DNA from: Archaeoglobus neptunius
GTDB taxonomy: Archaea > Halobacteriota > Archaeoglobi > Archaeoglobales > Archaeoglobaceae
DNA length: 64,000 bases
NCBI RefSeq assembly: GCF_016757965.1
Contig: NZ_JAEKIW010000007.1
Coordinates: 62,001 to 126,000, forward strand
Direction: 5' to 3'
Shown: piece by piece, positions 1 through 64,000 of the stretch
Layout: each line of letters opens with the position of its first letter
How positions within the stretch are numbered: the first letter of the stretch is position 1
Made by a program: the position numbers and the translations under genes
The notes under the pieces: model-generated
Seen by the model: the letters and a program-made list of their open reading frames with translations, nothing else
What the model was told of the DNA's origin: nothing
The model's database searches: none

Positions 1-30
1 TTATCTTTAATTTAAAAATTTTTCGATGAT
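1..30 (-). promoter_or_regulatory. Possible minus-strand promoter for a gene left of the window
   Basis: Read on the minus strand this end contains ATCGAAAAATTTTTAAATT, a plausible BRE (CGAAAA) followed by a TATA-like element. No gene fits inside the window, so it would serve a gene beyond the left edge. The element is also close to the 3' end of thiL and could simply be AT-rich trailer sequence. Confidence 0.3.
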
Positions 31-45
31 AAAACAGAAAAAATA

Positions 46-921
46 TTAAAAATGAGAGTAACCCCTAAACTCAACTCTCACAGTCTCTCCCTCAAGTTCA
101 GCAAAAACACCTGATCCCTCCTCCACTCGCCCTATTCTTATCCCATCTTTACTCTCCTTGGCCGTGTAGAGCAGCTCGAAGTCTCCACCTCCATAGAGAA
201 AAGTTTCCAGTGGGTCTTGCGCAAGCTCTAAATGGGAAATATCGATACTGTCCAGAATTATTCTAACACCACTGCTTTCGGCAATCTGGTGGAGGGAGAT
301 TGCGAGACTGTCGCTCACGTCTGTCAGGGCTCCGGCGTACTTTGCGATTCTAATTCCCTCCGCAATTCTTGGTTCTGGAGTGTACAATTTCTCTGCATAC
401 GGGAGGTCTTCTCTCCTCGCACCTTTTTCGAGCAGCTCAAGGCACACCTGAGCTTTGCCGGGCAGATCGGTGACGTAAACATTATCGCCGGGTTCAGCCC
501 CTTTTCGTGTAATGATCCTCTCAGCCTCTCCAATCGCAAAACCTGCAATGGTTGTTATTTCCGAAAAGTCTATGTCTCCACCAACAACCCTCACTCCGTA
601 CTTTTCCGCCACACTCTTTATCCCCTTAAGTATGGCCTCAAAAAGTTCGGGAGATTTCAGCGATATGGAGCTCAGGAAATACAGCGGTTTTGCTCCACAT
701 GCAGCAATGTCGGAGAGGGTGACAGCAATCGCCATCCATCCCATTTCCTCAGGCTCCATGAAGGGTGGAAAATCGCTCCTTTCATTCACCGTGTCACAGG
801 TAAGAACAATTAGACTGTTTCCAATTTCAATGTACGCTGCATCATGTTTACCGGCGGGAACGACAACATCCTCTCCACCAAAAAATCTCTCAACGATTTT
901 CAACAGCTCGAACTCTTTCAT
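46..921 (-). CDS. thiL: Thiamine-monophosphate kinase
   Basis: ThiL phosphorylates thiamine monophosphate to the active cofactor thiamine diphosphate in the cytosol. The 291-residue product has the AIR-synthase/ThiL fold signatures: an early Asp-rich segment (LTCDTVNERSDF), the VTLSDIAACGAKP helix, GGDIDF, LTDVSDSLA and a C-terminal YGGGDFELL. An upstream in-frame ATG at 972 would add 17 residues lying inside nep1; the ATG at 921 gives the usual family start (MKEFELLK). The gene overlaps the 3' end of nep1 by 32 bases, so the two are probably co-transcribed. Thiamine diphosphate is needed by the 2-oxoacid oxidoreductase encoded further along. Confidence 0.9.
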   Translation of the reverse strand: MKEFELLKIVERFFGGEDVVVPAGKHDAAYIEIGNSLIVLTCDTVNERSDFPPFMEPEEMGWMAIAVTLSDIAACGAKPLYFLSSISLKSPELFEAILKGIKSVAEKYGVRVVGGDIDFSEITTIAGFAIGEAERIITRKGAEPGDNVYVTDLPGKAQVCLELLEKGARREDLPYAEKLYTPEPRIAEGIRIAKYAGALTDVSDSLAISLHQIAESSGVRIILDSIDISHLELAQDPLETFLYGGGDFELLYTAKESKDGIRIGRVEEGSGVFAELEGETVRVEFRGYSHF

Positions 922-1552
922 ACTCGCACACCACCCTGGCTGTGACGTAAAGACTTGTGTAGCCTTTCTCACCGAGACTTACGATATTTGCATTTTTGAG
1001 CATTTTTCTGGTCTCCGGAAAGAAATCTCCGTGTGGGAATGCACCTATGCATACCGCAAAATCACCCTTCAGGTATTTGCCGATATTTTCTCTTCTGCCT
1101 TTCTCGCTCATCAGAATTACGTTCCTGTGGGCCAGTATATCGGAAAGAGTTTGATCAACGATCTCGAGCAGAATTTCGTTACCTGCTACGATTCTTCTTT
1201 TTCTAAACAGATCCTCCATCAGCCCGACAAATCGATTGTAGTTTCTTGGTAGCCGTGTTTTCGGATTAACTTTTATTATGTGTCCGCTCAGGGTATGGAC
1301 GTAGATTTCAAGGTCTTTACTCACCGGCGAATCGAGCAGGAGAAGGAGGCATTGATGAATGATGTCCGGTCTGCCCCTTTTTTCCCTAAATGGAAGCTTT
1401 TTCATAGCCGAATGGTGCTTTGAGTCGTCCAGAATAATACTATCGGGATTTTTACCCCTCCTTCTTGCATCGAATGCAACAGATGGATGACAGGCTATTT
1501 CCGGCGGGACAAGTTCCAGAGATGTCTCAAGGAATACGAATGCACTTCGCAC
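890..1552 (-). CDS. nep1: rRNA pseudouridine methyltransferase Nep1 (Emg1)
   Basis: Nep1 is a SPOUT-class enzyme that N1-methylates a pseudouridine of small-subunit rRNA and assists 30S assembly. The 220-residue product shows family features: FLETSLELVP at the N-terminus, SIILDDSKHHSAM, then GRPDIIHQCLLLLLDSPVSK, HTLSGHIIKVNPKTRLPRNY and a C-terminal CIGAFPHGDF/SLGEKGYTSLYVT SAM-binding region. Length matches archaeal Nep1. It is divergent from the DHH nuclease gene, with starts 52 bases apart and a shared TATA-like element between them, and overlaps thiL downstream. Confidence 0.92.
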   Translation of the reverse strand: MRSAFVFLETSLELVPPEIACHPSVAFDARRRGKNPDSIILDDSKHHSAMKKLPFREKRGRPDIIHQCLLLLLDSPVSKDLEIYVHTLSGHIIKVNPKTRLPRNYNRFVGLMEDLFRKRRIVAGNEILLEIVDQTLSDILAHRNVILMSEKGRRENIGKYLKGDFAVCIGAFPHGDFFPETRKMLKNANIVSLGEKGYTSLYVTARVVCEYERVRAVENR

Positions 1553-1562
1553 AAAGGAAATA

Positions 1563-1582
1563 AACCGAAAAAGTTTAAGTTC
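1563..1582. promoter_or_regulatory. Shared TATA element between nep1 and the DHH nuclease gene
   Basis: The plus strand reads ACCGAAAAAGTTTAAGT, a BRE plus TATA box about 27 bases before the GTG at 1604. The same AT-rich block read on the minus strand is about 26 bases before the nep1 ATG at 1552. Both genes would be leaderless. This is inferred from spacing only. Confidence 0.6.
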
Positions 1583-1603
1583 TTTTCTCTGAAAAGTTTT
1601 AAC

Positions 1604-2980
1604 GTGAAGGAATTGCTGAAAAAAGCATCAACAATTGCATCCGCAATTGCTTCTCAGGAAGAGATCCTGATCGTTACCCATATCGATGCTGATGGTATCA
1701 CATCCGGGAGTATAGCACACATTGCTCTCGAAAGGTTTGGAATTGAGAACCGAATGAAGTTCGTAAAACAGCTCGATGAGGATGAAATTGAGAAGATAAA
1801 GGATGAAAACGTCTTTGTATGGTTCACAGATATTGGAAGTGGTCAGATTGAGATGTTTGATGAGCTTGAGTTTGCCATAACCGACCACCACGTTCCACAG
1901 GCGACTCATCCGATGCAGCTCAATCCGCATGAATTTGGCTATGACGGCACCTTTGAACTCAGTGGAGCTACGACGACTTTCCTCGTTGCTAAATACATGA
2001 CAAGAAAAGGCACCCTTTTCGATTTCGCCAACGGAAATTCCGATCTTGTACCGCTTGCAATTGTTGGAGCCGTTGGAGATCTGCAGGATTCGAAGTGGGG
2101 AAGGTTGCAGGGACTGAATCGAACAATAATCGAGGAAGGGTTGAAGCTCGGATATCTCGATGTGAGAAAAGATCTCAGATTTTTTGGCAAGCAGACGAGG
2201 CCGGTGGCCAAAATGCTTGAGTACAACTCCGACCCTTTTCTGCCGGGCATAACAGGGAACGAAAGGGGTGTTCTTGATCTGCTATCGGAACTTAAAATCG
2301 ATCCGTGGCTGAGGTGGATCGATTTAACCATTGAGGAAAAGAGGAGGGTTGTCTCTGCCATAATCGGGATAGCGATGGATTGCAGGATCCCGTATACCAG
2401 CATCCTGAGAATTGTGGGTGAGAGTTACATCCTTCTGCATGAGGAGGAGGGAACCGAGAAAAGGGATGCAATGGAGTTCTCCACTCTACTGAACGCAACT
2501 GCTAGATACGGTGAGGCAGAGATCGGACTCGGAGTTTGTCTCGGGGACGAAGAGGCGTATAAAAGAGCACGAACTCTGCTCCAGAATCACAGGAGAAATC
2601 TTTCCAATGGAATAAAATTTGTGAACGAGAATGGTATTGAGGAGCTGAAACACATTCAGTATTTCCATGCCGGCAGCAACATTCCCGATACGATTGTGGG
2701 GATTGTGGCGGGCATGTGCCACCACAAGGGAAACAGACAGAAACCCATCATAGCGTTTGCCGAGAGTGACAGGGGTGTTAAGGTTTCGGCAAGGGCAACC
2801 CATCTGCTTGTTGAGAGAGGAGTCCATCTTGCAAAGGCTCTGAAAAAGGCAGCCGAGGCTGTAGGTGGGGTTGGAGGAGGTCACAGCGTGGCTGCCGGGG
2901 CAACGATCCCTGAAGGCATGGAGATGGAGTTCCTCAGAATACTCGATGAGATTGTGGGCAGACAGCTCGGGAAGTCTTAA
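1604..2980 (+). CDS. RecJ-like DHH/DHHA1 family phosphoesterase (archaeal GAN/Cdc45 type)
   Basis: This is a single-strand nuclease-like protein of the DHH superfamily; archaeal members associate with GINS at the replication fork or act in repair. Of 458 residues, the N-terminal half carries motif I VTHIDADGIT, DIGSGQ and the DHH motif ITDHHV, and the C-terminus has DHHA1 with GGVGGGHSVAAGATIP. Catalytic Asp and His residues look intact, so an active nuclease is likely. The open frame extends upstream to 1487, but that would run into nep1. The GTG at 1604 lies 27 bases after a TATA box and starts directly with VKELLKKAS, so I prefer it. Confidence 0.85.
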   Translation: MKELLKKASTIASAIASQEEILIVTHIDADGITSGSIAHIALERFGIENRMKFVKQLDEDEIEKIKDENVFVWFTDIGSGQIEMFDELEFAITDHHVPQATHPMQLNPHEFGYDGTFELSGATTTFLVAKYMTRKGTLFDFANGNSDLVPLAIVGAVGDLQDSKWGRLQGLNRTIIEEGLKLGYLDVRKDLRFFGKQTRPVAKMLEYNSDPFLPGITGNERGVLDLLSELKIDPWLRWIDLTIEEKRRVVSAIIGIAMDCRIPYTSILRIVGESYILLHEEEGTEKRDAMEFSTLLNATARYGEAEIGLGVCLGDEEAYKRARTLLQNHRRNLSNGIKFVNENGIEELKHIQYFHAGSNIPDTIVGIVAGMCHHKGNRQKPIIAFAESDRGVKVSARATHLLVERGVHLAKALKKAAEAVGGVGGGHSVAAGATIPEGMEMEFLRILDEIVGRQLGKS

Positions 2981-3005
2981 TAACCACAAATGCTAAAGTT
3001 ACACT

Positions 3006-3326
3006 ATGGAGATCTTCAGCGAGAACATAAGGGGAGCGATGTGCTACATCCTCGGATTCGTTACAGGAGCCCTCTTTCTGCTTTTTGACAGGAGCCCTTT
3101 TGTAAGATTTCATGCTGTTCAGTCTTTGCTCACTTTTTCCACTGTTGCAGCACTTCAGATAATCCTTCCCGTTTTTCCCGGGGGAGTTATCATTGCGAGA
3201 ATTTTGCTGGGAATAAGCGTGATACTGTGGGCAGTTTGCATTGTTAAGGCAAGCAGAGGAGAGATATTCAAGTTACCGGTATTTGGGAGTATTGCAGAAG
3301 AGCAACTGAATCTGCCATACATGTAA
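3006..3326 (+). CDS. Small membrane protein, DUF4870/Tic20-like
   Basis: The 106-residue protein has about three hydrophobic helices (roughly residues 10-28, 38-58 and 62-82). The pattern of a short helix, FVRFHAVQSLL, then two helices is characteristic of DUF4870-type proteins, whose function is unknown. It begins 25 bases after the DHH nuclease stop and may be co-transcribed. It is convergent with the methylmalonyl-CoA mutase gene, leaving only 5 bases between stops. Confidence 0.7.
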   Translation: MEIFSENIRGAMCYILGFVTGALFLLFDRSPFVRFHAVQSLLTFSTVAALQIILPVFPGGVIIARILLGISVILWAVCIVKASRGEIFKLPVFGSIAEEQLNLPYM

Positions 3327-3331
3327 AAAAT

Positions 3332-4978
3332 TTAGAATATTTCTGGAGCTCTGAACTCTCCAAATACATCTCTCAGGGCATCTGTCATCTCTCCCAGTGT
3401 TGCCCTAGCCTTTACGGCTTCGAGCACATATGGCATCAGGTTTTCGCCCTCATTTTCAGCAGCCTTTCTGAGCCTGTCCAGAGCTTCTTCCACCTTCCGT
3501 GCATCCCGGTTCTTCCTGAAGTCCTGCAGCCTTTTTATCTGTTTTTCGACCATGCTCCTGTCAACTCTCAGCAGATCAATCTGGATCTCCTCTTCAATCT
3601 GGTATTTGTTCACACCAACTACCGTAAGCTCTCCGCTGTCAATGGCCCTCTGCTTTTCATAAGCAGATTTTTGAATTTCTCTCTGCACGTATCCGCTCTC
3701 TATGGCCTTGATCATTCCGCCCATCTCGTCAATCTTCTCTATGTATCTCATCGCCTCCTCCTCTATCCTGTCTGTCAGCCACTCAATGTAGTAACTTCCA
3801 CCGAGCGGATCGGCGACATCAGCCACTCCACTTTCCTCAGCAATAATCTGCTGTGTTCTGAGGGCGATTCTAACCGCCTTCTCTGTCGGCAGACAGAGGG
3901 CTTCATCAAAGCTATTAGTGTGCAGTGACTGACACCCTCCGAGCACCGCTGCCAGAGCCTGCAGAGCAACCCTTACGATGTTGTTCTCAGGCTGCTGGGC
4001 CGTCAGGGTGCATCCTGCAGTCTGTACGTGGAATCTCAGCATCATGGACCTTGGATTCTTTGCATTAAATCTTTCCTTCATTATCCTTGCCCAGAGCCTT
4101 CTTGCCGCTCTGAACTTTGCTATCTCCTCGAGGAAATTATTTCCTGCTGCAAAGAAAAAGCTCAGGCGGGGAGCAAAGCTGTCAACATCCATTCCCCTGT
4201 CAATGACCTTTTCAACATAGGTTATACCATCTGCCAGGGTAAAGGCAACCTCCTGCACAGGTGTGGCTCCAGCTTCTTCCATGTGATATCCTGAGATGCT
4301 TATTGAGTTCCACTTCGGCATCTCCTTGGCACAGAACATGATTATGTCCGTTGCAAGCCTGAGAGAAGGTTCGGGCGGAAAGATGTACGTACCCCTCGCA
4401 ATGTACTCCTTCAGCATGTCGTTCTGCACCGTCCCCCTCAGACCTGACCTTTCGACACCCTGCTGCTCAGCTACCGCAACATACATGCTCAGAATCTGAG
4501 CGCATGTTGAGTTGATCGTCATTGACGTTGACACCTTGCCGAGGGGGATACCGTTGAACAGAATTTCCATATCCTGAAGTGTGTCAATAGCAACTCCGAC
4601 CTTTCCAACCTCCCCAAGTGCCATTGGGTGGTCGGAATCGTATCCAATCTGGGTGGGAAGGTCAAAGGCAACGCTCAGACCGGTCTGACCCTGACTCAGC
4701 AGGTAGTGGTATCTACGGTTCGTCTCCTCTGCAGTTCCAAATCCTGCATACTGCCTCATTGTCCAGAGTCTTCCCCTGTACATTGTCGGATAAACTCCCC
4801 TTGTAAACGGATAGACCCCAGGAAAGCTCAGCTTTGTGTCGTAATCCATCTCCACATCCTCAGGCGTGTAGACTCTATCAACAGTAAAACCCGAAGAGGT
4901 CTTAAACTCCCTTCTCCTTTCGGGAGATTTTTCAAGGAGAGGTTTTACATACTTCTCCTCCCACTCCTTCTTTTTCAT
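3332..4978 (-). CDS. mcmA1: Methylmalonyl-CoA mutase, large (catalytic TIM-barrel) subunit
   Basis: This subunit interconverts methylmalonyl-CoA and succinyl-CoA by adenosylcobalamin radical chemistry. The 548 residues comprise only the substrate-binding barrel: [69 protein letters not shown], and [26 protein letters not shown]. The cobalamin domain is encoded separately at 7486-7911, the split arrangement common in archaea. It is the last gene of the minus-strand operon, 8 bases after the biotin carrier gene. No MeaB-type chaperone gene is seen beside it. Confidence 0.95.
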
Positions 4979-4986
4979 ATTCTCAC

Positions 4987-5403
4987 CTACTTCAGATAAA
5001 CTAGGACGTCTCCACTTCCAACCTTGTCACCCTCCTTAACAACAACTTCGGCAATTTCTCCATCTTCGGGAGAGTTGATGGGGTTCTCCATTTTCATGGC
5101 CTCTATTATCAGAACAGTCTCGCCGGCCTTTACCTTTTCACCGACCTTTTTCAGTATCTTTGTAACCACCCCGGCCATCGGGGCAGTAATTGCCTTTCCT
5201 TCCACTTTGGGCCTCTCAACCCTTCTCTCCTCGACCTTTGGCTTCTCCACCTCTGCTTTCCTGAACTCCGCAAGTTCAACCTTTTTTTCAACTTCTATTA
5301 CAGCTTTCTTTCCATTTACCGTAACTTCAAATACAGATGGCGAGATTTCCTCAACCTCGACTTCGTATTTTTTCCCCTGAACCCTAACCTCATACTTCAT
5401 CAT
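4987..5403 (-). CDS. Biotin carboxyl carrier protein of a methylmalonyl-CoA decarboxylase or propionyl-CoA carboxylase
   Basis: This protein carries biotin between catalytic sites of an acyl-CoA (de)carboxylase. Of 138 residues, 1-45 form a beta-rich domain, 46-70 a charged Lys/Glu/Pro linker, and 70-138 a biotinyl domain with the target lysine in EAMKMENP and family features APMAGVV and [10 protein letters not shown]. Its start ATG overlaps the stop of the 40-residue gene upstream (ATGA), implying coupled translation. No biotin carboxylase subunit lies in this operon, so either it is encoded elsewhere or the complex works as a decarboxylase or transcarboxylase. Confidence 0.88.
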
Positions 5404-5522
5404 CTCAACCTCGCTGAAATTTTCCAGTTTCTGGGATAGTCTTTTATCTCCACCGGTCTCTCCACCTCGCGCATGTAGCGGTTAATTGCTGCTACAGCAG
5501 CCAGAAACTCTTCAGGGGTCAT
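5400..5522 (-). CDS. 40-residue protein resembling the epsilon subunit of acyl-CoA carboxylases/decarboxylases
   Basis: This small frame runs from an ATG at 5522 to a TGA at 5400. It is preceded by a strong Shine-Dalgarno (GAGGTGAT, about 4 bases upstream) placed just after the carboxyltransferase stop, and its own stop overlaps the biotin carrier start. The product begins MTPEEFLAAVAAINRYM and ends [10 protein letters not shown] short Glu-led helix rich in Ala followed by a Trp-x-x-x-x-Arg tail is the pattern I know from epsilon subunits of actinobacterial acyl-CoA carboxylases and of methylmalonyl-CoA decarboxylases. The operon position between carboxyltransferase and biotin carrier supports a structural subunit. 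Assignment is by resemblance, not by search. Confidence 0.65.
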   Translation of the reverse strand: MTPEEFLAAVAAINRYMREVERPVEIKDYPRNWKISARLR

Positions 5523-5531
5523 TTTATCACC

Positions 5532-7088
5532 TCACAGTGGAACATTTCCGTGCTTCTTGGGTGGAAGCTTCTCCCGCTTGCTTTCCAGAATTCTCAGAGC
5601 TGATATCACCTTTGCTCTGGTGTACTTCGGGTCAATGACATCGTCGATGTATCCTCTCGCCGCCGCACGGTAGGGATTTGCGAACTTCTCCCTGTATTCC
5701 TTAACCTTCTCATCTCTCGTTGCCTTTGGATCCTCAGATGCCTTTATCTCCTTTCTGAAAACAATTTCTGCTGCACCTTCAGGGCCCATAACGGCTATTT
5801 CGGCACTTGGATAGGCATACACGACATCAGCACCGAGGTGTTTGCTCCCCATCGCCAGATATGCACCGCCATACGCCTTTCTCAGAATGATCGTTACAAG
5901 CGGAACCGTCGCCTCACTGTAGGCGAAGAGGACTTTGGCACCATGCCTTATTATTCCCCCGTATTCCTGCTGTACTCCGGGCAGATAGCCGGGAACGTCT
6001 ACGAATGTGAGTATCGGTATGTTAAACGCATCGCAGAATCTCACGAATCTTGCGATTTTGTCACTGCTGTCAACATCAAGACACCCTGCATAATGTCTTG
6101 GATTGTTCGCAACGATTCCAACGGACTTTCCGTCGATCCTGGCGAATCCAACCGTGGCGTTGGGGGCGAAGTAGGGATGAATCTCCAGAAACTCGCCGTT
6201 ATCAACAACAGCCCTGATCACATCTCTTACGTCGTATGGTTTCTGAGGGTCATCGGGAATGATCTCGTAAATTTCTGGGGTTGGTCTTGCCGGGTCGTCT
6301 CCCGTTTTAACGACAGGTGGATCCTCCATGTTGTTCAGGGGCAGGTAGCTCAGCAGTTTCCTCACAAGAGTCATCGCATCCCTGTCATCTTCAGCCACAA
6401 GATGGCAGTTTCCGCTCTTCATCGCATGGGCCTGCCATCCTCCCAGATCGAAGGCCGAAACATCCTCTCCCGTGACGGTCTTTATGACCTGCGGCCCGGT
6501 TATGAACATGTAGCAGTTTGGATTTTTTGTCATCACAATGAAATCGCCGATTGCTGGACTGTAAACAGCTCCTCCGGCGCATGGACCCATTATCACACTT
6601 ATCTGAGGGATAACACCACTTGCAAGGGTGTTTCGATAGAAGATGTCCCCGTAACCTTTCAGAGCGTCCACACCTTCCTGAATTCTTGCCCCTCCACTGT
6701 CATTAAGGCCTACAACAGGTATTCCCATTTTCATTGCAAAATCGAGGATGTAGGCTATTTTGAAGCCGTGCATCTCTCCCAGGCTGCCACCCATTACCGT
6801 AAAGTCCTGGGCGAATACAGCAACAGGCCTTCCGTCCACCGTACCGTAACCCGTGACGACACCATCAGCGGGGAGATCCATTTTATCCAGACCAAAATCT
6901 GTGTTTCTTTTTTCGACGAAGGGATTTACCTCAACAAAGCTTCCAGGATCGAGCAGCAGCTCAATCCTTTCTCTCGCTGTCAGCTTTCCCTGCTCGTGCT
7001 GCCTCTTTATTCTTTCCTTTCCGCCCATCTGTCTGATCTTTTCCTTCCTGCGGTAGACCTCCTCAATGAGATCCTTTCTCATCTTCAT
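5532..7088 (-). CDS. mmdA: Propionyl-CoA carboxylase beta / methylmalonyl-CoA decarboxylase alpha (carboxyltransferase)
   Basis: This carboxyltransferase moves CO2 between carboxybiotin and propionyl-CoA. The 518 residues carry the crotonase-fold pair of domains: N-terminal [58 protein letters not shown], and C-terminal [39 protein letters not shown] and AVMGPEGA. Family length is typical. Start MKMRKDL overlaps the epimerase stop by four bases. In this operon it probably links propionyl-CoA to methylmalonyl-CoA; direction cannot be read from sequence. Confidence 0.93.
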
Positions 7089-7489
7089 CCCTCTACGAAC
7101 TCAAGCAAAACACCATGAGTGCTTTTCGGGTGGATAAAAGCCACCCTCTTCCCGCCAGCTCCGATTCTGGGCTTCTCATCAATAAGCTTAAGTCCCGCAT
7201 CCCTGGCCTTTTTCAGTGCCTCCTCTATGTTCTCGACATTTACGGCAATGTGGTGTATCCCCTCTCCTCTGCTTGAGATGAATTTTGCTATTGCACTGTC
7301 CTCAGATGTGGCCTCAAGAAGCTCAATCCTGCTTTCTCCGACAGGAAGCATTGCGACCCTGACTTTTTGTTCGGCAACCTCCTCCGTTTCCTCAACCCTG
7401 AACCCGAGCGATTCGTATGTTTTTGCGGCATCGTCCAGACTTCTAACAGCTATCCCAATATGATCTATTTTCCTTATCAAGCGTATCAC
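7085..7489 (-). CDS. mce: Methylmalonyl-CoA epimerase
   Basis: This enzyme interconverts the (S)- and (R)-epimers of methylmalonyl-CoA so that the carboxylase product can enter the mutase. The 134-residue vicinal-oxygen-chelate protein shows the paired beta-alpha-beta modules with metal ligands in [29 protein letters not shown] and HGVLLEFVE. Length is standard. It overlaps both neighbours by four bases, a tight translationally coupled arrangement. Confidence 0.95.
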
Positions 7490-7911
7490 CTCTTAAGTTT
7501 TGGCACTTCCCTCTCAATAAACTCAATAATTTCTTCAAGAGGTGTTCCGGGGCCAAAAACCTTCGCAACCCCAATTTCATGCAGCTTTTCCACGTCCTCT
7601 TCCGGGACGATCCCCCCCAAGATGACAATAACGTCTCTGTTTGGCTCAAGACCCCTCTTTCTCAGTTCCTCCATGACCATGGGTGTCAGCTCGAGGTGGG
7701 CACCGCTCAGAATGCTGAGGCCCAGCACATCGGCATCCTCCTGCAGGACCGTCTCAGCAATCTCTTCCGGCGTCCTCCTGATACCCGTATAAATTACCTC
7801 AAATCCTGCATCTCTCAGGGCTCTGGCGACAACCTTTGCCCCCCTGTCATGGCCATCAAGACCGGGTTTAGCAACTATTACTCTGATTTTTCTTGTAAGC
7901 TGCGCTTCCAT
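7486..7911 (-). CDS. mcmA2: Methylmalonyl-CoA mutase, cobalamin-binding subunit
   Basis: This is the small subunit that binds adenosylcobalamin for the split mutase. The 141-residue flavodoxin-like domain carries the B12 signature [12 protein letters not shown] (DxHxxG), followed by [10 protein letters not shown] and [14 protein letters not shown], which contact the corrin tail. It is the first gene of the operon, 425 bases of coding sequence before the epimerase overlap. A promoter-like element and a perfect palindrome lie just upstream. Confidence 0.94.
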
Positions 7912-7943
7912 AAATGGTCACCTCACTAAGCTGTCGTTATCAT

Positions 7944-7971
7944 ATAGGTTTAAATTTTTCGGATTAATCCG
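7944..7971 (-). promoter_or_regulatory. Promoter and palindromic operator candidate for the methylmalonyl-CoA operon
   Basis: On the minus strand the sequence reads CCGAAAAATTTAAACC, a BRE followed by a TATA box at about 7946-7956, some 37-45 bases before the ATG at 7911. A perfect 12-base palindrome, CGGATTAATCCG (7960-7971), abuts and partly overlaps the BRE. A regulator bound there would be expected to block TFB/TBP. Function is inferred. Confidence 0.5.
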
Positions 7972-8049
7972 GATGTTTATGTCTTTTTTAATGATATAAT
8001 TGGTTAAATCTGTGAGAAAGTTGGGAAGGAAGCTCCGGCTGACTGAACC

Positions 8050-9663
8050 TCAACCGATCTCATCCAAGCTAACGTATCCACCCTCTTTTTTTGCGTAACT
8101 TAAAAACCTGGATAGGAGAAAATTTTTTCCTGCAAGAGCTTTCGAGCTTCCAACAGCTATAAACTTCTTTCTTGCCCTCGTTAATGCGACGTTAAACATT
8201 CTCTTCTCCGAGGCGAAATACGGGTTTTTGGTTGAGGTGATGGAGTAGATCACCACGTCCTTCTCCCTGCCCTGGTAGCTGTGAACGGTGCTCACCTCAA
8301 TATCAAGCCCGAATTCGTTCATCAGGTTTTTTATCAGTTCAACTTGCTTAACGTATGGCGAGATAACGCCTATATTGTCCTCTCCAACGCATTCAGCAAG
8401 CTCTTCACAGATCATGCAGACGTATTCAGCCTCGCTTTCGTTTATTTTTGACTTACCCATTCTTTTTTCCGTGCCGTTGCAGTCGGCGAATATCACGGGC
8501 CTCTTTGGGTCTCCTATCTCTGGTATGGTCGTTCTGCATTCCTTTATCTCTATCTCCCTGCATCTGTCATCGATCTCCAGAAATCCGTAAACATACCTTG
8601 CAGCAAATCCGGCAATCTTAGCGTTGCACCTGTAGTGTTTTCTCAGCCACAGAGTCCTGCTGTAAATTCCCTTCAGGTATGTATAGGCGCTGAACTTCGC
8701 TGCTCTGTAACCTCCTATTTCGTAGACAGGAGGGAGCTGGTAGGGGTCGCCCACAACCACTACTTTTTCGGCTCTTTCCAGTGCAAGAAGTGCGGTTGAG
8801 ATGCATGTATTGCTCGCCTCGTCAATTATAACGGTATCGTAGTCATAGTTCTTCACCGCACTCATAATTCCCTTGAGAATTGTTGAACCCACAACGATTT
8901 TTCCTTTTTTCAGGACATCGTTTTGAATTCTGGAGATCTCTCTGTATGCCTCTGCTACTTTCGCTGCATACTCCCGGTAGTCTGAAAACCTTATTCTTGA
9001 TAGCAGTGAGTACTCGATGCTGTGCCTCTTCACTCCCTCTGTAATCTTGGATGGATGACCGATCCTTATGGCTCTGTCTAGCTTTTCGAGAACATTATCA
9101 ACGGCAATGTTTGTGTTGGATGTTACCCATACTCTTTCTTCTTCTGAAAGCTTTTTTGCTGCCTCCGCTATGAACGTTGTCTTTCCACTACCCGGAGGAC
9201 CGATAACAAGCAGAATCTCACCATCATCGAGTGAACAGGTTGCCATAAAACACTCTTTCTGCCACCTATCTAACCAGTCCGGAGCATCAACGTCTTTAAA
9301 TGTTCCCTTCCAGTATTTGAAGTTAAGAATTTCTTCAGCATTCTCAGCAGCCTCTTTTCTGAGCATTATGCTCAGCACATTCTCAGCCTCTGCAATGCTC
9401 TCTCCTTCGAATTCCTCAAACTCTTTCACGGCAAGTAAGTACTTTCTGCCATACCTTCTGGCATCGACAACGAATCCAAATGGCGTGATATCCTCTCCAA
9501 CCTCAGCAACGGCACTTCCGGGTTTTATATATCCGGAAGATAGAATTACTGCAACCTCTCCCATTCTCGCAAGGACCTCTGCTTTAAATATCTCCTTTTT
9601 CAGAACCTTCTGCATTGACCGCCTTTCAATCTTATCGAGCAGATCAATTAGTTCTCTCATCAT
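8050..9663 (-). CDS. Superfamily 1 DNA/RNA helicase, IGHMBP2/Dna2-Upf1 type
   Basis: This protein is an ATP-driven nucleic acid helicase. Across 537 residues it has an N-terminal beta-barrel region (about 25-130), then Walker A GPPGSGKTTF, motif Ia WVTSNTNIAVDNVL, Walker B VIIDEASNT, motif III VVGDPYQLPPV, motif IV LRKHYRCN, motif V VSTVHSYQGREKDVVIYS and motif VI NVALTRARKKF. The motifs are complete, so it should be active. Its start (MMREL) overlaps the stop of the radical SAM gene by four bases. Substrate cannot be told from sequence. Confidence 0.9.
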   Translation of the reverse strand: MMRELIDLLDKIERRSMQKVLKKEIFKAEVLARMGEVAVILSSGYIKPGSAVAEVGEDITPFGFVVDARRYGRKYLLAVKEFEEFEGESIAEAENVLSIMLRKEAAENAEEILNFKYWKGTFKDVDAPDWLDRWQKECFMATCSLDDGEILLVIGPPGSGKTTFIAEAAKKLSEEERVWVTSNTNIAVDNVLEKLDRAIRIGHPSKITEGVKRHSIEYSLLSRIRFSDYREYAAKVAEAYREISRIQNDVLKKGKIVVGSTILKGIMSAVKNYDYDTVIIDEASNTCISTALLALERAEKVVVVGDPYQLPPVYEIGGYRAAKFSAYTYLKGIYSRTLWLRKHYRCNAKIAGFAARYVYGFLEIDDRCREIEIKECRTTIPEIGDPKRPVIFADCNGTEKRMGKSKINESEAEYVCMICEELAECVGEDNIGVISPYVKQVELIKNLMNEFGLDIEVSTVHSYQGREKDVVIYSITSTKNPYFASEKRMFNVALTRARKKFIAVGSSKALAGKNFLLSRFLSYAKKEGGYVSLDEIG

Positions 9664-10667
9664 ACCAGATTTTTGAGACGATTTTCGGCAATTCTGCTGG
9701 CTTTTTCCATTTCCTCAGCGCTCAGCCTTCTGGCAATCTCAGGATAATCCCACGCTTTAAAAGTCGGATAGTACTGAAACATCAGGTTGAATCTGGTATG
9801 CTGTCCCAGATTTTCTGCAACCCAGCTCACGATCGGTTCAGTGCAGCACTCAATGTGACTGGGCATAACGAGGTGTCTTATGAGCAGCTCCCCATTCTCC
9901 CTAGCTCTCAGGAAATTCCTTGTAACGATCTCCCAGTATCTGGAAACTCTTGAGTATTTCAAGGCGCATCTGCTGTTACCGTACTTGAAATCTCCCAGCC
10001 ACACGTCAACGAAGTCCTCGATTATTTCTGCAAGCTCTGTGCTGTGATACATGTTTGAATTCCAGACTACTGGAATGTTTGAGCTAACATGCAGGAGAAT
10101 TTCTGCTATGGTATGGGCGTGCTGGTCGGGGTTCCCACCTACAAAATTTACGTTTCTGCTACCGTGTTTGTAGCGAACATCAATAGCTAATGCCAGTTCC
10201 CTCGGATAGACTATGTAGTCGTCATCATACACTATGTCGTAATTCTGGCAAAACACACAGGCAAACGTGCATCGGTTGAAAAAGATGGTGTGGGATGGGA
10301 TGAGTTCCGGTTCCTCGCCTACATGCAGAAATTCGCTGCTGTAGTAGCTGGTTACTCCGCATTTGCAGAAACCTTTTTTTTCAAACCTGTTGATACCGCA
10401 TCTTCTCTCGCAGAAATTGCATTCTTCAAGCATTCTGTACAGTATATCTTTTTTCAGGTGGAGGAAAGAGTACCCGGGAGGATCTTCATTCAGGATTGAG
10501 ACGTCCGAATCCAGAAGTTTTTTAAACTCCTGCTTCAGTTTTTTATGAATCTGCAGCATATCTTCGAGATTTTCAGCCCATTCGGCTTCTATTCTCTTTG
10601 CTATCTGGAATTTAGCCACGGCCTCTCCTCTGTTTATTGCCTCATATCTTTCCAAGCCCATTACCAC
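9660..10667 (-). CDS. Radical SAM protein, PflA-like
   Basis: The 335-residue protein has the radical SAM cluster motif in FNRCTFACVFCQNYD (CxxxCxxC), preceded by an extra cysteine set CNFCERRCGINRFEKKGFCKCG that probably binds a second metal site. The GGNPDQHAH and WNSNMYH segments match the barrel strands of PflA/PflX-like proteins, which resemble glycyl-radical activases. No glycyl-radical enzyme gene is nearby, so the target is unknown. It is divergent from the glutaredoxin gene with starts 52 bases apart. Confidence 0.8.
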   Translation of the reverse strand: MVMGLERYEAINRGEAVAKFQIAKRIEAEWAENLEDMLQIHKKLKQEFKKLLDSDVSILNEDPPGYSFLHLKKDILYRMLEECNFCERRCGINRFEKKGFCKCGVTSYYSSEFLHVGEEPELIPSHTIFFNRCTFACVFCQNYDIVYDDDYIVYPRELALAIDVRYKHGSRNVNFVGGNPDQHAHTIAEILLHVSSNIPVVWNSNMYHSTELAEIIEDFVDVWLGDFKYGNSRCALKYSRVSRYWEIVTRNFLRARENGELLIRHLVMPSHIECCTEPIVSWVAENLGQHTRFNLMFQYYPTFKAWDYPEIARRLSAEEMEKASRIAENRLKNLV

Positions 10668-10685
10668 GGTAACAAGTTTGGAATG

Positions 10686-10701
10686 GAAAATTTAAATATT
10701 T
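10686..10701. promoter_or_regulatory. Shared TATA element between the radical SAM and glutaredoxin genes
   Basis: The block GGAAAATTTAAATATTTGG is nearly symmetric and centred about 26 bases from both start codons (10667 on minus, 10719 on plus). A BRE-like purine tract (GGAAAA) precedes the TATA on the plus strand. It probably drives two leaderless transcripts. Confidence 0.6.
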
Positions 10702-10718
10702 GGCATTGAAGTACTCTT

Positions 10719-10967
10719 ATGGCCGAAATTCTCATGTACGGTCTGACAACGTGTCCTCACTGTAAAAGAACTCTCGAGTTTCTGAAGAGGTCTGGAGTTG
10801 ATTTTGAAGTCATCTGGCTCGATAAGCTGGAGGGTGAGGAGAGGAAGAAGGTAATTGAAGAGGTACATAGAATCTCAGGCAGTTATTCCGTACCAGTGGT
10901 GGTAAAAGGGGAGAAGCACGTTCTCGGATACAATGAAGAGAAGCTTAAAGAGCTGATAGAAGGGTGA
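10719..10967 (+). CDS. Glutaredoxin-like thiol-disulfide protein
   Basis: This small cytosolic redox carrier of 82 residues has the active-site motif TTCPHCKRT at positions 11-16 and the cis-proline SVPVVV, followed by GYNEEKLKEL. The fold is that of glutaredoxins/NrdH. It is followed four bases later by a ferredoxin:thioredoxin-reductase-like gene, which makes a two-protein electron relay from ferredoxin to protein disulfides likely. Confidence 0.85.
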   Translation: MAEILMYGLTTCPHCKRTLEFLKRSGVDFEVIWLDKLEGEERKKVIEEVHRISGSYSVPVVVKGEKHVLGYNEEKLKELIEG

Positions 10968-10971
10968 TCTC

Positions 10972-11289
10972 TTGGACGTTGAGGACTATTTGAGAATTTT
11001 TGAGAGAGTTGCTGAAAAAAAGGGATGGCGAGTAAACCCGGACAGGGAGCTTGTTGCGGACTTTGCTAGAGGTCTGATTGAAAACAGAAAAAGATATGGG
11101 ATGGCCATCTGTCCCTGCAGGCTTGTAACAGGTAAAAAAGAAATTGACAGGATGATAATCTGCCCCTGTGTTTACGCTGACGATGATGTCAGAGAATATG
11201 GCAGATGCTACTGCGGGCTTTACCTCAGCAGGGATAGGGATCCAGCAGCCTCAGTTCCGGACAGACATGCAAAATACTACCTCGAATAA
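10972..11289 (+). CDS. Ferredoxin:thioredoxin reductase catalytic-chain-like protein
   Basis: The 105-residue product carries the FTR cysteine pattern: ICPCR, then IICPCVY 16 residues on, then RCYC. In plant-type FTR these seven positions hold a 4Fe-4S cluster next to the redox disulfide, and the last motif is CHC; here it is CYC, a variation I believe is common in archaeal members. The start is TTG at 10972, following a GGGTGAT ribosome-binding site. The glutaredoxin upstream is the probable partner. Confidence 0.85.
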   Translation: MDVEDYLRIFERVAEKKGWRVNPDRELVADFARGLIENRKRYGMAICPCRLVTGKKEIDRMIICPCVYADDDVREYGRCYCGLYLSRDRDPAASVPDRHAKYYLE

Positions 11290-11298
11290 ATCACTCTT

Positions 11299-11394
11299 CT
11301 ATCTTCCCGAACTGGTCTTTGAAAGCTCGACCCAGCCATCCGGCAGGCCCTCCCTTGTTCCGGGAGGGACGTCACTTTCCGGATCCCACTCGGC
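11299..11394 (-). pseudogene. Possible rubredoxin-like C-terminal remnant with hairpin
   Basis: Between the convergent stops at 11289 and 11409, the minus strand has an open stretch without a start codon that reads EWDPESDVPPGTREGLPDGW. The spacing of DPE, PGT, LPD and W recalls the second half of rubredoxin, but the cysteines are missing. A 7-bp GC-rich hairpin (CCCTCCC, 7-base loop, GGGAGGG) sits at 11348-11368. It may instead be a terminator or chance; low confidence. Confidence 0.2.
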
Positions 11395-11408
11395 CTATTA
11401 CCAGAATC

Positions 11409-11687
11409 TCACCCGCTGTAGGCAAGATCGACCCCATCCTCGGTTAGATACAGCTTCCCGTCCTTCTCAACAACAAAACCTTCAGCAATAAGATACTCCA
11501 GGTTGAATTTAAACTCAAAGTCTGAGACATCATCGTCAAGCTTCTTTCGAAGCTGTTCTGCAGTTATACCTCCGCTTCCGATCCCTTCAGCCATCTTCTT
11601 TCTTAGGGGATTGGTTGAGGCTTTAAAAAGCCTCTGATGCTGTTCAGTATCTCTTTCTCTCTCGGACAAAATCAACACCTCCTGCAC
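11409..11687 (-). CDS. Small winged-helix DNA-binding protein
   Basis: The 92-residue product looks like a winged helix-turn-helix domain. A basic helix (NPLRKKMAEGIGSG) is followed by ITAEQLRKKLDDDVSDFEFKFNLEYLIAEGFV as recognition region and VEKDGKLYLTEDGVDLAYS as the wing. The resemblance is to short archaeal ArsR/PadR-like regulators. There is no ligand domain or metal motif. It is alone on its strand, and its target is unknown. Confidence 0.6.
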   Translation of the reverse strand: MQEVLILSERERDTEQHQRLFKASTNPLRKKMAEGIGSGGITAEQLRKKLDDDVSDFEFKFNLEYLIAEGFVVEKDGKLYLTEDGVDLAYSG

Positions 11688-11722
11688 CCGTAGCGGCAGT
11701 CAGACAAATTTTTTAATTAACT

Positions 11723-11986
11723 TTACGCTCGATTTTCGAAATTTTCAACATTGAAAAAGAATTCAAACTCGTTTATCACGACCTTCAGGTTCGCACCCCT
11801 GCTGCGTGCATAAACTTCCCAGGGCTTCTCTCCGCAGCAGTACACCTCTGGCGATCTGTAGCCTGTTTTCAAGTTGCAGAGAGAAAGAAGAATATTTTCT
11901 CCGTACTTTTCTGCGATTTTTCTTGCATACTTTTCGGCCTTGTCTAGGGTGACCTCCCCATCAAGCTTTAACTTTACCTCTTTCAT
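11723..11986 (-). CDS. Conserved small protein, AF1514-like
   Basis: The 87-residue protein contains LSLCNLKTGYRSPEVYCCGEKPWEVYARSRGANLKVV with three cysteines in a pattern I associate with a structurally characterised Archaeoglobus fulgidus hypothetical protein (AF1514 type). Function is unknown. A helix of Lys/Glu residues (15-30) is followed by beta segments. It lies 35 bases before the wHTH gene on the same strand, so the two may form a unit. Confidence 0.5.
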   Translation of the reverse strand: MKEVKLKLDGEVTLDKAEKYARKIAEKYGENILLSLCNLKTGYRSPEVYCCGEKPWEVYARSRGANLKVVINEFEFFFNVENFENRA

Positions 11987-12064
11987 GATATAACTTAGGC
12001 ATTAAAACTATTAAAACCTATTGTGGTGATGGATGAAAGGTAATTGGCATGTTTGGGATATAGA

Positions 12065-12250
12065 TCATAAACACGAGCGGAGCAAGATGGCATCTTCCGG
12101 ACAGGCGTCAACGCATGCGCAACACTCTATGCAGTCCTCGGCCCTTAGTGCATGGGCGTAATCTTCAGCAATTTCGTAAACATTGAAGGGGCAGACTTCA
12201 GCACATCTTCCACACCCCGTGCACGTTTCGAGAACGACTATTGATACCAT
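12065..12250 (-). CDS. 2[4Fe-4S] ferredoxin
   Basis: This 61-residue electron carrier has two classic cluster motifs, CTGCGRCAEVCPF and CIECCACVDACPE. Spacing CxxCxxCxxxCP is intact in both. It is divergent from the Lhr-type helicase gene with 75 bases between starts and has no obvious partner enzyme adjacent, so it is probably a general ferredoxin. Confidence 0.92.
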   Translation of the reverse strand: MVSIVVLETCTGCGRCAEVCPFNVYEIAEDYAHALRAEDCIECCACVDACPEDAILLRSCL

Positions 12251-12265
12251 ACCATGCGTGCGGCA

Positions 12266-12290
12266 TCCAAATAAAAATCTTTATCGTAAG
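12266..12290 (+). promoter_or_regulatory. Promoter of the Lhr-type helicase gene
   Basis: CCAAATAAAAATCTTTATC lies 35-55 bases before the ATG at 12325 and gives a BRE/TATA-like block. The ribosome-binding site CCTGGGAGGC sits at 12301-12310. This supports the ATG at 12325 over the in-frame ATG at 12241. Confidence 0.45.
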
Positions 12291-12324
12291 GTTTAATTCT
12301 CCTGGGAGGCATTTATTTTCTGCG

Positions 12325-15012
12325 ATGCTGAACAGGAAACTCAGGGAGGCCGTCAGGTCTGTTGGGATAGAAGAACTTACAGATCTTCAGCTAGAGGCAT
12401 TCAGGAAGATATCCTCCGGGAAGGACGTGCTGATAATCGCACCCACCGGGAGTGGAAAAACTGAAGCGGCACTCATTCCCGTTCTTAACAGGATTCTCGA
12501 AACTGGTTATGAAGAGGGAATACTGGCCCTGTACATCACACCTCTGAGAGCTCTGAACAGGGACATGCTGAGAAGAATCAGAAAGATTTCAGAGATTGTC
12601 GGAATTAGCGTGGATGTCAGGCATGGAGACACCCCAGACTCGGAAAGATTAAGACAGTCGAAAAACCCGCCCCATCTGCTGATTACCACTCCTGAGACCT
12701 TTCAGATCCTTTTCCTCGGAAAAAGGCTGAGGAAAGCCCTGAAAAATGTGAAGTTTGTAATAATTGATGAAATCCATGAACTGATTGACAGCGAGAGAGG
12801 TGTGCAGTTAAGCATTGCCATTGAAAGGCTCAGGGAGCTGTCCAGATTTCAGACTATTGGTCTGTCGGCTACTGTCAGCAGACCTGAGGTTGTTTCCGGG
12901 TTTGTCGGGACAGATGCTGAAATCGTGGAATGGAAAGTGGAGAAGGAGTATGATGTGAGGGTTGTAAAGCCCAGGCCTGATGACAGGACGGGAAGGGAGC
13001 TTGGTGTTGATGGGGATATAGGAGGAGAATTGAGATTCATTGCCGATGTTGTTAAAAAATATGGGCCTGCCCTAATTTTTGTAAACACACGTCAGACGGC
13101 AGAGGCACTGGGTGTGAAGCTCAAGAGGCTTTTGAAATGTGAAGTGCACCATGGCAGCCTTTCGAGGGAGGCCAGGGTTGAGGCAGAGGAGAAATTTGCA
13201 AGCGGTGAGCTCGAAGCTCTCATCTGCACATCTTCGATGGAGCTGGGGATAGATATCGGCCATGTGGAAGTTGTGGTTCAATATGGCAGTCCGAGACAGG
13301 CTGTGAGATTGGTGCAGAGAGTCGGGAGAAGCGGACACGGTCTTGGAAGATCATCCCGCGGTTACATTGTTGCAAGCAGTTTCGATGATATTCTGGAATC
13401 GATGGCCATCGTGAGAAGGGCGGAGGAGGGACTGCTTGAGGATGCGGATATTCACTTCGGAAGTCTTGACGTTCTCGCAAATCAGATATGTGCCATGGCT
13501 TTAGAGTATGGCAGGATTGCAGCGAAAGATGCCTACAGGATTGTGAGAAGAGCACATCCTTACAGAACTCTTAGTTTTGAGGAATTCGAGCTTGTCTGTG
13601 AATATCTGAGAGATATTGGAAAGATCTTCTATGATGAGGGCGAAATTGGGGCCAGAAGAAATACAAGGAGATATTTTTACGACAACATATCCATGATTCC
13701 TGATGAGAGGAGATACAGGGTTGTTGACATCACAAGTGGGAGGACAATAGGGTCTCTAGATGAAAGCTTTCTCTCCACCTTCAGCGGTGAGATATTCGCA
13801 ATGAAAGGCGAGCTGTGGAGGGTTCTGAGTGTTGATGATGTTGTTAAAGTCGAGCCCGTCTCGGTTGAGGGTGAGATACCTTCCTGGGCTGGAGAGGAAA
13901 TCCCTGTACCCTTTGAGGTGGCTCAGGATGTTGGAAAAATCAGGAAGTGGATTGGCGGTATTGTGAGATCCAGGGGTGAGAAAGCTGCAATTGAGACTCT
14001 AAAAGAGTACGTTGGCAAGGAAGGGGCCGAAGCCGTTGTTGAAGTGCTTGCAAAACAGATCGAAGGTGGGTTTCTGATTCCAGATGACAGCCGTATTGTG
14101 GTGGACGGATCAGGTGGAATTGTGGTGGTCAACGCATGTTTCGGACACAAGGTGAACGAGACAGTTGGAAAAATACTGGCCCTCCTCCTCACAGCCAGAA
14201 GAGGAGGCAATGTTGCGGTTGAGATAGATCCATACAGGATAAAACTATCTCCCGCGAGACCTGAAGACGTTTCAGACCTTTTGAGATCTATCGAGCCAGA
14301 AAGCGTCGAGTTTCTGGCAGAGCGCTCAGTTTTTGACACAAAGCTCATGCAGTGGAAGGTTGTGAACGCTGCCAGAAAGTTTGGACTGATAGATAGAGGG
14401 GATGAACTAAGCAGAATCAATCTCAGGAGCCTGGTGGTTAAGTTAAAAGACACTCCAGTTTACAGGGAAGCGTTGAGAGAAATTTTTGTTGAGAAGATGG
14501 ATATCGAGAGGTCAAGAGAGATTTTCAGAGGTATTGGGGATGGAAGGATTGAGATATCAACTTATGAAGAGATGAGCCCGATAAGCATGGTTTCAAGGGG
14601 GAAAAATCTGGACATACTCTCGGTCAGATCTCCCGAGGCGATACTCAGGGCCTTCAGAAGGAGGCTTGAAAATGAGGTATGCAAGGTATACTGCCTGAAC
14701 TGCAAGGCGAGTTACTCGGAAAAGGTCGAGAACTTCAGTAAGTTTACATGCATAAGATGCGGATCAAGAATGATAGCCGTTTTCAATTCAAGGAGGGATG
14801 TTGGTGACTTCAAAAAGGAAGAGCTTTTCAAACTGGCAAATCTGGTCATGGGATATGGAAAGAGGGCGGTTTATGCCCTTTCTACCTATGGAATAGGGGC
14901 TGAAACTGCCTCTCGGTTGCTCTCGAGGTATTACCTTTCCGAAGATGATTTCTTCAAGGCTCTTATCGAGGCGGAGAGAAACTACGTGAGAACGAGGAGG
15001 TTCTGGGATTGA
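12325..15012 (+). CDS. lhr: Lhr-type DEAD/DEAH-box helicase
   Basis: This ATP-dependent superfamily 2 helicase is implicated in repair and in replication-fork or RNA-DNA hybrid unwinding in archaea. The 895 residues include Walker A LIIAPTGSGKTEA, DEIH box IIDEIHELIDSERGVQ, SAT motif LSATVSRP, FVNTRQTAE, and motif VI QRVGRSGHG. A winged-helix and Lhr core follow. A C-terminal zinc ribbon (CLNCKASY...CIRCGSRM, about 790-820) precedes a final helical segment. The start was set at 12325; the upstream 28 codons overlap the ferredoxin start region and look non-coding. Confidence 0.9.
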   Translation: MLNRKLREAVRSVGIEELTDLQLEAFRKISSGKDVLIIAPTGSGKTEAALIPVLNRILETGYEEGILALYITPLRALNRDMLRRIRKISEIVGISVDVRHGDTPDSERLRQSKNPPHLLITTPETFQILFLGKRLRKALKNVKFVIIDEIHELIDSERGVQLSIAIERLRELSRFQTIGLSATVSRPEVVSGFVGTDAEIVEWKVEKEYDVRVVKPRPDDRTGRELGVDGDIGGELRFIADVVKKYGPALIFVNTRQTAEALGVKLKRLLKCEVHHGSLSREARVEAEEKFASGELEALICTSSMELGIDIGHVEVVVQYGSPRQAVRLVQRVGRSGHGLGRSSRGYIVASSFDDILESMAIVRRAEEGLLEDADIHFGSLDVLANQICAMALEYGRIAAKDAYRIVRRAHPYRTLSFEEFELVCEYLRDIGKIFYDEGEIGARRNTRRYFYDNISMIPDERRYRVVDITSGRTIGSLDESFLSTFSGEIFAMKGELWRVLSVDDVVKVEPVSVEGEIPSWAGEEIPVPFEVAQDVGKIRKWIGGIVRSRGEKAAIETLKEYVGKEGAEAVVEVLAKQIEGGFLIPDDSRIVVDGSGGIVVVNACFGHKVNETVGKILALLLTARRGGNVAVEIDPYRIKLSPARPEDVSDLLRSIEPESVEFLAERSVFDTKLMQWKVVNAARKFGLIDRGDELSRINLRSLVVKLKDTPVYREALREIFVEKMDIERSREIFRGIGDGRIEISTYEEMSPISMVSRGKNLDILSVRSPEAILRAFRRRLENEVCKVYCLNCKASYSEKVENFSKFTCIRCGSRMIAVFNSRRDVGDFKKEELFKLANLVMGYGKRAVYALSTYGIGAETASRLLSRYYLSEDDFFKALIEAERNYVRTRRFWD

Positions 15013-15051
15013 GTACAACATTTATTAAACTCCCGGTTGCTTTCAGATTGG

Positions 15052-15279
15052 ATGGCGAGAGCTGAGATAACATTTGATGGTATTGACGTTGATCTGGGTA
15101 TCTGCATAGAACCGGAAATTAAAAGTTCGATTAGCAGGGCAAAGCTTTATCAATCCGGCGAGAGGCTGGTATTAGAGATCGAAGCTGATGATGTTTCGGA
15201 TTTGAGAGCAGCGATAAATTCGTGGTTGAGGTTAATCAAAATGGGTGTTGAGGTAAACGAGGTGTTGAGAAATGAGTGA
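15052..15279 (+). CDS. pcc1: KEOPS complex subunit Pcc1
   Basis: Pcc1 is the dimerising tRNA-binding subunit of KEOPS, which installs t6A at position 37 of ANN-decoding tRNAs. The 75-residue protein has two beta strands, then EPEIKSSISRAKLYQSGERLVLEIEADD and DLRAAINSWLRLIK, the family pattern. The open frame begins at 15037, but MARAEITF at 15052 matches family starts, with a TATA block ACATTTATTAAAC 20-35 bases before. Its stop overlaps the prefoldin start, an association common in archaea. Confidence 0.88.
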   Translation: MARAEITFDGIDVDLGICIEPEIKSSISRAKLYQSGERLVLEIEADDVSDLRAAINSWLRLIKMGVEVNEVLRNE

Positions 15280-15622
15280 GCTTCCCCCGCAGGTTCAGAA
15301 CCTGGTGGCCCAGCTTCAGCAGCTTCAGCAGCAGCTTCAGGCAGTAATCACACAGAGGGCACAGGTAGAGGCAATGCTCAGGGATACTGAGCAGGCGCTT
15401 GAGGAGCTGCAGAAGGTTGAAGATGACTCCCCGGTTTACAAGGCAGTGGGCAATGTGCTGGTGAAGGAGAAGAAGGATGATGTGATAAAGGAGCTGACGG
15501 AGAAAAAGGAGACCTACGAAATACGGATAAAGACCCTTCAAAGGCAGGAGGAGAAATTAAGGGAACGCTTTGCCGAAACCCAGAAGAAACTTCAGAGCAT
15601 CCTCAGTCCTCAGGCAGGATAA
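15272..15622 (+). CDS. pfdB: Prefoldin subunit beta
   Basis: This is the beta subunit of the jellyfish-shaped prefoldin hexamer that hands unfolded proteins to the thermosome. The 116 residues form two long amphipathic coiled-coil helices (about 5-55 and 75-112, rich in Gln/Leu/Glu) joined by a beta-hairpin PVYKAVGNVLVKEKKDDV, typical of PfdB. It overlaps pcc1 by 8 bases and converges with the next gene by 20 bases. Confidence 0.95.
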   Translation: MSELPPQVQNLVAQLQQLQQQLQAVITQRAQVEAMLRDTEQALEELQKVEDDSPVYKAVGNVLVKEKKDDVIKELTEKKETYEIRIKTLQRQEEKLRERFAETQKKLQSILSPQAG

Positions 15623-15929
15623 GTTCCAGAATATCTGAGAGAAGATTTTTATCTATTTTCCTACTTATTCTTAAAAACTTTCCCTCAAAAGCTATGAATC
15701 CGCTGTCAAATCTCCAGGCAGTTCTGAACGGGTGCATTTTGCACTTTTTCCCTCCAAAATCTTCCAGCCCAACCGGCTTCAAGTCTTTTTTCAGCTTAAC
15801 TGTGAACGACAGATCATCCCCGACAGCTATTGTGTCCTCGTAGATTTTTTTCAGCTCAGTCTGAAGCTCCCACGGTTTCCAGTCCTTGATATTTGCGAGA
15901 TCGTAAAGTTTCAGGATAACCTCTTTCAT
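15603..15929 (-). CDS. Uncharacterised 108-residue protein
   Basis: I do not recognise this family. The protein is soluble, with an N-terminal helix (LYDLANIKDWKPWELQTELKKIYED), central beta strands (LSFTVKLKKDLKPVGLEDFGGKKCKMHPFRT) and a C-terminal SGFIAFEGKFLRISRKIDKNLLSDILELILPED. Two Cys/His-like residues (CKMH) could bind metal but no full motif is present. Good codon structure and a clean start support a real gene. Its 3' end overlaps prefoldin beta by 20 bases. Confidence 0.6.
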   Translation of the reverse strand: MKEVILKLYDLANIKDWKPWELQTELKKIYEDTIAVGDDLSFTVKLKKDLKPVGLEDFGGKKCKMHPFRTAWRFDSGFIAFEGKFLRISRKIDKNLLSDILELILPED

Positions 15930-15977
15930 GTCCCTGAATTGCGCAGCTATTTTAAATTCATTTTCTCCACCTAATCT

Positions 15978-17063
15978 GTGCGAGTTTGCAAACAGTGCCT
16001 CTCTCTGATTGGAAAGGGTGAACTGGCTGAGGGCGAATGTGAGGCCTGCTGCAATGCCTTCAGCAGAGTGGAGGAGTTTGCCAGCATGATATCATCGAGG
16101 CTTTCAGAGTACGAGTTTGAAACCTTCAACACTGGTAGCAGAGTGTGGGGAAGTTTAAGGGCCCTGCAGGAACTCCTGTCTTTAAAGGGAATTGATTACG
16201 ATATCAAGGGAAAATTCAATGCAGAGCTTTCCAGGGCCATATCTTCAAAAACAGGAAAAATAAGGTCGGTGAATCCAGATGTGACCGTGATCTTTGACCT
16301 CGAAACCTTTGATTTTGAAATAGAGGTAAGACCGGTTTACATCTACGGAAGATACATTAAAAGGGTGAGGAACATTTCCCAGACAAGATGGGTCTGTGGC
16401 TACTGCAGAGGGAAAGGCTGCGAGAAATGCAACTTCACCGGAAGAAAGTACGGTACGTCAGTTGAGGAGCTGATATCAGTACCGGCTGTTGGAATGTTCC
16501 TGGCGATGGATGCAAAGCTGCATGGTGCGGGGAGGGAAGATGTTGACGCCAGAATGCTCGGAAGCGGCAGACCATTCGTGCTGGAAATTCTGGGCCCAAA
16601 AAGAAGATATGTTCCTCTTGATGAACTGGAGAGGGTTATAAACACCTATGCAGGTGGGAAGGTCAGGGTTTTTGATCTGGAATATGCTGACTCAGCGAGG
16701 GTAAGGGAAGTTAAAATGGAGAGGCACAGAAAAAGGTACAGGGCCAAGATTATCTTTGAGACAGAGGTTGAGAGGAAGGAGCTTTTAAAGGCTCTTGAAC
16801 AGCTCAGAGGAGAAATAAGGCAGAGAACGCCAAAAAGAGTTCTGCACAGAAGGGCAGACAGGCTGAGAATCAGGCGAGTGTTTGAAACCGAACTGCTCTT
16901 TCATTCGGGAAAAATTGCAGTCGTGGAAATCGAGGCAGAAGCGGGTCTGTACATCAAGGAACTTGTGAGTGGGGATGATGGGAGGACGGAGCCTAGTCTG
17001 TCGTCGATTCTGGGTGTAAAGGGAAAAGTGGAAAAACTGGATGTTATCGAGGTTATGGATTAG
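15978..17063 (+). CDS. pus10: tRNA pseudouridine synthase Pus10
   Basis: Pus10 makes pseudouridine 54 and/or 55 in the T-loop of archaeal tRNAs. The 361-residue protein has the N-terminal THUMP-like zinc region (CKQCLSLIG...CEACCNAF), an internal zinc pair in TRWVCGYCRGKGCEKCNFTGRKYG, and the catalytic region HGAGREDVDARMLGSGRPFVLEI with the catalytic Asp in DVDAR. The start is GTG at 15978, lacking an SD but 20-30 bases after a TATA-like CTATTTTAAATTC, so probably leaderless. It overlaps the DUF362 gene on the other strand by 4 bases. Confidence 0.93.
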   Translation: MRVCKQCLSLIGKGELAEGECEACCNAFSRVEEFASMISSRLSEYEFETFNTGSRVWGSLRALQELLSLKGIDYDIKGKFNAELSRAISSKTGKIRSVNPDVTVIFDLETFDFEIEVRPVYIYGRYIKRVRNISQTRWVCGYCRGKGCEKCNFTGRKYGTSVEELISVPAVGMFLAMDAKLHGAGREDVDARMLGSGRPFVLEILGPKRRYVPLDELERVINTYAGGKVRVFDLEYADSARVREVKMERHRKRYRAKIIFETEVERKELLKALEQLRGEIRQRTPKRVLHRRADRLRIRRVFETELLFHSGKIAVVEIEAEAGLYIKELVSGDDGRTEPSLSSILGVKGKVEKLDVIEVMD

Positions 17064-18151
17064 CTTACGTCCTTTATCTCGTAATCCAGACTACCCAGTT
17101 CAAGCTCTGCGGCATAATTGAGCATGGCCTCAATGTCAGTCCATTCCCAGAACCGCCCGTCCTTTATTAAAGCATCACCGCAAATCTGTGCTGCAAGATA
17201 CATGTCAATACTTGCCTTGTCAATTGAGAGAATGTCTCTGGAGGCCAATATTCCGAGGTCCGGAACAAGCGGGATGTCACTGTATGGGTGACAGTCACAG
17301 TGGGGAGTAACATCCACAAGGAAGTTGAGATATGCGAAGTTATCGTTAACATCCAGCACGCCTCTGGCACACTCCACGACTCTTTCCGAAACCTCCCTGC
17401 CGAAAACCCAGGAAGTTTTTACAGCCCCATCCTTGCAAACTTCCGAACACCCGAGGCACTTGACACATTTCTCTGTTATCACCCTGTAGTTTTCAATTGC
17501 GTTTGATGGGCAAATTGTTACACACCTGTCACATTCTGTGCACTTTTCCCGATCAATTTCTGGGTATCTGGAGAGATGTATATCAAATTTTGAAGGCTTG
17601 GCAACACATCCGACCCCGACGTTTTTCAAGCTTCCACCCACTCCTGCCTGCATGTGCAGTTTGAAGTGTGTGCAGCAGATTACGGCATCACACTCCGCAA
17701 TACCTTTCGCCACCTTAACGCTGCTGAGATGTCTGCCCTTTACTGGCACCTCAACAAAGTCGAAGCCGAGAAGACCGTCCGCTATTATAATCGGAGCATT
17801 CAGGGTCTGCTGGGTGTATCCATTTTCCTCTGCAACTGTCAGTCTGCCGTATGCGGTACTCCTCAATCTGGTCAGTCCCAGACCTGTGGTTTCTGTAACA
17901 AACGGTCTTCCACCGGCCTCTCTAACCTTGTTCACCACCGTCCTTACAAAAACGCTTCTCAGAGTTCTTGTGGTTCCCCTGTCCCCGAAGTGTGTTTTTA
18001 CGGCAACGATATCCCCCTTCGAGATGATGTCGAGAATTCCACTTTCGTCAATCAACCTCTCAAGTTTTCTAATAAGACTCAGCTCAGGCTGGTACCATTT
18101 GCTAGGGTCGGAAACTTCTGCTCTGGGATTTACGTAAAACACGTCGCTCAT
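17060..18151 (-). CDS. DUF362 protein with 2[4Fe-4S] ferredoxin domain
   Basis: The 363 residues combine an N-terminal DUF362 domain (GDIVAVKTHFGDRGTTRTLRSVF, GGRPFVTETTG, CCTHFKLHMQAGVGGSLKNVGVG) with a ferredoxin insert of two clusters, CTECDRCVTICPS and CVKCLGCSEVCKD, at about 195-235. A conserved HCDCHPYSD follows. DUF362 proteins are of uncertain role, probably redox or metal-centre chemistry. It overlaps the KaiC-like gene upstream by four bases. Confidence 0.85.
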   Translation of the reverse strand: MSDVFYVNPRAEVSDPSKWYQPELSLIRKLERLIDESGILDIISKGDIVAVKTHFGDRGTTRTLRSVFVRTVVNKVREAGGRPFVTETTGLGLTRLRSTAYGRLTVAEENGYTQQTLNAPIIIADGLLGFDFVEVPVKGRHLSSVKVAKGIAECDAVICCTHFKLHMQAGVGGSLKNVGVGCVAKPSKFDIHLSRYPEIDREKCTECDRCVTICPSNAIENYRVITEKCVKCLGCSEVCKDGAVKTSWVFGREVSERVVECARGVLDVNDNFAYLNFLVDVTPHCDCHPYSDIPLVPDLGILASRDILSIDKASIDMYLAAQICGDALIKDGRFWEWTDIEAMLNYAAELELGSLDYEIKDVS

Positions 18152-18732
18152 AAACTTTCAATTAACATACTTTTAATAATATCTTTTGCCAGCCCCTTTT
18201 CAAATTCGTTCTTCTCGAGTGGGATGCTGGACTTTATCACCCGAATTGTGTCCTCATGGGTTTCAATGATGTTCGGGAAGAACATGGATATGGACACCTC
18301 AACACTTTTCTCATGGGCATGTTTTACCAGGGAAAACATGCTGTGCGATTTGTCCGCTTCAACCCTAACAAGAGTTGCCCTCAGAAGCTGCAAAAGCCTC
18401 TGATAGCTGTGATATATAAGAAGACCCGAAATGGAATTCATAATCAGCACGTACCCCTCTCCGACCGTATCCAGCACTCTGTTGATTGCAAGACTCACCT
18501 CATTCAGGTTGAGAGGATTGAAAACAACCACGTCCCTCTCGGAGCTGCCCCTTTTTTTTCCCCATGTGAAGGTGTCGATAATCCAGACATCATCCCTGCC
18601 AAGCTTTTTCCTCACGAATTCTGCACTTGAGAGGGTTGTGACCCATACTACCTGTTCGAAATCTGAAGAAACTTCTTCAAGCAACTTGCACTTTCCAGTC
18701 CCTGGTGGTCCGCTTATCAGCAGATGGGTCAT
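18148..18732 (-). CDS. RecA/KaiC-like (RAD55 type) NTP-binding protein
   Basis: This 194-residue P-loop protein has Walker A SGPPGTGKCK near the N-terminus, a strand WVTTLSSAEFV, a DVWIIDTFTWG segment in the position of an early strand, and YVLIMNSISGLLIYH resembling the Walker B strand of KaiC/RAD55 paralogues. The residue after the P-loop lysine is Cys rather than Thr or Ser, so Mg coordination and ATPase activity may be altered. It precedes and overlaps the DUF362 gene. Function is unknown. Confidence 0.6.
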   Translation of the reverse strand: MTHLLISGPPGTGKCKLLEEVSSDFEQVVWVTTLSSAEFVRKKLGRDDVWIIDTFTWGKKRGSSERDVVVFNPLNLNEVSLAINRVLDTVGEGYVLIMNSISGLLIYHSYQRLLQLLRATLVRVEADKSHSMFSLVKHAHEKSVEVSISMFFPNIIETHEDTIRVIKSSIPLEKNEFEKGLAKDIIKSMLIESL

Positions 18733-18769
18733 CCCTATTCCTCACTGCAAAGTGTTGACTTACGTGTTC

Positions 18770-18786
18770 AAATAGATTTTAAACTT
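18770..18786 (+). promoter_or_regulatory. Promoter of the metallophosphoesterase gene
   Basis: CAAATAGATTTTAAACTTT has a TATA-like core at about 18775-18784, 23-32 bases before the ATG at 18807. The spacing suits a leaderless transcript. Confidence 0.45.
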
Positions 18787-18806
18787 TTGCGTTTCAAAAA
18801 ATTGTA

Positions 18807-19490
18807 ATGGGTAGTGTTGCACTCCACCGTGTCATCCTCACACCAGAAAAGGCGGTGATTCTGGATAATGCTGCGGTTATAGCTGATCTGCACCTCGGAT
18901 TTGAAAATGTAATGCAGGAGAAGGGCGTGGCGATTCCCAGAATGCAGGTCAGAGAGATTATTGCGAATGTCAGGAATATTGTGGACAGGTACGGGGTAGA
19001 CAGAATAGTCGTGGCTGGTGATTTAAAGCACGAATTCAGCAGAAATCTTCCATACGAATGGGAGGACGTAAGGGAGTTTGTAGAGTCGGTTGATGTTGAA
19101 CTGGAGGTGGTGAGGGGAAATCACGACAACTATCTTGCTGCAATCCTCGCAGAATATGGAATAGAGCTGAAAGAGTACGTCAGAATTGGGGACTATTATG
19201 TAGTGCACGGGCACAGGGATGTGGAGTTTGATAGGATTATAATGGGGCATGAACATCCAGCGATAAAGGTCAGGGTGAGGGGAGGGGTGTATTCTTACCC
19301 CTGCTACCTGGTTGTCGACGATTTAAATATAGTTTTGCCGGCCTTTTCTCCGCTTATGGGTGGAAGTGACGTTTTACAGAACACGTTTCTATCTCCAGTG
19401 CTGAATAAAGCAGGGAAAATTGAGGTTTACGCCGTTGAGGATGAGGTTGTATATCTTGGGTCACTGGAAGACATCCAGCGTGTCGTTTGA
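18807..19490 (+). CDS. Archaeal SbcD/Mre11-related metallophosphoesterase
   Basis: This 227-residue phosphoesterase has all five calcineurin-like motifs: IADLHLGFE, VVAGDLKHEF, VRGNHDN, VVHGHRD and MGHEHP. These ligate a di-metal centre, so the protein should be catalytically active. The family I recognise is the short archaeal SbcD-related group often found near Lhr helicases; here an Lhr gene is 6 kb upstream. Substrate is unknown but a nucleic-acid or nucleotide phosphodiester is likely. It abuts purD, convergent, with no gap. Confidence 0.8.
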   Translation: MGSVALHRVILTPEKAVILDNAAVIADLHLGFENVMQEKGVAIPRMQVREIIANVRNIVDRYGVDRIVVAGDLKHEFSRNLPYEWEDVREFVESVDVELEVVRGNHDNYLAAILAEYGIELKEYVRIGDYYVVHGHRDVEFDRIIMGHEHPAIKVRVRGGVYSYPCYLVVDDLNIVLPAFSPLMGGSDVLQNTFLSPVLNKAGKIEVYAVEDEVVYLGSLEDIQRVV

Positions 19491-20918
19491 TCACTCCTCG
19501 ACATCCAGACCGATCGTTTTCCGGTATCTCATGCCCGGAAAGCTGATCCTGCTGAGGGCGGAGTAAGCCCTTCCCCTTGCTGTCTCGATGCTTTCCCCTT
19601 TGCCAACCACGGTGAGAACTCTTCCTCCTGTGGTAACGTATCCGCCATCGTTTTTCGCTATTCCATTTGCATAGATCGTGGCTTCCTTCATGGCTACCTC
19701 AATGCCGCTTATTGGCTGACTCGTGTAGTGATCCGCAGGATAGCCAGGCTTCAATCCCTCTCTACCCTTCAAAGCACCGCTTACTGCACAAACCGCAACG
19801 CAATAATCACTGCTGAATTTGATGTCCGTATTTTCGAGCTCACCTTCTATTATTGCCATTGAAATTTCTGCGATGTCGCTTTCGAGTCTCGGCATTTTGG
19901 CCTCAGTTCCGGGATCGCAGTCTCTCACGTTTATTTCAAGCACTTTTGGGACCAGTTCTCCGCCTTCTTCCACGAGCATGATGACCGGATAGAGAACCCC
20001 CTTGAATTCGATTCCCTCAAGTTCCCTGAACTTCCTGACAATCGGCTCAGCTACCATGTCAAGTATTTTTTTCTCAATCTCCGGACCCACATCGGGGTGT
20101 GGGCTTACCGCACCCATTCCACCGGTATTTGGATTTATGAGCTTGCCCTCTCTGAAAAGCTGCTCTATCTGTGCCTTTGTGTAGAACTTCCTTGTCAGTC
20201 CTATGTAGAAATCTCTCAGCCCTTCCAGATCGTCTTTATCAAACGCACGTTTGTAATCCTTGGCATGTCCGAACGGCTTGACAGTTTTTCCATCACTCAG
20301 GGCTGTAAAGGCGACTTCAATACCCTTCAATCTTTCCTCAACCACCACTCTGTTTCCCGCATCACCGAACTTTTTCTGAACCATTATCTCGTCAACAGCT
20401 CTGAACGCTTCATCAACGGATTCACAGACGTAAACACCTTTACCGGCTGCCAGTCCATCGGCCTTTACTACAATACCATCCTGAAAGTTTTCTTTTATGT
20501 ACTCTTTCGCTTCCTCCGGATCGTCAAAGTTGGCGTATCTTGGTATTGGAACTCCGATTTTTCTCAGGAAATCCTTAGCCCAGCATTTGCTCGATTCAAG
20601 AATCGTAGCTTCCTTTTTAGGTCCTATTGCGGGAATTCCCTCCTCTTCGAGCCTGTCAACTATTCCCAGGCTCAGAGGCTCCTCAGGCCCGATGTAGGCG
20701 AGATCAATGTCCATCATTTTAGCGAACTTTACAATAGTATCCACTGCTCTAATGGATGGAATTTTAGCTCCGTTAAACTCGGCCAACCTGCACTTTTCGA
20801 AAAATTCGCTACCCCCGTTGCCGGGCGCAACATAAATTTCTTTTACTCTATCACTTTTTGAAAAAGCGTGAGCAATTGCGTTACCTCTGCCGCCAGCATC
20901 AACAACAAGAACCTTCAT
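19491..20918 (-). CDS. purD: Phosphoribosylamine--glycine ligase
   Basis: PurD catalyses ATP-dependent formation of glycinamide ribonucleotide in purine synthesis. The 475-residue ATP-grasp enzyme has MKVLVVDAGGRGNAIAHAF, YIGPEEPLSLGIVDRLEEEGIPAIGP, VVKADGLAAGKGVYVCES, NTGGMGAVSPHP and VLEINVRDCDPGTEA. A seven-residue upstream extension (ATG at 20939) is possible, but the ATG at 20918 lies about 27 bases after a TATA block and matches the family start. Confidence 0.95.
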   Translation of the reverse strand: MKVLVVDAGGRGNAIAHAFSKSDRVKEIYVAPGNGGSEFFEKCRLAEFNGAKIPSIRAVDTIVKFAKMMDIDLAYIGPEEPLSLGIVDRLEEEGIPAIGPKKEATILESSKCWAKDFLRKIGVPIPRYANFDDPEEAKEYIKENFQDGIVVKADGLAAGKGVYVCESVDEAFRAVDEIMVQKKFGDAGNRVVVEERLKGIEVAFTALSDGKTVKPFGHAKDYKRAFDKDDLEGLRDFYIGLTRKFYTKAQIEQLFREGKLINPNTGGMGAVSPHPDVGPEIEKKILDMVAEPIVRKFRELEGIEFKGVLYPVIMLVEEGGELVPKVLEINVRDCDPGTEAKMPRLESDIAEISMAIIEGELENTDIKFSSDYCVAVCAVSGALKGREGLKPGYPADHYTSQPISGIEVAMKEATIYANGIAKNDGGYVTTGGRVLTVVGKGESIETARGRAYSALSRISFPGMRYRKTIGLDVEE

Positions 20919-20936
20919 GTTGGTTTTTATCCCGAC

Positions 20937-20955
20937 CATTATATTCCATTTTCGG
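20937..20955 (-). promoter_or_regulatory. Promoter of purD
   Basis: The minus strand reads CCGAAAATGGAATATAATGG, a BRE plus TATA core around 20940-20948. That places initiation near 20918, the chosen purD start. Confidence 0.5.
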
Positions 20956-21017
20956 TTGCTTGGGCTGTGAAATAATTAATATTCGTTTTTAATTACAAAT
21001 TCAGCCTGTGTAAAAAT

Positions 21018-21034
21018 AACAAAACTTAAATACG
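21018..21034 (+). promoter_or_regulatory. Promoter of the A-type ATP synthase operon
   Basis: AACAAAACTTAAATACGG carries a TATA-like core at 21022-21031. Initiation would fall near 21055, giving a leader of about 35 bases with the ribosome-binding site AAGGTGG just before the ATG at 21091. Confidence 0.55.
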
Positions 21035-21090
21035 GTTTGGTTAGGCTTTCGATTGTCTTTAAAGTGAAGAGTTTAATCAAGGTGGTTACC

Positions 21091-21420
21091 ATGGATAAGA
21101 CAGAAATTCTTGAAAAGATTAAGCAAACAGAGATTAAAGTTGAAGAAAGCATCAGGGCTGCAGAGGAGGAAAAGAAAAACAAAATTCTCGAGGCAAAGAT
21201 GAAGGCGAGGGAGATAATCGAAAGTGCCGAGTCTGAGGCTGCGAAGATTAAAGAAGAAATCATCAATTCTGCAAAAAGGCAAATAGAATCAGAAAAAGAG
21301 GAAATCAGGAAAAGGGAATCCAAGGAGATCGAAGAGTTCGCCAGAAAAGGAAAAGACAACGTTATGAAGGCTGTGGAGTTTCTCTATAGTGAATTTGTAG
21401 GGATGGTGGAACATGCTTAA
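21091..21420 (+). CDS. atpH: A-type ATP synthase subunit H (peripheral stalk)
   Basis: This 109-residue protein is almost entirely a charged coiled coil (KIKQTEIKVEESIRAAEEEKK and repeated Ala/Glu/Lys heptads), as expected for subunit H, which pairs with E to form the peripheral stalk. The open frame starts at 21037, but the ATG at 21091 follows the SD AAGGTGG and starts MDKTEILEKI. It is the first gene of the operon and overlaps atpI by 8 bases. Confidence 0.88.
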   Translation: MDKTEILEKIKQTEIKVEESIRAAEEEKKNKILEAKMKAREIIESAESEAAKIKEEIINSAKRQIESEKEEIRKRESKEIEEFARKGKDNVMKAVEFLYSEFVGMVEHA

Positions 21421-23443
21421 GCCGGAAAAGATGGTTAGGGTTTCTGTAGTGGGCCCCAGGGAGAAGCTGGGGGAGACTGCAGACCTTCTCCACAGGCTCA
21501 ATCTGATACACATCGAAGAACCTGAAGAATCGGAATACTTTAGAATCGGTGAGCCGTTTGAAAATGCTTCTGCTGTTTCAAGAGCTCTTGTTCAAATGAG
21601 GAGCTTCATCTCCCATCTGAAGCTGGATCCATCAAAGATCATCCCGAAGAGGAAATACAGAGCATCGGAAATCGAAGCGCAGTTGAAGGATAAACTTGAC
21701 GAGTACCAGAAGCTTATTGGAGAGAAACTTGAATACCTCAGAAGTGTCGATGAGAAAGTCGCAGTGCTTGACGAGCAGCTCAGTCATATCGAGCCTTTGA
21801 AGCAGCTTGGAATCCCTGCAAAGCTGTTAAAGGGCTACAAAACACTCAGAACGTTTGTTGGGTTCGTTAAGGAGAATCCAGCAAGCAAACTGTCCGAGAT
21901 TACCAGTGACTTCGAAATCTTCACTGCGGAGTATGAAAAGGAACTCGTCGTAGCGGTTTTTGTTAAAGCAGAGTATGGTGATGAGTTTCTGAGAGTTCTG
22001 CAGGAGTCGGGATTCAGAGAACTACCAGTCCCCGATGTGGACGATTTTGATGCAAGGATCTCGGAGATCGAGCAGGAGATAGAGTCCCTGAAGGCGAGGA
22101 AAGAGCAGATAGAGAAGGAGATAGAGGAAATCAAGGTGAAAGAGGCAGAAACCCTGCTTGCTATTGAGGAGTTCCTGACTTCAGAGATGGACAAGTACGA
22201 ACTGCCGTTGAGAACTCTGGTTTCAAAATACTCATTCGTTCTTGTTGGATACGTACCCGCAAAGGCCCTGAACGAGTTCAAGGCAAAAATGGATTCAAAT
22301 GGGGTGGCGGTTGAGGTTCTTGATGAGGAAGGAGAGCCACCAACGAAACTCAGCAATCCTGTCGGAGTGAGAAACTTCGAATTGCTGACCACCACGTTTG
22401 GAATACCCAAGTACAAGGAAATCGATCCTACCGTTTTCATAGCAATCTTCTTCCCGATATTCTTCGGTATGATGCTCGGTGATATAGGCTATGGACTTCT
22501 TGTCACGGCCATTTCTCTCTATCTCAAAAGGGTTTTCAGGACAGAAGGATGGCAGAGGATGCTCAACATCGGTGTCTACGCTGGTGTGATGTCAATAATC
22601 TTCGGAATAATTTACGGCGAGTGTTTCGGTCCTTTCATAGTCCCAGGAGAGTACGAACCTTACCAGATCCACTTCATCGGGTTGCAGCTTGAGCATTTCT
22701 ACGGGTTCCACGGGGGCCATCCGATATTCGACAGGGTTGAGGAGATGGGGGTTAAGGTTCTGCTGTTTGCCACGATCGTTCTGGGTATCGCCAAGATCCT
22801 CTTTGGATTCGCTCTCGGATTCTACAACGTTTATGTTGAGCACGGGTTAAAAGAGGCAATTCTCGAAAAGCTATCATGGATTATCGGCGTTCTGGGTTTG
22901 GCGATGATAATCTTCGGCTTTTCCTACAATGTTGGCGTTTTCTACCAGCTTGGGCTTGGACCAAACCCCGGTGACGTTCCACCGCTGCCACTTCCGGGAC
23001 TTATGGAGGGATGGCAGTCCGGAGTGAACATGTTCTATGTGGCATCACTGCCGCTGCTGGTCATCTGGTTCGTCCTTTTCGTCATGGGTGAAGTGCCAAA
23101 GATGGGTGCAATGGGCGTCATTCTTGCAGTTGAGCTGCTTACGTGGTTCGGGCAGATAATGAGCTATGCCAGACTTCTGGCTATTGGACTGTCTTCAGTG
23201 TACATAGCGTTCGTCATCAACTTCATAGGAATGAAGCTGATCGATCCTGCGGGTATCAGTATACCGGTAGTGGGGGTGTTGATTCTCGTGGTGGGACACA
23301 TTGGCAACCTGGTACTCGGCATTCTCGATCCAGGCTTACAGTCATTACGTTTGCACTACGTAGAGTTCTTCACGAAGTTCTTTGAAGGTGGAGGCAGGCT
23401 CTATGAGCCTTTTGGTAGGATTAAGAGGTTTATTGAGGAGTAG
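21413..23443 (+). CDS. atpI: A-type ATP synthase subunit I (a)
   Basis: This subunit forms the ion half-channel against the K ring. Of 676 residues, about 1-340 form the cytoplasmic two-stranded coiled-coil arm (for example EIEQEIESLKARKEQIEKEIEEI). The rest has seven to eight membrane helices including FFGMMLGDIGYGL and AVELLTWFGQIMSYARLLAIGL with the essential membrane Arg in YARLL. Length is normal for the family. Confidence 0.95.
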   Translation: MLKPEKMVRVSVVGPREKLGETADLLHRLNLIHIEEPEESEYFRIGEPFENASAVSRALVQMRSFISHLKLDPSKIIPKRKYRASEIEAQLKDKLDEYQKLIGEKLEYLRSVDEKVAVLDEQLSHIEPLKQLGIPAKLLKGYKTLRTFVGFVKENPASKLSEITSDFEIFTAEYEKELVVAVFVKAEYGDEFLRVLQESGFRELPVPDVDDFDARISEIEQEIESLKARKEQIEKEIEEIKVKEAETLLAIEEFLTSEMDKYELPLRTLVSKYSFVLVGYVPAKALNEFKAKMDSNGVAVEVLDEEGEPPTKLSNPVGVRNFELLTTTFGIPKYKEIDPTVFIAIFFPIFFGMMLGDIGYGLLVTAISLYLKRVFRTEGWQRMLNIGVYAGVMSIIFGIIYGECFGPFIVPGEYEPYQIHFIGLQLEHFYGFHGGHPIFDRVEEMGVKVLLFATIVLGIAKILFGFALGFYNVYVEHGLKEAILEKLSWIIGVLGLAMIIFGFSYNVGVFYQLGLGPNPGDVPPLPLPGLMEGWQSGVNMFYVASLPLLVIWFVLFVMGEVPKMGAMGVILAVELLTWFGQIMSYARLLAIGLSSVYIAFVINFIGMKLIDPAGISIPVVGVLILVVGHIGNLVLGILDPGLQSLRLHYVEFFTKFFEGGGRLYEPFGRIKRFIEE

Positions 23444-23451
23444 GTGTAATG

Positions 23452-23697
23452 GGAGGTGAGAATGAATGGTGGAAGATGCACTGGCTAAGGGTTTGATTGC
23501 AGTTGGAGCTGGACTGGCAGTTGGACTTGCCGGTATAGGTGCAGGACTTGGTGAAAGCGGTATAGGTGCAGCTGCCGTAGGAGCTACAGCGGAAGACAGA
23601 GGCTTCTTTGGTCTCGGTATTCTGTTTACAGTTATACCTGAGACCATAGTCATCTTCGGACTGGTCATTGCGTTCATACTGATGTTCGCGTTCTGAA
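23452..23697 (+). repeat. Direct repeat copy 1 (RBS plus atpK)
   Basis: These 246 bases, beginning GGAGGTGAGAATGAATGG and ending just after the stop codon, are identical by eye to 23876-24121. Identity covers the ribosome-binding site, all 77 codons and synonymous positions, then stops abruptly on both sides. That implies very recent duplication or ongoing gene conversion. Confidence 0.95.
23466..23696 (+). CDS. atpK: A-type ATP synthase proteolipid subunit K, copy 1
   Basis: This is the 76-residue c-type proteolipid that forms the rotor ring. It has two membrane helices (about 9-40, rich in Gly/Ala with GLAGIGAGLGESGIG, and 48-74) and the ion-binding Glu59 in VIPETIVIFG. The SD GGAGGTGA lies upstream. 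An identical gene follows at 23890. Both would give the same protein, so the duplication raises dosage of the multi-copy rotor subunit rather than creating a mixed ring. Confidence 0.95.
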   Translation: MVEDALAKGLIAVGAGLAVGLAGIGAGLGESGIGAAAVGATAEDRGFFGLGILFTVIPETIVIFGLVIAFILMFAF

Positions 23698-23700
23698 GGC

Positions 23701-23883
23701 ATGCCGGGCGAAGAGCTGGTTAGGAGATTCCTGGAAAGGAAAGTGCTGACGGAGAAAAACGTAGAGAGGTTCGTGAAATATTACTGGCTGGTCTCTACGG
23801 CGAGGATGGTTCTCGGAGTAACCATCCTCATTTTAATATTAATGGGAGGGCTGAAATTTGGGCAACTTTTTCCCTGGAGGTGA
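23701..23883 (+). CDS. 60-residue single-pass membrane protein between the two atpK genes
   Basis: I do not recognise this family. The N-terminal 30 residues are charged (MPGEELVRRFLERKVLTEKN). One hydrophobic helix follows (about 31-50, STARMVLGVTILILILMGGL), then a short tail FGQLFPWR. Its start follows the first atpK stop by 4 bases and its stop lies just before the second atpK, inside the ATP synthase operon. It may be an accessory or assembly factor of the rotor, or a passenger caught in the duplication. Coding looks genuine. Confidence 0.6.
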   Translation: MPGEELVRRFLERKVLTEKNVERFVKYYWLVSTARMVLGVTILILILMGGLKFGQLFPWR

Positions 23884-24121
23884 GAATGAATGGTGGAAGA
23901 TGCACTGGCTAAGGGTTTGATTGCAGTTGGAGCTGGACTGGCAGTTGGACTTGCCGGTATAGGTGCAGGACTTGGTGAAAGCGGTATAGGTGCAGCTGCC
24001 GTAGGAGCTACAGCGGAAGACAGAGGCTTCTTTGGTCTCGGTATTCTGTTTACAGTTATACCTGAGACCATAGTCATCTTCGGACTGGTCATTGCGTTCA
24101 TACTGATGTTCGCGTTCTGAA
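23876..24121 (+). repeat. Direct repeat copy 2 (RBS plus atpK)
   Basis: This is the second copy of the 246-base block, offset by 424 bases from copy 1. The unit boundary on the left falls inside the last codons of the 60-residue gene (the GG of its Trp codon onward). Confidence 0.95.
23890..24120 (+). CDS. atpK: A-type ATP synthase proteolipid subunit K, copy 2
   Basis: This gene encodes a proteolipid identical to copy 1 at every residue and, by eye, at every base. The same SD precedes it. It sits directly before atpE. Archaeoglobus genomes are known, as I recall, to carry two atpK genes, but nucleotide identity here points to very recent copying or homogenisation. Confidence 0.95.
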   Translation: MVEDALAKGLIAVGAGLAVGLAGIGAGLGESGIGAAAVGATAEDRGFFGLGILFTVIPETIVIFGLVIAFILMFAF

Positions 24122-24133
24122 TAGGTGAAGCAA

Positions 24134-24700
24134 ATGCCACTGGATAGAGTATTGCAGGAAATCCAGCAGAAGGGTGAAGAGGAGGTCAGGAAGATCAGGG
24201 AGGAGGCGGAGAAAGAGGTGGAGAAAATACTGGCCCGGGCAAAAGCCGAGGCCGAAGAAATTCTGAAGAAGGCAAGAGAAGAAGCAGAAAAGGAGGCTGA
24301 AGCTTTAAGAAAGCAGGAAATTTCCAGCGTCAAACTGGAGATGAAGAGAGAATTGCTTAACGTTCAGAAGGAAATTCTTGAGGATGTATTCAACCTTCTC
24401 AGACAGAAAATCAGAGATATGGATGTTGATACAAGGAAAAAACTGCTGAAGACACTTCTCGAAAAGAATGCGTCCGCCGGGATGGTGGTGTATTCGAGAA
24501 AGGAGGATGAAGAAATCGTTAAGGAACTCATAAAGGATATGAAGCTCGATGTCAAATATGGTGGGAACATCGAGTGCATTGGAGGCATAGTGCTGGAGGA
24601 CGCCACCGGTGATGTTAGGATAAACATGACCTTCGATGAACTTGTAAGCCAGATCTACGAGCAGAAAATGAGTGAAGTTTCAAAATTACTGTTCAAGTAA
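24134..24700 (+). CDS. atpE: A-type ATP synthase subunit E (peripheral stalk)
   Basis: This peripheral stalk partner of subunit H has 188 residues: an N-terminal charged coiled coil (about 1-90) and a C-terminal alpha/beta head with MVVYSRKEDEEIV and ECIGGIVLEDATGDVRINMTFDELV. The open frame includes a GTG at 24125, but that overlaps the SD TAGGTGAAG, so the ATG at 24134 is preferred. Confidence 0.92.
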   Translation: MPLDRVLQEIQQKGEEEVRKIREEAEKEVEKILARAKAEAEEILKKAREEAEKEAEALRKQEISSVKLEMKRELLNVQKEILEDVFNLLRQKIRDMDVDTRKKLLKTLLEKNASAGMVVYSRKEDEEIVKELIKDMKLDVKYGGNIECIGGIVLEDATGDVRINMTFDELVSQIYEQKMSEVSKLLFK

Positions 24701-24717
24701 CTGAGAGGTGATAGGCA

Positions 24718-25737
24718 ATGATATACAGGGGCAATAGGGCTGCCTGGGCTTACATTGTTGCGAGAACGAAAGTGATGAAAAGCAGGCTGCTGAAGGCAGA
24801 AGACTTCAGAAAACTTCTGAACATGGAATTTGAAGAGATTATCAGGTATGTTGGTGAAACAGAGTACAAGAAGGAAGTGGATGAGCTTGGTTACAAGTTT
24901 TCAGGTCCAAGACTGCTCGATTACGCACTGTTTGCGAATCTTGCAAGAACATACAGAAAACTTATTGAGGTATCTTTCGGAGCATCCAAGTTCCTGATCA
25001 TGAATTACCTGAAAAAATGGGATGTCTGGAATTTGATAAACATCATCAGAGGAAAAATGGCTAACGTTCAGCCCGATGTGGTCGAGGACATTCTCGTTCC
25101 TGCTGGTGAGAGGGATGTTGACTTCTGGAAAACACTGGTTGTCAAGGATGTTGAGGAAATAGTAAAAGCCTTTGAAGGAACTCCGTACTATGAAGCTCTC
25201 TCGAAAATAGGCAGTGAAGATATGAGCAAGGTTGAAGATGAGCTTTACAAGATATACTACAGAGAGCTGCTCAAGCTACAACCATCGGATTTTGCAATGA
25301 AACTCTTCCTGGATTTCGTGAAGATGGAAATAGACATACGAAATATCAAGACGATCCTCAGACTGAAGGCCGAGGATTCCACGGCGGATGAGATCATGAG
25401 CTGCATAATTCCCGGAGGTTATGAGCTATCCGAGGATGAAATAAGAAAGATAGTGACCATGCCGCTCGATGAACTCATCAAAGCTCTTGAGGGATACTGG
25501 TTCTGGGAAGACGTTCAAATTGAGGGCAAGGAAATAGCTACGGCGGAGATAGAATTCGATAAGGTGTGGATAAGAACCATCGCCAAGAGAGCGAACAACT
25601 ATCCTCTCAGCGTCCTGCCTGTCCTGCAGTACATAGTACTCAAAAAGGTTGAAGTGGACAACCTCAGAATACTGGGATGGGGCAAGTGGTACGGATTGCC
25701 GAATGAGGAGATAGAGAGGCAGATGGTGATGTTATGA
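24718..25737 (+). CDS. atpC: A-type ATP synthase subunit C (central stalk socket)
   Basis: This subunit connects the central stalk to the K ring. The 339-residue, mostly helical protein has three repeated domains with the pattern LLDYALFANLARTYRKLIE and FLDFVKMEIDIRNIKTILRLK. Length matches archaeal subunit C. An SD GAGAGGTGATAGGC lies upstream; the stop overlaps atpF by four bases. Confidence 0.92.
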   Translation: MIYRGNRAAWAYIVARTKVMKSRLLKAEDFRKLLNMEFEEIIRYVGETEYKKEVDELGYKFSGPRLLDYALFANLARTYRKLIEVSFGASKFLIMNYLKKWDVWNLINIIRGKMANVQPDVVEDILVPAGERDVDFWKTLVVKDVEEIVKAFEGTPYYEALSKIGSEDMSKVEDELYKIYYRELLKLQPSDFAMKLFLDFVKMEIDIRNIKTILRLKAEDSTADEIMSCIIPGGYELSEDEIRKIVTMPLDELIKALEGYWFWEDVQIEGKEIATAEIEFDKVWIRTIAKRANNYPLSVLPVLQYIVLKKVEVDNLRILGWGKWYGLPNEEIERQMVML

Positions 25738-26039
25738 AGAGGCTGGCGGTGATAGGGGATCCGGATTTTACACTTGGATTCATGCTGGCAGGAATTTCCG
25801 ACACTTACGAAGTTACCACTGACGAGGAAATTGCTAAAGCTGTTGATGATGTTTTAAAAAGAGATGATATTGGTGTTGTTATTATTAGGCAGGAGTATCT
25901 CCGAAGACTTCCCCCCGTTTTGAGGAGGGTGATTGACGAAACTGTCGAGCCCACCTTCGTCTCGGTGGGCGGAACAGGAGGTGTGGAGGAGATTAAGGAG
26001 AAAATAAGAAAGGCGATAGGTGTTGACCTATGGAAGTGA
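25734..26039 (+). CDS. atpF: A-type ATP synthase subunit F
   Basis: This central-stalk subunit binds D. The 101-residue Rossmann-like protein shows [34 protein letters not shown] and [11 protein letters not shown], the family pattern. It overlaps atpC by 4 bases and atpA by 10 bases. Confidence 0.92.
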
Positions 26040-27775
26040 AAGAATCTGGATTAGTTGGAGAAATTTACAGAGTTTCTGGCCCCCTTGTAGTTGCAGAAGG
26101 GCTTAAAGCGAGAATGTATGATCTCTGCAAGGTTGGTGAAGAGGGGCTGATGGGAGAGGTTGTAGGTTTAGTGGGTAACAAGACACTCATTCAGGTTTAC
26201 GAGGATACTTCGGGTATCAGACCGGGGGACAAGGTAGAGAACACCGGAATGCCACTCAGCGTTGAGCTTGGTCCGGGACTGATCAGAAACATCTATGATG
26301 GAGTTCAGAGACCGCTGCCCGTCTTGAAGGAGGTCAGTGGAGACTTTATCGGCAGGGGTATAGAAGCTCCGGGACTTGACAGAAAGGCAAAGTGGGAGTT
26401 CAGGCCACTGATAAAGAAGGGTGACAAGATATCTCCGGGGGAGATCATTGGTACAGTTCAGGAAACCGATGTTGTTGAGCAGAAGATTCTCGCACCACCG
26501 AACATTAAGGGTGGAACCGTAACAGAGGTTTACGAGGGAAGCTTTACTGTGGAGGATACGATTGTCGTCCTTGATGATGGGACAGAACTCAAGCTATATC
26601 ACAAATGGCCGGTAAGAGTTCCAAGACCGTATGTTGAGAAATTACCGCCCGTTATACCGCTCATAACCGGACAGAGAATTCTTGACACCTTCTTCCCGGT
26701 AGCTAAGGGTGGAACAGCAGCTATCCCGGGGCCATTCGGAAGCGGGAAGACTGTAACGCAGCACCAGCTTGCAAAGTGGAGTGATGCTCAGATTGTGGTC
26801 TACATTGGATGTGGTGAGAGGGGCAATGAGATGACTGAAGTTCTTGAGGAGTTCCCAGAGCTCGAGGATCCGAGAACGGGCAAGCCGTTGATGGAAAGGA
26901 CGGTTCTTGTTGCGAACACATCAAACATGCCCGTTGCAGCCAGAGAGGCATCGGTTTACACCGGCATTACGATTGCCGAATACTTCAGAGACATGGGCTA
27001 CGACGTGGCGATTCAGGCAGACTCAACCAGCAGATGGGCAGAGGCAATGAGAGAAATATCCGGAAGACTTGAGGAAATGCCCGGTGAAGAGGGCTATCCT
27101 GCTTATCTGGCATCAAGACTTGCCGAATTCTACGAGAGAGCTGGCAGAGTTAAGACTCTTGCAGGAAACGTTGGAAGTGTTACGGTTGTTGGAGCGGTTT
27201 CGCCTCCCGGTGGAGATTTCAGTGAGCCCGTGACACAGAACACCCTTAGAATTGTCAAGGTGTTCTGGGCTCTTGATGCCAAGCTTGCAGCGAGAAGACA
27301 CTTCCCGGCTATTAACTGGCTGCAGAGCTACAGCCTCTATGTAGACACTCTGAAGGACTGGTTCGCAGAGAATGTCAACGAAGGGTGGAATGAGCTGAGA
27401 AGATGGGCGATGGAGGTTCTGCAGGAAGAGGCCAACCTGCAGGAGATCGTGCAGCTCGTCGGAAGCGATGCTTTGCCCGAATCGCAGAGAGTCCTGCTTG
27501 AAGTTGCGAGGATAATCAGAGAGGTTTACCTTGTACAGTATGCGTATCACCCGGTTGATACCTACTGCAGCGTGCAGAAACAGTTCGATATGCTCAAAGC
27601 GATAAAGCAGATAAACGACTGGTTCTTCAAGGCGCTTGAGGCTGGAAAGACCATTGACGAAATTACAGGCGTGGAGGGTCTTGAGGAGTTTGCAAGGGCA
27701 AAGTTCGAGGAGGACTACAAGAGTGCAATGGAGGCTGCGCTTGAGAAGATTAGGAAGAACCTGTTGGGAGAGTGA
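26030..27775 (+). CDS. atpA: A-type ATP synthase catalytic subunit A
   Basis: This is the nucleotide-hydrolysing or synthesising subunit. The 581 residues have Walker [15 protein letters not shown] (GPFGSGKT is the A-type signature with Phe in the loop), the non-homologous insert near 110-200, [17 protein letters not shown] and the catalytic region [35 protein letters not shown]. No intein is present at the P-loop, a frequent insertion site in archaea. Confidence 0.97.
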
Positions 27776-27780
27776 TGGGA

Positions 27781-29190
27781 ATGAAGGAGTATAAAACCAT
27801 AACTCAGGTTGCAGGTCCTCTTGTTTTTGTTGAGAAGACCGAGCCCGTGGCTTATGGAGAGCTCGTCACAATTACACTTCCCGATGGATCAACGAGGAGA
27901 GGTCAGGTCCTCGACACCTCAAAGGATATTGTGGTTGTGCAGGTTTTCGAGGGGACGAGAGGTGTTGATGTATCCAGCACCGTCAGGTTCACCGGAGATA
28001 TTGTTAAGCTTAACTGCGCACAGGACATGCTCGGAAGAATCCTGAGCGGTTCGGGTGAACCTATTGATGGCGGGCCGAAAATTGTCCCGGAGGAGAGAAG
28101 ACCAATTGTTGGTGCTGCCATCAATCCGTATGCCAGGCAGTATCCGAGAGAGTTCATCCAGACGGGTATCTCTGCAATTGACGGGATGAACACACTTGTC
28201 AGAGGCCAGAAATTGCCAATTTTCAGTGGTTCAGGTTTGCCCCACAACGATATCGCCCTGCAGATCGCCAGACAGGCAAAGGTCAGGGGAGAGGGTGAGG
28301 AGTTTGCCGTTATATTCGCAGCCATGGGTATTACCTACGAAGAGGCCTATCAGTTCATGAAGGAGTTTGAGAGAACCGGAGCACTGGAGAGGGCCGTGGT
28401 TTTCCTGAACCTCGCAAACGATCCGGCCATCGAGAGAATTCTAACACCCAGAATGGCGCTCACAGCAGCAGAATTTCTGGCTTACGAGTATGACCTGCAC
28501 ATTCTGGTTATACTGACAGACATGACCAACTACTGTGAGGCTTTGAGAGAGATCTCTGCAGCAAGAGAAGAGGTTCCGGGAAGAAGAGGTTATCCGGGTT
28601 ACATGTATACCGACTTGGCAACAATCTACGAGAGGGCAGGGAGAATCAGAGGGAGGAAGGGAACAATTACCCAGATGCCCATCCTGACGATGCCGGGAGA
28701 TGATATCACCCATCCGATTCCCGATCTGACTGGCTATATCACCGAGGGCCAGATAGTTCTCAGCAGAGAGCTGCATGCTAAGGGTATTTACCCGCCAATC
28801 AACGTCCTTCCATCTCTCAGCAGGCTGATGAAAGAAGGTATCGGTGAGGGCTTCACGAGAGACGACCATCCACAGTGGAACGACCAGATGTATGCAGCGT
28901 ATGCAGAAGGTGTTGATCTCAGAGGTCTTGTTGCGATCGTCGGTGAGGAGGCACTGTCAGAGAGGGATAGAAAGTTCCTCGCATTTGCCGATGAATTCGA
29001 GAGAAGGTTTGTCCAGCAGGGCAGATATGAGGACAGGGATATAGAGCAGACTCTCGATCTTGGCTGGGAGCTGCTTTCAATGCTTCCCGAAAGAGAGCTT
29101 ACCAAGGTCGAGAGAAAGTTCATCGAGAAGTACCATCCGAAATACAAGAAAGGCGCAGAGAAGTCCGAAGGAGAGGCGGAAGCCTCTTAA
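27781..29190 (+). CDS. atpB: A-type ATP synthase subunit B (regulatory)
   Basis: This is the non-catalytic nucleotide-binding subunit. The 469 residues show [40 protein letters not shown] in place of a canonical P-loop, [42 protein letters not shown] and the tail KYHPKYKK. In-frame starts at 27772 (GTG), 27775 (ATG) and 27781 (ATG) are all possible; 27781 gives the usual MKEYKTI start. It overlaps or abuts the atpA stop. Confidence 0.95.
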
Positions 29191-29214
29191 ATTATTTTTA
29201 AGAGGTGACAGAGA

Positions 29215-29844
29215 ATGGCAGAGGTTCAGCCGACTCGAATGGAACTCATCAAGCTCAGAAGAAGAATAAAAATGGCTACACGCGGTCATGCTTTGCTGAA
29301 GATGAAGAGAGATGGTCTGATCATGGAATTCAGGCAGCTTCTTGAAGAGGCCAAGAGTGTAATAAGTGGAATGATTGAAAAGTATGAAAAGGCGCAGCAT
29401 AAACTCACACTGGCAATAGCTGTTGATGGTATTGTGGCTGTCCGCTCAATAGCCCTGTCGTGCTGCCAGATTCAGCCAGAGTTCAGCATGAAAAGGAAGA
29501 ACATAATGGGTGTTGTGGTTCCGGTTATCAAGCGTGAACCCGTGAAAAAGAAGCCGACGGAAAGAGGATACGGCATACTCAGCACATCAACGAGAGTTGA
29601 CGAGGCTGTTGAAGCTTACGAGGAGCTTGTTGATTCCGTTCTGGAAGTTGCAGAAATAGAGACTACACTGAGAAAGCTTATCGAGGAAATTGAAAGGACG
29701 AAGAGGAGAGTCAATGCTCTTGAATACAGGGTAATCCCCACAATGGAAGATCTTGCGAAGTTCATCGCATTCAAACTCGAAGAAATGGATAGAGAGAACA
29801 TCATCAGGTTGAAGAAGCTGAAAACCAAGAAGGCCAAGGTTTGA
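29215..29844 (+). CDS. atpD: A-type ATP synthase subunit D (central rotor shaft)
   Basis: This is the rotor axle, with 209 residues: long N- and C-terminal helices (PTRMELIKLRRRIKMATRGHALLKMKRDGLI and RRVNALEYRVIPTMEDLAKFIAFKLEEMDRENIIRLKKLK) around a short beta hairpin. These are diagnostic of subunit D. An SD AAGAGGTGACAGAG precedes the ATG. It is the last gene of the operon; a T-rich stretch follows at about 29845-29880. Confidence 0.95.
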   Translation: MAEVQPTRMELIKLRRRIKMATRGHALLKMKRDGLIMEFRQLLEEAKSVISGMIEKYEKAQHKLTLAIAVDGIVAVRSIALSCCQIQPEFSMKRKNIMGVVVPVIKREPVKKKPTERGYGILSTSTRVDEAVEAYEELVDSVLEVAEIETTLRKLIEEIERTKRRVNALEYRVIPTMEDLAKFIAFKLEEMDRENIIRLKKLKTKKAKV

Positions 29845-29849
29845 ATTTT

Positions 29850-29880
29850 AGTCTATTTTTTCATAATAGTTTTTCAGTTT
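29850..29880 (+). terminator. T-rich transcription termination region after atpD
   Basis: TAGTCTATTTTTTCATAATAGTTTTTCAG holds two T-runs of five to six bases directly after the operon, the typical archaeal oligo-T terminator. Confidence 0.5.
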
Positions 29881-29907
29881 GAAAAATTTTTCCAGTTTAT
29901 TTCGTAA

Positions 29908-29928
29908 ATGGAGAAAAGTTTATAAAAA
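29908..29928 (+). promoter_or_regulatory. Promoter of the acyl-CoA ligase gene
   Basis: GGAGAAAAGTTTATAAAAATT has a strong TATA box at 29917-29926 preceded by a purine BRE. It is about 26 bases before the ATG at 29948 and therefore selects that start for a leaderless mRNA. Confidence 0.65.
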
Positions 29929-29947
29929 TTATTGTTCACGTTCTATC

Positions 29948-31687
29948 ATGAGTGAAAAACACGGGATTCTGGATGTTGAGGGGGAGAATATTCGTGAACT
30001 GGATCCGCAGAAAATTAACAGAATATGGACAAAATTTTACGACGAAGGTGTGAGAGATAGCATTGAATATCCTGAAATTCCAGCTTACCGGCTGCTCGAT
30101 AAAGCTGCCGCCACCGATCCAAACAAAGTTTGCTTTGAGTTTTTCGGTACGAGGTGGACTTACAGGCAGGTCAAAGACGCATCAGATAAAGTTGCAAGCT
30201 TCTTATTTGACATCGGTGTTGAGAAGGGGGAGAGAATAGTAGTTGCTCTTCCCAACACGCCGCACTATGCGATAATCGTCCACGGGATTTACAAGGTTGG
30301 GGGGATAGTCGTTCAGTGCAATCCAATCTACACCGAAAGAGAGCTGAGATTCATCGTCAGGAACAGTGAAGCTAATAAAATGTTCTGTTTTGAGAGCATG
30401 TATCCGAGAGTAAGGCCGTTAATTGAGGATGGACTTCTCGAGAAGGTTGTAATCTGCAGGATAGAGGATTTTCTGGGGCTTCTGACGAGTGTGCTGTTCA
30501 GGGCATTTATGAAGAAAAAGGTGGTGGGGAAGGTTGAAATAGACAGGAGAAGGGAGGTTCTGTTCTGGAGCGATGTCATGCGATATGAAAGGACTGACAG
30601 GAGAGTTGAGATCAATCCCAGGAAGGATGTGGCCATGCTCCAGTATACAGGTGGAACCACCGGCTTTCCCAAGGGCGTTATGCTCACCCACTACAATCTC
30701 GTCGTCAATGCCCATCAGGCCGCCGAGTGGGACCCGAAGTGTACGCCTGATGATGTCGCTGTTGGCTGTCTTCCTGTCTTTCATGTTTACGGGATGACGA
30801 TGCTCAATTCCTCTACAATTCTCAGAATGAAGATAATACCTGTTCCCGATCCGAGAGATGTTGAGGCGATAATGAAGGCTGTACAGAAGTACAGGGTGAC
30901 GACCTTTACTGGAGTTCCCACCATGTTCATAGCTATGCTGAATCATCCAAATCTCAGCAAGTACAACTTAACGAGTTTGAGGGTCTGTGTGAGCGGTGCA
31001 GCCCCTCTGCCGGTTGAAGTTAAGAAAAGGTGGGAGGAGGTTACAGGTGGGAAGCTTGTTGAGGGATACGGATTGAGCGAAGCCTCTCCAGTTACCCACT
31101 GCAACCCGCTTTACGGGATGAACAAGGCCGGAAGCATTGGAGTGCCGTATCCGGATACATACGCCGTCATCGTCGATGAGGAAGGGTGTATTCTTCCTCC
31201 TGGAGAAGAGGGAGAACTTGCCATTTACGGACCTCAGGTTATGAAGGGTTACTGGAAAATGGAAGAGGAGACGGAAAAAACCCTCATAAATGGATGGCTT
31301 CTCACCGGGGATATGGCGAAGATGGATGAGGACGGCTACTTCTACATCGTTGACAGAAAGAAGGACATGATCGTGGCAGGAGGATACAACATATACCCAA
31401 GAGAGGTTGAGGAAGTCTTATTCGAACATCCTGCAGTTGCCGAGGCCGCAGTTGTTGGCGTTCCTGACCCCTACAGAGGGGAGACGGTAAAGGCGTTCGT
31501 AGTTCTCAAGCCGGAATACCGCGGAAAGGTTACCGAAAAAGATCTGGACAGGTTTTGCAGGGAAAGGCTTGCAGCCTACAAGGTTCCGAGAATTTACGAG
31601 TTCAGAGGTGAACTGCCAAAATCACTTGTTGGAAAAGTGCTCAGAAGAGCTCTCAGGGAGGAGGAAATCGCAAAAATGAAGAAATAA
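29948..31687 (+). CDS. AMP-forming acyl-CoA synthetase (long-chain fatty-acid--CoA ligase type)
   Basis: This enzyme activates a carboxylic acid, probably a fatty acid, to its CoA thioester via an acyl-adenylate. The 579 residues carry the AMP-binding motif YTGGTTGFPKGVMLTH, VEGYGLSEASPVTHCNP, WLLTGDMAKMDEDGYFYIVDRKKDMI and GGYNIYPREVEEVL, with catalytic Lys in PKSLVGKVLRR. The frame opens at 29879, but those 23 codons cover the promoter. Beta-oxidation of its product could deliver propionyl- or acetyl-CoA to pathways elsewhere in the window. Confidence 0.9.
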   Translation: MSEKHGILDVEGENIRELDPQKINRIWTKFYDEGVRDSIEYPEIPAYRLLDKAAATDPNKVCFEFFGTRWTYRQVKDASDKVASFLFDIGVEKGERIVVALPNTPHYAIIVHGIYKVGGIVVQCNPIYTERELRFIVRNSEANKMFCFESMYPRVRPLIEDGLLEKVVICRIEDFLGLLTSVLFRAFMKKKVVGKVEIDRRREVLFWSDVMRYERTDRRVEINPRKDVAMLQYTGGTTGFPKGVMLTHYNLVVNAHQAAEWDPKCTPDDVAVGCLPVFHVYGMTMLNSSTILRMKIIPVPDPRDVEAIMKAVQKYRVTTFTGVPTMFIAMLNHPNLSKYNLTSLRVCVSGAAPLPVEVKKRWEEVTGGKLVEGYGLSEASPVTHCNPLYGMNKAGSIGVPYPDTYAVIVDEEGCILPPGEEGELAIYGPQVMKGYWKMEEETEKTLINGWLLTGDMAKMDEDGYFYIVDRKKDMIVAGGYNIYPREVEEVLFEHPAVAEAAVVGVPDPYRGETVKAFVVLKPEYRGKVTEKDLDRFCRERLAAYKVPRIYEFRGELPKSLVGKVLRRALREEEIAKMKK

Positions 31688-32701
31688 TTACAGTTTTTCC
31701 TTTCTCAGGTCTATAATCTGTTTCGTTTCGGGACCGGTGGAGATCAGTGTCACCGGAACCTTCACGTCATCCTCAACCTTCTCTACAAACTGCTTTGCCT
31801 TCGGCGTGAGTTTCTCCCATTCGGTAACACCATAGCAGTCTTTATCCAGCTTGTCTATGCCGGTGAGTGCAATCTGCGTTGCCCCGTTCACCATAGCGGA
31901 ATAGCGTGCGAATTCTCCGTCCCAGTAACCTATTCTCCTTCTTCTACCAGTCACAGTTCCGTACTCGACAATTCCAAGCTTTTCAGCCTCCTCCTGCGGC
32001 ATCTCTGTTGGAAATGGACCTGCTCCAACCCTGGTGGGAAAGCACTTGAAGACAACAATCACGTCGTCGATTCTCGTTGGCCCAACGCCCACATCCGAGG
32101 CCATGGCTGAGGCACTTGTATCTTTTGAGGTCACGAATGGATAGGTGCCGTAATACAAGCTCAGACCAAAACCCTGACTGCCCTCTATAAGAACGAATTC
32201 TCCGTTATCCAGCGCCTGATTTACTTCAAGTGGAACGTCGACGAGGTAGTCCCTGAGTTCTGGAATATCCTTGGCCTGTTTTGCCACCCTGCTCACCCTG
32301 TCCACATTTGCAGGTCCGCAGCCCGTTCCGGTGGTCCCGATTTTTTTGCTCAGATGTTCACTTCCCCTGTCTGCCTCGATGTGCTTGGGTTCTATTATCG
32401 CACATCTGTAATCGACCCTTGCTCTGTCCGCAACGTTCAGCAGCTCAACCTCCTTGAGAAAGACTTCAGGATTAACAAGAACTCCGGCACCGATAAAAAG
32501 CCTGGCGTCCCTGTAAACAAAACCAGAGGGAATCATCCTGACTCCGAACTTCTGGCCATCGATCTCCACCGTATGGCCAGCATTCGGTCCGACTCCCCCT
32601 CTTGCTATGATTGTGGGTCTGTCGCTGTACGCAACATGCGCCACGATCTTTCCCTTCCCTTCATCTCCCCAGAATCCACCAACAATTATCGTAGCTCCCA
32701 T
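31688..32701 (-). CDS. purA: Adenylosuccinate synthetase
   Basis: PurA condenses IMP and aspartate with GTP in AMP synthesis. The 337-residue enzyme has [71 protein letters not shown] and [12 protein letters not shown]. It is about 90 residues shorter than bacterial PurA, as in many archaea. It directly abuts the acyl-CoA ligase gene (convergent) and lies 11 bases downstream of the nitrilase gene. Confidence 0.95.
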
Positions 32702-32712
32702 AACACTGAAGG

Positions 32713-33759
32713 TTATTTGTGACTGTTTATGTCATTTGCGATTTTTGATTCCATCTTGCTCAGCTTCTCAACCAGCTTATCAAGTCTCAGCTCCACATCT
32801 TTCAGTCTTTTCTCCAGGGAATGCATAACTTCATCTTGCAGCTCTTCTTTATATTTAATTTCAACAACGTCCCATCTGCTGTAATGTCCTATACAATCAA
32901 AGTAAGCTTTTGTGACCATCCGCTCTTCCATGTCCAGTTCGGCAAAGATTATCTTCTCCCTGTCGAAGACGGGTTCAACCAAGTAAAGTGATGATGGGTT
33001 AACGACAGAACTTCCACCTGCGGCTATGTCGAAGGCCCCTTCAGGCAGCACATCGGAAGGGATGAACATGTTGGCGCTAAGGACAAAGGTTTGTGTTTCA
33101 AAAGCATACTCCCTCACAGCACAGTCCACGTCACAGAGGTTTATTGTGTCCTTGGATGGGTCAAACCTTCTTTTAACGGCGGTGGTTTTCTCTGCCACCC
33201 AGTATCCCGGCCACAGAGCAGCGTGAATCTCCTCGCCTTTCAGGGCCAGCAGAGACTTGAAAGGTGTCATGTGGTTCTCATAGCAGATCAGACCACTCAC
33301 CGCAAATCCACCGGAAAGGTAAACTTCGATATCACGCCCATCTCCCAGACCCCATATCGTCCTTTCGCCATGAGTTGGCATCAGCTTTCTGTGCTTTCCC
33401 AAATACAGACCATCAGAGGAAACAAAAGCTATCGTGTTGTAAAGAGAGAGGCTTCCAGTTTTTTTGTCAAGCTCACTCACTCCCAGAATTACGTTCACAC
33501 CGTAACTTTTTGCAGCCTCTATTACGGGCTCGATGTCCTCCGGCAGCTTCACAGAGTTTTTCTGATATTCGACCATGTAGTCAGCCCATCTCTGCCCTGT
33601 TATCCCTCTCCAGTACGGGTAGCCGGGAATGAAAGTTTCTGGGAAAACAATTAGCTTTGCTCCATTTTTTCCGGCCTTTTCAACAGCTCTTGCAGCTCTG
33701 TTCACACAACCCTCTTTGTCCATGAACTCGGGTTCAATCTGTGCGATTGCCACTTTCAT
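32713..33759 (-). CDS. Nitrilase-family carbon-nitrogen hydrolase with C-terminal coiled coil
   Basis: This enzyme should hydrolyse a nitrile or amide C-N bond. The 348 residues have the catalytic triad Glu in [14 protein letters not shown], Lys in [15 protein letters not shown] and Cys in [10 protein letters not shown], the signature of true nitrilases (branch 1) rather than amidases. The HGERTIWG and AALWPGYW segments support this. Unusually, residues about 308-345 form a leucine-rich coiled coil ([19 protein letters not shown]), which may drive oligomer assembly. It is probably co-transcribed with purA. Confidence 0.85.
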
Positions 33760-33797
33760 AATGATTTTTTACGATTGTTGAATAAAAGGGTTTGGAC

Positions 33798-33866
33798 TTT
33801 TTTGCCTCACGTCAATAGTGACCGTCTTCATAACCGATTTTTCCAAGAAGCTCTCTGCCTGGGCAA
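33798..33866 (-). pseudogene. Decayed hicA-like toxin remnant
   Basis: Directly downstream of the HicB-like gene, the three minus-strand frames give LPR, then GRELLGKIGYE, then VRQKS. In order these match the N-terminal HicA pattern (LPRxxGRELLKALEKIGFExVRQKGSH) interrupted by two frameshifts. The rest of HicA is missing. The match is short, so this is an inference. Confidence 0.45.
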
Positions 33867-34037
33867 TTACTTCCACTCCTCAATTTCAGGAACTGGTTTC
33901 GCCATGCTCAGGCTTTCAAGATAGTTTCCCAATGCCTCCTCTTTTGTTCTTCCCTGCGAAATGCATCCCGGTAAGGCTGGACATTGAACGACAAACATTC
34001 CGTCCTCGTCCATCACCCTGAACTTTATTATCTTCAT
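33867..34037 (-). CDS. hicB: HicB-like antitoxin (UPF0150), short
   Basis: This 56-residue product begins MKIIKFRVMDEDGMFVVQCP and continues with PALPGCISQGRTKEEALGNY, the hallmark of the HicB N-terminal RNase-H-like fold (PALPGCxSQGxTxEEA). Family members run to about 70 residues or more, and no DNA-binding tail is present. The cognate hicA seems to survive only as fragments. It may now be a solitary or decaying antitoxin. The region lies beyond the nitrilase start, on the same strand. Confidence 0.75.
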   Translation of the reverse strand: MKIIKFRVMDEDGMFVVQCPALPGCISQGRTKEEALGNYLESLSMAKPVPEIEEWK

Positions 34038-34074
34038 GTTTCATAATACGGATCATGTTTTAATTTAAATCAGA

Positions 34075-34400
34075 TTTCACGATTTTCCCCACATCACTGC
34101 TGCACATTCCCTTTCTGTTTCCCGTTTGCAGCAAATTTTGACCATCTGGTATCGGTCCGATCATGACGATCTCAGCCACTTTTACTTCATTCACGTAAAT
34201 CTCGATCGGTTTATCCCCCGCCACGATGTTGCCAGCTCTGAACTCGTATTCTTGGCCTTTGTATTGTCCCTGCGCTGTTCTCCGAAGAATGGTGATGATA
34301 CCCCACTGAATTCCTTTACACCTTCAGCGTCTCTTATCGTCAGCTTTGGTGTTTACTCGACGTCTTCTGGTAGAGCTAAGCCACCAAGCCGTTCAGGAGC
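34075..34400 (-). pseudogene. Degenerate reading frame, possibly an archaeal pilin/secreted-protein remnant
   Basis: Two minus-strand frames look coding but lack a start and are out of phase. One reads TPKLTIRDAEGVKEFSG. The other, toward 34075, contains GQYKGQEYEFRAGNIVAGDK and PIEIYVNEVKVAEIVMIGP and ends at a TAA. The beta-rich RAGNIVAGDKPIEIYV pattern recalls C-terminal regions of archaeal type IV pilin-like proteins. No N-terminal pilin signal was found. The stretch 34400-34618 holds nothing I can interpret. Confidence 0.35.
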
Positions 34401-34618
34401 TGCAAAATGTCGTTCAGGTATCATCTTTATGAGTATAGACATGCGAGCTTAGCATCAACCCCATCTTGTCCACTTCTGCGGCCACAAAAATCTTAAGCAA
34501 AAATTACCAGACTTGGTGGGATTACGGGTACTGTAATGAAAGCGGAAAATTTACAGCAATAATGCAAATTGCTGGATTAAACCCGCAGTTGATGAATGAG
34601 ACCAACGTCGGAGTCATC

Positions 34619-35758
34619 TCAGAGAATTCGCTCAACAATCGGCAGGAAGACTGATAATGCTTTGATCTTCCAGGGTATTCTGCACCTAAGTATTTTTCCC
34701 ATATCTGAATTGCTTGCCAGGCTCAGGATTTTGCTCATCCTGTCATCGTCATCCGAAAATCTGTCCCACATCCGTTTCAGATGATACGCGTTAACCAGCG
34801 GTCCATAGAGGTACTTTTTCCACAGTTTGTCGTATTCTCTGAGGTCGATGCCGCCATCAAAGTAATCGTTTATCACCTTCGCAGCAGCATCCCCGGCAAC
34901 CATGGATGTGGGGATTCCTCCACCAACGTGACTGATGATCATGCTGGCAGAATCCCCGGCGAAAAGGATGTTACTGTAAACGGCTGTTTCATATGGCAGG
35001 TCTACCGGTACAACTGCTCCAATGCTGCTTATCACCTTAGCTTTTTTGAGAAATTGGGATGAGTATGGATACTCCCTGACAAATCTGTCGAGGGCCCTCA
35101 CAATCGTATCGCCCTTATCTGCATATTCCGGTCTGAAGCCGATTCCCACATTTCCGATCCCGTTTCCCTTGGGAATTATCCATCCGTACGCTCCCGGGGA
35201 GATCTTTCTTCCGATGTACATGTAAACGACGTCATCATCACACTCGATTCCGTCCATAACGTACTGCTTTGCAGGTGAGAACTCATGTTTCGGCAGGTTC
35301 AGAGATCGGGCCATTTTGGAGTTTGGGCCGTCGGATGCCACAATAACCTTTGCATCAATTTCTCCCCTGCTTGTGATCAGTTTTCCATCTTTCAGCCCCT
35401 CAACTCTCGTTTCGAGCATGAGCTCATGTCCTGAACTTTCCGCAATACTACGAATCATCTCGTCTCTGTTTACAACATGGAACTCAAAGTCTATTTCGAA
35501 CGTTTTTCCGTTCGGAAGGATGAAATGCACCTCTTTCGTTCTGTTGCTCTCGTAATGTCTGGGCAAATCGAAAAGAGAGTAATCATCAAGATCCGGAAGC
35601 AGGATCTTCATTTCCTTTTTTGTGGGTATGATTTCCCCACATTCAACGGGATAGCCCAGTTTTTTCCTTTTATCTATTCCCACCACATTCAGGGACTTTT
35701 TAAGTCTTCTCAGTGCAAAAGCTCCTGCAATGCCAACGCCTGCAACGGCTACATCCAT
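34619..35758 (-). CDS. Geranylgeranyl reductase family FAD-dependent oxidoreductase
   Basis: This flavoprotein probably reduces isoprenoid double bonds, as in saturation of archaeal membrane lipid chains. The 379 residues start with the dinucleotide-binding DVAVAGVGIAGAFALRRL, and include GYPVECGEIIP (the family motif with Cys), VIASDGPNSKMARSL and FAGDSASMISHVGGGIPTSMVAGDAAA. The open frame extends to 35809, but the ATG at 35758 gives the canonical flavoprotein start and sits 26 bases from the shared TATA element. Other family members have different substrates, so the exact role is uncertain. Confidence 0.8.
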   Translation of the reverse strand: MDVAVAGVGIAGAFALRRLKKSLNVVGIDKRKKLGYPVECGEIIPTKKEMKILLPDLDDYSLFDLPRHYESNRTKEVHFILPNGKTFEIDFEFHVVNRDEMIRSIAESSGHELMLETRVEGLKDGKLITSRGEIDAKVIVASDGPNSKMARSLNLPKHEFSPAKQYVMDGIECDDDVVYMYIGRKISPGAYGWIIPKGNGIGNVGIGFRPEYADKGDTIVRALDRFVREYPYSSQFLKKAKVISSIGAVVPVDLPYETAVYSNILFAGDSASMIISHVGGGIPTSMVAGDAAAKVINDYFDGGIDLREYDKLWKKYLYGPLVNAYHLKRMWDRFSDDDDRMSKILSLASNSDMGKILRCRIPWKIKALSVFLPIVERIL

Positions 35759-35773
35759 GAAGGAAATTGGCAC

Positions 35774-35792
35774 CAAATTTTTAAAGTTTTCA
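35774..35792. promoter_or_regulatory. Shared TATA element between divergent starts 35758 and 35808
   Basis: CCAAATTTTTAAAGTTTTC lies exactly midway between the two start codons, about 26 bases from each. Either strand offers a TATA-like core (TTTTTAAAG or CTTTAAAAA). It probably serves both leaderless genes. Confidence 0.6.
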
Positions 35793-35807
35793 TCTGATGT
35801 TCTAAAC

Positions 35808-36086
35808 ATGCAGGATTATGTGGAGGCGATACTGAAATCGTTTGATCATCTGAAAAAGCTGCTTTCAGAAAGGGCAGAGTGTTACGAAAATGAGATCGTT
35901 CTTTACGATGATCCCATTAAGATCGTTATAGGAAGGAACAGGATAGACTTCTACCTTAATGATGTTTACCAGGGCTCTGCTGGAAGAGATTTTGTAAGGT
36001 TGAGTGATGAGATAAGAGAGGAGGCAGAGTTCTGGCTGCAGGGACTGGCGATGCTGAAGTTCAAGAGGTTCAGCGTGAGGAGATAG
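35808..36086 (+). CDS. Uncharacterised 92-residue protein
   Basis: I do not recognise this family. The soluble protein is helical at both ends (YVEAILKSFDHLKKLLSERAECYENEIVLY and LSDEIREEAEFWLQGLAMLKF) with a central beta segment IKIVIGRNRIDFYLNDVYQG. The start follows the TATA by about 26 bases. It ends one base before the radical SAM gene, so the two are almost certainly one operon. Confidence 0.6.
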   Translation: MQDYVEAILKSFDHLKKLLSERAECYENEIVLYDDPIKIVIGRNRIDFYLNDVYQGSAGRDFVRLSDEIREEAEFWLQGLAMLKFKRFSVRR

Positions 36087-36087
36087 C

Positions 36088-37005
36088 ATGTACGATTTTC
36101 CACCCTTCCGCCCACCGAGCGAGGCTGGGAGCTATCTGATCAGAGTTGTCAGGGGATGTAACTGGAATCGATGTGCATTCTGTGCGATGTACAAGGGGTT
36201 GAGGTTCGAGCTGAGAAGGAAGGAGGACGTTTTGAGGGATATAGATCGGATATCCAACTACTTTCCGCATTCGAGAACGGCTTTTCTCGGTGACTCCAAT
36301 CCACTTATACATCCTGACATAGTTGAGATCGTGGAGTATCTGAAGAAGAAAAGGCCCGAGATAGATAGAATCACGGCCTACGCCAGGATAAAAACGATAT
36401 CAAAAATGCCGGAGGAGAGACTGAGGGCTTTGAAGGATGCAGGATTGACGAGATTGCACATGGGGCTTGAGAGCGGTGACAGAGAAGTTCTCAAGCTTGT
36501 GAGTAAAGGGATCGAACCAGAAGATGCCATTGAGGCGGGTAAAAAGGCAACTAAGTACTTCGAAGTCACATATTACATCATGACGGGTCTGGGTGGGAGG
36601 GAAAGAAGTAGGAAGCACGCAATAAACACGGCAGAGGTAATAAACCGGGCAAAACCAACGTTTGTCAGGGTTCGCAACCTCACGGTTATAGAGGGTACAC
36701 CGATTGAGAATATGATCGGAAGGGAAATAACACTGCTCGATGCGATGGGACAGCTTGAAGAACTCAGAACGCTGATTGAAAGAATAAAGGTTGAAACTTT
36801 CTTCACATGCGATCATGTTTCAAACTACCTTTTCACGAGGAGCGGAGCAATTTTCTACGGTGTTCATGGAAAGTTGCCTGATGAGCGAGAGAGCATGCTG
36901 GAGCAGATCGAGGATACGATGAAGACGGTTGAGGTTCTCGAAAAAAGCGGTGAGAGGGTTTTGACGAGCAACGATATGTATAAGCTCGGGCTGATCACAT
37001 TGTAA
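36088..37005 (+). CDS. Radical SAM protein, CxWNxCxFCxMYK subgroup
   Basis: The 305-residue protein carries the cluster motif in RGCNWNRCAFCAMYKGLRF, with the CX4CX2C spacing of a particular radical SAM subgroup instead of CX3CX2C. The barrel segments TAFLGDSNPLIHPDIVEIVEYLKK, GLTRLHMGLESGDREVLKLVSKGI and YYIMTGLGGRERS follow, as in MiaB/Elp3-like proteins. There is no B12-binding or TRAM domain. Substrate is unknown. It is co-transcribed with the 92-residue gene. Confidence 0.8.
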   Translation: MYDFPPFRPPSEAGSYLIRVVRGCNWNRCAFCAMYKGLRFELRRKEDVLRDIDRISNYFPHSRTAFLGDSNPLIHPDIVEIVEYLKKKRPEIDRITAYARIKTISKMPEERLRALKDAGLTRLHMGLESGDREVLKLVSKGIEPEDAIEAGKKATKYFEVTYYIMTGLGGRERSRKHAINTAEVINRAKPTFVRVRNLTVIEGTPIENMIGREITLLDAMGQLEELRTLIERIKVETFFTCDHVSNYLFTRSGAIFYGVHGKLPDERESMLEQIEDTMKTVEVLEKSGERVLTSNDMYKLGLITL

Positions 37006-37323
37006 CTTTACAAAGACCGAATTTGATGTAGCAGCACTCATATTTGACGACTTTCACAGATCTCTCTATTTCTGCCCAGGTTCAGCTCGTCTGAGTAACG
37101 TTTCCCCAAACTGGAGCTACGTCCGGAGTAACGAGCGAATTCCGAGCAAAGTGTTGGGTTGAGGAGCAGTACCAGGATAGTTAAGGTGAAGTGGCCCCAA
37201 AAGACCTCATTTTAAGACTTCTACGCTCTCGTAAAAAGGATTTTTCGTGGTTGAAGTTGAGGGTGGAACACATCACACCTAACGGCTTGCCGACAGGATT
37301 CTGAAGCTCTTGGGTGGAGGTAG
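37006..37323. other. 318-base intergenic stretch without a recognised gene
   Basis: It lies between the radical SAM stop and the ABCE1 stop (convergent). All frames are broken. One plus-strand frame reads VVEVEGGTHHT, stop, RLADRILKLLGGG, which looks like a coding remnant, but I cannot assign it. No repeat, RNA gene or insertion-sequence end is visible. Confidence 0.4.
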
Positions 37324-39087
37324 TTACGCAAAGTAGTAGTAATACTCCCCGGCAGCTTTCTGCTCCCTGTCCAGCCTTGACTCTGGCTTGTTCACTCTCG
37401 GTCTCTTTGTTTCCTCGTCCCTTCTGAATGTTATCCCCAGTCTGGATAGGAAAAGGTTCATTCCTTCCCTCATATTCCTCGGCTTTTTCGCTATACCGTG
37501 CCTCCCTGCCTCTCCCTCAAAGACAAGCAGCCTGTCGCTCACCATGTCGATGAGATAGATATCATGGTCAACAACAAGAACACTTCTGCCCGTGTTCAGG
37601 GCGAACCTTCTTATGACTCTCGCAGCTTCAGTCCTCTGCTCCACATCGAGGTGGGCCGAGGGTTCGTCGAGCAGATACAGATCTGCCTCCCTCAGCAGAC
37701 ACGCCACAATCGCAACCCTCTGCAGCTCTCCCCCGCTCAGGTCGTCGAGATACCTGTCCAGCAGATTCTCGAGCATAAGTGGCTTTATGAACTCTGTTTT
37801 GTAGTAAGAGCTGTCTACCATGGGGTTGATCCTTCTCAGAAACATTCCCACCTGCATGTCAACATCCGCCTTCACGTACTGTGGTTTGTAGCTCACCTTC
37901 ACATCAAGACTGACCTTCTTCTCATCGTCCTCAATAACACCGGCCAGTACCTTGACAAAGGTGGATTTTCCTGTTGCGTTTGGTCCAACAACTCCGAGAA
38001 CTTCTCCGGCATAGATTTCCCCACTCTCCACGTCAAGCCTAAAGCCATTGTAGCTTTTGCTGAACGCCGGATACTCAACAAGTATTTCCTCTCCCATTCC
38101 CTCTCTCGGCTGGAAGGCATCGAATTCTATCGGCTTATCTCTTATTCTTATGTTCTCTTCCGCCAGATATCCTCTGAGATACTGGTTTATTCCCACCCTT
38201 GCCCCCTTCGCACTGGTAACGACTCCAAAAACTCCTGGGGTTCCGTATGTTATGTGAACGAAGTCTGCGAGCATGTCAAGGATGGCAAGATCGTGCTCCA
38301 CAATCATCACGGTTTTCTCCTTAGAAAGCTCTCTGATCACATTCGCCACCGCTATTCTCTGGTATATATCCAGGTATGATGTCACCTCATCAAAGAAGTA
38401 AAAGTCTGCGTCCCTCAAAATACACGCAGCGATTGCGAGTCTTTGCAGCTCTCCTCCACTGAGATCTTTAACATCTCTCTTTACGGCCTCACTCAGACCC
38501 AGCTTCTCGATCATCTCTTCCAGTATGCCCCTTTCATCAACCCTTTCAAGCAGATCCCGGGCTTTTCCGCTGTAGACCTTTGGGATAACTTCAATGTACT
38601 GGGGTTTCTGGCTGACTCGGATCTGTTTGTCCTTTATTCCTTTCATGTAGTCAAGAAGCTCCGTCCCTGCGAACCTCTCGAAAATTTCATCCCAGCTCAC
38701 ATCCTCCTTGCCGAGGTTGGGTTTTAGCTGTCCGGAGAGAATTTTCACAGTGGTGGTCTTTCCTGTACCATTTGGCCCCAGAATTCCAACAACATAACCC
38801 TTTCTGGGCACTGGGAGATTGTAAAGCACAAATCCGTTTTTACCGTATCTGTGCACTTCTTTTCCTTCCAGATCCTTGGGCAGGCCAACTATCCATATTG
38901 CGTTCATCGGGCATTTTTTGACACAGATTCCGCAGCCCACGCAGAGGTTCTCGGAAATCACGGCTTTTTCTTCTATCTTTACAGTCTCGTCACCTGTCCT
39001 CACTCTCGGGCAGTACTTCACACACTCATGACCGCATTTCTTCGGCTGGCAGCGATCTCTGTCAACCACGGCAATTCTCAGAGCCAT
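37324..39087 (-). CDS. rli: ABCE1/RLI ribosome recycling ATPase
   Basis: ABCE1 splits ribosomes after termination in archaea and eukaryotes. The 587 residues have an N-terminal 2[4Fe-4S] domain (CQPKKCGHECVKYCP and CVGCGICVKKCP), then two ABC domains: Walker A GPNGTGKTTTVKIL with signature LSGGELQRLAIAACIL, and GPNATGKSTFVKVL with LSGGELQRVAIVACLL. The D-loop and hinge segments are present. All catalytic motifs are intact. Confidence 0.97.
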   Translation of the reverse strand: MALRIAVVDRDRCQPKKCGHECVKYCPRVRTGDETVKIEEKAVISENLCVGCGICVKKCPMNAIWIVGLPKDLEGKEVHRYGKNGFVLYNLPVPRKGYVVGILGPNGTGKTTTVKILSGQLKPNLGKEDVSWDEIFERFAGTELLDYMKGIKDKQIRVSQKPQYIEVIPKVYSGKARDLLERVDERGILEEMIEKLGLSEAVKRDVKDLSGGELQRLAIAACILRDADFYFFDEVTSYLDIYQRIAVANVIRELSKEKTVMIVEHDLAILDMLADFVHITYGTPGVFGVVTSAKGARVGINQYLRGYLAEENIRIRDKPIEFDAFQPREGMGEEILVEYPAFSKSYNGFRLDVESGEIYAGEVLGVVGPNATGKSTFVKVLAGVIEDDEKKVSLDVKVSYKPQYVKADVDMQVGMFLRRINPMVDSSYYKTEFIKPLMLENLLDRYLDDLSGGELQRVAIVACLLREADLYLLDEPSAHLDVEQRTEAARVIRRFALNTGRSVLVVDHDIYLIDMVSDRLLVFEGEAGRHGIAKKPRNMREGMNLFLSRLGITFRRDEETKRPRVNKPESRLDREQKAAGEYYYYFA

Positions 39088-39109
39088 TGTCTTTTCCCCC
39101 GGACTGTCT

Positions 39110-39136
39110 GTTATTTAAATTTTGGAAAACTGTTTT
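39110..39136. promoter_or_regulatory. Divergent promoter region between ABCE1 and the HAD phosphatase
   Basis: The 72-base gap holds TATTTAAATTTTGG (39111-39124, plausible for the minus-strand ABCE1 gene) and TTTTTAAGC (39132-39140, about 26 bases before the ATG at 39160). The two elements lie side by side, in contrast to the shared TATA pairs elsewhere. Confidence 0.45.
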
Positions 39137-39159
39137 TAAGCACTTGGCTAACTGTAGAC

Positions 39160-39828
39160 ATGTTCAGGCCGCATGCACTCGCGGTGGACATTGATGGAAC
39201 CCTTACAGACAGAAAAAGGGCATTGAACTGCAAGGCGGTGGAAGCGTTAAGAAGGGTGAGAATACCGGTGATTCTTGCGACGGGAAACATCTCCTGCTTT
39301 GCAAGGGCTGCAGCGAAGCTGATTGGCGTTTCTGACATCGTAATCTGCGAGAACGGTGGTGTCGTCAGATTTGAGTATGATGGGAATGATATAATTCTGG
39401 GCAGTAAGGAAAAATGCATAAGAGCCCTTGAGATTCTTGAAAGGCACTATGAGATCGAGCTGCTCGATTTTGAGTACAGAAAATCGGAGATCTGTCTTAG
39501 AAGAACCTTTGACATCGATGAGGCAAGGAAGATGATCGGAGGAATGGGCGTAAAGCTCATCGATTCAGGATTTGCATATCACATCACGGACTCTGAGGTC
39601 AGCAAGGGCAAGGCACTGGTTTATGTGGCTGAAAGGCTGGGGATTGAGCCGGAAAGCTTTGCTGTTATAGGAGACTCCGAAAATGATATGGAAATGTTCG
39701 AGGTTGCTGGATTCGGCATTGCTGTTGCAAATGCGGATGAGAGGTTAAGAGAGGTTGCAGATCTTGTTACGCCCTCGAACGATGGAGAAGGTGTTGTTGA
39801 GGCTCTGGAGTTCCTTGGGTTGATTTGA
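39160..39828 (+). CDS. pgp: Phosphoglycolate phosphatase (archaeal HAD type)
   Basis: This HAD hydrolase removes phosphate from 2-phosphoglycolate. The 222 residues have HAD motif I LAVDIDGTLTD, motif II VILATGNIS, a C2B-type cap, and motifs III/IV KGKALVY and VIGDSENDMEMF. The sequence and length fit the archaeal phosphoglycolate phosphatase/SPP-like family; a sugar phosphatase role is an alternative. The frame opens at 38851 within ABCE1, so the ATG at 39160 is the only sensible start. The 3' end overlaps the cysteine-cluster gene by 84 bases. Confidence 0.85.
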   Translation: MFRPHALAVDIDGTLTDRKRALNCKAVEALRRVRIPVILATGNISCFARAAAKLIGVSDIVICENGGVVRFEYDGNDIILGSKEKCIRALEILERHYEIELLDFEYRKSEICLRRTFDIDEARKMIGGMGVKLIDSGFAYHITDSEVSKGKALVYVAERLGIEPESFAVIGDSENDMEMFEVAGFGIAVANADERLREVADLVTPSNDGEGVVEALEFLGLI

Positions 39829-40254
39829 GGTGAGCAGTTTGAATTCTCCTCTACCTTCGAAGAGCATTATGGCTTCTTTGACTGCACTGTACACTGATGG
39901 TGTACAGTCTCTTTTTATTCTGAGGTTGGGACAGAACGGATCGGCATAGACAAAGTACTCTCTGTCTTCGAACTCAAACAGGGCGTCATCACTTCCCTTC
40001 TTTAAAATGACGAACGGAAAGAGCTTACAGCTCAGTGGTTTTATGGTTTGCTGCAATGAACACAGATTTCCTCTCTGAAAAGGGCACCTTCCACCTACCT
40101 TTTTGAGATAGAACTTTCCCGCCTTTTCTTCGACAAAACCCGTGGTTCTGAGCTTCAGGTACTCATATAGAGTCAGCTTCGGTTTGTAAACTCTGCAGCA
40201 TACTCCGCATGCATTGCAGTGCCATGAAGCAACACGTTTCCATGGCACCAGCAT
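39745..40254 (-). CDS. Cysteine-cluster protein, YkgJ family
   Basis: The 169-residue protein has the family's metal-binding pattern: CNACGVCCRVYKPKLT, GRCPFQRGNLCSLQQTIKPLSCKLFPF and a later FCPNL. YkgJ-type proteins (CxxCxxCC) are thought to bind iron-sulfur or zinc and have no settled role. The last about 28 codons overlap the phosphatase gene on the other strand, a long convergent overlap. The start could also be later than 40254. Confidence 0.75.
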   Translation of the reverse strand: MLVPWKRVASWHCNACGVCCRVYKPKLTLYEYLKLRTTGFVEEKAGKFYLKKVGGRCPFQRGNLCSLQQTIKPLSCKLFPFVILKKGSDDALFEFEDREYFVYADPFCPNLRIKRDCTPSVYSAVKEAIMLFEGRGEFKLLTSNQPKELQSLNNTFSIVRGRNKICNLS

Positions 40255-40309
40255 ATTCTTTTCTGGCAGCTCCCGGTTGATTTGGATTTTGCTCCGTAGT
40301 TATAAAAAA

Positions 40310-40654
40310 TTAGATGGATATCAGCAGATACAGGCCGTAGAAGAATGCGACGAGAAACATCAGAGTTGTAAGTACGTTTATAGTTCCTCTGCTCCTCATT
40401 CCAGCGTTGGTATCGAGAACTATCGCCCTCAGGCCGTTGAAGGCGTGAAATGATACCACCAGCAAAAGCAGAGCGTACATTCCCTGGAAGACCGGAGAGC
40501 TGACTCTTTCAACAACGGCGGAGTACTCCAGGGCGTCGTGTGAGATCATGTGGGTAACGTAAAAGTGCACGGTGACCAGCACGACCATTATCAGACCAGT
40601 TAGCATCTGCAGAATCCAGGCTACAGGCTCCATAACACTCTTCGCCGATTCCAT
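40310..40654 (-). CDS. sdhD: Succinate dehydrogenase membrane anchor subunit D
   Basis: This is one of two membrane subunits that pass electrons from the iron-sulfur chain to quinone. The 114 residues carry three membrane helices with histidines suited to haem or quinone binding (VLVTVHFYVTHMISHD and VVSFHAFNGLRAIV). An upstream 20-codon extension of the frame overlaps sdhC, so the ATG at 40654 is chosen, one base after the sdhC stop. It is the last gene of the operon. Confidence 0.85.
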   Translation of the reverse strand: MESAKSVMEPVAWILQMLTGLIMVVLVTVHFYVTHMISHDALEYSAVVERVSSPVFQGMYALLLLVVSFHAFNGLRAIVLDTNAGMRSRGTINVLTTLMFLVAFFYGLYLLISI

Positions 40655-40655
40655 A

Positions 40656-41030
40656 TTAACCACCCTCAAGAGAGTACATAATGTAGCTTGCATAAAGCCA
40701 GACAACGATAACAAGGATTGCTGAGATCACAAGCAATGCCTTCCGGTACTCATATGCGATTCCGAATTCATGCAGAATTACTCTGAATCCGTTTATTCCG
40801 TGAAACACACCGCAGAGAACCAGCAGTATATCGAAAATCAGGAACTGTTTTGATACCGTAAGAGCAACCATGCTCTGATAGGTCGCTCCGGTTTTGTCCA
40901 GCAGAGACGTCAGATAGGTCAGGTGCAGCAGGAGATATACGAGCAGGACTATTCCGGTCAAACGCTGGAAGGTGAAGGCCCAGCTAAAAATGCTCCTGTC
41001 CCCAAATCTGAACCAGTCTGTAACACCCAT
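40656..41030 (-). CDS. sdhC: Succinate dehydrogenase cytochrome b subunit C
   Basis: The 124-residue, three-helix protein starts with the SdhC pattern FSWAFTFQRLTGIVLLVYLLLHLTYLTSL, where S-F-R-T-G contact quinone and the following His binds haem. GVFHGINGFRVILHEFG is the second helix pair. It begins one base after sdhB ends. Confidence 0.88.
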   Translation of the reverse strand: MGVTDWFRFGDRSIFSWAFTFQRLTGIVLLVYLLLHLTYLTSLLDKTGATYQSMVALTVSKQFLIFDILLVLCGVFHGINGFRVILHEFGIAYEYRKALLVISAILVIVVWLYASYIMYSLEGG

Positions 41031-41031
41031 A

Positions 41032-41742
41032 CTACCACCCCAGTAGGCTTTTCAGTATGCTGAATGCTGTTCTCCTCCTCAGCAACTGCACGGCCTTAGC
41101 AGGCTCAACATTTTTCGGACAGACCTCACTGCACTCCATTGCCAGATGACACCTCCAAACACCATTAGAGCTACTAACAATCTCGTATCGTTCTTTCTTT
41201 CCTTTATCTCTGCTGTCAGCGCAGAATCGATAGGCAGCGGTCATGGCTGCGGGTCCCAGATATCCGTCGAGAGTGGCTGCAGCAGGGCAGACAGAATAGC
41301 AGGCTCCACATTTTATGCAGAGTGTAAATATGTAATATTCATTCAGTTCTTTTGGTGTTTGCAGAAGCTCTCTCGGCTCATCGTATTTCACATCTTCCCT
41401 GATAAGATATGGCTTTATCGCCTTGTGCTTCGCAAAGAATCCTTCAAAATCAGTCACCAGATCCTTTATTACCGTGAAGTTATCCAGAGGTTCGACAGTA
41501 ATTCTGTCACCCAGAAACAGGATCTGAGTTTCACATGCCAGTCTTGGTTTGCCGTTTATTCTCATTGCACAGCTACCGCAAATACCCATTCTGCATGACG
41601 CTCTGAAAGCTAGCGAGGAGTCAAGATTTTCCTTGATGTAGTAGAGCCCTTCCAGCACTGTCATCCCCTTCTTTGCCGGTACATTAAACGTCTGCCAGTA
41701 GGATTTTTTACCATCAAACCTCCTAACCCTAAACTCGGCCAC
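41032..41742 (-). CDS. sdhB: Succinate dehydrogenase iron-sulfur subunit B
   Basis: SdhB relays electrons from flavin to the anchor. The 236-residue protein has a plant-type 2Fe-2S domain (CRMGICGSCAMRINGKPRLAC) and a C-terminal ferredoxin domain (CIKCGACYSVCPA and CHLAMECSEVCP). In the last motif, one cluster Cys position is CHLAMEC. Length and order are normal. Confidence 0.93.
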   Translation of the reverse strand: MAEFRVRRFDGKKSYWQTFNVPAKKGMTVLEGLYYIKENLDSSLAFRASCRMGICGSCAMRINGKPRLACETQILFLGDRITVEPLDNFTVIKDLVTDFEGFFAKHKAIKPYLIREDVKYDEPRELLQTPKELNEYYIFTLCIKCGACYSVCPAAATLDGYLGPAAMTAAYRFCADSRDKGKKERYEIVSSSNGVWRCHLAMECSEVCPKNVEPAKAVQLLRRRTAFSILKSLLGW

Positions 41743-41751
41743 ACAACCACC

Positions 41752-43449
41752 TCAGTACTTCCTCTCCACCGGCTCCCATTTGGTTATCATAACTGGAATG
41801 TAGTCAAACTTGGGTCCCTCAGGTGTGTAGTAGGCCAGGGTATGCTTCAGCCAGTTCTCATCATCCCTCTTTGGGTAATCTAGTCTGTAGTGCGCCCCTC
41901 TGCTTTCCTGCCTTTTCAGAGCGCCGATGGCCACAACTTCTGCCAGGTCGAGCATGTACCCTATTTCTATAGCCATCATCAGATCCGTGTTGAAGCCTCT
42001 AGTCCTGTCGTTGATTTCTATATTCTTATAGCGTTCCTTCAGCTCCTCAATCTTTTTAACAGCCTCCTTCAGTCCCTTCTCCTCCCTGAATATCCACATG
42101 TTTTTATCCATCGTGCTGTTCAGCTCCCTCTTTATCTCGTAGGGACTCTCATCCCCGCTTTTTCCAAGAAGTTCGTCATAGATTCTGCTCTCCTCCTTGT
42201 TCATGAACTCTCTGGAGATTTTCCCCTGTTTTGCTTTCAGGGCATACTCAGCAGCCATCTCTCCGGCAACCTTTCCAAATACCAGGCACTCGGCCGTCGA
42301 GTTTGACCCGAGCCTGTTAGCTCCGTGAATGCTGACGCATGCACACTCTCCGGCAGCAAAGAATCCCTTCACTGCCGTTTCACATTTTACATTTGTGTGT
42401 ATTCCACCCATTGTGTAGTGAGCGACTGGTTTAACGGGTATGGGCTCCTCAACCGGGTCAACTCCGGCGAACTTTATTGCTGCATCTCTGATGAGCGGTA
42501 GTCTCTCCTCAATTTTTTCCTCGCCGAGATGTCTCAGGTCCAGTGCAATGTAAGGTCCATACTCTCCCTCCAGACCTCTGCCCTCGATGATCTCAGTCCA
42601 CATCGCTCTCGAAACGACATCTCTTGGGGCGATCTCCATCTTTTCGGGAGCATACTTTTTCATGAATCTCTCGCCGTTCTTGTTCAGCAGGTATCCGCCC
42701 TCACCCCTGCACCCCTCCGTCATCAGAATACCGGATGGTATGAGCCCGGTTGGATGGAACTGGAAGAACTCCATGTCCTTCAGTGGAATGCCATTCCGGT
42801 ATGCTATTGCCAGACCATCGCCCGTGACCTGGTGGCTGTATGTGGTAAAGCCGTACAGCCTCCCTGCTCCACCCGTCGTGAAGATCACGGCCTTTGCCTC
42901 GAAAAACGTCATATTGCCTGTTTTGAGCTCAATAGCAGACACACCCTGAACCGAACCGTCCTCGATAACCAGATTTGTTACGAAATATTCAGGATAGATC
43001 ACAACGCTGTCGTACATGAGCATCCTTTCGTAAAGAGTGTGAACTTCATGGAATCCCGTCCTGTCCTTGGCGTAAGTTGCTCTGTTGAAGCTGTGACCAC
43101 CGAAGGGCCTCTGAGCTATCGTTCCGTCATCATTTCTGCTCCACGGGCATCCCCAGTTGTCCAGTCTTATGATTTCCTTCGGACACTCCCGGACAAAGAA
43201 CTCCACAGCATCCTGGTCTGCGAGGAAATCGCTTCCCTTAACCGTATCCCAGGCGTGGAGATCGAAACTATCTCCCTCTCTCAACACCGCTGCTGTACCA
43301 CCTTCGGCACATACACTGTGGCATCTTATCGGGTACGTTTTTGCAATTATTGCGATGGACAGTCTGTCGCTTTTCTCCGCTGCGGCTATGGCAGCCCTCA
43401 TCCCCGCTATACCAGCACCGATGATTACAATATCATGCTGCACTCTCAC
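41752..43449 (-). CDS. sdhA: Succinate dehydrogenase flavoprotein subunit A
   Basis: SdhA oxidises succinate to fumarate. The 565 residues show VIIGAGIAGMRAAIAAAEK for FAD, RCHSVCAEGGTAAV with the His for covalent FAD, the catalytic region TGLIPSGILMTEGCRGEGGYL and HYTMGGIHTN, and HGANRLGSNSTAECLVFG. It is the first gene of sdhABCD. Direction (dehydrogenase or fumarate reductase) is inferred from the neighbouring TCA-type genes. Confidence 0.94.
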   Translation of the reverse strand: MRVQHDIVIIGAGIAGMRAAIAAAEKSDRLSIAIIAKTYPIRCHSVCAEGGTAAVLREGDSFDLHAWDTVKGSDFLADQDAVEFFVRECPKEIIRLDNWGCPWSRNDDGTIAQRPFGGHSFNRATYAKDRTGFHEVHTLYERMLMYDSVVIYPEYFVTNLVIEDGSVQGVSAIELKTGNMTFFEAKAVIFTTGGAGRLYGFTTYSHQVTGDGLAIAYRNGIPLKDMEFFQFHPTGLIPSGILMTEGCRGEGGYLLNKNGERFMKKYAPEKMEIAPRDVVSRAMWTEIIEGRGLEGEYGPYIALDLRHLGEEKIEERLPLIRDAAIKFAGVDPVEEPIPVKPVAHYTMGGIHTNVKCETAVKGFFAAGECACVSIHGANRLGSNSTAECLVFGKVAGEMAAEYALKAKQGKISREFMNKEESRIYDELLGKSGDESPYEIKRELNSTMDKNMWIFREEKGLKEAVKKIEELKERYKNIEINDRTRGFNTDLMMAIEIGYMLDLAEVVAIGALKRQESRGAHYRLDYPKRDDENWLKHTLAYYTPEGPKFDYIPVMITKWEPVERKY

Positions 43450-43462
43450 GCTATCACCTGAA

Positions 43463-43503
43463 TTACAGGTATGATTGTTACAATCCCCTTTTTTAAATTT
43501 ACT
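43463..43503 (-). promoter_or_regulatory. sdh promoter with operator-like motif
   Basis: On the minus strand AAATTTAAAAAAGGGG provides a TATA core near 43491-43500. Between it and the sdhA ATG lie TTACAGGTATGATTGTTA (43463-43480), which recurs with one mismatch in the KOR/TRAP divergent region, and the perfect palindrome GATTGTTACAATC (43473-43485). A position downstream of the TATA fits repressor control. Confidence 0.5.
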
Positions 43504-43573
43504 ACTTATCCCCGGTCTGATTTAAAAGCAAATTTGTATGCTTACTAACACAATCGGATTTTCAAAAACAAAA

Positions 43574-43588
43574 GTCTTTATAAACCGT
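43574..43588 (+). promoter_or_regulatory. Promoter of the ABC ATPase gene
   Basis: AAAGTCTTTATAAACCG has a TATA core at 43577-43585, about 25 bases before the ATG at 43606. This supports that start over the in-frame ATG at 43591. Confidence 0.6.
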
Positions 43589-43605
43589 CAATGAAATTTC
43601 TACCG

Positions 43606-44334
43606 ATGGCACTGCTTGAAATCAAAGATCTCCACAAACGGTTCGGAAATCTGCACGTGCTCAAAGGTATAAACCTGGATGTTGAAAAGGGAGAGGTTGT
43701 GGTCATCATCGGTCCTTCAGGGAGTGGAAAGTCCACATTGCTGAGATGCATAAACAGGCTTGAGGAGCCAACATCAGGAAAGATAATACTTGATGGGGTT
43801 GAGATAACTGACAGCAAGGTAGATATAAACAGAATCAGGCAGAGAATCGGAATTGTTTTCCAGCAGTTCAATCTTTTTCCTCACCTCACGGCTCTGCAGA
43901 ACATAACTCTCGCCCCCATCAGGATAAAGAAGATGGACAAGAAGGAGGCTGAGGAGCTGGCAATGAGGTTGCTTGAGAAGGTGGGATTGGGCGATCAGGC
44001 CGATTATTATCCTGCTCAGCTCAGCGGAGGACAGCAGCAGAGGGTTGCGATTGCAAGGGCACTGGCAATGAATCCGGAGGTTATGCTGTTTGATGAGGTT
44101 ACCTCTGCACTTGATCCGGAACTTGTCAAAGAGGTTCTCGACGTCATGAAAGGTCTGGCAAGGGATGGTATGACGATGATCGTGGTCACACATGAAATGG
44201 GGTTCGCCAGAGAGGTCGGAGACAGAGTTATTTTTATGGACGAAGGTGTTATTGTGGAGGAGGGAAAGCCAGAAAAAATATTCTCGAACCCGGAGCATGA
44301 GAGAACGAAAAAATTCCTGAGCATGATTTTATAG
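43606..44334 (+). CDS. Polar amino acid ABC transporter ATP-binding protein (GlnQ-like)
   Basis: The 242-residue ATPase has Walker [24 protein letters not shown]-loop [13 protein letters not shown], signature [36 protein letters not shown] and H-loop VVTHEMGFA. [11 protein letters not shown] and FNLFPHLT are typical of glutamine/polar amino acid importers. No permease or binding-protein gene is adjacent, so partners must be elsewhere. It converges with proC, overlapping by 6 bases. Confidence 0.85.
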
Positions 44335-45045
44335 CTCTTCTGCCCTTTTTGATGCTGAAATGAGTGCATCCATAAACGCCCTTTCGGCCAGAGGGATTTT
44401 TGTCAGCCCCTCAGCAGTAGTTCCCCCCGGAGTTGCAATTTTTTGGATCAAACTCTCAAGACCGTATTTATTGTAGAGATATGCTGTGGCCCCAAAAACA
44501 TGGATCCCAGTTTTCAGAGCATTCTCATAACTTATACCTTCTTTAAGAGCTGCTACTATAAATGCGTGGACGAGTTTCGAGATTATGGCTGGCGAGCTTC
44601 CGAGAAAAGATGTCATCGCCTCAAGTTCCTTTTCAGAGCTGCACGGTATGAACTCGGCATCCAGAAATCCCAGATGTCTCCGGGTCTGTGGGGGATAACA
44701 GGCAACGAGACCTTTTTTCTCAATCGCCAGATTTGTCATGGCACGATGAGGGGATTCTATGCTTCTCATCTCACCAAGCTTGACTCCGGCAGCGAAACTG
44801 ATCACTGGTTTTTCATCAGCAACTTCGGAGATTTTGCCGATATTCGCCCTGAAAACATCGGGTTTGAGGGTGATTATGAAAACGTCTGCAGAACTGGCCT
44901 CCTCAATGCTAGAAACAACCTCCACATTGTCCACCACATCGAAAAGCTCTTTCCGTCTTTTTACAACAATCACCTCTGCTTTTCTGGCAGCATTCATGGT
45001 TATTGCAGTTCCAAGATTTCCTCCACCTATAACAGCTACCTTCAT
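44329..45045 (-). CDS. proC: Pyrroline-5-carboxylate reductase
   Basis: ProC performs the last step of proline synthesis. The 238 residues have the NAD(P)H-binding start [44 protein letters not shown] and C-terminal [15 protein letters not shown], the ProC signature with the catalytic region. It is slightly shorter than typical 260-270-residue enzymes. The frame extends upstream to 45111, but MKVAVIGG at 45045 is the family start. Confidence 0.85.
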
Positions 45046-45083
45046 ATTTTTTATTTGCAGCGATGATATATAATTGTTCCCTG

Positions 45084-46043
45084 CTACTGCCTGAGCATTT
45101 CTCTCACACACTTGTTGAAGGAAATTTCACCTATTGATTCAAGCATCCTGCAAATCTGGAGAAGTAACTCCTTTACAATAGTTCCCCGTGGGTTTGCGTT
45201 TATGGAGTCCTGAACGATTCTGGAAAGTCCCTCTACGGTGGATATGTATTCTTCTATTGTACCCATATCCGAGCTTATGAAGGAATCGAAGCTCTTTTCA
45301 AATGCCATCTCAAGTTTAATCATAAAATCATGAATTTCCACTCTGAACTCTCTCTCATAGCTCCAGATGTATCTGGAAAGTATGAAAAGTATGTCTGCAA
45401 TCTCCTCGTAAAATTTGGCGATAATTCTCGAACCGAGCAGGAATCGAAGCTCGTCCCAGTCACTGACGGCAATTTTCTTCATCCCTCTGTTAACAAGCCT
45501 GACAGCGAGTAGATAAAGTCTGTCAAAGTCTATTTCGTATCTGTGGATTTTTTTATCCACCTCTTTGTCCAGCTTCTCGAGAAGCAGATTATTCGTAATT
45601 TCATCCATAATTCCGGACAGAATCTGAAACATTCTTTTTATTATGGTTACGACATCAAAATCCGGGATGGTGAATATATGGAGTACAACCCGGTTTGAAG
45701 TGCAGTCGAGAACCTCCATCCCGATGAAGTCATGGGAGATATCGGAAATTTCAGTGATGTGTTTGCCTACCCCTTCCTGCTCAATAACGATCTTGTCCAC
45801 ACCTAGGGAGTATATTGAACCGAGAAATCTTTTAAGAAATCCTCTCTCAAATGTGGGTACGTTTTTGACAACAACTTTTATCTCCGAATCTCCGCTAAGC
45901 TGAGGTTGTACGACAATGAACTCGTCAAACTCCCTCAAAACAACTTCATCTCCCTGTTTTAAGTTGTGTCTGGAGATCCAGTCTTTTGGGAGGGATATCA
46001 TGAAACTCGATCCGCCTACGAGTTGCAGTTTCCTAATTTTCAT
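45084..46043 (-). CDS. PhoU-domain regulator with AbrB-like N-terminal DNA-binding domain
   Basis: The 319-residue protein joins a SpoVT/AbrB-type domain (KIRKLQLVGGSSFMISLPKDWISRHNLKQGDEVVLRE, residues 1-45) to a PhoU-like helical domain with acidic/His helices that can bind metal clusters. Archaeal proteins of this layout are predicted phosphate-uptake regulators. No pst genes are nearby. A much longer upstream frame (to 46202) crosses the korC promoter; MKIRKLQLVGG at 46043 is the sensible start, with TTTAAATAC about 26 bases upstream. Confidence 0.8.
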   Translation of the reverse strand: MKIRKLQLVGGSSFMISLPKDWISRHNLKQGDEVVLREFDEFIVVQPQLSGDSEIKVVVKNVPTFERGFLKRFLGSIYSLGVDKIVIEQEGVGKHITEISDISHDFIGMEVLDCTSNRVVLHIFTIPDFDVVTIIKRMFQILSGIMDEITNNLLLEKLDKEVDKKIHRYEIDFDRLYLLAVRLVNRGMKKIAVSDWDELRFLLGSRIIAKFYEEIADILFILSRYIWSYEREFRVEIHDFMIKLEMAFEKSFDSFISSDMGTIEEYISTVEGLSRIVQDSINANPRGTIVKELLLQICRMLESIGEISFNKCVREMLRQ

Positions 46044-46091
46044 TGTAAAAAAATGTGTTTTGGTTGTATTTAAACAATTCTGGAGTATGAA

Positions 46092-46103
46092 GAATACGTA
46101 TTC
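46092..46103. promoter_or_regulatory. 12-base palindrome in the phoU-korC intergenic region
   Basis: GAATACGTATTC is a perfect palindrome midway between the PhoU-type regulator start (46043) and the KOR gamma start (46184). Beside it, the minus strand reads GTTGTTTATGGTGGAATA, close to GTTGTTATGTTGGAATA in the KOR/TRAP divergent region. It could be an operator; no function is shown. Confidence 0.35.
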
Positions 46104-46151
46104 CACCATAAACAACAGAATTCTTCTGCAAATATGTATATTTATATAGGA

Positions 46152-46167
46152 AAACTTTATAAAATTG
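46152..46167 (+). promoter_or_regulatory. Promoter of the KOR gamma gene
   Basis: GGAAAACTTTATAAAATTGG has a BRE-like GGAAAA and a TATA core at 46155-46164. Initiation about 25 bases on falls at the ATG 46184 rather than the earlier ATG at 46169. Confidence 0.6.
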
Positions 46168-46183
46168 GATGAGAAATTTATAC

Positions 46184-46804
46184 ATGCCACCTCAGATATC
46201 AAGCCTTAATTCAGCTCAGGACGGTGAGATCAACATAAGAATCGCCGGTACCGGAGGTCAGGGGGTGATCAGGGCGGGTTTGATCCTTTCGGAAGCACTG
46301 GTACTTGAAGGGAGGAATGTAGTAATGATTCAAAGCTACGGCCCCGAGACAAGGGGCGGAGCGTCCAGAGCTGATATTGTTGTCAGCGATGACGAGATCA
46401 GCTATCCCGGACTGAGAAAGATCGACTATCTTGTTGTACTGCATTATTCAGCATACAGGGAGTATTTGCATGTGATAGACGAGAAAACTACCGTTTTGTA
46501 CGATTCATCACTTGTTGATGCAAAGAGGGGATTCGGGTTTCCGTTTACGGAACTGTCGGTCAGAGAGTTCGAGAGTCCGATTTTCGCAAACATGATTGCT
46601 GTTGGATCATTCTGCGTCATTTTCGGCATTTCTCAGGACTGGATTATTGAAGCCATCAGAAAGAGAATGAACAGGTCTGAAGATAATATCAGGGCTTTCA
46701 GGCTTGGGCTTGAAATTGGAGGAATGAATTCTGCCCCATGTTTTACCCGGCGACCTCAGAGGATCGGACACAGTCATCAGACATACGCAGATTTGAAATG
46801 GTGA
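46184..46804 (+). CDS. korC: 2-oxoacid:ferredoxin oxidoreductase gamma subunit (KorC-like)
   Basis: This is the gamma subunit of the CoA-acylating 2-oxoacid oxidoreductase. The 206 residues have NIRIAGTGGQGVIRAGLILSEAL, VVMIQSYGPETRGGASRADIVVSD, YLVVLHYSAYREYL and NMIAVGSFCVIFGIS, typical of the KorC/POR-gamma domain (PF01558 type). The remaining subunits are 3.2 kb away on the same strand, beyond an opposite-strand TRAP transporter. 2-Oxoglutarate is the likeliest substrate given the separate A, B, C and D genes. Confidence 0.88.
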   Translation: MPPQISSLNSAQDGEINIRIAGTGGQGVIRAGLILSEALVLEGRNVVMIQSYGPETRGGASRADIVVSDDEISYPGLRKIDYLVVLHYSAYREYLHVIDEKTTVLYDSSLVDAKRGFGFPFTELSVREFESPIFANMIAVGSFCVIFGISQDWIIEAIRKRMNRSEDNIRAFRLGLEIGGMNSAPCFTRRPQRIGHSHQTYADLKW

Positions 46805-46805
46805 T

Positions 46806-48869
46806 TTACTGGCTGAAATCCGGTTTTTTGAGAAATCTTATCGCTATGGGATTCAGAAATGCGAGTATTGCAAGAGCTACCAGTATCAGGTATTCAAAAT
46901 AAAACAACGAAATCAGCAGAAAAGCCAGGGCCACTGCAAATGAAATTCTCTGAAGGATACTCAGGTGCCCGAAGAGATATCCTGACACAACGCCCCCTGA
47001 CAGAAGGGCTGCCAGAACCGAGGCTATTACACCGAAGGATATGTTTTCCACTGCTGGCAGACTCAGAGATTTGATCGGAAGAATTAACATCTCCGGCTTT
47101 GAAATAAACGAAAAGGCAATGAACCACCCTATTAAAGCCATTCTAAATGCTTCAATTCCCGTTTTCCAGAAATCGGCTTTTGCAACAGCAGCTCCTGCAT
47201 ATGCTGTTATTGCAACAGGAGGTGTAAGTGGTGCGAGGATCCCGAAGTAGAATATGAAGAAATGCGCAGCTATTGGTGGAATGCCCATCTCCACGAGAGC
47301 GGGAGCTACTGATGTTGCACAGAGCACGTAAACAGCTGGAGTCGGCATGCCCATCCCCAAGAGTATCGTTATCCCAACAACGAGTATCAGCAGGATGATT
47401 ATGTTTCCTCCTGAAAGCTGTACAAGAAACTGGCTGAGCGTTAATGCAAGTCCGGTGTAGGCCAGGACCCCTGCAATAACCCCTGCAAGTGCACAGGCTA
47501 CTGCAACAGGTGTTACTGACTTGAAACTGCTTGCAAGACTCCTAACTACTATGGAAGTCATCTCTTCTGCTCCCTTCAGCACCACACCAATTCCCATTGT
47601 GATGAACAGGGATATGGCACCGACAACGACCAGAATACTGAATATGTCTAGCCCCGAAGAGGCCAGCATGAACCCTATCCCGAATATGAATATCGTGAAT
47701 ACAGCCCCGAATAACTTTCTAAGACCTGCCCTTGTGAACCACTCTATGAACAGTGCCGCCATAATCGATGCCACAGCCGCATGTTCCACCGAAAATCCTG
47801 AAGAGAGTACCGATATGAGTACGACGAGTGGAAGCAGATAATATAACTTCAAAAGTAAAGGCCTGAGAGGTGGTAGCTGATCTTTAGGCACCCCATACGC
47901 TCTCTGTTTCGAAGCTTCCTGGTCTACGAAAATGTATAGCGCAAGATAGTAAAGCAGTGCGGGTATGACGGAGGCTATAACAACATCCCAGTATCTGATA
48001 CCCAGAAATAATGGCATTATGAAAGCTGCAGACCCAAGCACCGGGGGCATTAGCTGACCACCGGTAGATGCGCTTGCTTCTATTGCTCCGGCAGTTTCAG
48101 CTTTATAACCAGCCTTTTTCATCAGTGGAATCGTGAACGTGCCCGTTGTAACAACGTTGCCCGTAGCAGAACCACTCATCGTTCCCAGCAATGAACTTGC
48201 AAGCACCGCAACCTTTGCAGGGCCACCCTTTCTCGCTCCGGTCAGCGCAAATGCCATGTCTGTAAAAAATTTACCCACGCCGATTTCGGATAACAGGGCT
48301 CCGAAAAACATGAAAATGAATATCATGAAGGTGGCAACCTGAAATGGGGTGGAGAATATCCCCACGTTGTAGAGGTATATTCTTGTCACGAGAGATGAGA
48401 TATCAAATTCCGCATCGTACAGTCCTATTAATATGAAAATGAGTGTCAGTACGGACAAAGCGGTACCGGTTGTTCTCCTCCCCGCCTCAAGCAGGAAAAA
48501 AATTGTTATCAGTCCAAACACGACATCCAGTGTAGTCGTAATCCCCATTCTGAGCATGAGCTCCGGGTAAACGAAGAAAATATACAGACCACCGGTAGCA
48601 CCTGCAAGCCCCATCAGCCAGTCATACCATTTTGCCCCGTTTTTCCGAAGAGGATGGGTTACAAAACTGATCAGTAATATTCCGGAAAGGTACATTCCCA
48701 TGTGCTGCATTGGTGTAAGGATAAGGTAGGAGGGGACTGACATTCCCCATAAATTGCTTATCAGCATGAGAATAACCAGGAAAAAACCAAGAGCAAATAT
48801 GATCATGTAAAGGGCATAAGCTGCAGAAATGAGATTGATCAGCTTATCATTTAGCCTGGAAAACTCCAT
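46806..48869 (-). CDS. TAXI-type TRAP transporter fused permease (DctQM-like)
   Basis: This is the membrane component of a binding-protein-dependent secondary transporter. The 687-residue polytopic protein has about 16-18 helices: a small-subunit-like N-terminal part (1-120), then the large permease with ARKGGPAKVAVLASSLLGTMSGSATGNVVTTGTFTIPLMKKAGY, EASASTGGQLMPPVLGSAAFIM and GMGMPTPAVYVLCATSVAPALVEMGI. This is the fused 4TM/12TM TRAP form paired with TAXI binding proteins. It converges with korC, one base between stops. Confidence 0.9.
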   Translation of the reverse strand: MEFSRLNDKLINLISAAYALYMIIFALGFFLVILMLISNLWGMSVPSYLILTPMQHMGMYLSGILLISFVTHPLRKNGAKWYDWLMGLAGATGGLYIFFVYPELMLRMGITTTLDVVFGLITIFFLLEAGRRTTGTALSVLTLIFILIGLYDAEFDISSLVTRIYLYNVGIFSTPFQVATFMIFIFMFFGALLSEIGVGKFFTDMAFALTGARKGGPAKVAVLASSLLGTMSGSATGNVVTTGTFTIPLMKKAGYKAETAGAIEASASTGGQLMPPVLGSAAFIMPLFLGIRYWDVVIASVIPALLYYLALYIFVDQEASKQRAYGVPKDQLPPLRPLLLKLYYLLPLVVLISVLSSGFSVEHAAVASIMAALFIEWFTRAGLRKLFGAVFTIFIFGIGFMLASSGLDIFSILVVVGAISLFITMGIGVVLKGAEEMTSIVVRSLASSFKSVTPVAVACALAGVIAGVLAYTGLALTLSQFLVQLSGGNIIILLILVVGITILLGMGMPTPAVYVLCATSVAPALVEMGIPPIAAHFFIFYFGILAPLTPPVAITAYAGAAVAKADFWKTGIEAFRMALIGWFIAFSFISKPEMLILPIKSLSLPAVENISFGVIASVLAALLSGGVVSGYLFGHLSILQRISFAVALAFLLISLFYFEYLILVALAILAFLNPIAIRFLKKPDFSQ

Positions 48870-48892
48870 TTCAATCCCTCAAAAAATAAAAA

Positions 48893-49918
48893 TTATGGTT
48901 TTAAGTTTTCAGGAACCTTCACGCCTGTTTCAACCCAGTATCTGTAGGCTCCGGGATGCAGAGGTATTGAAATGCCTGCCATTGGGTTATCCCTGTTTAC
49001 GCTCTCAAGGAATGGAGCGGACTTTTTGATCTCGTCGAAGTGTTCCCAGTATGTTTTGGTGAATTTGTATACGAGGTCTTCCGGAACGTCCTGGTTCGTG
49101 ATCAGGATCACCGGAGCTGCAAGAACTTTTACGTCAGAGTCCATTCCGTTGTAACTCCCCTTTTTGCCGAGATACTTAGAAAAGTACGGGTACTTTTCCG
49201 TGATTTTATTTGCCAGTTCGTCGGGAATTTCTAAAAGCCTTATTGGCGTATTCATTGACTCCTCGTATAGATTTGGATTTGGCAGAGAGGTGTGATGAAT
49301 GGCTGCATCTACCGTACCTAGCTTCACCATATTCCACGATTCGGGATCTCCAACATTTACCTTTATGATGTCGTCCCAGATTCCGGCCTCCTTAAGAATG
49401 ACCTCGGCAGCAACAGCGTCTCCACTTCCCGCCTCACCTATCGCAACTCTCTTTCCTTTTAAGTCGTATATAGTTTTCATATCGCTGTCAGCCTTAACTA
49501 TGAAGCTTACGATTAATGGATGGGCTGGAGCCATAGCCCTTAATTTGGGATACTTTTCACCTTCAAATGTTCCTGTCCCCGTATAGGCGAAGTATGCGAC
49601 CATCGATGTCGATAGGGAGATGGGAACTTTTCCGCTTCCGACACCTCTTGCGTTAGCTGCTGAACCACCGCCGGGAATGGCTGTGGCATAAATTTCAGGA
49701 TTGTATTTTGATACAACACTGGCAATCGATGTAAGGGCTATGTAATACGTACCCGTGGGGGAACCAGTCGTCATTTTTATCTTGTACTCGACTTTCTCGG
49801 GTGGGGTGGTGGTTGCGGTTTCCTTCTCCGCCTGTTCTGTCTGCACGCATCCGCTAAAAGCAATAGAGGATGCGACTAGTGCAATTACAACTAGCCACGC
49901 CATTCTAAATTTATTCAA
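48893..49918 (-). CDS. TAXI family TRAP transporter solute-binding lipoprotein
   Basis: The 341-residue binding protein has a signal peptide with lipobox-like SGC (MAWLVVIALVASSIAFSGC), a Thr/Glu-rich linker and a TAXI domain: KMTTGSPTGTYYIALTSIASVVSK, GSAANARGVGSGKVPISLSTS, GKRVAIGEAGSGDAVAAEVIL and VDAAIHHTSLPNPNLYE. It is the first gene of the transporter pair. The ligand is unknown; proximity to the KOR genes suggests a dicarboxylate or 2-oxoacid. Confidence 0.9.
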   Translation of the reverse strand: MNKFRMAWLVVIALVASSIAFSGCVQTEQAEKETATTTPPEKVEYKIKMTTGSPTGTYYIALTSIASVVSKYNPEIYATAIPGGGSAANARGVGSGKVPISLSTSMVAYFAYTGTGTFEGEKYPKLRAMAPAHPLIVSFIVKADSDMKTIYDLKGKRVAIGEAGSGDAVAAEVILKEAGIWDDIIKVNVGDPESWNMVKLGTVDAAIHHTSLPNPNLYEESMNTPIRLLEIPDELANKITEKYPYFSKYLGKKGSYNGMDSDVKVLAAPVILITNQDVPEDLVYKFTKTYWEHFDEIKKSAPFLESVNRDNPMAGISIPLHPGAYRYWVETGVKVPENLKP

Positions 49919-49939
49919 AAAATTTGGATTTATCTATTG

Positions 49940-50018
49940 GCAAATTGTAACTTACAAAAACTTTTTACAGGTATGGTTGTTATGTTGGAATATATTGGAA
50001 AGTCTTATAAAAATTTCA
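49940..50018. promoter_or_regulatory. Divergent control region of the TRAP transporter and korDAB
   Basis: The 113-base gap holds TTACAGGTATGGTTGTTA (49965-49982), shared with the sdh promoter region, then TTGGAATATATTGGAA (49985-50000). A TATA core AGTCTTATAAAAATTTC (50001-50017) lies about 25 bases before the korD ATG at 50032. The transporter promoter is less clear. One regulator could control both directions. Confidence 0.5.
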
Positions 50019-50031
50019 GACAATAAGCAGC

Positions 50032-50256
50032 ATGGAAAAAAGATTTGCCAGAATCTACGTTGATCAGGCTCTGTGTAAAAAATGTGGTATATGTATTTAT
50101 GTCTGTCATAAAAAAGTAATGGATCCTCACAAATTTATAAACTATACGTATGAATGCAGTTTTTGCAAACTATGTGAGCTATACTGCCCAGATTTTGCCA
50201 TTGAGGTTGTTAGGGTGAATGAAAATGAAGAAGAAGGAACTGCTGCAGGGAAATGA
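50032..50256 (+). CDS. korD: 2-oxoacid:ferredoxin oxidoreductase ferredoxin-like delta subunit
   Basis: This is the electron-transfer subunit of KOR. The 74 residues have two 4Fe-4S motifs, CKKCGICIYVCHKK and CSFCKLCELYCPD. In the first motif the residue after the fourth Cys is His rather than Pro. It is probably leaderless, about 25 bases after the TATA box. Its 3' end overlaps korA by 38 bases. Confidence 0.9.
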   Translation: MEKRFARIYVDQALCKKCGICIYVCHKKVMDPHKFINYTYECSFCKLCELYCPDFAIEVVRVNENEEEGTAAGK

Positions 50257-51268
50257 GGCTGCCGTTAGAGGGGCTTTAAATGCTGGATGCAATTTCTTTG
50301 CGGGTTATCCGATAACACCGTCGTCGGAAATCGTTCATGGAATGGCCAGACTCCTTCCAAAATTTGGTGGTGTTTTTGTTCAGATGGAGGATGAAATTGC
50401 AAGTATCTCTGCTGCAATCGGAGCGTCCATGGTGGGTGCAATTGCCATGACGGCAACATCCGGTCCGGGTTTCAGCCTGATGCAGGAGAGTATAGGCTAC
50501 GCAGCCATGACGGAATCCCCGTTGGTTATCATCAATGTAATGAGAGCAGGCCCATCAACCGGGATACCCACGGCACCATCTCAGGGAGATGTCATGCAGG
50601 CAAGATACGGGAGTCATGGAGATTATCCGATTATTGTTCTTGCTCCCGCTTCGGTTGGCGATATGTATCGCCTTACCATTGATGCATTCAAACTGGCATT
50701 CGAGTATTCATCTCCTGTTGTGGTTTTAAGTGATGAGGTAGTGGGACACATGAGGGAAAGTGTGTCGCTGCCACCACTTGGAGAAAAGGTTGAATGCAAA
50801 GGGAAGGTAAAAAACTTGTTTGAAAGAAAACACAGAACAGGGTTGGCCCATCTTGAGAATGGCCTCCCGACAACGGATCTTGGCGAATACCGCAGACTGA
50901 TTGAAAGACTGTTCTCCAAATTTGATGATCTCAAACCCGGAGTGAAATTTGAGGGGCAGAAAGATGCGGAAGTGGTTCTGATCTCTTATGGTTCCTCTTA
51001 CAGGCTTTCAAAGAGTGCGGCAAAGCTACTTTTAAGAAACGGAATTTCAACCGGAGTACTGAAGCTCGAGACGCTGTTTCCGTTTCCAGAAGGAGAAGTA
51101 AGAAAATTTTCGAAATCGGCGGAACTCGTTATTGTACCTGAAATGAACAGAGGTCAGTTGGTTAAGGAGGTTGAAAGGGTCTGTTGCTGCAGGGTAAAAG
51201 GTGTTTCGTACTACGGTTCTCTAATTTTGCCGGAAGAGCTTGCAAAAATCGTGGAGGTGTTGCTGTGA
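50219..51268 (+). CDS. korA: 2-oxoacid:ferredoxin oxidoreductase alpha subunit
   Basis: The alpha subunit carries the pyrimidine domain of thiamine diphosphate-dependent oxidation. The 349 residues include ELLQGNEAAVRGALNAGCNFFAGYPITPSSEIVHGMA, EDEIASISAAIGASMVGA and ATSGPGFSLMQESIGYA. VVLISYGSSYRLSKSA and LETLFPFPEGEVR come from the C-terminal domain. Two in-frame ATGs (50219 and 50225) are possible. It overlaps korD and shares GTGA with korB. Confidence 0.92.
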   Translation: MKMKKKELLQGNEAAVRGALNAGCNFFAGYPITPSSEIVHGMARLLPKFGGVFVQMEDEIASISAAIGASMVGAIAMTATSGPGFSLMQESIGYAAMTESPLVIINVMRAGPSTGIPTAPSQGDVMQARYGSHGDYPIIVLAPASVGDMYRLTIDAFKLAFEYSSPVVVLSDEVVGHMRESVSLPPLGEKVECKGKVKNLFERKHRTGLAHLENGLPTTDLGEYRRLIERLFSKFDDLKPGVKFEGQKDAEVVLISYGSSYRLSKSAAKLLLRNGISTGVLKLETLFPFPEGEVRKFSKSAELVIVPEMNRGQLVKEVERVCCCRVKGVSYYGSLILPEELAKIVEVLL

Positions 51269-52029
51269 AGTACGCCGAATACCTCAGACAGGACGCCCTG
51301 CCCACCCTATGGTGTCCGGGATGCCTGAACGGGGTTGTTCTGGCATCGTTCATCAGAGCAATGAGAAAGTCAAAAATTGACAGAGAAAGGACGGTTGTTG
51401 TGAGTGGTATTGGATGCAGCGGACGAATGAGTCAGTACCTCGACCTCTTCACCGTTCACACAACTCACGGTAGGGCACTGGCCTTCGCTACCGGGATAAA
51501 GCTTGCAAACCCCTCTCTGAATGTTATTGTTTTTATGGGGGATGGCGATGCACTTGCAATTGGTGGAAATCACTTCATACACGCATGCAGGAGAAACATA
51601 GACCTCACCGCCATTGTAATAAACAACAGGCTCTATGGGATGACCGGTGGTCAGGCTGCTCCAACCACTCCGGAAGGAGAGATAACAAGAACCTCACCTT
51701 ACGGGAACGTGGAGAGACCGTTCGATTTGGTAAAGCTGGCGATATCTGCAGGGGCAACATACGTTGCCAGATTTACAGCATATCACGTCAGATGGCTTGA
51801 AAAATCCATTGCCGATGCCATCATGCATAAAGGCTTCAGCGTTATTGAGGTTGTTACCGGATGCCCCACACATCAGAAAAAGAAGCCGGCAGACATCTTA
51901 GAATTCTTGAAGTCCAACTTTAAAAGAAGTGATGCATCGTTTGAGGAAATCCGACCATCAGACATAGGAGTTTTTAAAAAAGAGATCAGACCTGAGTTCT
52001 GTGAGAAGGTGTGGGGTCTGATTCTGTGA
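51265..52029 (+). CDS. korB: 2-oxoacid:ferredoxin oxidoreductase beta subunit
   Basis: The beta subunit binds thiamine diphosphate. The 254-residue protein shows LPTLWCPGCLNGVV, SGIGCSGRMSQYLDLFTVHTTHGRALAFATGIKLA, FMGDGDALAIGGNHFIHACRRNIDL (the Mg/TPP motif) and NNRLYGMTGGQAAPTTPEG. The frame opens at 51184, but the GTG at 51265 overlaps the korA stop (GTGA) and gives the family start. IGCSG and the MTGGQ segment are as in 2-oxoglutarate oxidoreductases. Confidence 0.92.
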   Translation: MKYAEYLRQDALPTLWCPGCLNGVVLASFIRAMRKSKIDRERTVVVSGIGCSGRMSQYLDLFTVHTTHGRALAFATGIKLANPSLNVIVFMGDGDALAIGGNHFIHACRRNIDLTAIVINNRLYGMTGGQAAPTTPEGEITRTSPYGNVERPFDLVKLAISAGATYVARFTAYHVRWLEKSIADAIMHKGFSVIEVVTGCPTHQKKKPADILEFLKSNFKRSDASFEEIRPSDIGVFKKEIRPEFCEKVWGLIL

Positions 52030-52231
52030 TTTTATGTGGGTTGCCAATATTCCCGTAAGTTCGAATATAAATATTTATATAAATGAATTGAAAAAGCAGC
52101 GACAATATGACATGAACTGAATTTTATAAGCCGGGTTAATCCACATGTATTGCCGTATATCTAAATAGGTGTCCCGGATAAGTGCAGTATGCGATTTAAC
52201 CTGTAAATGCTGCAAGTTTACAGAAAAACAG
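52030..52231. other. Intergenic region between korB and tRNA-Arg
   Basis: About 200 AT-rich bases with TATA-like runs (ATATAAATATTTATATAAATG at 52062-52083) but no open frame beyond a few codons. I see no RNA gene. It may hold the korB terminator. Confidence 0.4.
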
Positions 52232-52303
52232 TGCCCCCGCCGGGAATTGAACCCGGGTCTGAGGCTCCGAAGGCCTCCAGGATGTCCCCTACCCCACGGG
52301 GGC
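52232..52303 (-). tRNA. tRNA-Arg (anticodon TCG)
   Basis: On the minus strand an acceptor stem GCCCCCG pairs with CGGGGGC, followed by discriminator A. The anticodon stem GAGGC/GCCTC encloses loop CTTCGGA, giving anticodon TCG (Arg, CGA codons). The T-arm is CCGGG-TTCAATT-CCCGG and the D-stem GGGT/ATCC. CCA is not encoded. No intron is visible. The unusual island starts just beyond its 5' end. Confidence 0.95.
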
Positions 52304-52508
52304 CTTACAAAGTAGCCAGAAGGTGAATAAAAAATTTAGGTTGTTGCGGTTTTTCAGCACGCACATTGCGTTTGCATTCGCTGTGATTGTTGTTGCAAGT
52401 CCAATGAAATGTGTATACCATACTAAACTTTTAAAAATATATTACTAAGATATTAGAACACTTAAGTTGTGTGATGGCGAGATAAAGGTGAGGTGGAGTG
52501 GTGGTGAG
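52304..52508. other. Left boundary of the accessory island
   Basis: About 200 bases without a gene. The minus-strand tRNA promoter should be near 52315-52335 (TTTTTTATTCACC read on the minus strand). The plus strand has AACTTTTAAAAATAT (52427-52441) and ACTTAAGTTGTGTGATGGCGAG (52461-52482). The latter resembles the leader of the duplicated cassette further on. The SD-like GGTGGTGAG precedes the ATG at 52509. Confidence 0.45.
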
Positions 52509-53319
52509 ATGAAAAGGTTGTTGTGTTTGTTGTTAACGTTGGTGATGCTCAGCGTAGTAAGCCCAGCGATGCGAACGGCAAAAACATCGGAACCAAGACG
52601 AAACTTTTGATTATCAGGTTGAGACGAAGGAGATTTACCATCACTCGGCAAATGGAAGGGACTTGAAATTTAATGAGGTAAGAGTCCACAACAATACTGC
52701 AAGCTTCAGCTTCTACATAGTAAGCTACTCCACCAAAACAGCAACCCACAACTTCAGTCTTGTAACGAGGATAATTGAAGGTGAGGAGAACTACTTTGTT
52801 GCTGCAATTAACATCGCCCCAAAAAGATGGGAACAAATCCTCGCCCTTTGCCGATGTGATCGAAATTAGGTCTAAAACTACCTTGGCTGAACATTACAGA
52901 ATTCTTGCCAAGGTGCTTAGCAAAATGAAGGAAGAGACAAGCTGGAATGAAGCTAAGAATGAACTGAACGACCTGGCCAAGAGGGTTGAGTTGGATCTGG
53001 CTAATTACAACTTAAGAGGGACGGGACAGCCTTTGTTACCAACAACGATTGCTCTTACTTGTGTAACATTGTATGTGGTTCCGGCTTTGCCATATTATGC
53101 TTGTCTGGGGAATAATCGAAGGCCACCTGATTGGAGCGATAGTGCAGCGTCTCCACAAGCATAAGCTGCACGGCAATTTGTGGTGAAGTCTGCAATGAGC
53201 CCGTTAGTTGGGAGGATTTAACGTGTGCTGGTGCCTGCGATCTATTTTTCGTGACGCCAGGTGCTGTGGGCGATCCTCGCTGCAAAACGGTGCAATTCTG
53301 TTCAGCACTCATTACATAA
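52509..53319 (+). pseudogene. Broken pro-halocin C8-like cysteine-rich secreted precursor
   Basis: An ATG at 52509 opens a signal peptide (MKRLLCLLLTLVMLSVVSPA), but the frame stops at 52610. Coding continues in a second frame (from about 52597, VETKEIYHHSANGRDLKFNE to VAAINIAP), shifts at an A-run near 52822 (FADVIEIRSKTTLAEHYRIL), and shifts again near 53055. The C-terminal part is cysteine-rich (TCNIVCGSGFAILCLSG, then SCTAICGEVCNEPVSWEDLT and CAGACDLFF), ending at 53319. Signal peptide, about 150-residue N-domain and Cys-rich C-domain match the layout of pro-halocin C8, whose N-domain is the immunity protein. Several disruptions make a functional product unlikely. Confidence 0.55.
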
Positions 53320-53952
53320 TAACTGGCCTTCACATTCTCGATTTAGCAGTTGTATTCACCATAATGCTCAGCGGGGTAATGCTTTACGCTCCACTCGCCT
53401 TCTTACTCTTCTACCCAATCGGCAAATTGTTCGATAGGGACTTTCCCTTCAGCAGACCATTTTTCCTTTCCTTTGGATTTCATTTGCCTGATTTTAACGC
53501 TGATATCATACGAGAAACTGGGCGTGTGTTGGGAACCCTTGCTTGTAAGCATCTCATGGATAATCGTCGGTTTCATCCCCCCTCTCGCAAACAAAAGCCG
53601 GAGCATAGAAATTTTGTCTCTTGCAGTATTGCTCACTCCACTCGCCCTTCTCTTGCTCAAAGTTCTGCCGGCCTTGGCAGCGGAGTGTACTTTAAATCTT
53701 CAGACAAATTCGCAATTTGCGGTAAAATTAGCAGCCTTGATTTTCACATCTCTTCTCGCAATTTTTGTTGTGCTGCGGGTGTTTGGCTATGACTTGAGCG
53801 TAAAATCGTTAAGAGAACTTTCTGAGAGGAGGAGAGCAGCAATGAAAGAGGGAAGCTACAGTATTTTGAAGGATCCCATCATCTGGATAACTTGGGTTAT
53901 TTTAACTTCAACTGGGTTACTAATCGCTTTATTTATGGGGTTGATACGATGA
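53320..53952 (+). pseudogene. Frameshifted polytopic membrane protein of the halocin-like island
   Basis: Hydrophobic coding starts right after the cysteine-rich frame (HILDLAVVFTIMLSGVMLY and PLAFLLFYPIGKLFDRDF), then loses phase near 53430-53475 in a T-rich run. It continues in another frame (LDFICLILTLISYEKLGVCW, VSISWIIVGFIPPLANKS, ILSLAVLLTPLALLLLKVL, LAALIFTSLLAIFVVLRVFG) to 53952. Five or six helices are evident. The downstream part alone could start at TTG 53473. Immunity or export for the upstream peptide is a guess from context. Confidence 0.5.
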
Positions 53953-54576
53953 AACTTGAGCGTGCCTTTCCTGGTACTGCAAGAGTGAGAAACTACCTTA
54001 ACATCACGATCTTCGCAATCACGCTCGCAATAATAGCTTTCGGACTCAGGTTTCAGCCGAGCCTGTCGTTTATCGGATTGGTTGTCCAGCTTGCAGTATT
54101 TCCAGCAGTGGTGGCAAGATTCCGCATACTGCTTCTTTGGGCTTCTTCTGAACGCAATCCTGCTCCATTTTATCTTGAACGTGAAAGACCCTGATCTCGG
54201 CATGACCCTTATGGGACTGCTTGTCTACTCAATAATTGTAGTTCCAGACGTTGCAGTGACATCGCTGCTGATCGATGAGAAAACGAAGAACTGGGAAATA
54301 TTCGCCTTTTACTTCTGGTTCCTGATTTCCGTCGGGCTGGCAATCCTTTTCCTGATGTCTGCAGGATCCGCAGATGTGTATCCAGTCACTTCCGTAACGC
54401 CGTTATCCCGGTTGATCGCTCTTACTGCATTTTATCTCGAACTTGCAGCTATACCGTCTACTCTCGTTTTGCTCTACAGACGTGTGAGGGTTTTTCTGGT
54501 TTTCATACCGATGCCGCTTCTGCTCGGTTATGCTCTGGTCCTCACAAGTAAGGTGGTTGGAATTTTGGGTGGGTGA
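53949..54576 (+). pseudogene. Second membrane protein of the island, one frameshift
   Basis: The start ATG at 53949 overlaps the previous stop (ATGA). The frame encodes MKLERAFPGTARVRNYLNIT and helices IFAITLAIIAFGL and FIGLVVQLAVFPAVVARF, after which it ends at 54194 in a charged, unlikely tail. From about 54110 the hydrophobic coding continues one frame over (FGLLLNAILLHFILNVKD, MTLMGLLVYSIIVVPDVAV, FYFWFLISVGLAILFLMS) to 54576. About seven helices in all. A single base change in length would restore one protein. I do not recognise the family. Confidence 0.5.
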
Positions 54577-54640
54577 AAGAATGGGAGAACTCAATGTTAG
54601 TTCTGGTTGTCAGAGCTATGTTCAATGCGAACTAATGCTC

Positions 54641-54796
54641 AATTTAACAAACATTTAGAATAATCTTAGAGAACCATAGTAAACTTTCAGAAATATAAAC
54701 CATAGGTATCAAAAAACTTAAGTTACGAGATGACAAGTCAATGACGGTGGTAGCGTGGCAGGGTGGAAGAGGTTTGTAAGCCTGTTGGTGCTGGTG
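54641..54796 (+). repeat. Duplicated promoter/signal-peptide cassette, copy A
   Basis: About 155 bases covering an AT-rich upstream region, a TATA element (AAAAAACTTAAGTTA, near 54711-54725), a leader with GGTGG and the first codons of a secreted protein recur at 57454-57608. By eye, only a handful of substitutions and one single-base gap separate them. The 3' boundary lies within the signal peptide, where the downstream proteins diverge. Confidence 0.85.
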
Positions 54797-55615
54797 CTGG
54801 TGATGGTTGGAAACGCGCTGCCGGTGATGGCTGCGGAAATTGACAGCCAAGAATTCAAGCAGCAGAAGCTGAAGTTCATGTTCGTCAAACTTCTCTGGGA
54901 AAACTGGCCGCACAAGGATTCTGGATATGAGATAAAATGGGGAGGTTCGACACACAAGACAATCGCTGGAGAAGTTGGTAGAGCGATGGGTATTGGAGAC
55001 CCCTATCTGACCACATTCAGAGAGTATTCTGTTAAGCCTGATGAGGAGGATTCAATGTGGTGGCCACCATGGTGCCCCGATAGGCTGTGTAAACACGTTT
55101 ACGATCCCGAACTTCATTTCGGAAGTGCCCCTCAAGCGTGCAGTGAAAAAGCATGGGATGCTATCAGTAACTATCGCCAAGGAAAATTGAGAGAAGCTTA
55201 TCAGGAGCTTGGTAGAGCCGCGCACTATCTTATGGATGTGGGTAATCCGTATCATTCAAATCTTGAAGGAGATCCACATACAAACAAGCTCAAACATGAT
55301 TTTTATGAAAAATACGTTGAAGGGAACATCCAAAAGTTGGGGCTTGATACAATTGCATATTCTGCCCCTAAGATAACAATTACGAATCCCTATACCGCAG
55401 TTGAAGAGCTGGCAAGTTTTTCGAGGATGTATAAATACTCTCTTGACTCAGCTATAGGCGTTCGATGCAACTTCTACGACCCCACAGGAGTTTGTTTGGA
55501 ATGGGAAGCGTATGCCGTTGATGAAGCTCTCATAAAAATGGTTGCAAAAACTATGATTCAGAAAACTGCCGGATACACAAAGGGTCTAATAGAATACTTT
55601 GAACGTAACAACTGA
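54755..55615 (+). CDS. Secreted zinc-dependent phospholipase C-like protein
   Basis: The 286-residue protein starts at GTG 54755 (after GGTGG) with a signal peptide (FVSLLVLVLVMVGNALPVMA). Its mature part has IKWGGSTHKTIAGEVGRAMG, then LREAYQELGRAAHYLMDVGNPYHSN and HDFYEKYV. The pattern of an early Trp/His, a middle H-D pair (AHYLMDxxNPYH) and a final HxFYE matches the three-zinc phospholipase C/S1-P1 nuclease fold. It probably acts outside the membrane. Five cysteines are unusual for a hyperthermophile cytosolic protein and fit secretion. It is the one intact large gene in the island's first half. Confidence 0.7.
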   Translation: MAGWKRFVSLLVLVLVMVGNALPVMAAEIDSQEFKQQKLKFMFVKLLWENWPHKDSGYEIKWGGSTHKTIAGEVGRAMGIGDPYLTTFREYSVKPDEEDSMWWPPWCPDRLCKHVYDPELHFGSAPQACSEKAWDAISNYRQGKLREAYQELGRAAHYLMDVGNPYHSNLEGDPHTNKLKHDFYEKYVEGNIQKLGLDTIAYSAPKITITNPYTAVEELASFSRMYKYSLDSAIGVRCNFYDPTGVCLEWEAYAVDEALIKMVAKTMIQKTAGYTKGLIEYFERNN

Positions 55616-55625
55616 GGTGATAAAT

Positions 55626-56330
55626 TTGAGAGAACATCTGAAAAACGCTCTTAAAATTTTTTTAGCTCTCAGCATCATTCTTTTCCTGTTTTGGGTATTC
55701 TTCATCCTGCCCCTCATCATAGAGTTCAACAACACTCCTCCAAATCTGATGCTCGTCGTAGAATCTGACTCTCTTGTTGAGAACGTTACTTTACTTTTCC
55801 CCATCTACACCTACGCTAACTGGAGTGTCGAGTTTTCTGATTGCGTAGGTGCTGAGTGCAACATTTCAGTTGTTGAAACCGAATACGGAAAGATGTGGAA
55901 GATCTGGATGAGTGATGTTGGTTGGACTGAGGAAGAGGTTAAGAGGGAGGGTGTTGGAGAAGAGGGGGCAGGAAGTGCGACGGTCTTCGTACAGCCCTAC
56001 ACGTCAAACCAGCCACCGATAGATCTGTTCAGCATAAACCTGAACCCCACGACAAAGTATAAAGAGGAAGTTTCGGAGAGCGGAAGATACTATGTCAGAA
56101 CCGCCAACATCACGATTCCGGTGTGCGTGGAGTATGAGGGTAACCTCACGGAAATAAAGGTTAAGCTGGTGGTTCAGTCAGGACTTTACGGCATTCTCGG
56201 GATAATACCATGGTCTCCGAAGCATGATGGAAAAGTGTACTCAGGAATGAGGGAGGATGAGTTCCTCCTGGATTTCAAGGGGTGCAGAAATGTCACTGGG
56301 TTTTCGAAGATAGATATCGTGTACCAGTAG
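55626..56330 (+). CDS. Membrane-anchored surface protein, island paralogue 1
   Basis: The start is TTG 55626, four bases after the strong SD GAGGTGAT. The 234-residue protein has one N-terminal helix (about 8-30, IFLALSIILFLFWVFFILPL) and an extracytoplasmic beta-rich domain with several N-x-S/T sites. It contains NVTLLFPIYTYANWSVEF, VVETEYGKMWKIWMSDVG and KVYSGMREDEFLL. It shares the order V-x-N-V/L-T-L-x-x-P, VETEYGKM and YSGxR with the next gene. Family not recognised. It follows the phospholipase gene by 10 bases, so it is co-transcribed. Confidence 0.6.
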   Translation: MREHLKNALKIFLALSIILFLFWVFFILPLIIEFNNTPPNLMLVVESDSLVENVTLLFPIYTYANWSVEFSDCVGAECNISVVETEYGKMWKIWMSDVGWTEEEVKREGVGEEGAGSATVFVQPYTSNQPPIDLFSINLNPTTKYKEEVSESGRYYVRTANITIPVCVEYEGNLTEIKVKLVVQSGLYGILGIIPWSPKHDGKVYSGMREDEFLLDFKGCRNVTGFSKIDIVYQ

Positions 56331-56340
56331 AGGTGGTAAA

Positions 56341-56982
56341 TTGCCAAACAGGATTTTGGCTGTCGTCATTTTCTTATTACTTCTACTCGCAATAGGCTAC
56401 TGGTTCTCCAGCAGCTTTTTTCTCCAGTTTCTGGAGCTTAAGGGGGAGTGGCATTACGAAATCAAAGCCGAAGGAGATGTCAGAAACCTAACACTGATGA
56501 TCCCCATGGTCGAGATTAAAAATGCCAGAGCAACTCTTAACCCCAACGTGTCGATTGTTGAAACCGAATATGGGAAAATGGTGAGAACCCGAGTTTCTGA
56601 GCTTGATTCAAAAACGCTGGTTTATGAGATTTCCATGCACAAGGTGTTCGACATCTTCAATGCTACCCTCAATTGTGAAAGGGAGCTGATCTCAAAAAGC
56701 AAGGAAGAGACTTGTGATAACTGCAACTGCTACAACTGGGTGTACAAGATCAGATGTCCGATATACGCAGATTACGATGGAGACGGAAGTGTTAGGGTTG
56801 AGTTGTGGATTCACTCTGGTCAGAAATTCAAGCCAGTCTTCTTCACCTTCACGCTGCCTGACGGACCTTTTTACAAGGGCAAGCATTATTCTGGACACAG
56901 GTTTGTAAGTTTCATCGTTAACAGCACAGGGTATGCTGAGGTTGAAGGGGAGGATAAGACCTATGCGTGCTTTGTCGGGTAA
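56341..56982 (+). CDS. Membrane-anchored surface protein, island paralogue 2
   Basis: The start is TTG 56341 following GAGGTGGTAAA. The 213-residue protein has one N-terminal helix (AVVIFLLLLLAIGYWFSSSF) and an outer domain with VRNLTLMIPMVEIKNARATL, SIVETEYGKMVRTRVSEL, a CDNCNCYNW cysteine cluster and HYSGHRFVSFIV. It is paralogous to the preceding gene by shared motifs in the same order. Function is unknown; immunity or surface anchoring would fit a bacteriocin-like context but is unproven. Confidence 0.6.
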   Translation: MPNRILAVVIFLLLLLAIGYWFSSSFFLQFLELKGEWHYEIKAEGDVRNLTLMIPMVEIKNARATLNPNVSIVETEYGKMVRTRVSELDSKTLVYEISMHKVFDIFNATLNCERELISKSKEETCDNCNCYNWVYKIRCPIYADYDGDGSVRVELWIHSGQKFKPVFFTFTLPDGPFYKGKHYSGHRFVSFIVNSTGYAEVEGEDKTYACFVG

Positions 56983-57133
56983 AAAACATGGTTTTCAACA
57001 GCTTATTTCTGCTACATTCCATCACTCCCGATCGAAAAGAGTTGTCTGCGAAGTTGCATGCAACTTCCTCCTGAGCTATGAAGCTTGCAGTCTCGGTGTA
57101 GGAGAAGTTTGCAGGAGGGCTGGCTTGTGTTGA
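56983..57133 (+). pseudogene. Halocin C8-like C-terminal peptide fragment
   Basis: An open frame continuing past the paralogue 2 stop encodes RVVCEVACNFLLSYEACSLG followed by VGEVCRRAGLC and a TGA at 57131-57133. As I recall it, mature halocin C8 ends ACNRAGLC and has the same density of paired cysteines. No start codon with SD or signal peptide precedes it; the visible part is roughly the last third of a halocin C8-type domain. Its stop overlaps the start of the next membrane protein. Confidence 0.6.
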
Positions 57134-57417
57134 AGAAGAATTTAATATTCTTAATTTATGGATTTTTAATTTTTTCGTCTGTTTTCATCCCAAAAAGAAT
57201 AATCGACTGGCTTTACGCAGAACAAGGTTTTGTTTCAGAGAGTATTCGACTCGGTCTTTCAGCAGCATCTTCCGTATTTTTTGTGGTTGTAGTACTTTTC
57301 ATTGCTGAAAGACAGGTTGGGCTCGGAAAGAGGCACGTCATCATCGCTGGAGCGTTTCTTGCCCTGCTCATATGCATGTATCTGTACTTTTTCGAGTTTG
57401 TGACTGGAGGTGATTGA
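57127..57417 (+). CDS. Small membrane protein coupled to the halocin-like fragment
   Basis: The 96-residue protein starts at GTG 57127 or TTG 57130, after the SD GCAGGAGGG (57111-57119). It thus overlaps the end of the halocin-like frame. It has three helices (about 4-20, LIFLIYGFLIFSSVFI; 44-62, AASSVFFVVVVLFIA; 71-90, IIAGAFLALLICMYLYFF). Small multi-helix proteins encoded directly after a bacteriocin are often immunity proteins; that is inference only. Confidence 0.6.
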   Translation: MLKKNLIFLIYGFLIFSSVFIPKRIIDWLYAEQGFVSESIRLGLSAASSVFFVVVVLFIAERQVGLGKRHVIIAGAFLALLICMYLYFFEFVTGGD

Positions 57418-57471
57418 ATGAGACGTTTTCTCGTACTTTTCCCACCTACACTTAATTCAACTGACATTTAG
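57418..57471 (+). pseudogene. Start of a gene cut off at the repeat boundary
   Basis: An ATG overlapping the previous stop (TGAATGA) begins MRRFLVLFPPTLNSTDI and stops at 57471, inside repeat copy B. The overlap suggests a former downstream gene of the operon that was truncated when the cassette copy arrived. Confidence 0.4.
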
Positions 57472-57608
57472 AATAATCTTAGAGAACCATAGTAAACTTT
57501 CAGAAATATAACCATAGGTATCAAAAAACTTAAGTTACGTTATGGCAAGTCAATGACGGTGGTAGCGTGGCAGGGTGGAAGAGGTTTGTAAGCCTGTTGG
57601 TGCTGGTG
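57454..57608 (+). repeat. Duplicated promoter/signal-peptide cassette, copy B
   Basis: Second copy of the 54641-54796 block with the same TATA (AAAAAACTTAAGTTA), leader and signal-peptide codons (MAGWKRFVSLLVLV). Visible differences include AACAAAC versus AACTGAC, ATAAACC versus ATAACC, and CGAGATGACA versus CGTTATGGCA. The orientation is the same, 2.81 kb apart. Confidence 0.85.
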
Positions 57609-57791
57609 ATGTTGGGGAGTGCTGCTTCAGCAGTTGCGTGGGGTGGACCAACTCATTACAGCATCGTAAAGAAGTTTGATGTTAAGATAAGTAAAAACAA
57701 ACTCAGCAAGTTGTATGTGGAGAAACTTAGGGAAAAGACGGACTTGAAAAACAATTTGATGATTAAATGCCCGGCTTTCGACTGCTATTGA
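57567..57791 (+). pseudogene. Truncated phospholipase C-like secreted protein
   Basis: The GTG at 57567 corresponds to the start of the full phospholipase at 54755. The 74-residue frame keeps the signal peptide (MAGWKRFVSLLVLVMLGSAA) and the first motif AWGGPTHYSIVKK, then ends KCPAFDCY without the later zinc ligands. It is probably a truncated paralogue. The end overlaps the next reading frame by 25 bases. Confidence 0.6.
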
Positions 57792-58271
57792 TTATCGCCA
57801 TTATTGCATCCATACTTTTCATTACTCAAGCTCAGGTTAACATTGTCGAGTACCATGTTGTCGTTGATCCGATAAATTGCAGTGAGGCTGTAACGGTTTA
57901 CGTTCCGGTAGCGCTAAAAGAGGACGGAAGCGTTCATGAGGTTATGTACAGCGGTTAAAGGTCATTATTCACACAGAGTTCCAGTTCTTGGCGAGCTTGA
58001 TGCCATCAAACCGAGTGCTGCGAAGATCAAATCCCATTATGAGCCGGCAGAAGTTTACATCTACATGTCTGGATGCGCTAAGATTAACCTCAAGTTCGAG
58101 ACTTGGTCAAAGTGTTCTGGATTGGCATTGCCGATGCATACAGGCTACGTCTGGGGATTCTGGTTTGATGGTTACAGGGAGAAGGTAACTCTAAAAGAGG
58201 GGGTGGAGCAACTATACAGTTGCATGCATGGTCGTCTGAGTAGCTTAAGCCTCAAAACCCTTAACTCATAA
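57767..58271 (+). pseudogene. Frameshifted surface protein, island paralogue 3
   Basis: The ATG at 57767 begins a signal or anchor segment (RLLLIIAIIASILFITQAQV) and VVVDPINCSEAVTVYVPVAL, stopping at 57958. The following frame, overlapping from 57936, continues GHYSHRVPVLGELDAIKPSA to YVWGFWFDGYREKVTLKEGV and stops at 58271. The early T-V-x-V-P-V and the later G-x-W-F-D-G-Y-R-E-K-V segments match the layout of the two intact paralogues. One frameshift near 57950 would restore it. Confidence 0.5.
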
Positions 58272-58302
58272 CTTATAAGCAAAGTTAAGGAGGTGCACAG
58301 CC

Positions 58303-58953
58303 TTGGACGTAAAGAGGATTGTAGTTACTATCATCTCTCCACTTATCCTGCACTTCTACATCCCAATTCCGGTTGCCATTGCATTGGTGAGGAGAAATTT
58401 CCTGTACGCTCTCCTACCCATCATTGCCGCGACATTCTTAGTCTCAGACAGAATCAGCTACGGCCCCTTTATCCTGTACCCGGTTTCACACTTCACAATT
58501 CCAGCACTCGCACTGTTTGCAGCCATCATTACCCTCTCTATTCTGCTCGCAAGACACGAGAGGGTTTGGAAAATCCTCATCTTCATTGTTATTGCGATTT
58601 CCATACTGCATTCTCTAACTCCAGTTTTCAAGATAAGTGGTGAATGTTCCGGATGCAGAGAGGTTGTGATTAACTTTCTGGACTCAAAAACCGTGTTCTG
58701 CTTACGTTTAAGCTCAGGAATGGTTTCTGAAACGAAATACTACCACCTGACCATCTTCCCTCTGAAGTCCGAAGGGGTGATTGTTACAGGGCTGCATCCT
58801 GTGAGATTAAAAATCGACTCCGCTTTCAGCTTTGCAGGAGGGCATGCTTCATTCTACGCTGGTGATATCAGAAGCCTGGAGCTTTGCTGTTATCCTGAAA
58901 CAATCATCGGAACGATACCCGTTCCGGTGTGCAGTAGTTTAAATCTGGAGTGA
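58303..58953 (+). CDS. Membrane protein with extracytoplasmic C-terminal domain
   Basis: The start is TTG 58303, 7 bases after a near-perfect SD AGGAGGTG. The 216-residue protein has about four N-terminal helices (for example VVTIISPLILHFYIPIPVAI and IPALALFAAIITLSILLA). It then has a C-terminal outer domain with paired cysteines (SGECSGCREVV, VFCLRL, LELCCYPE). Family not recognised. It is the last gene of the island and looks intact. Confidence 0.6.
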   Translation: MDVKRIVVTIISPLILHFYIPIPVAIALVRRNFLYALLPIIAATFLVSDRISYGPFILYPVSHFTIPALALFAAIITLSILLARHERVWKILIFIVIAISILHSLTPVFKISGECSGCREVVINFLDSKTVFCLRLSSGMVSETKYYHLTIFPLKSEGVIVTGLHPVRLKIDSAFSFAGGHASFYAGDIRSLELCCYPETIIGTIPVPVCSSLNLE

Positions 58954-59050
58954 TTTTGATCGTTTATGCAGTTATGGATGCAAAGAGAAGATAGTTAAAA
59001 AGCTGATTGCAGATTTTTTGCACCTTGTCGTGCATTTCTGCAGTGGAAAA

Positions 59051-59584
59051 TCACCTGTAAAGGCTGTTGCCATGCGCATCAATTGCCACAATACATGGCC
59101 CGAACCTTTCCACTTCAAAGATCCAAACGGCTTCCGGCATACCGAGATCCTCCCAGATAACGTCCTTAACCCTCCTGATTTTCTGGGCGGCAAGTGCTCC
59201 TGCACCTCCTGTAAAAGCAAGGTACACTGCCTTACCCCTCATAGCCTCAACAACGTCATCGCTCATGCCCCCCTTACCGATTATGGCCATGCAGGTAACC
59301 CTCTCAAGAATCTTCGGTGTGAAGGGGTTCATTCTCGCCGATGTTGTTGGACCTGCTGAAACAACCCTCCACTCACCATCCTTCTTGACGAGAGGTCCGC
59401 AGTGGTAGACAACAGCCCCCTCAAACGAAAATGGAAGCTCCTTACCTTCTTCCAGATATTCAAGAGCCCTTGCATGAGCTTCATCTCTTGCGGTGAATAT
59501 CTCTCCGGTGATGTAAACAGAATCACCAACTCTGAGCTTCAGCAACTCGTCTTTAGATAGAGGGGTCCTGATTTCGTACTCCAT
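59051..59584 (-). CDS. fumB: Fumarate hydratase class I, beta subunit
   Basis: This is the C-terminal-type subunit of the 4Fe-4S fumarase. The 177 residues include [66 protein letters not shown] and [28 protein letters not shown], all family features. It follows the alpha subunit by 4 bases. It hydrates the fumarate produced by the succinate dehydrogenase encoded at 40-43 kb. Confidence 0.94.
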
Positions 59585-59588
59585 AATA

Positions 59589-60407
59589 TCACCTCAACAC
59601 GACTTCAGCCCTTCTGTTTGCCCAGCACTGTATGTTAACAGCAACAGGGAGAGAGGCAGTATGGCAGTGCCCCATCTCGACAAGAACTGCAAGCGCTGTA
59701 GTTTTTCCACCGAGCCCCATCGGTCCGATATTGAGCTCGTTTATCGCCTCAAGAAGTTCGAGCTCGAATTCACTCATGTCCAGCACATTCCTCAGCAAAA
59801 CCTTTTTTGCAAGCTTTGCAGCACCATCAAAGGTCCCACCAATCCCCACTCCCACAAATATTGGAGGACACGGCTTTCCACCCGCTTTCAACACGGTTTC
59901 AACGACAAAATCCTTTATTCTGGACACTTCGGTCGGCAGCATCATCTTCAGCGCTGAAACGTTCTCACTCCCGGCCCCTTTTGGCATAACAGCGATTTTG
60001 ATCCGGTCCCCCTCAACAAGTTCGATGTTAATGGGTGGCGTATGCAGACCCGTGTTGTCTCCGGAGTTCTCTCTTGTTACTGGATGCACGGCGTTCGGTC
60101 TCAGGGGAATTTCTGCTGTGGCCCTCCTGACCCCCTCTCTTATCGCTTCACGTAAGTCAAAATCAAGATCAATCTCCCTGCCAATTTCCACAAAAAACAC
60201 TGGAATACCCGTGTCCTGACACATTGGTACTTTGAGTTTATTTGCAGCATCGATATTCCTGAGAATTGTTTCAAGATTTTTCCTTGCAATTTCATTTTCT
60301 TCCCTTTCAAGGGCGTTTTTGATGGCTTTAACGACATCTTCAGGAAGTTCGGTGTGCGCCCTCCTCAATATCTCAACGGTCGAGCTCACAACAAGATCGA
60401 AATCCAT
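59589..60407 (-). CDS. fumA: Fumarate hydratase class I, alpha subunit
   Basis: The 272-residue N-terminal-type subunit carries cluster ligands in [16 protein letters not shown], the [12 protein letters not shown]-like segment [60 protein letters not shown] and [17 protein letters not shown] with [17 protein letters not shown]. All expected cysteines are present. It is encoded before the beta subunit. Confidence 0.95.
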
Positions 60408-60476
60408 ATCCTGATTATGCCTGATCAGGTATAAGCTTTCCGGCTGTTGTGATTTTGAAAAAATAAAGAAAAATCT

Positions 60477-60893
60477 CTAAATCCGAGCCTCCTCGTACCC
60501 CCTTTTCAATGCAATAGCGTGTGAGTAACCCATTTTTCTGTAAACTATGCCCATTAGCTTTTTAATATCAAAGATGCCCAGTTTCGCCATTGCGCCAAGC
60601 ATCGCTATTTCAGGCGTGCTTCCACACGATCTGGCTATTTTGTCCGCATTTATTGCGATCATACCGTTTTCAGGTAACTTTTTGGAGTTTATCAGAGCCT
60701 TGCAGTCATATTTTCCCCGGCCCCCTCTGCAGACTATCATAAGCTTCTTTTTTGCACCACTCAGCTTCAGCCTGAATCCACCATCTATCTCCTCAAACTC
60801 CTCAATATTACCCGTTTTCAGAGCCTCCTTCAGTAAATTTCCGATCTCTTTTTCGCCTATGAACTCTATTTCGTACGATCTTACCACCTCCAT
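60477..60893 (-). CDS. Orphan POR-gamma-like domain protein
   Basis: The second half of this 138-residue protein (ALINSKKLPENGMIAINADK, then STPEIAMLGAMAKLGI and HAIALKRGYEEAR) follows the C-terminal half of 2-oxoacid:ferredoxin oxidoreductase gamma subunits, where NTxMLGAxAKxxGI and a final GYE are typical. The GTGGQG nucleotide loop of the N-terminal half is absent, replaced by a short alpha/beta segment with CRGGRGKYDCKA. It lies upstream of fumarase on the same strand. Function is unknown; it may be a regulator or a relic. Confidence 0.55.
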   Translation of the reverse strand: MEVVRSYEIEFIGEKEIGNLLKEALKTGNIEEFEEIDGGFRLKLSGAKKKLMIVCRGGRGKYDCKALINSKKLPENGMIAINADKIARSCGSTPEIAMLGAMAKLGIFDIKKLMGIVYRKMGYSHAIALKRGYEEARI

Positions 60894-60925
60894 TTAGTAA
60901 TGTTAAATAATGATATAATCCGGTA

Positions 60926-60945
60926 TTTAAGCTTTTTGATCGGAT
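60926..60945 (-). promoter_or_regulatory. Promoter upstream of the orphan POR-gamma-like gene
   Basis: The minus strand reads GATCAAAAAGCTTAAATACCGG, with a TATA core GCTTAAATACC near 60930-60940, 37-47 bases before the ATG at 60893. It may also drive the fumarase genes. Confidence 0.45.
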
Positions 60946-61025
60946 ATTAACTTTAGCCAACAGCGTAGCAACAAATAATAAAAAACGCAGGCTTATCAAG
61001 CAGTTTTTTTACTTTGGAATTAACC

Positions 61026-61045
61026 GGGAAAACTTTATAAAGTAT
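61026..61045 (+). promoter_or_regulatory. Promoter of the CODH/ACS operon
   Basis: CCGGGAAAACTTTATAAAGT combines a BRE-like GGGAAAA with a symmetric TATA core CTTTATAAAG (61033-61042). Initiation near 61066 gives a leader of about 20 bases with the SD-like GCGGTGGTG before the ATG at 61086. This is one of the strongest promoter matches in the window. Confidence 0.65.
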
Positions 61046-61085
61046 AATTCCGTAGTTATTTTCCAATAAGCGGTGGTGTTGTAAT

Positions 61086-63482
61086 ATGTTTGAGCTGAAA
61101 AAGGGAGCTTTTGTTTTGGATGAGCTAAAAAACGTAAGTATCAGAATTGGCAGAGTTGTGGAGGAGGAAGAGGAAGAATGGGAGGAAGCAGGACCGACAC
61201 CGAAGCCGGGAATTCTTGAACTGAGAAAATGGGATCATACACTGCTAGAACGCTATGAGCCATTCTACGCTCCCATGCAGGATTTCTGCAACCTATGCAC
61301 AATGGGGCCGTGCGATCTCTCGATGAACAAGAAGGGGGCCTGTGGAATCGACCTCAAAACTCAGAAGGCGAGACTTGTGACCATCGCCTGCTGTGTGGGT
61401 GCTTCTGCTCATACGGCCCACGCCAGGCATCTTGTAGATCATCTGATTGAGGAGTATGGTGAGGATCTGCCAATCGATCTGGGACCGGATGTGAATGTGG
61501 AAGCTCCGGTGATGAGGACGGTGGTTGGAATAAAGCCGAAAACTCTGGGTGATTTGAGAGAGGCCCTTAGCTGGGCGGAAAAGGAGATTGTTAAAGTTCT
61601 TCATTCAGTCCATATTGGAAATGAGGAGAGTTACATTGACTACGAAAGCAAGGCCCTGCATGTGAGCATGGCTGACCATGTTGGCATGGAGGTTGCCGAC
61701 ATTGCCCAGATCGTTGCCTATAATTTCCCCAAAGCAGAACCCAATACACCTCTCGTTGATACGGGATTTGGCATAGTCGACAGATCCAAGCCGACGATTG
61801 TGGTTGTGGGACACAACGTCATGTATGCCAGACCAATTTCCGATTATCTGGAAGAGCAGGGAAGGATAGACGACTTTGAAGTTGCAGGGCTGTGCTGCAC
61901 GGCACATGATATGACGAGATACAACCAGAAGGCAAAGATATTCGGGCCGATATACTACCAGCTCAGGGTTATAAGGGCCGGTCTGGCGGATATTGTTGTC
62001 AGCGACGAGCAGTGCATAAGGGCAGATCTGCTGGATGCGTGCAAGAAGGCCGGAGTCCCGCTCATAGCAACGAGCGATGCTGCAGCAAGGGGATTGCCCG
62101 ATGTCAGCGACTGGCCGGTGGAGAAGATTGTGGATGCTTTAGTAAGCGGAAAGCTGCCCGGAGTTTTCCTGCCAGTTCCGGAGAAGGTTGGTCAGGTTGC
62201 ACCACTTGTTGCCGAGGCCGTTTTCAGGAAGCATGGGGGGGAGAGAAAGTACCGGTTCTTTGAGGACGACAGTGCCTTCAGAGAGGAAATCGAAAAGTGC
62301 ACCCAGTGCATGAACTGTGTTTTCACATGTCCACACAGTCTGAGAGTTGATCAAGGAATGGCTCATGCCCAGAAAACCGGAGACGTCAGCAAACTGGCAA
62401 AGCTTGAGGAGATCTGTATAGCGTGCGGCAAATGTGAACAGGTCTGTCCCAAGAACATCAAGATAATCAACGTCATAATGAGGGCCAACTATGACAATCT
62501 TTACAACAAGACTGGCAAGACGAGGGTCGGGAGAGGGCCGATACAGGACACCGAGATCAGGAAGGTGGGACAGCCAATAGTTTTCGGGCAAATTCCCGGG
62601 GTTATTGCCGCTGTTGGTTGCATAAACTATCCCGACGAGATGAAGTCAATCGTGGAAATTCTTGAGGAGTTTCTCAAGCGCCGGTACATCGTTGTAACCT
62701 CCGGCTGTCATGCGATGGATATAGGCATGATAAAGGATGAAGAGGGCAGGACTCTGTATGAGAAGTATCCCGGAAACTTCGATGCTGGTGGCCTTGTTAA
62801 TGTGGGAAGCTGCGTAAGCAACGCCCATATAAGCGGAGCAACCATCAAAATCGCCAACATTTTTGCTATGCGTCCTCTGAGGGGCAACTATGCGGAGATC
62901 GCAGACTATGTCCTGAACAGAGTTGGGGCAGTAGGCTTTTCATGGGGCCCGTACAGCCACAAGGCTGCCTCAATTGCCACCGGCTTCAACCGCCTTGGAG
63001 TGCCGGTCGTTGTTGGGCCGCATGGCACGAAATACAGAAGGGCTTACATCGGTAAGCCGTGGAAAAAGGACCGGTGGTGGGTTTACGACATAAAAACGAG
63101 ACAGAAAGTCTTTATCGAACCTGCGCCAGATTCACTGCTTGTGGCTGTTGAAACAAAGGAGGAGGCCATAGTTCAGCTTGCGAGGCTTTGTATAAGACCC
63201 AATGATACCTCTGCCGGCAGACAGATTAAGCTGACCCACTACATCGAGCTTCACCAGAAGTACTACGGCGATCTCCCAGATGACTGGCACCTCTATGTGA
63301 GGAGCGAAGCGGATCTACCGCTTAAGCAGAGGGAGGAGTTGCTGAAGATTCTTGAAGAACAGTATGGCTGGAAGATTGACTGGGAGAAGAAAAAGATTGT
63401 CGAGGGTCCGATCAGACACTACGATGCTGGCTTTAACCCGACGATTGTGGAGGAGGTTTACGAGAAATACACAAGGGGGTGA
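61086..63482 (+). CDS. cdhA: Acetyl-CoA decarbonylase/synthase alpha subunit (carbon monoxide dehydrogenase)
   Basis: CdhA is the nickel CO dehydrogenase of the archaeal ACDS complex, interconverting CO2 and CO during acetyl-CoA synthesis or cleavage. The 798 residues include N-terminal cluster ligands FCNLCTMGPCDLSMNKKGACGI, HTAHARHL, an inserted ferredoxin pair CTQCMNCVFTCPH and CIACGKCEQVCPKN (about 400-460), and C-terminal Ni-Fe-S ligands in AVGCINYPDE, VTSGCHAMDIGM and NVGSCVSNAHI. Length and motifs match archaeal CdhA. It is followed by cdhB. Confidence 0.96.
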   Translation: MFELKKGAFVLDELKNVSIRIGRVVEEEEEEWEEAGPTPKPGILELRKWDHTLLERYEPFYAPMQDFCNLCTMGPCDLSMNKKGACGIDLKTQKARLVTIACCVGASAHTAHARHLVDHLIEEYGEDLPIDLGPDVNVEAPVMRTVVGIKPKTLGDLREALSWAEKEIVKVLHSVHIGNEESYIDYESKALHVSMADHVGMEVADIAQIVAYNFPKAEPNTPLVDTGFGIVDRSKPTIVVVGHNVMYARPISDYLEEQGRIDDFEVAGLCCTAHDMTRYNQKAKIFGPIYYQLRVIRAGLADIVVSDEQCIRADLLDACKKAGVPLIATSDAAARGLPDVSDWPVEKIVDALVSGKLPGVFLPVPEKVGQVAPLVAEAVFRKHGGERKYRFFEDDSAFREEIEKCTQCMNCVFTCPHSLRVDQGMAHAQKTGDVSKLAKLEEICIACGKCEQVCPKNIKIINVIMRANYDNLYNKTGKTRVGRGPIQDTEIRKVGQPIVFGQIPGVIAAVGCINYPDEMKSIVEILEEFLKRRYIVVTSGCHAMDIGMIKDEEGRTLYEKYPGNFDAGGLVNVGSCVSNAHISGATIKIANIFAMRPLRGNYAEIADYVLNRVGAVGFSWGPYSHKAASIATGFNRLGVPVVVGPHGTKYRRAYIGKPWKKDRWWVYDIKTRQKVFIEPAPDSLLVAVETKEEAIVQLARLCIRPNDTSAGRQIKLTHYIELHQKYYGDLPDDWHLYVRSEADLPLKQREELLKILEEQYGWKIDWEKKKIVEGPIRHYDAGFNPTIVEEVYEKYTRG

Positions 63483-63487
63483 TATGG

Positions 63488-64000
63488 ATGGCGGTAACCA
63501 AGGAAGAAAAGTATCCCTCTCCCAAGAGATTTGACATAGCGGATATTCAGGTGAGCAGGGAGTCCACAGCAGTAAAGCCGAAAATAGTTGCAAACATGAT
63601 AAAAAGGGCCAAAAGACCGCTGCTCATTACCGGCGGGCAGTTGCTGAAGGATGAAAAGCTCGTGGATTTTGCAGTGAAATTTGCTGAGAAAGGAATTCCC
63701 ATAGCTGCAACCGCTGGATCAAGCAGACCGCTGATAGAGAGGGGTGTCAGGCCGATCTCGAAGACATACACGCTACACCAGATAACGCAGTTCCTGCAGG
63801 ATGAGGAGTTTCAGGGCTTTGACGGGCAGGGTAACTATGACACCGTCATTTTTCTCGGATTCCTGCCCTACTATCTCTCAAGGATGCTGTCCTCGCTGAA
63901 GCACTTCACAAAAATTACCACTATAGCCATCGATGAATTCTATCAGCCTCACGCCAAGTTCAGCTTCACGAATCTTACAAAGGACAGGGAGCTTTACCAC
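63488..64000 (+). CDS. cdhB: Acetyl-CoA decarbonylase/synthase epsilon subunit (partial at window end)
   Basis: The epsilon subunit associates with CdhA and may help its electron transfer to FAD. The visible 171 codons begin MAVTKEEKYPSPKRFDIADI and include KRAKRPLLITGGQLLKDEKL, AATAGSSRPLIERGV and YDTVIFLGFLPYYLSRMLSSLKHF, typical of CdhB's nucleotide-fold. The frame runs off the right edge and lacks its stop. The ATG at 63488 follows the SD AGGGGGTGAT and comes 5 bases after the cdhA stop. Confidence 0.9.
   Translation, partial: MAVTKEEKYPSPKRFDIADIQVSRESTAVKPKIVANMIKRAKRPLLITGGQLLKDEKLVDFAVKFAEKGIPIAATAGSSRPLIERGVRPISKTYTLHQITQFLQDEEFQGFDGQGNYDTVIFLGFLPYYLSRMLSSLKHFTKITTIAIDEFYQPHAKFSFTNLTKDRELYH

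Follow-up and report, generated by a model that had tools for sequence, protein, structure and literature searches.

A decayed array of putative secreted antagonism modules beside a tRNA-Arg gene in Archaeoglobus neptunius

In the window analyzed here, a 64,000-nucleotide stretch of the Archaeoglobus neptunius genome, a tRNA-Arg(TCG) gene identified by ARAGORN (positions 52231–52303, minus strand) and a fumarase subunit gene (59051–59584, minus strand) are separated by 6.7 kb of DNA. Synteny comparison, which the initial annotation had proposed as a check, revealed that the corresponding gap measures 30–37 bp in six relatives and that the island is absent from this junction; the interval is a genuine insertion, with the tRNA gene as its left border and the fumarase gene as its right border. 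As had been stated, every assignable gene-like frame between these borders lies on the plus strand. The initial annotation had overlooked the insertion itself, as well as a third leader copy (52417–52481) and a 412-bp deletion that are described below. PADLOC returned no match. The island's position next to a tRNA gene, its many pseudogenes and its repeats, which could recombine, would fit a leftover mobile element or virus, its cargo resembling effector genes by chance and being no more than decaying baggage. However, no integrase was found in the interval, the insertion lies 5′ of the tRNA gene and not at the 3′ end that usually serves as the attachment site, a search of viral contigs found no relatives, and intact copies of its genes persist in operons elsewhere; we give this origin a very slim chance.

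A broken gene for a Cys-rich precursor, designated type alpha, occupies positions 52511–53260 and is 54% identical to an intact precursor of genome G004 (E = 6e-69). The gene is disrupted across at least three frames, which encode a signal peptide (52511–52609), two pieces of a pro-region (52594–52836 and 52823–53080) and then a Cys-rich end in pieces up to 53260; the C-terminal piece reaches 89% identity. In addition to the frameshifts, the gene is broken by a deletion at 53260/53264, where about 412 bp present in G004 are missing. The same deletion removed the N-terminal part of the following gene, TM1 (53264–53952), a truncated and frameshifted polytopic membrane gene. TM1 shares 67% identity over 163 aa with the G004 gene that comes directly after the intact type-alpha precursor, and we predict that it encoded the immunity partner of type alpha. 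A second polytopic membrane gene, TM2 (53949–54576), is split into two frames, and its homologues lie near precursor genes in A. fulgidus and in genus g13. When the joined pieces of the precursor were scanned with profile HMMs, no NCBIfam or Pfam model matched; the C-terminus matched no known toxin model, and the halocin C8 model TIGR04449 matched neither the Cys-rich end nor the intact relative P0002. The precursor belongs to an Archaeoglobaceae family with a signal peptide, a conserved pro-region and a swappable Cys-rich C-terminus, the alpha version of which, intact in a relative, is a type distinct from halocin C8. An AlphaFold model of the precursor (pLDDT 53) gave just weak NTF2-like matches, and fold comparison was uninformative.

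An intact gene at 54755–55615 encodes a secreted zinc phospholipase C-like protein of 286 aa with the zinc-ligand motifs HxxxD-x5-H and H-x3-E. It scored 24.5 bits (E = 2.9e-5) against Pfam PF00882, slightly below the cut-off of 26.8, and related phospholipase-like proteins reached 50.8, 40.9 and 31.9 bits. It also matched a solved phospholipase C (PDB 8cqm; E = 1.9e-4), with which its zinc ligands HYLMDVGNPYH and HDFYE align. The truncated second copy that had been described is an internal-deletion remnant (57567–57791) in which residues 1–35 are joined to residues 310–330 of an intact 337-aa homologue on contig C6 of the same genome. All three of the related anchored proteins previously recognized are present. 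S1 (55626–56330), which is intact, has one N-terminal transmembrane (TM) helix and a beta-rich domain, and is 39–43% identical to the genes that come after the phospholipase-like homologue in G002:C28 and G000:C2; its model (pLDDT 76) yielded no solved structural relative, and it is the predicted partner of the phospholipase-like protein. S2 (56341–56982), an intact paralog that shares the sequence VETEYGKM with S1, is 25% identical to the same G002 gene. S3 (57767–58271) is spread over three frames, which are 64–86% identical to a gene that is intact on contig C6. The membrane protein whose outer cysteines are paired was likewise found, as an intact 216-aa, 4-TM protein (58303–58953) with homologues of 40–51% identity in A. 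fulgidus, G006 and G008, the first of which comes after a secreted-protein gene.

The initial annotation had reported two broken Cys-rich frames resembling halocin C8. Both exist, the type-alpha gene and a 33-codon remnant at 57035–57133 (KRVVCEVACNFLLSYEACSLGVGEVCRRAGLC-stop), and the resemblance applies to the remnant, which appears to be the tail of such a domain, and not to the type-alpha end. The remnant aligned in register with positions 41–69 of the 69 positions of TIGR04449 (E = 0.017; 16.1 bits, below the curated cut-off of 24 bits) and ends in C-x7-C-x5-C, like intact family members. Its stop codon is overlapped by the GTG start of an open gene (57127–57417), listed as M110 partner, whose product has 3 TM segments by KD count and no relative among 57 Archaeoglobales genomes; this protein is predicted to have provided immunity to the lost halocin-C8-like peptide.

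Thus the broken genes of the window comprise those for the type-alpha precursor with its partner, for the halocin-C8-like peptide and for S3, as well as one of the phospholipase-like genes, and the other phospholipase-like gene with S1 and S2, the 3-TM gene and the 4-TM gene are still open. We rejected sequencing error as the source of the broken frames because the 412-bp deletion spans both the precursor and its partner, the second phospholipase-like gene has an internal deletion, and the housekeeping genes on either side have open reading frames. Since this copy consists largely of pseudogenes, the system may be dead here.

Three copies of a promoter/leader module lie on the plus strand. The first (52417–52510) contains an A+T-rich box and a ACTTAAGTT palindrome and is 74–77% identical to the other two over 60–66 bp. 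The second (54638–54802) extends into signal-peptide codons and is repeated at 93–95% identity by the third (57451–57614). Together with homologue matches of the broken gene's pieces down to E = 6e-69 and the island's absence from the junction in six relatives, this repeat places the island beyond chance. Both phospholipase-like genes of the window, starting at 54755 and 57567, share leader DNA with the precursor at 52511. Contig C3 of this genome carries two further leader copies. The leaders of the C6 phospholipase gene and the C6 halocin-C8 precursor are 98.6% identical over 71 nt, and those of an A. fulgidus phospholipase/precursor pair are 86.5% identical over 52 nt. In relatives, phospholipase-like genes and precursors share operator arrays, 20-bp-phased CTAAAnnnTTTAG palindromes near FilR1-type regulators, one of which is encoded at 3488–4333 of L058; the array is absent from the window, from the genome to which it belongs and from A. 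fulgidus, both genomes using a different leader. Because leader DNA and operator arrays are common to both kinds of gene, we place the phospholipase-like genes in the same system as the precursors.

Within the family, the TIGR04449 domain occurs in intact precursors that have this pro-region, with 60.0 bits in A. fulgidus and 35.2 bits in a second genus. The C6 precursor scored 24.4 bits in a six-frame search and 22.0 bits as a whole protein, on either side of the cut-off. The HMM search proposed for the repaired frames thus succeeded with intact relatives but not with the type-alpha gene. Elsewhere in the A. neptunius genome an intact operon combines a phospholipase-like gene, an anchored protein, a halocin-C8-like precursor and a membrane protein. 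Pro-regions of the family are 49–94% identical, whereas C-termini of different types are 20–36% identical or cannot be aligned; in one example the pro-regions are 89% identical and the C-termini 27% over 52 aa, and within a single genome pro-regions 91% identical precede C-termini without any alignment. The family thus shows the conserved N-terminus and exchangeable C-terminal effector of polymorphic toxins. The signal peptides MKRLLCLLLTLVMLSVVS and MLKRVVAGLLVLVMLGSAVMPAMA lack a twin arginine and, as read from the sequence, are not of the Tat type.

These precursors could in principle be halocin C8 proper, in which one gene yields both the peptide and, through a HalI-like N-terminal part, its immunity, the membrane genes being incidental. 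The halocin C8 domain is present in the family, and the haloarchaeal N-terminal part has been described as an immunity protein (PMC11509114). By contrast, among 393 genomes of the phylum the pro-region profile matched Archaeoglobaceae alone and no haloarchaea, which TIGR04449 does match. The pro-region, found in Archaeoglobaceae only, thus shows no detectable relationship to the HalI part of haloarchaea, and because one pro-region serves unlike peptides, it cannot be peptide-specific. The membrane partners, moreover, track peptide type, and we regard the single-gene explanation as improbable.

The identity of the membrane gene downstream follows the C-terminal type in four locus pairs whose other flanks have nothing in common: alpha with TM1 (window and G004), beta with f42 (G005 and G002), gamma with f5 (A. 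fulgidus and G004) and halocin-C8 type 2 with FRKD (contig C6 and G044). Random pairing of the eight loci would give this perfect type–partner match with a chance of 1/105. A type-matched downstream partner, another trait of polymorphic toxins, was thus found for four types in unrelated contexts. As co-divergence predicts, TM1 and f42, the partners of the alpha and beta peptides (35% identical to each other), are themselves distantly homologous. Of 15 precursor loci, 14 (one judged by eye) are followed by a polytopic gene, versus 25% of background open reading frames. In the intact A. fulgidus pair of precursors (8465–9517 and, halocin-C8-like, 10287–10910 in L055), a membrane gene (9511–10290) lies downstream of the first, and the halocin-C8-like one precedes a phospholipase-like gene and not a membrane gene. 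The polytopic protein encoded after each C-terminal type is probably an immunity protein.

Without antagonism, the island could encode surface functions, its phospholipase-like and anchored proteins scavenging phosphate or lipids or building the envelope and its Cys-rich proteins binding metals or shaping the S-layer. The S proteins are indeed anchored and beta-rich, and phospholipase-like homologues also occur in further Archaeoglobaceae genera that lack the precursor family. Several observations argue against such functions: the pro-region is nearly constant but its C-termini are hypervariable, the halocin C8 HMM finds matches, the membrane partners go with peptide type, leader or operator DNA is common to these genes and the Cys-rich precursors, and species differ in what is present at the same site (G004:C9 versus G005:C6; A. 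fulgidus versus G000:C2, 14.7 kb versus 1.85 kb). We consider this explanation unlikely.

We therefore favor, with a probability of roughly 70%, the reading of the island as an array, now decayed, of archaeocin-type modules for secreted antagonism beside tRNA-Arg, encoding effectors with membrane partners. The bacteriocin locus proposed by the initial annotation thus has support at the family level, for an activity that we infer; the copy itself is decayed, with most effector genes pseudogenes. Each module would encode an exported effector and, after it, a membrane partner. One kind of effector would be the precursor, in which a Sec-like signal peptide and a conserved ~200-aa pro-region precede an interchangeable, hydrophobic Cys-rich peptide of ~70–110 aa; this peptide is probably freed by a cut behind the conserved NVEGxG...D segment and would then target membranes of close relatives; the polytopic protein encoded directly downstream, which varies with peptide type, probably protects the producer. 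The other kind would be the zinc phospholipase C-like enzyme, probably neutralized or tethered by the outward-facing anchored S protein. Because the modules share a promoter, signal-peptide DNA and, in related species, the FilR1-type operator array, unlike effectors could be swapped under one control.

More broadly, we lean somewhat toward an undescribed, family-wide regulon in Archaeoglobaceae, in which halocin-C8-like and new Cys-rich peptides, phospholipase C-like enzymes and glycine-zipper-like secreted proteins would be swappable effectors with dedicated membrane partners and with immunity separate from the precursor. They would share a signal-peptide/promoter cassette, accompanied in many species by CTAAAnnnTTTAG arrays with an exact 20-bp spacing next to FilR1-type regulators. 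Most archaeal bacteriocins known from experiment come from haloarchaea and Sulfolobales, and our literature search, which did not include a 2019 survey of archaeal antimicrobials, did not link halocins to Archaeoglobus effector loci. If correct, this reading would extend end-swapping, a route by which bacteria evolve peptide toxins, to the archaea, and the halocin C8 model of immunity from a single gene would no longer hold for the Archaeoglobaceae branch. It also provides directly testable candidate toxin–immunity pairs, one of them in the culturable type species A. fulgidus, and a predicted operator and regulator.

Polymorphic toxin systems, archaeal ones included, were reportedly treated by Makarova and colleagues in mBio in 2019 (e00715-19; cited in PMC8416519). 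Like them, the modules combine a conserved N-terminal delivery part, an exchangeable C-terminal effector, an adjoining downstream candidate immunity gene and decayed cassettes; unlike them, they would deploy small, disulfide-rich secreted peptides along with enzymes resembling lipases instead of large contact-dependent proteins with nuclease ends, and no dedicated secretion apparatus was seen. The putative enzymes share zinc-ligand motifs and detectable similarity to a solved phospholipase C with the PF00882 family, but are paired here with an anchored protein and use leader or operator DNA common to Cys-rich precursors. The VARTIG modules of Thermococcales also place a hypervariable exported protein before type-matched membrane proteins in archaeal islands; however, they are built around large Ig-domain proteins, with no evident toxin candidates (PMC8416519), whereas we found toxin candidates and no large Ig-domain proteins. 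Halocin C8 (HalC8/ProC8; TIGR04449) likewise derives a C-terminal Cys-rich peptide of ~70 aa from an exported precursor, and several Archaeoglobaceae members exceed its HMM cut-off and end in C-x7-C-x5-C. By contrast, the Archaeoglobaceae pro-region is undetectable in haloarchaea, the signal is Sec-like and not Tat-type, several unrelated C-terminal types share one pro-region, and each type has a separate membrane partner, with phospholipase-like genes linked to the system. The system resembles halocin C8 in its peptide and differs from it in the pro-region and in its apparent immunity.

The window occupies positions 62001-126000 of contig 7 in a 2.12-Mb genome of 32 contigs, whose source shares its genus with A. 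fulgidus. The initial annotation had regarded the interval between tRNA-Arg(TCG) (52231-52303) and a fumarase subunit gene (59051-59584) as an accessory island, and a synteny check revealed that the island was indeed missing from this junction in six relatives (A. fulgidus and genomes G002, G003, G004, G005 and G007). Because the two genes are only 30-37 bp apart in these relatives and 6747 bp apart here, we conclude that the island is an insertion in the window's lineage. The far side of the tRNA gene is rearranged too, its neighbours mapping to 422-436 kb in A. fulgidus. On that side of the same junction, A. fulgidus (L120, 1500-7800) and G007 (L121, 50-3400) carry repeated small genes paired with PIN-like genes, resembling an antitoxin-toxin array.

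The broken gene at 52511-53260 begins with a signal peptide, and its remainder is spread over three frames. The pieces can be matched to a family found in two genera (g1 and g13) of the same taxonomic family. G004, G005 and A. fulgidus are among the genomes with intact members; the initial annotation had stated that intact precursors in relatives would support a bacteriocin locus. The precursors share a pro-region end, ...TSWxWNKAKxELxYLSRxVERxLxEYNVEGxGxA...D, and are entirely divergent beyond it. In a comparison of the last 140 residues, the pro-regions are 49-94% identical, and C-termini of unlike type are 20-36% identical or unalignable, even where the pro-regions are 89-91% identical and inside one genome. 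Intact precursors hold 10-18 cysteines within C-termini of 71-109 aa; the C-terminus in the window, of type alpha, shares 89% identity with those in G002 and G004 across 28-35 aa. Two more Cys-rich secreted proteins with different pro-regions and 19 cysteines each, followed by small membrane proteins, are encoded on contig 28 of G002 (L056, 14902-15681; L057, 5659-6366). Near a precursor locus on contig 9 of G050 lies a gene for a secreted C39-type peptidase (L065, 11718-12872; PF13529, 49.9 bits) with a precursor-like signal peptide, a possible maturation protease, and in G009 a C39-like fragment recognized by eye (L149, 1-402) adjoins an operator of the kind described below.

Of the 15 precursor loci, 14 have a polytopic membrane gene directly after the precursor, as judged from hydropathy counts in 13 cases and by eye in the other; among background ORFs, 25% are polytopic. 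The family of this membrane gene tracks the peptide type. Type alpha is paired with TM1 (53264-53952) in the window and G004 (67% identity), beta with family f42 in G005 (contig 34) and G002 (contig 28), gamma with family f5 in A. fulgidus and G004 (85%), and halocin-C8 type 2 with a 4-TM protein on contig 6 of the window's genome and in G044. Such a perfect match is expected once in 105 random pairings of eight loci. Direct comparison of the beta, gamma and type-2 locus pairs found nothing in common beyond effector and partner genes; for the alpha pair, the window's copy sits at the tRNA-fumarase junction, where G004 has no insert. The peptides of types alpha and beta share 35% identity, and the partners of the two types are distantly homologous. 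In the window, the GTG start (57127) of a membrane neighbour overlaps the stop (57131-57133) of a probable halocin-C8 remnant. The contents of one chromosomal site also differ between species, as in G004 (contig 9) versus G005 (contig 6), or in A. fulgidus (14.7 kb) versus contig 2 of the window's genome (1.85 kb).

The product of 54755-55615 retains HxxxD-x5-H and HxxxE and can be aligned with a solved phospholipase C; related proteins exceed the 26.8-bit cut-off of PF00882 in A. fulgidus (50.8 bits), G006 (40.9) and contig 6 (31.9). The gene following a phospholipase-like gene encodes an anchored S protein or a small membrane protein; the window holds three S protein genes (S1, 55626-56330; S2, 56341-56982; S3, 57767-58271). 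Phospholipase-like genes and precursors have leader DNA in common, with three copies in the window and identities between the two gene kinds of 98.6% over 71 nt on contig 6 and 86.5% over 52 nt in A. fulgidus. Judged by sequence, the phospholipase-like genes are part of the same system as the precursors. Two extra copies of the promoter/signal-peptide module occur on contig 3 of the same genome (L005, 8312-8435 and 10755-10895), adjoining another secreted protein (160 aa) and a 2-TM neighbour, a pair that recurs on contig 27 of G002.

Upstream of precursors in G004 and G005, CTAAAnnnTTTAG palindromes follow one another at steps of exactly 20 bp. Such arrays also precede phospholipase-like genes in G002, G006 and G030, the gene of another Cys-rich secreted protein in G002, and those of glycine-zipper-like secreted proteins in G025 and G028. 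Arrays at L058 3360-3452, L057 4409-4461 and 6429-6521, and L060 5735-5827 precede effector genes of unlike kinds and have FilR1-type regulators next to them. Such regulators adjoin four array loci, that of G005 being assigned by 77% identity to that of G004. Doubled sites were found in 10 of 57 Archaeoglobales genomes and by a backwards control in 0 of 57; the arrays were absent from the window and A. fulgidus. The G025 and G028 proteins (L150, 591-1481; L151, 545-1420) have the same leader and operator and a glycine-zipper C-terminal region (GAVIGGIVGEVLGGGVGGVVGGI), are followed by a membrane protein of 143-150 aa, and possibly represent a further effector type.

The island has decayed: the window lacks 412 bp present in G004, comprising the alpha peptide end and the partner start, the body of the second phospholipase-like gene is gone, and the S3 sequence is split over three frames. 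On contig 6 (L099, 8984-11856), an operon of phospholipase-like, S protein, halocin-C8-like precursor and 4-TM protein genes is intact, and through this locus the strain may still act as a producer. Upstream of it lies a gene that looks regulator-like by eye (L099, 12039-12776).

Two broken Cys-rich frames had been said to recall halocin C8. The second, 57035-57133, probably encodes the final 32 residues of a halocin-C8-like domain and matches positions 41-69 of 69 in the NCBIfam model TIGR04449 (halocin_C8_dom; E=0.017) at 16.1 bits, below the curated cut-off of 24; type alpha (52511-53260) gave no match to the model. Two family members passed, in A. fulgidus (L055, 10287-10910; 60.0 bits) and G049 (35.2 bits). 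Because a six-frame search found TIGR04449 in 25 of 393 genomes of the phylum, many outside Archaeoglobaceae, while matches to a pro-region profile were restricted to that family, the peptide, but not detectably its carrier, is by these profile matches common to Archaeoglobaceae and haloarchaea.

Proteins resembling halocin C8 outside the haloarchaea, and toxin-immunity modules of archaea, are known in outline, reportedly from a 2019 survey cited in PMC8416519; our literature search found no paper on the Archaeoglobus loci. What the analysis shows is anatomy, homology, linkage and the sharing of regulation sites; the following mechanism is proposed. The precursor would probably be exported via the shared signal peptide, with the pro-region holding or folding the peptide, and cut ahead of the first cysteine; the released peptide probably damages membranes of relatives, against which the membrane partner would protect. 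The phospholipase-like protein, with the anchored S protein as its partner, probably attacks lipid head groups. The halocin C8 peptide is released from the C-terminus of its precursor (PMC12893001), and there the N-terminal part of the precursor is described as the immunity protein (PMC11509114), an arrangement from which separate membrane immunity in Archaeoglobaceae would depart.
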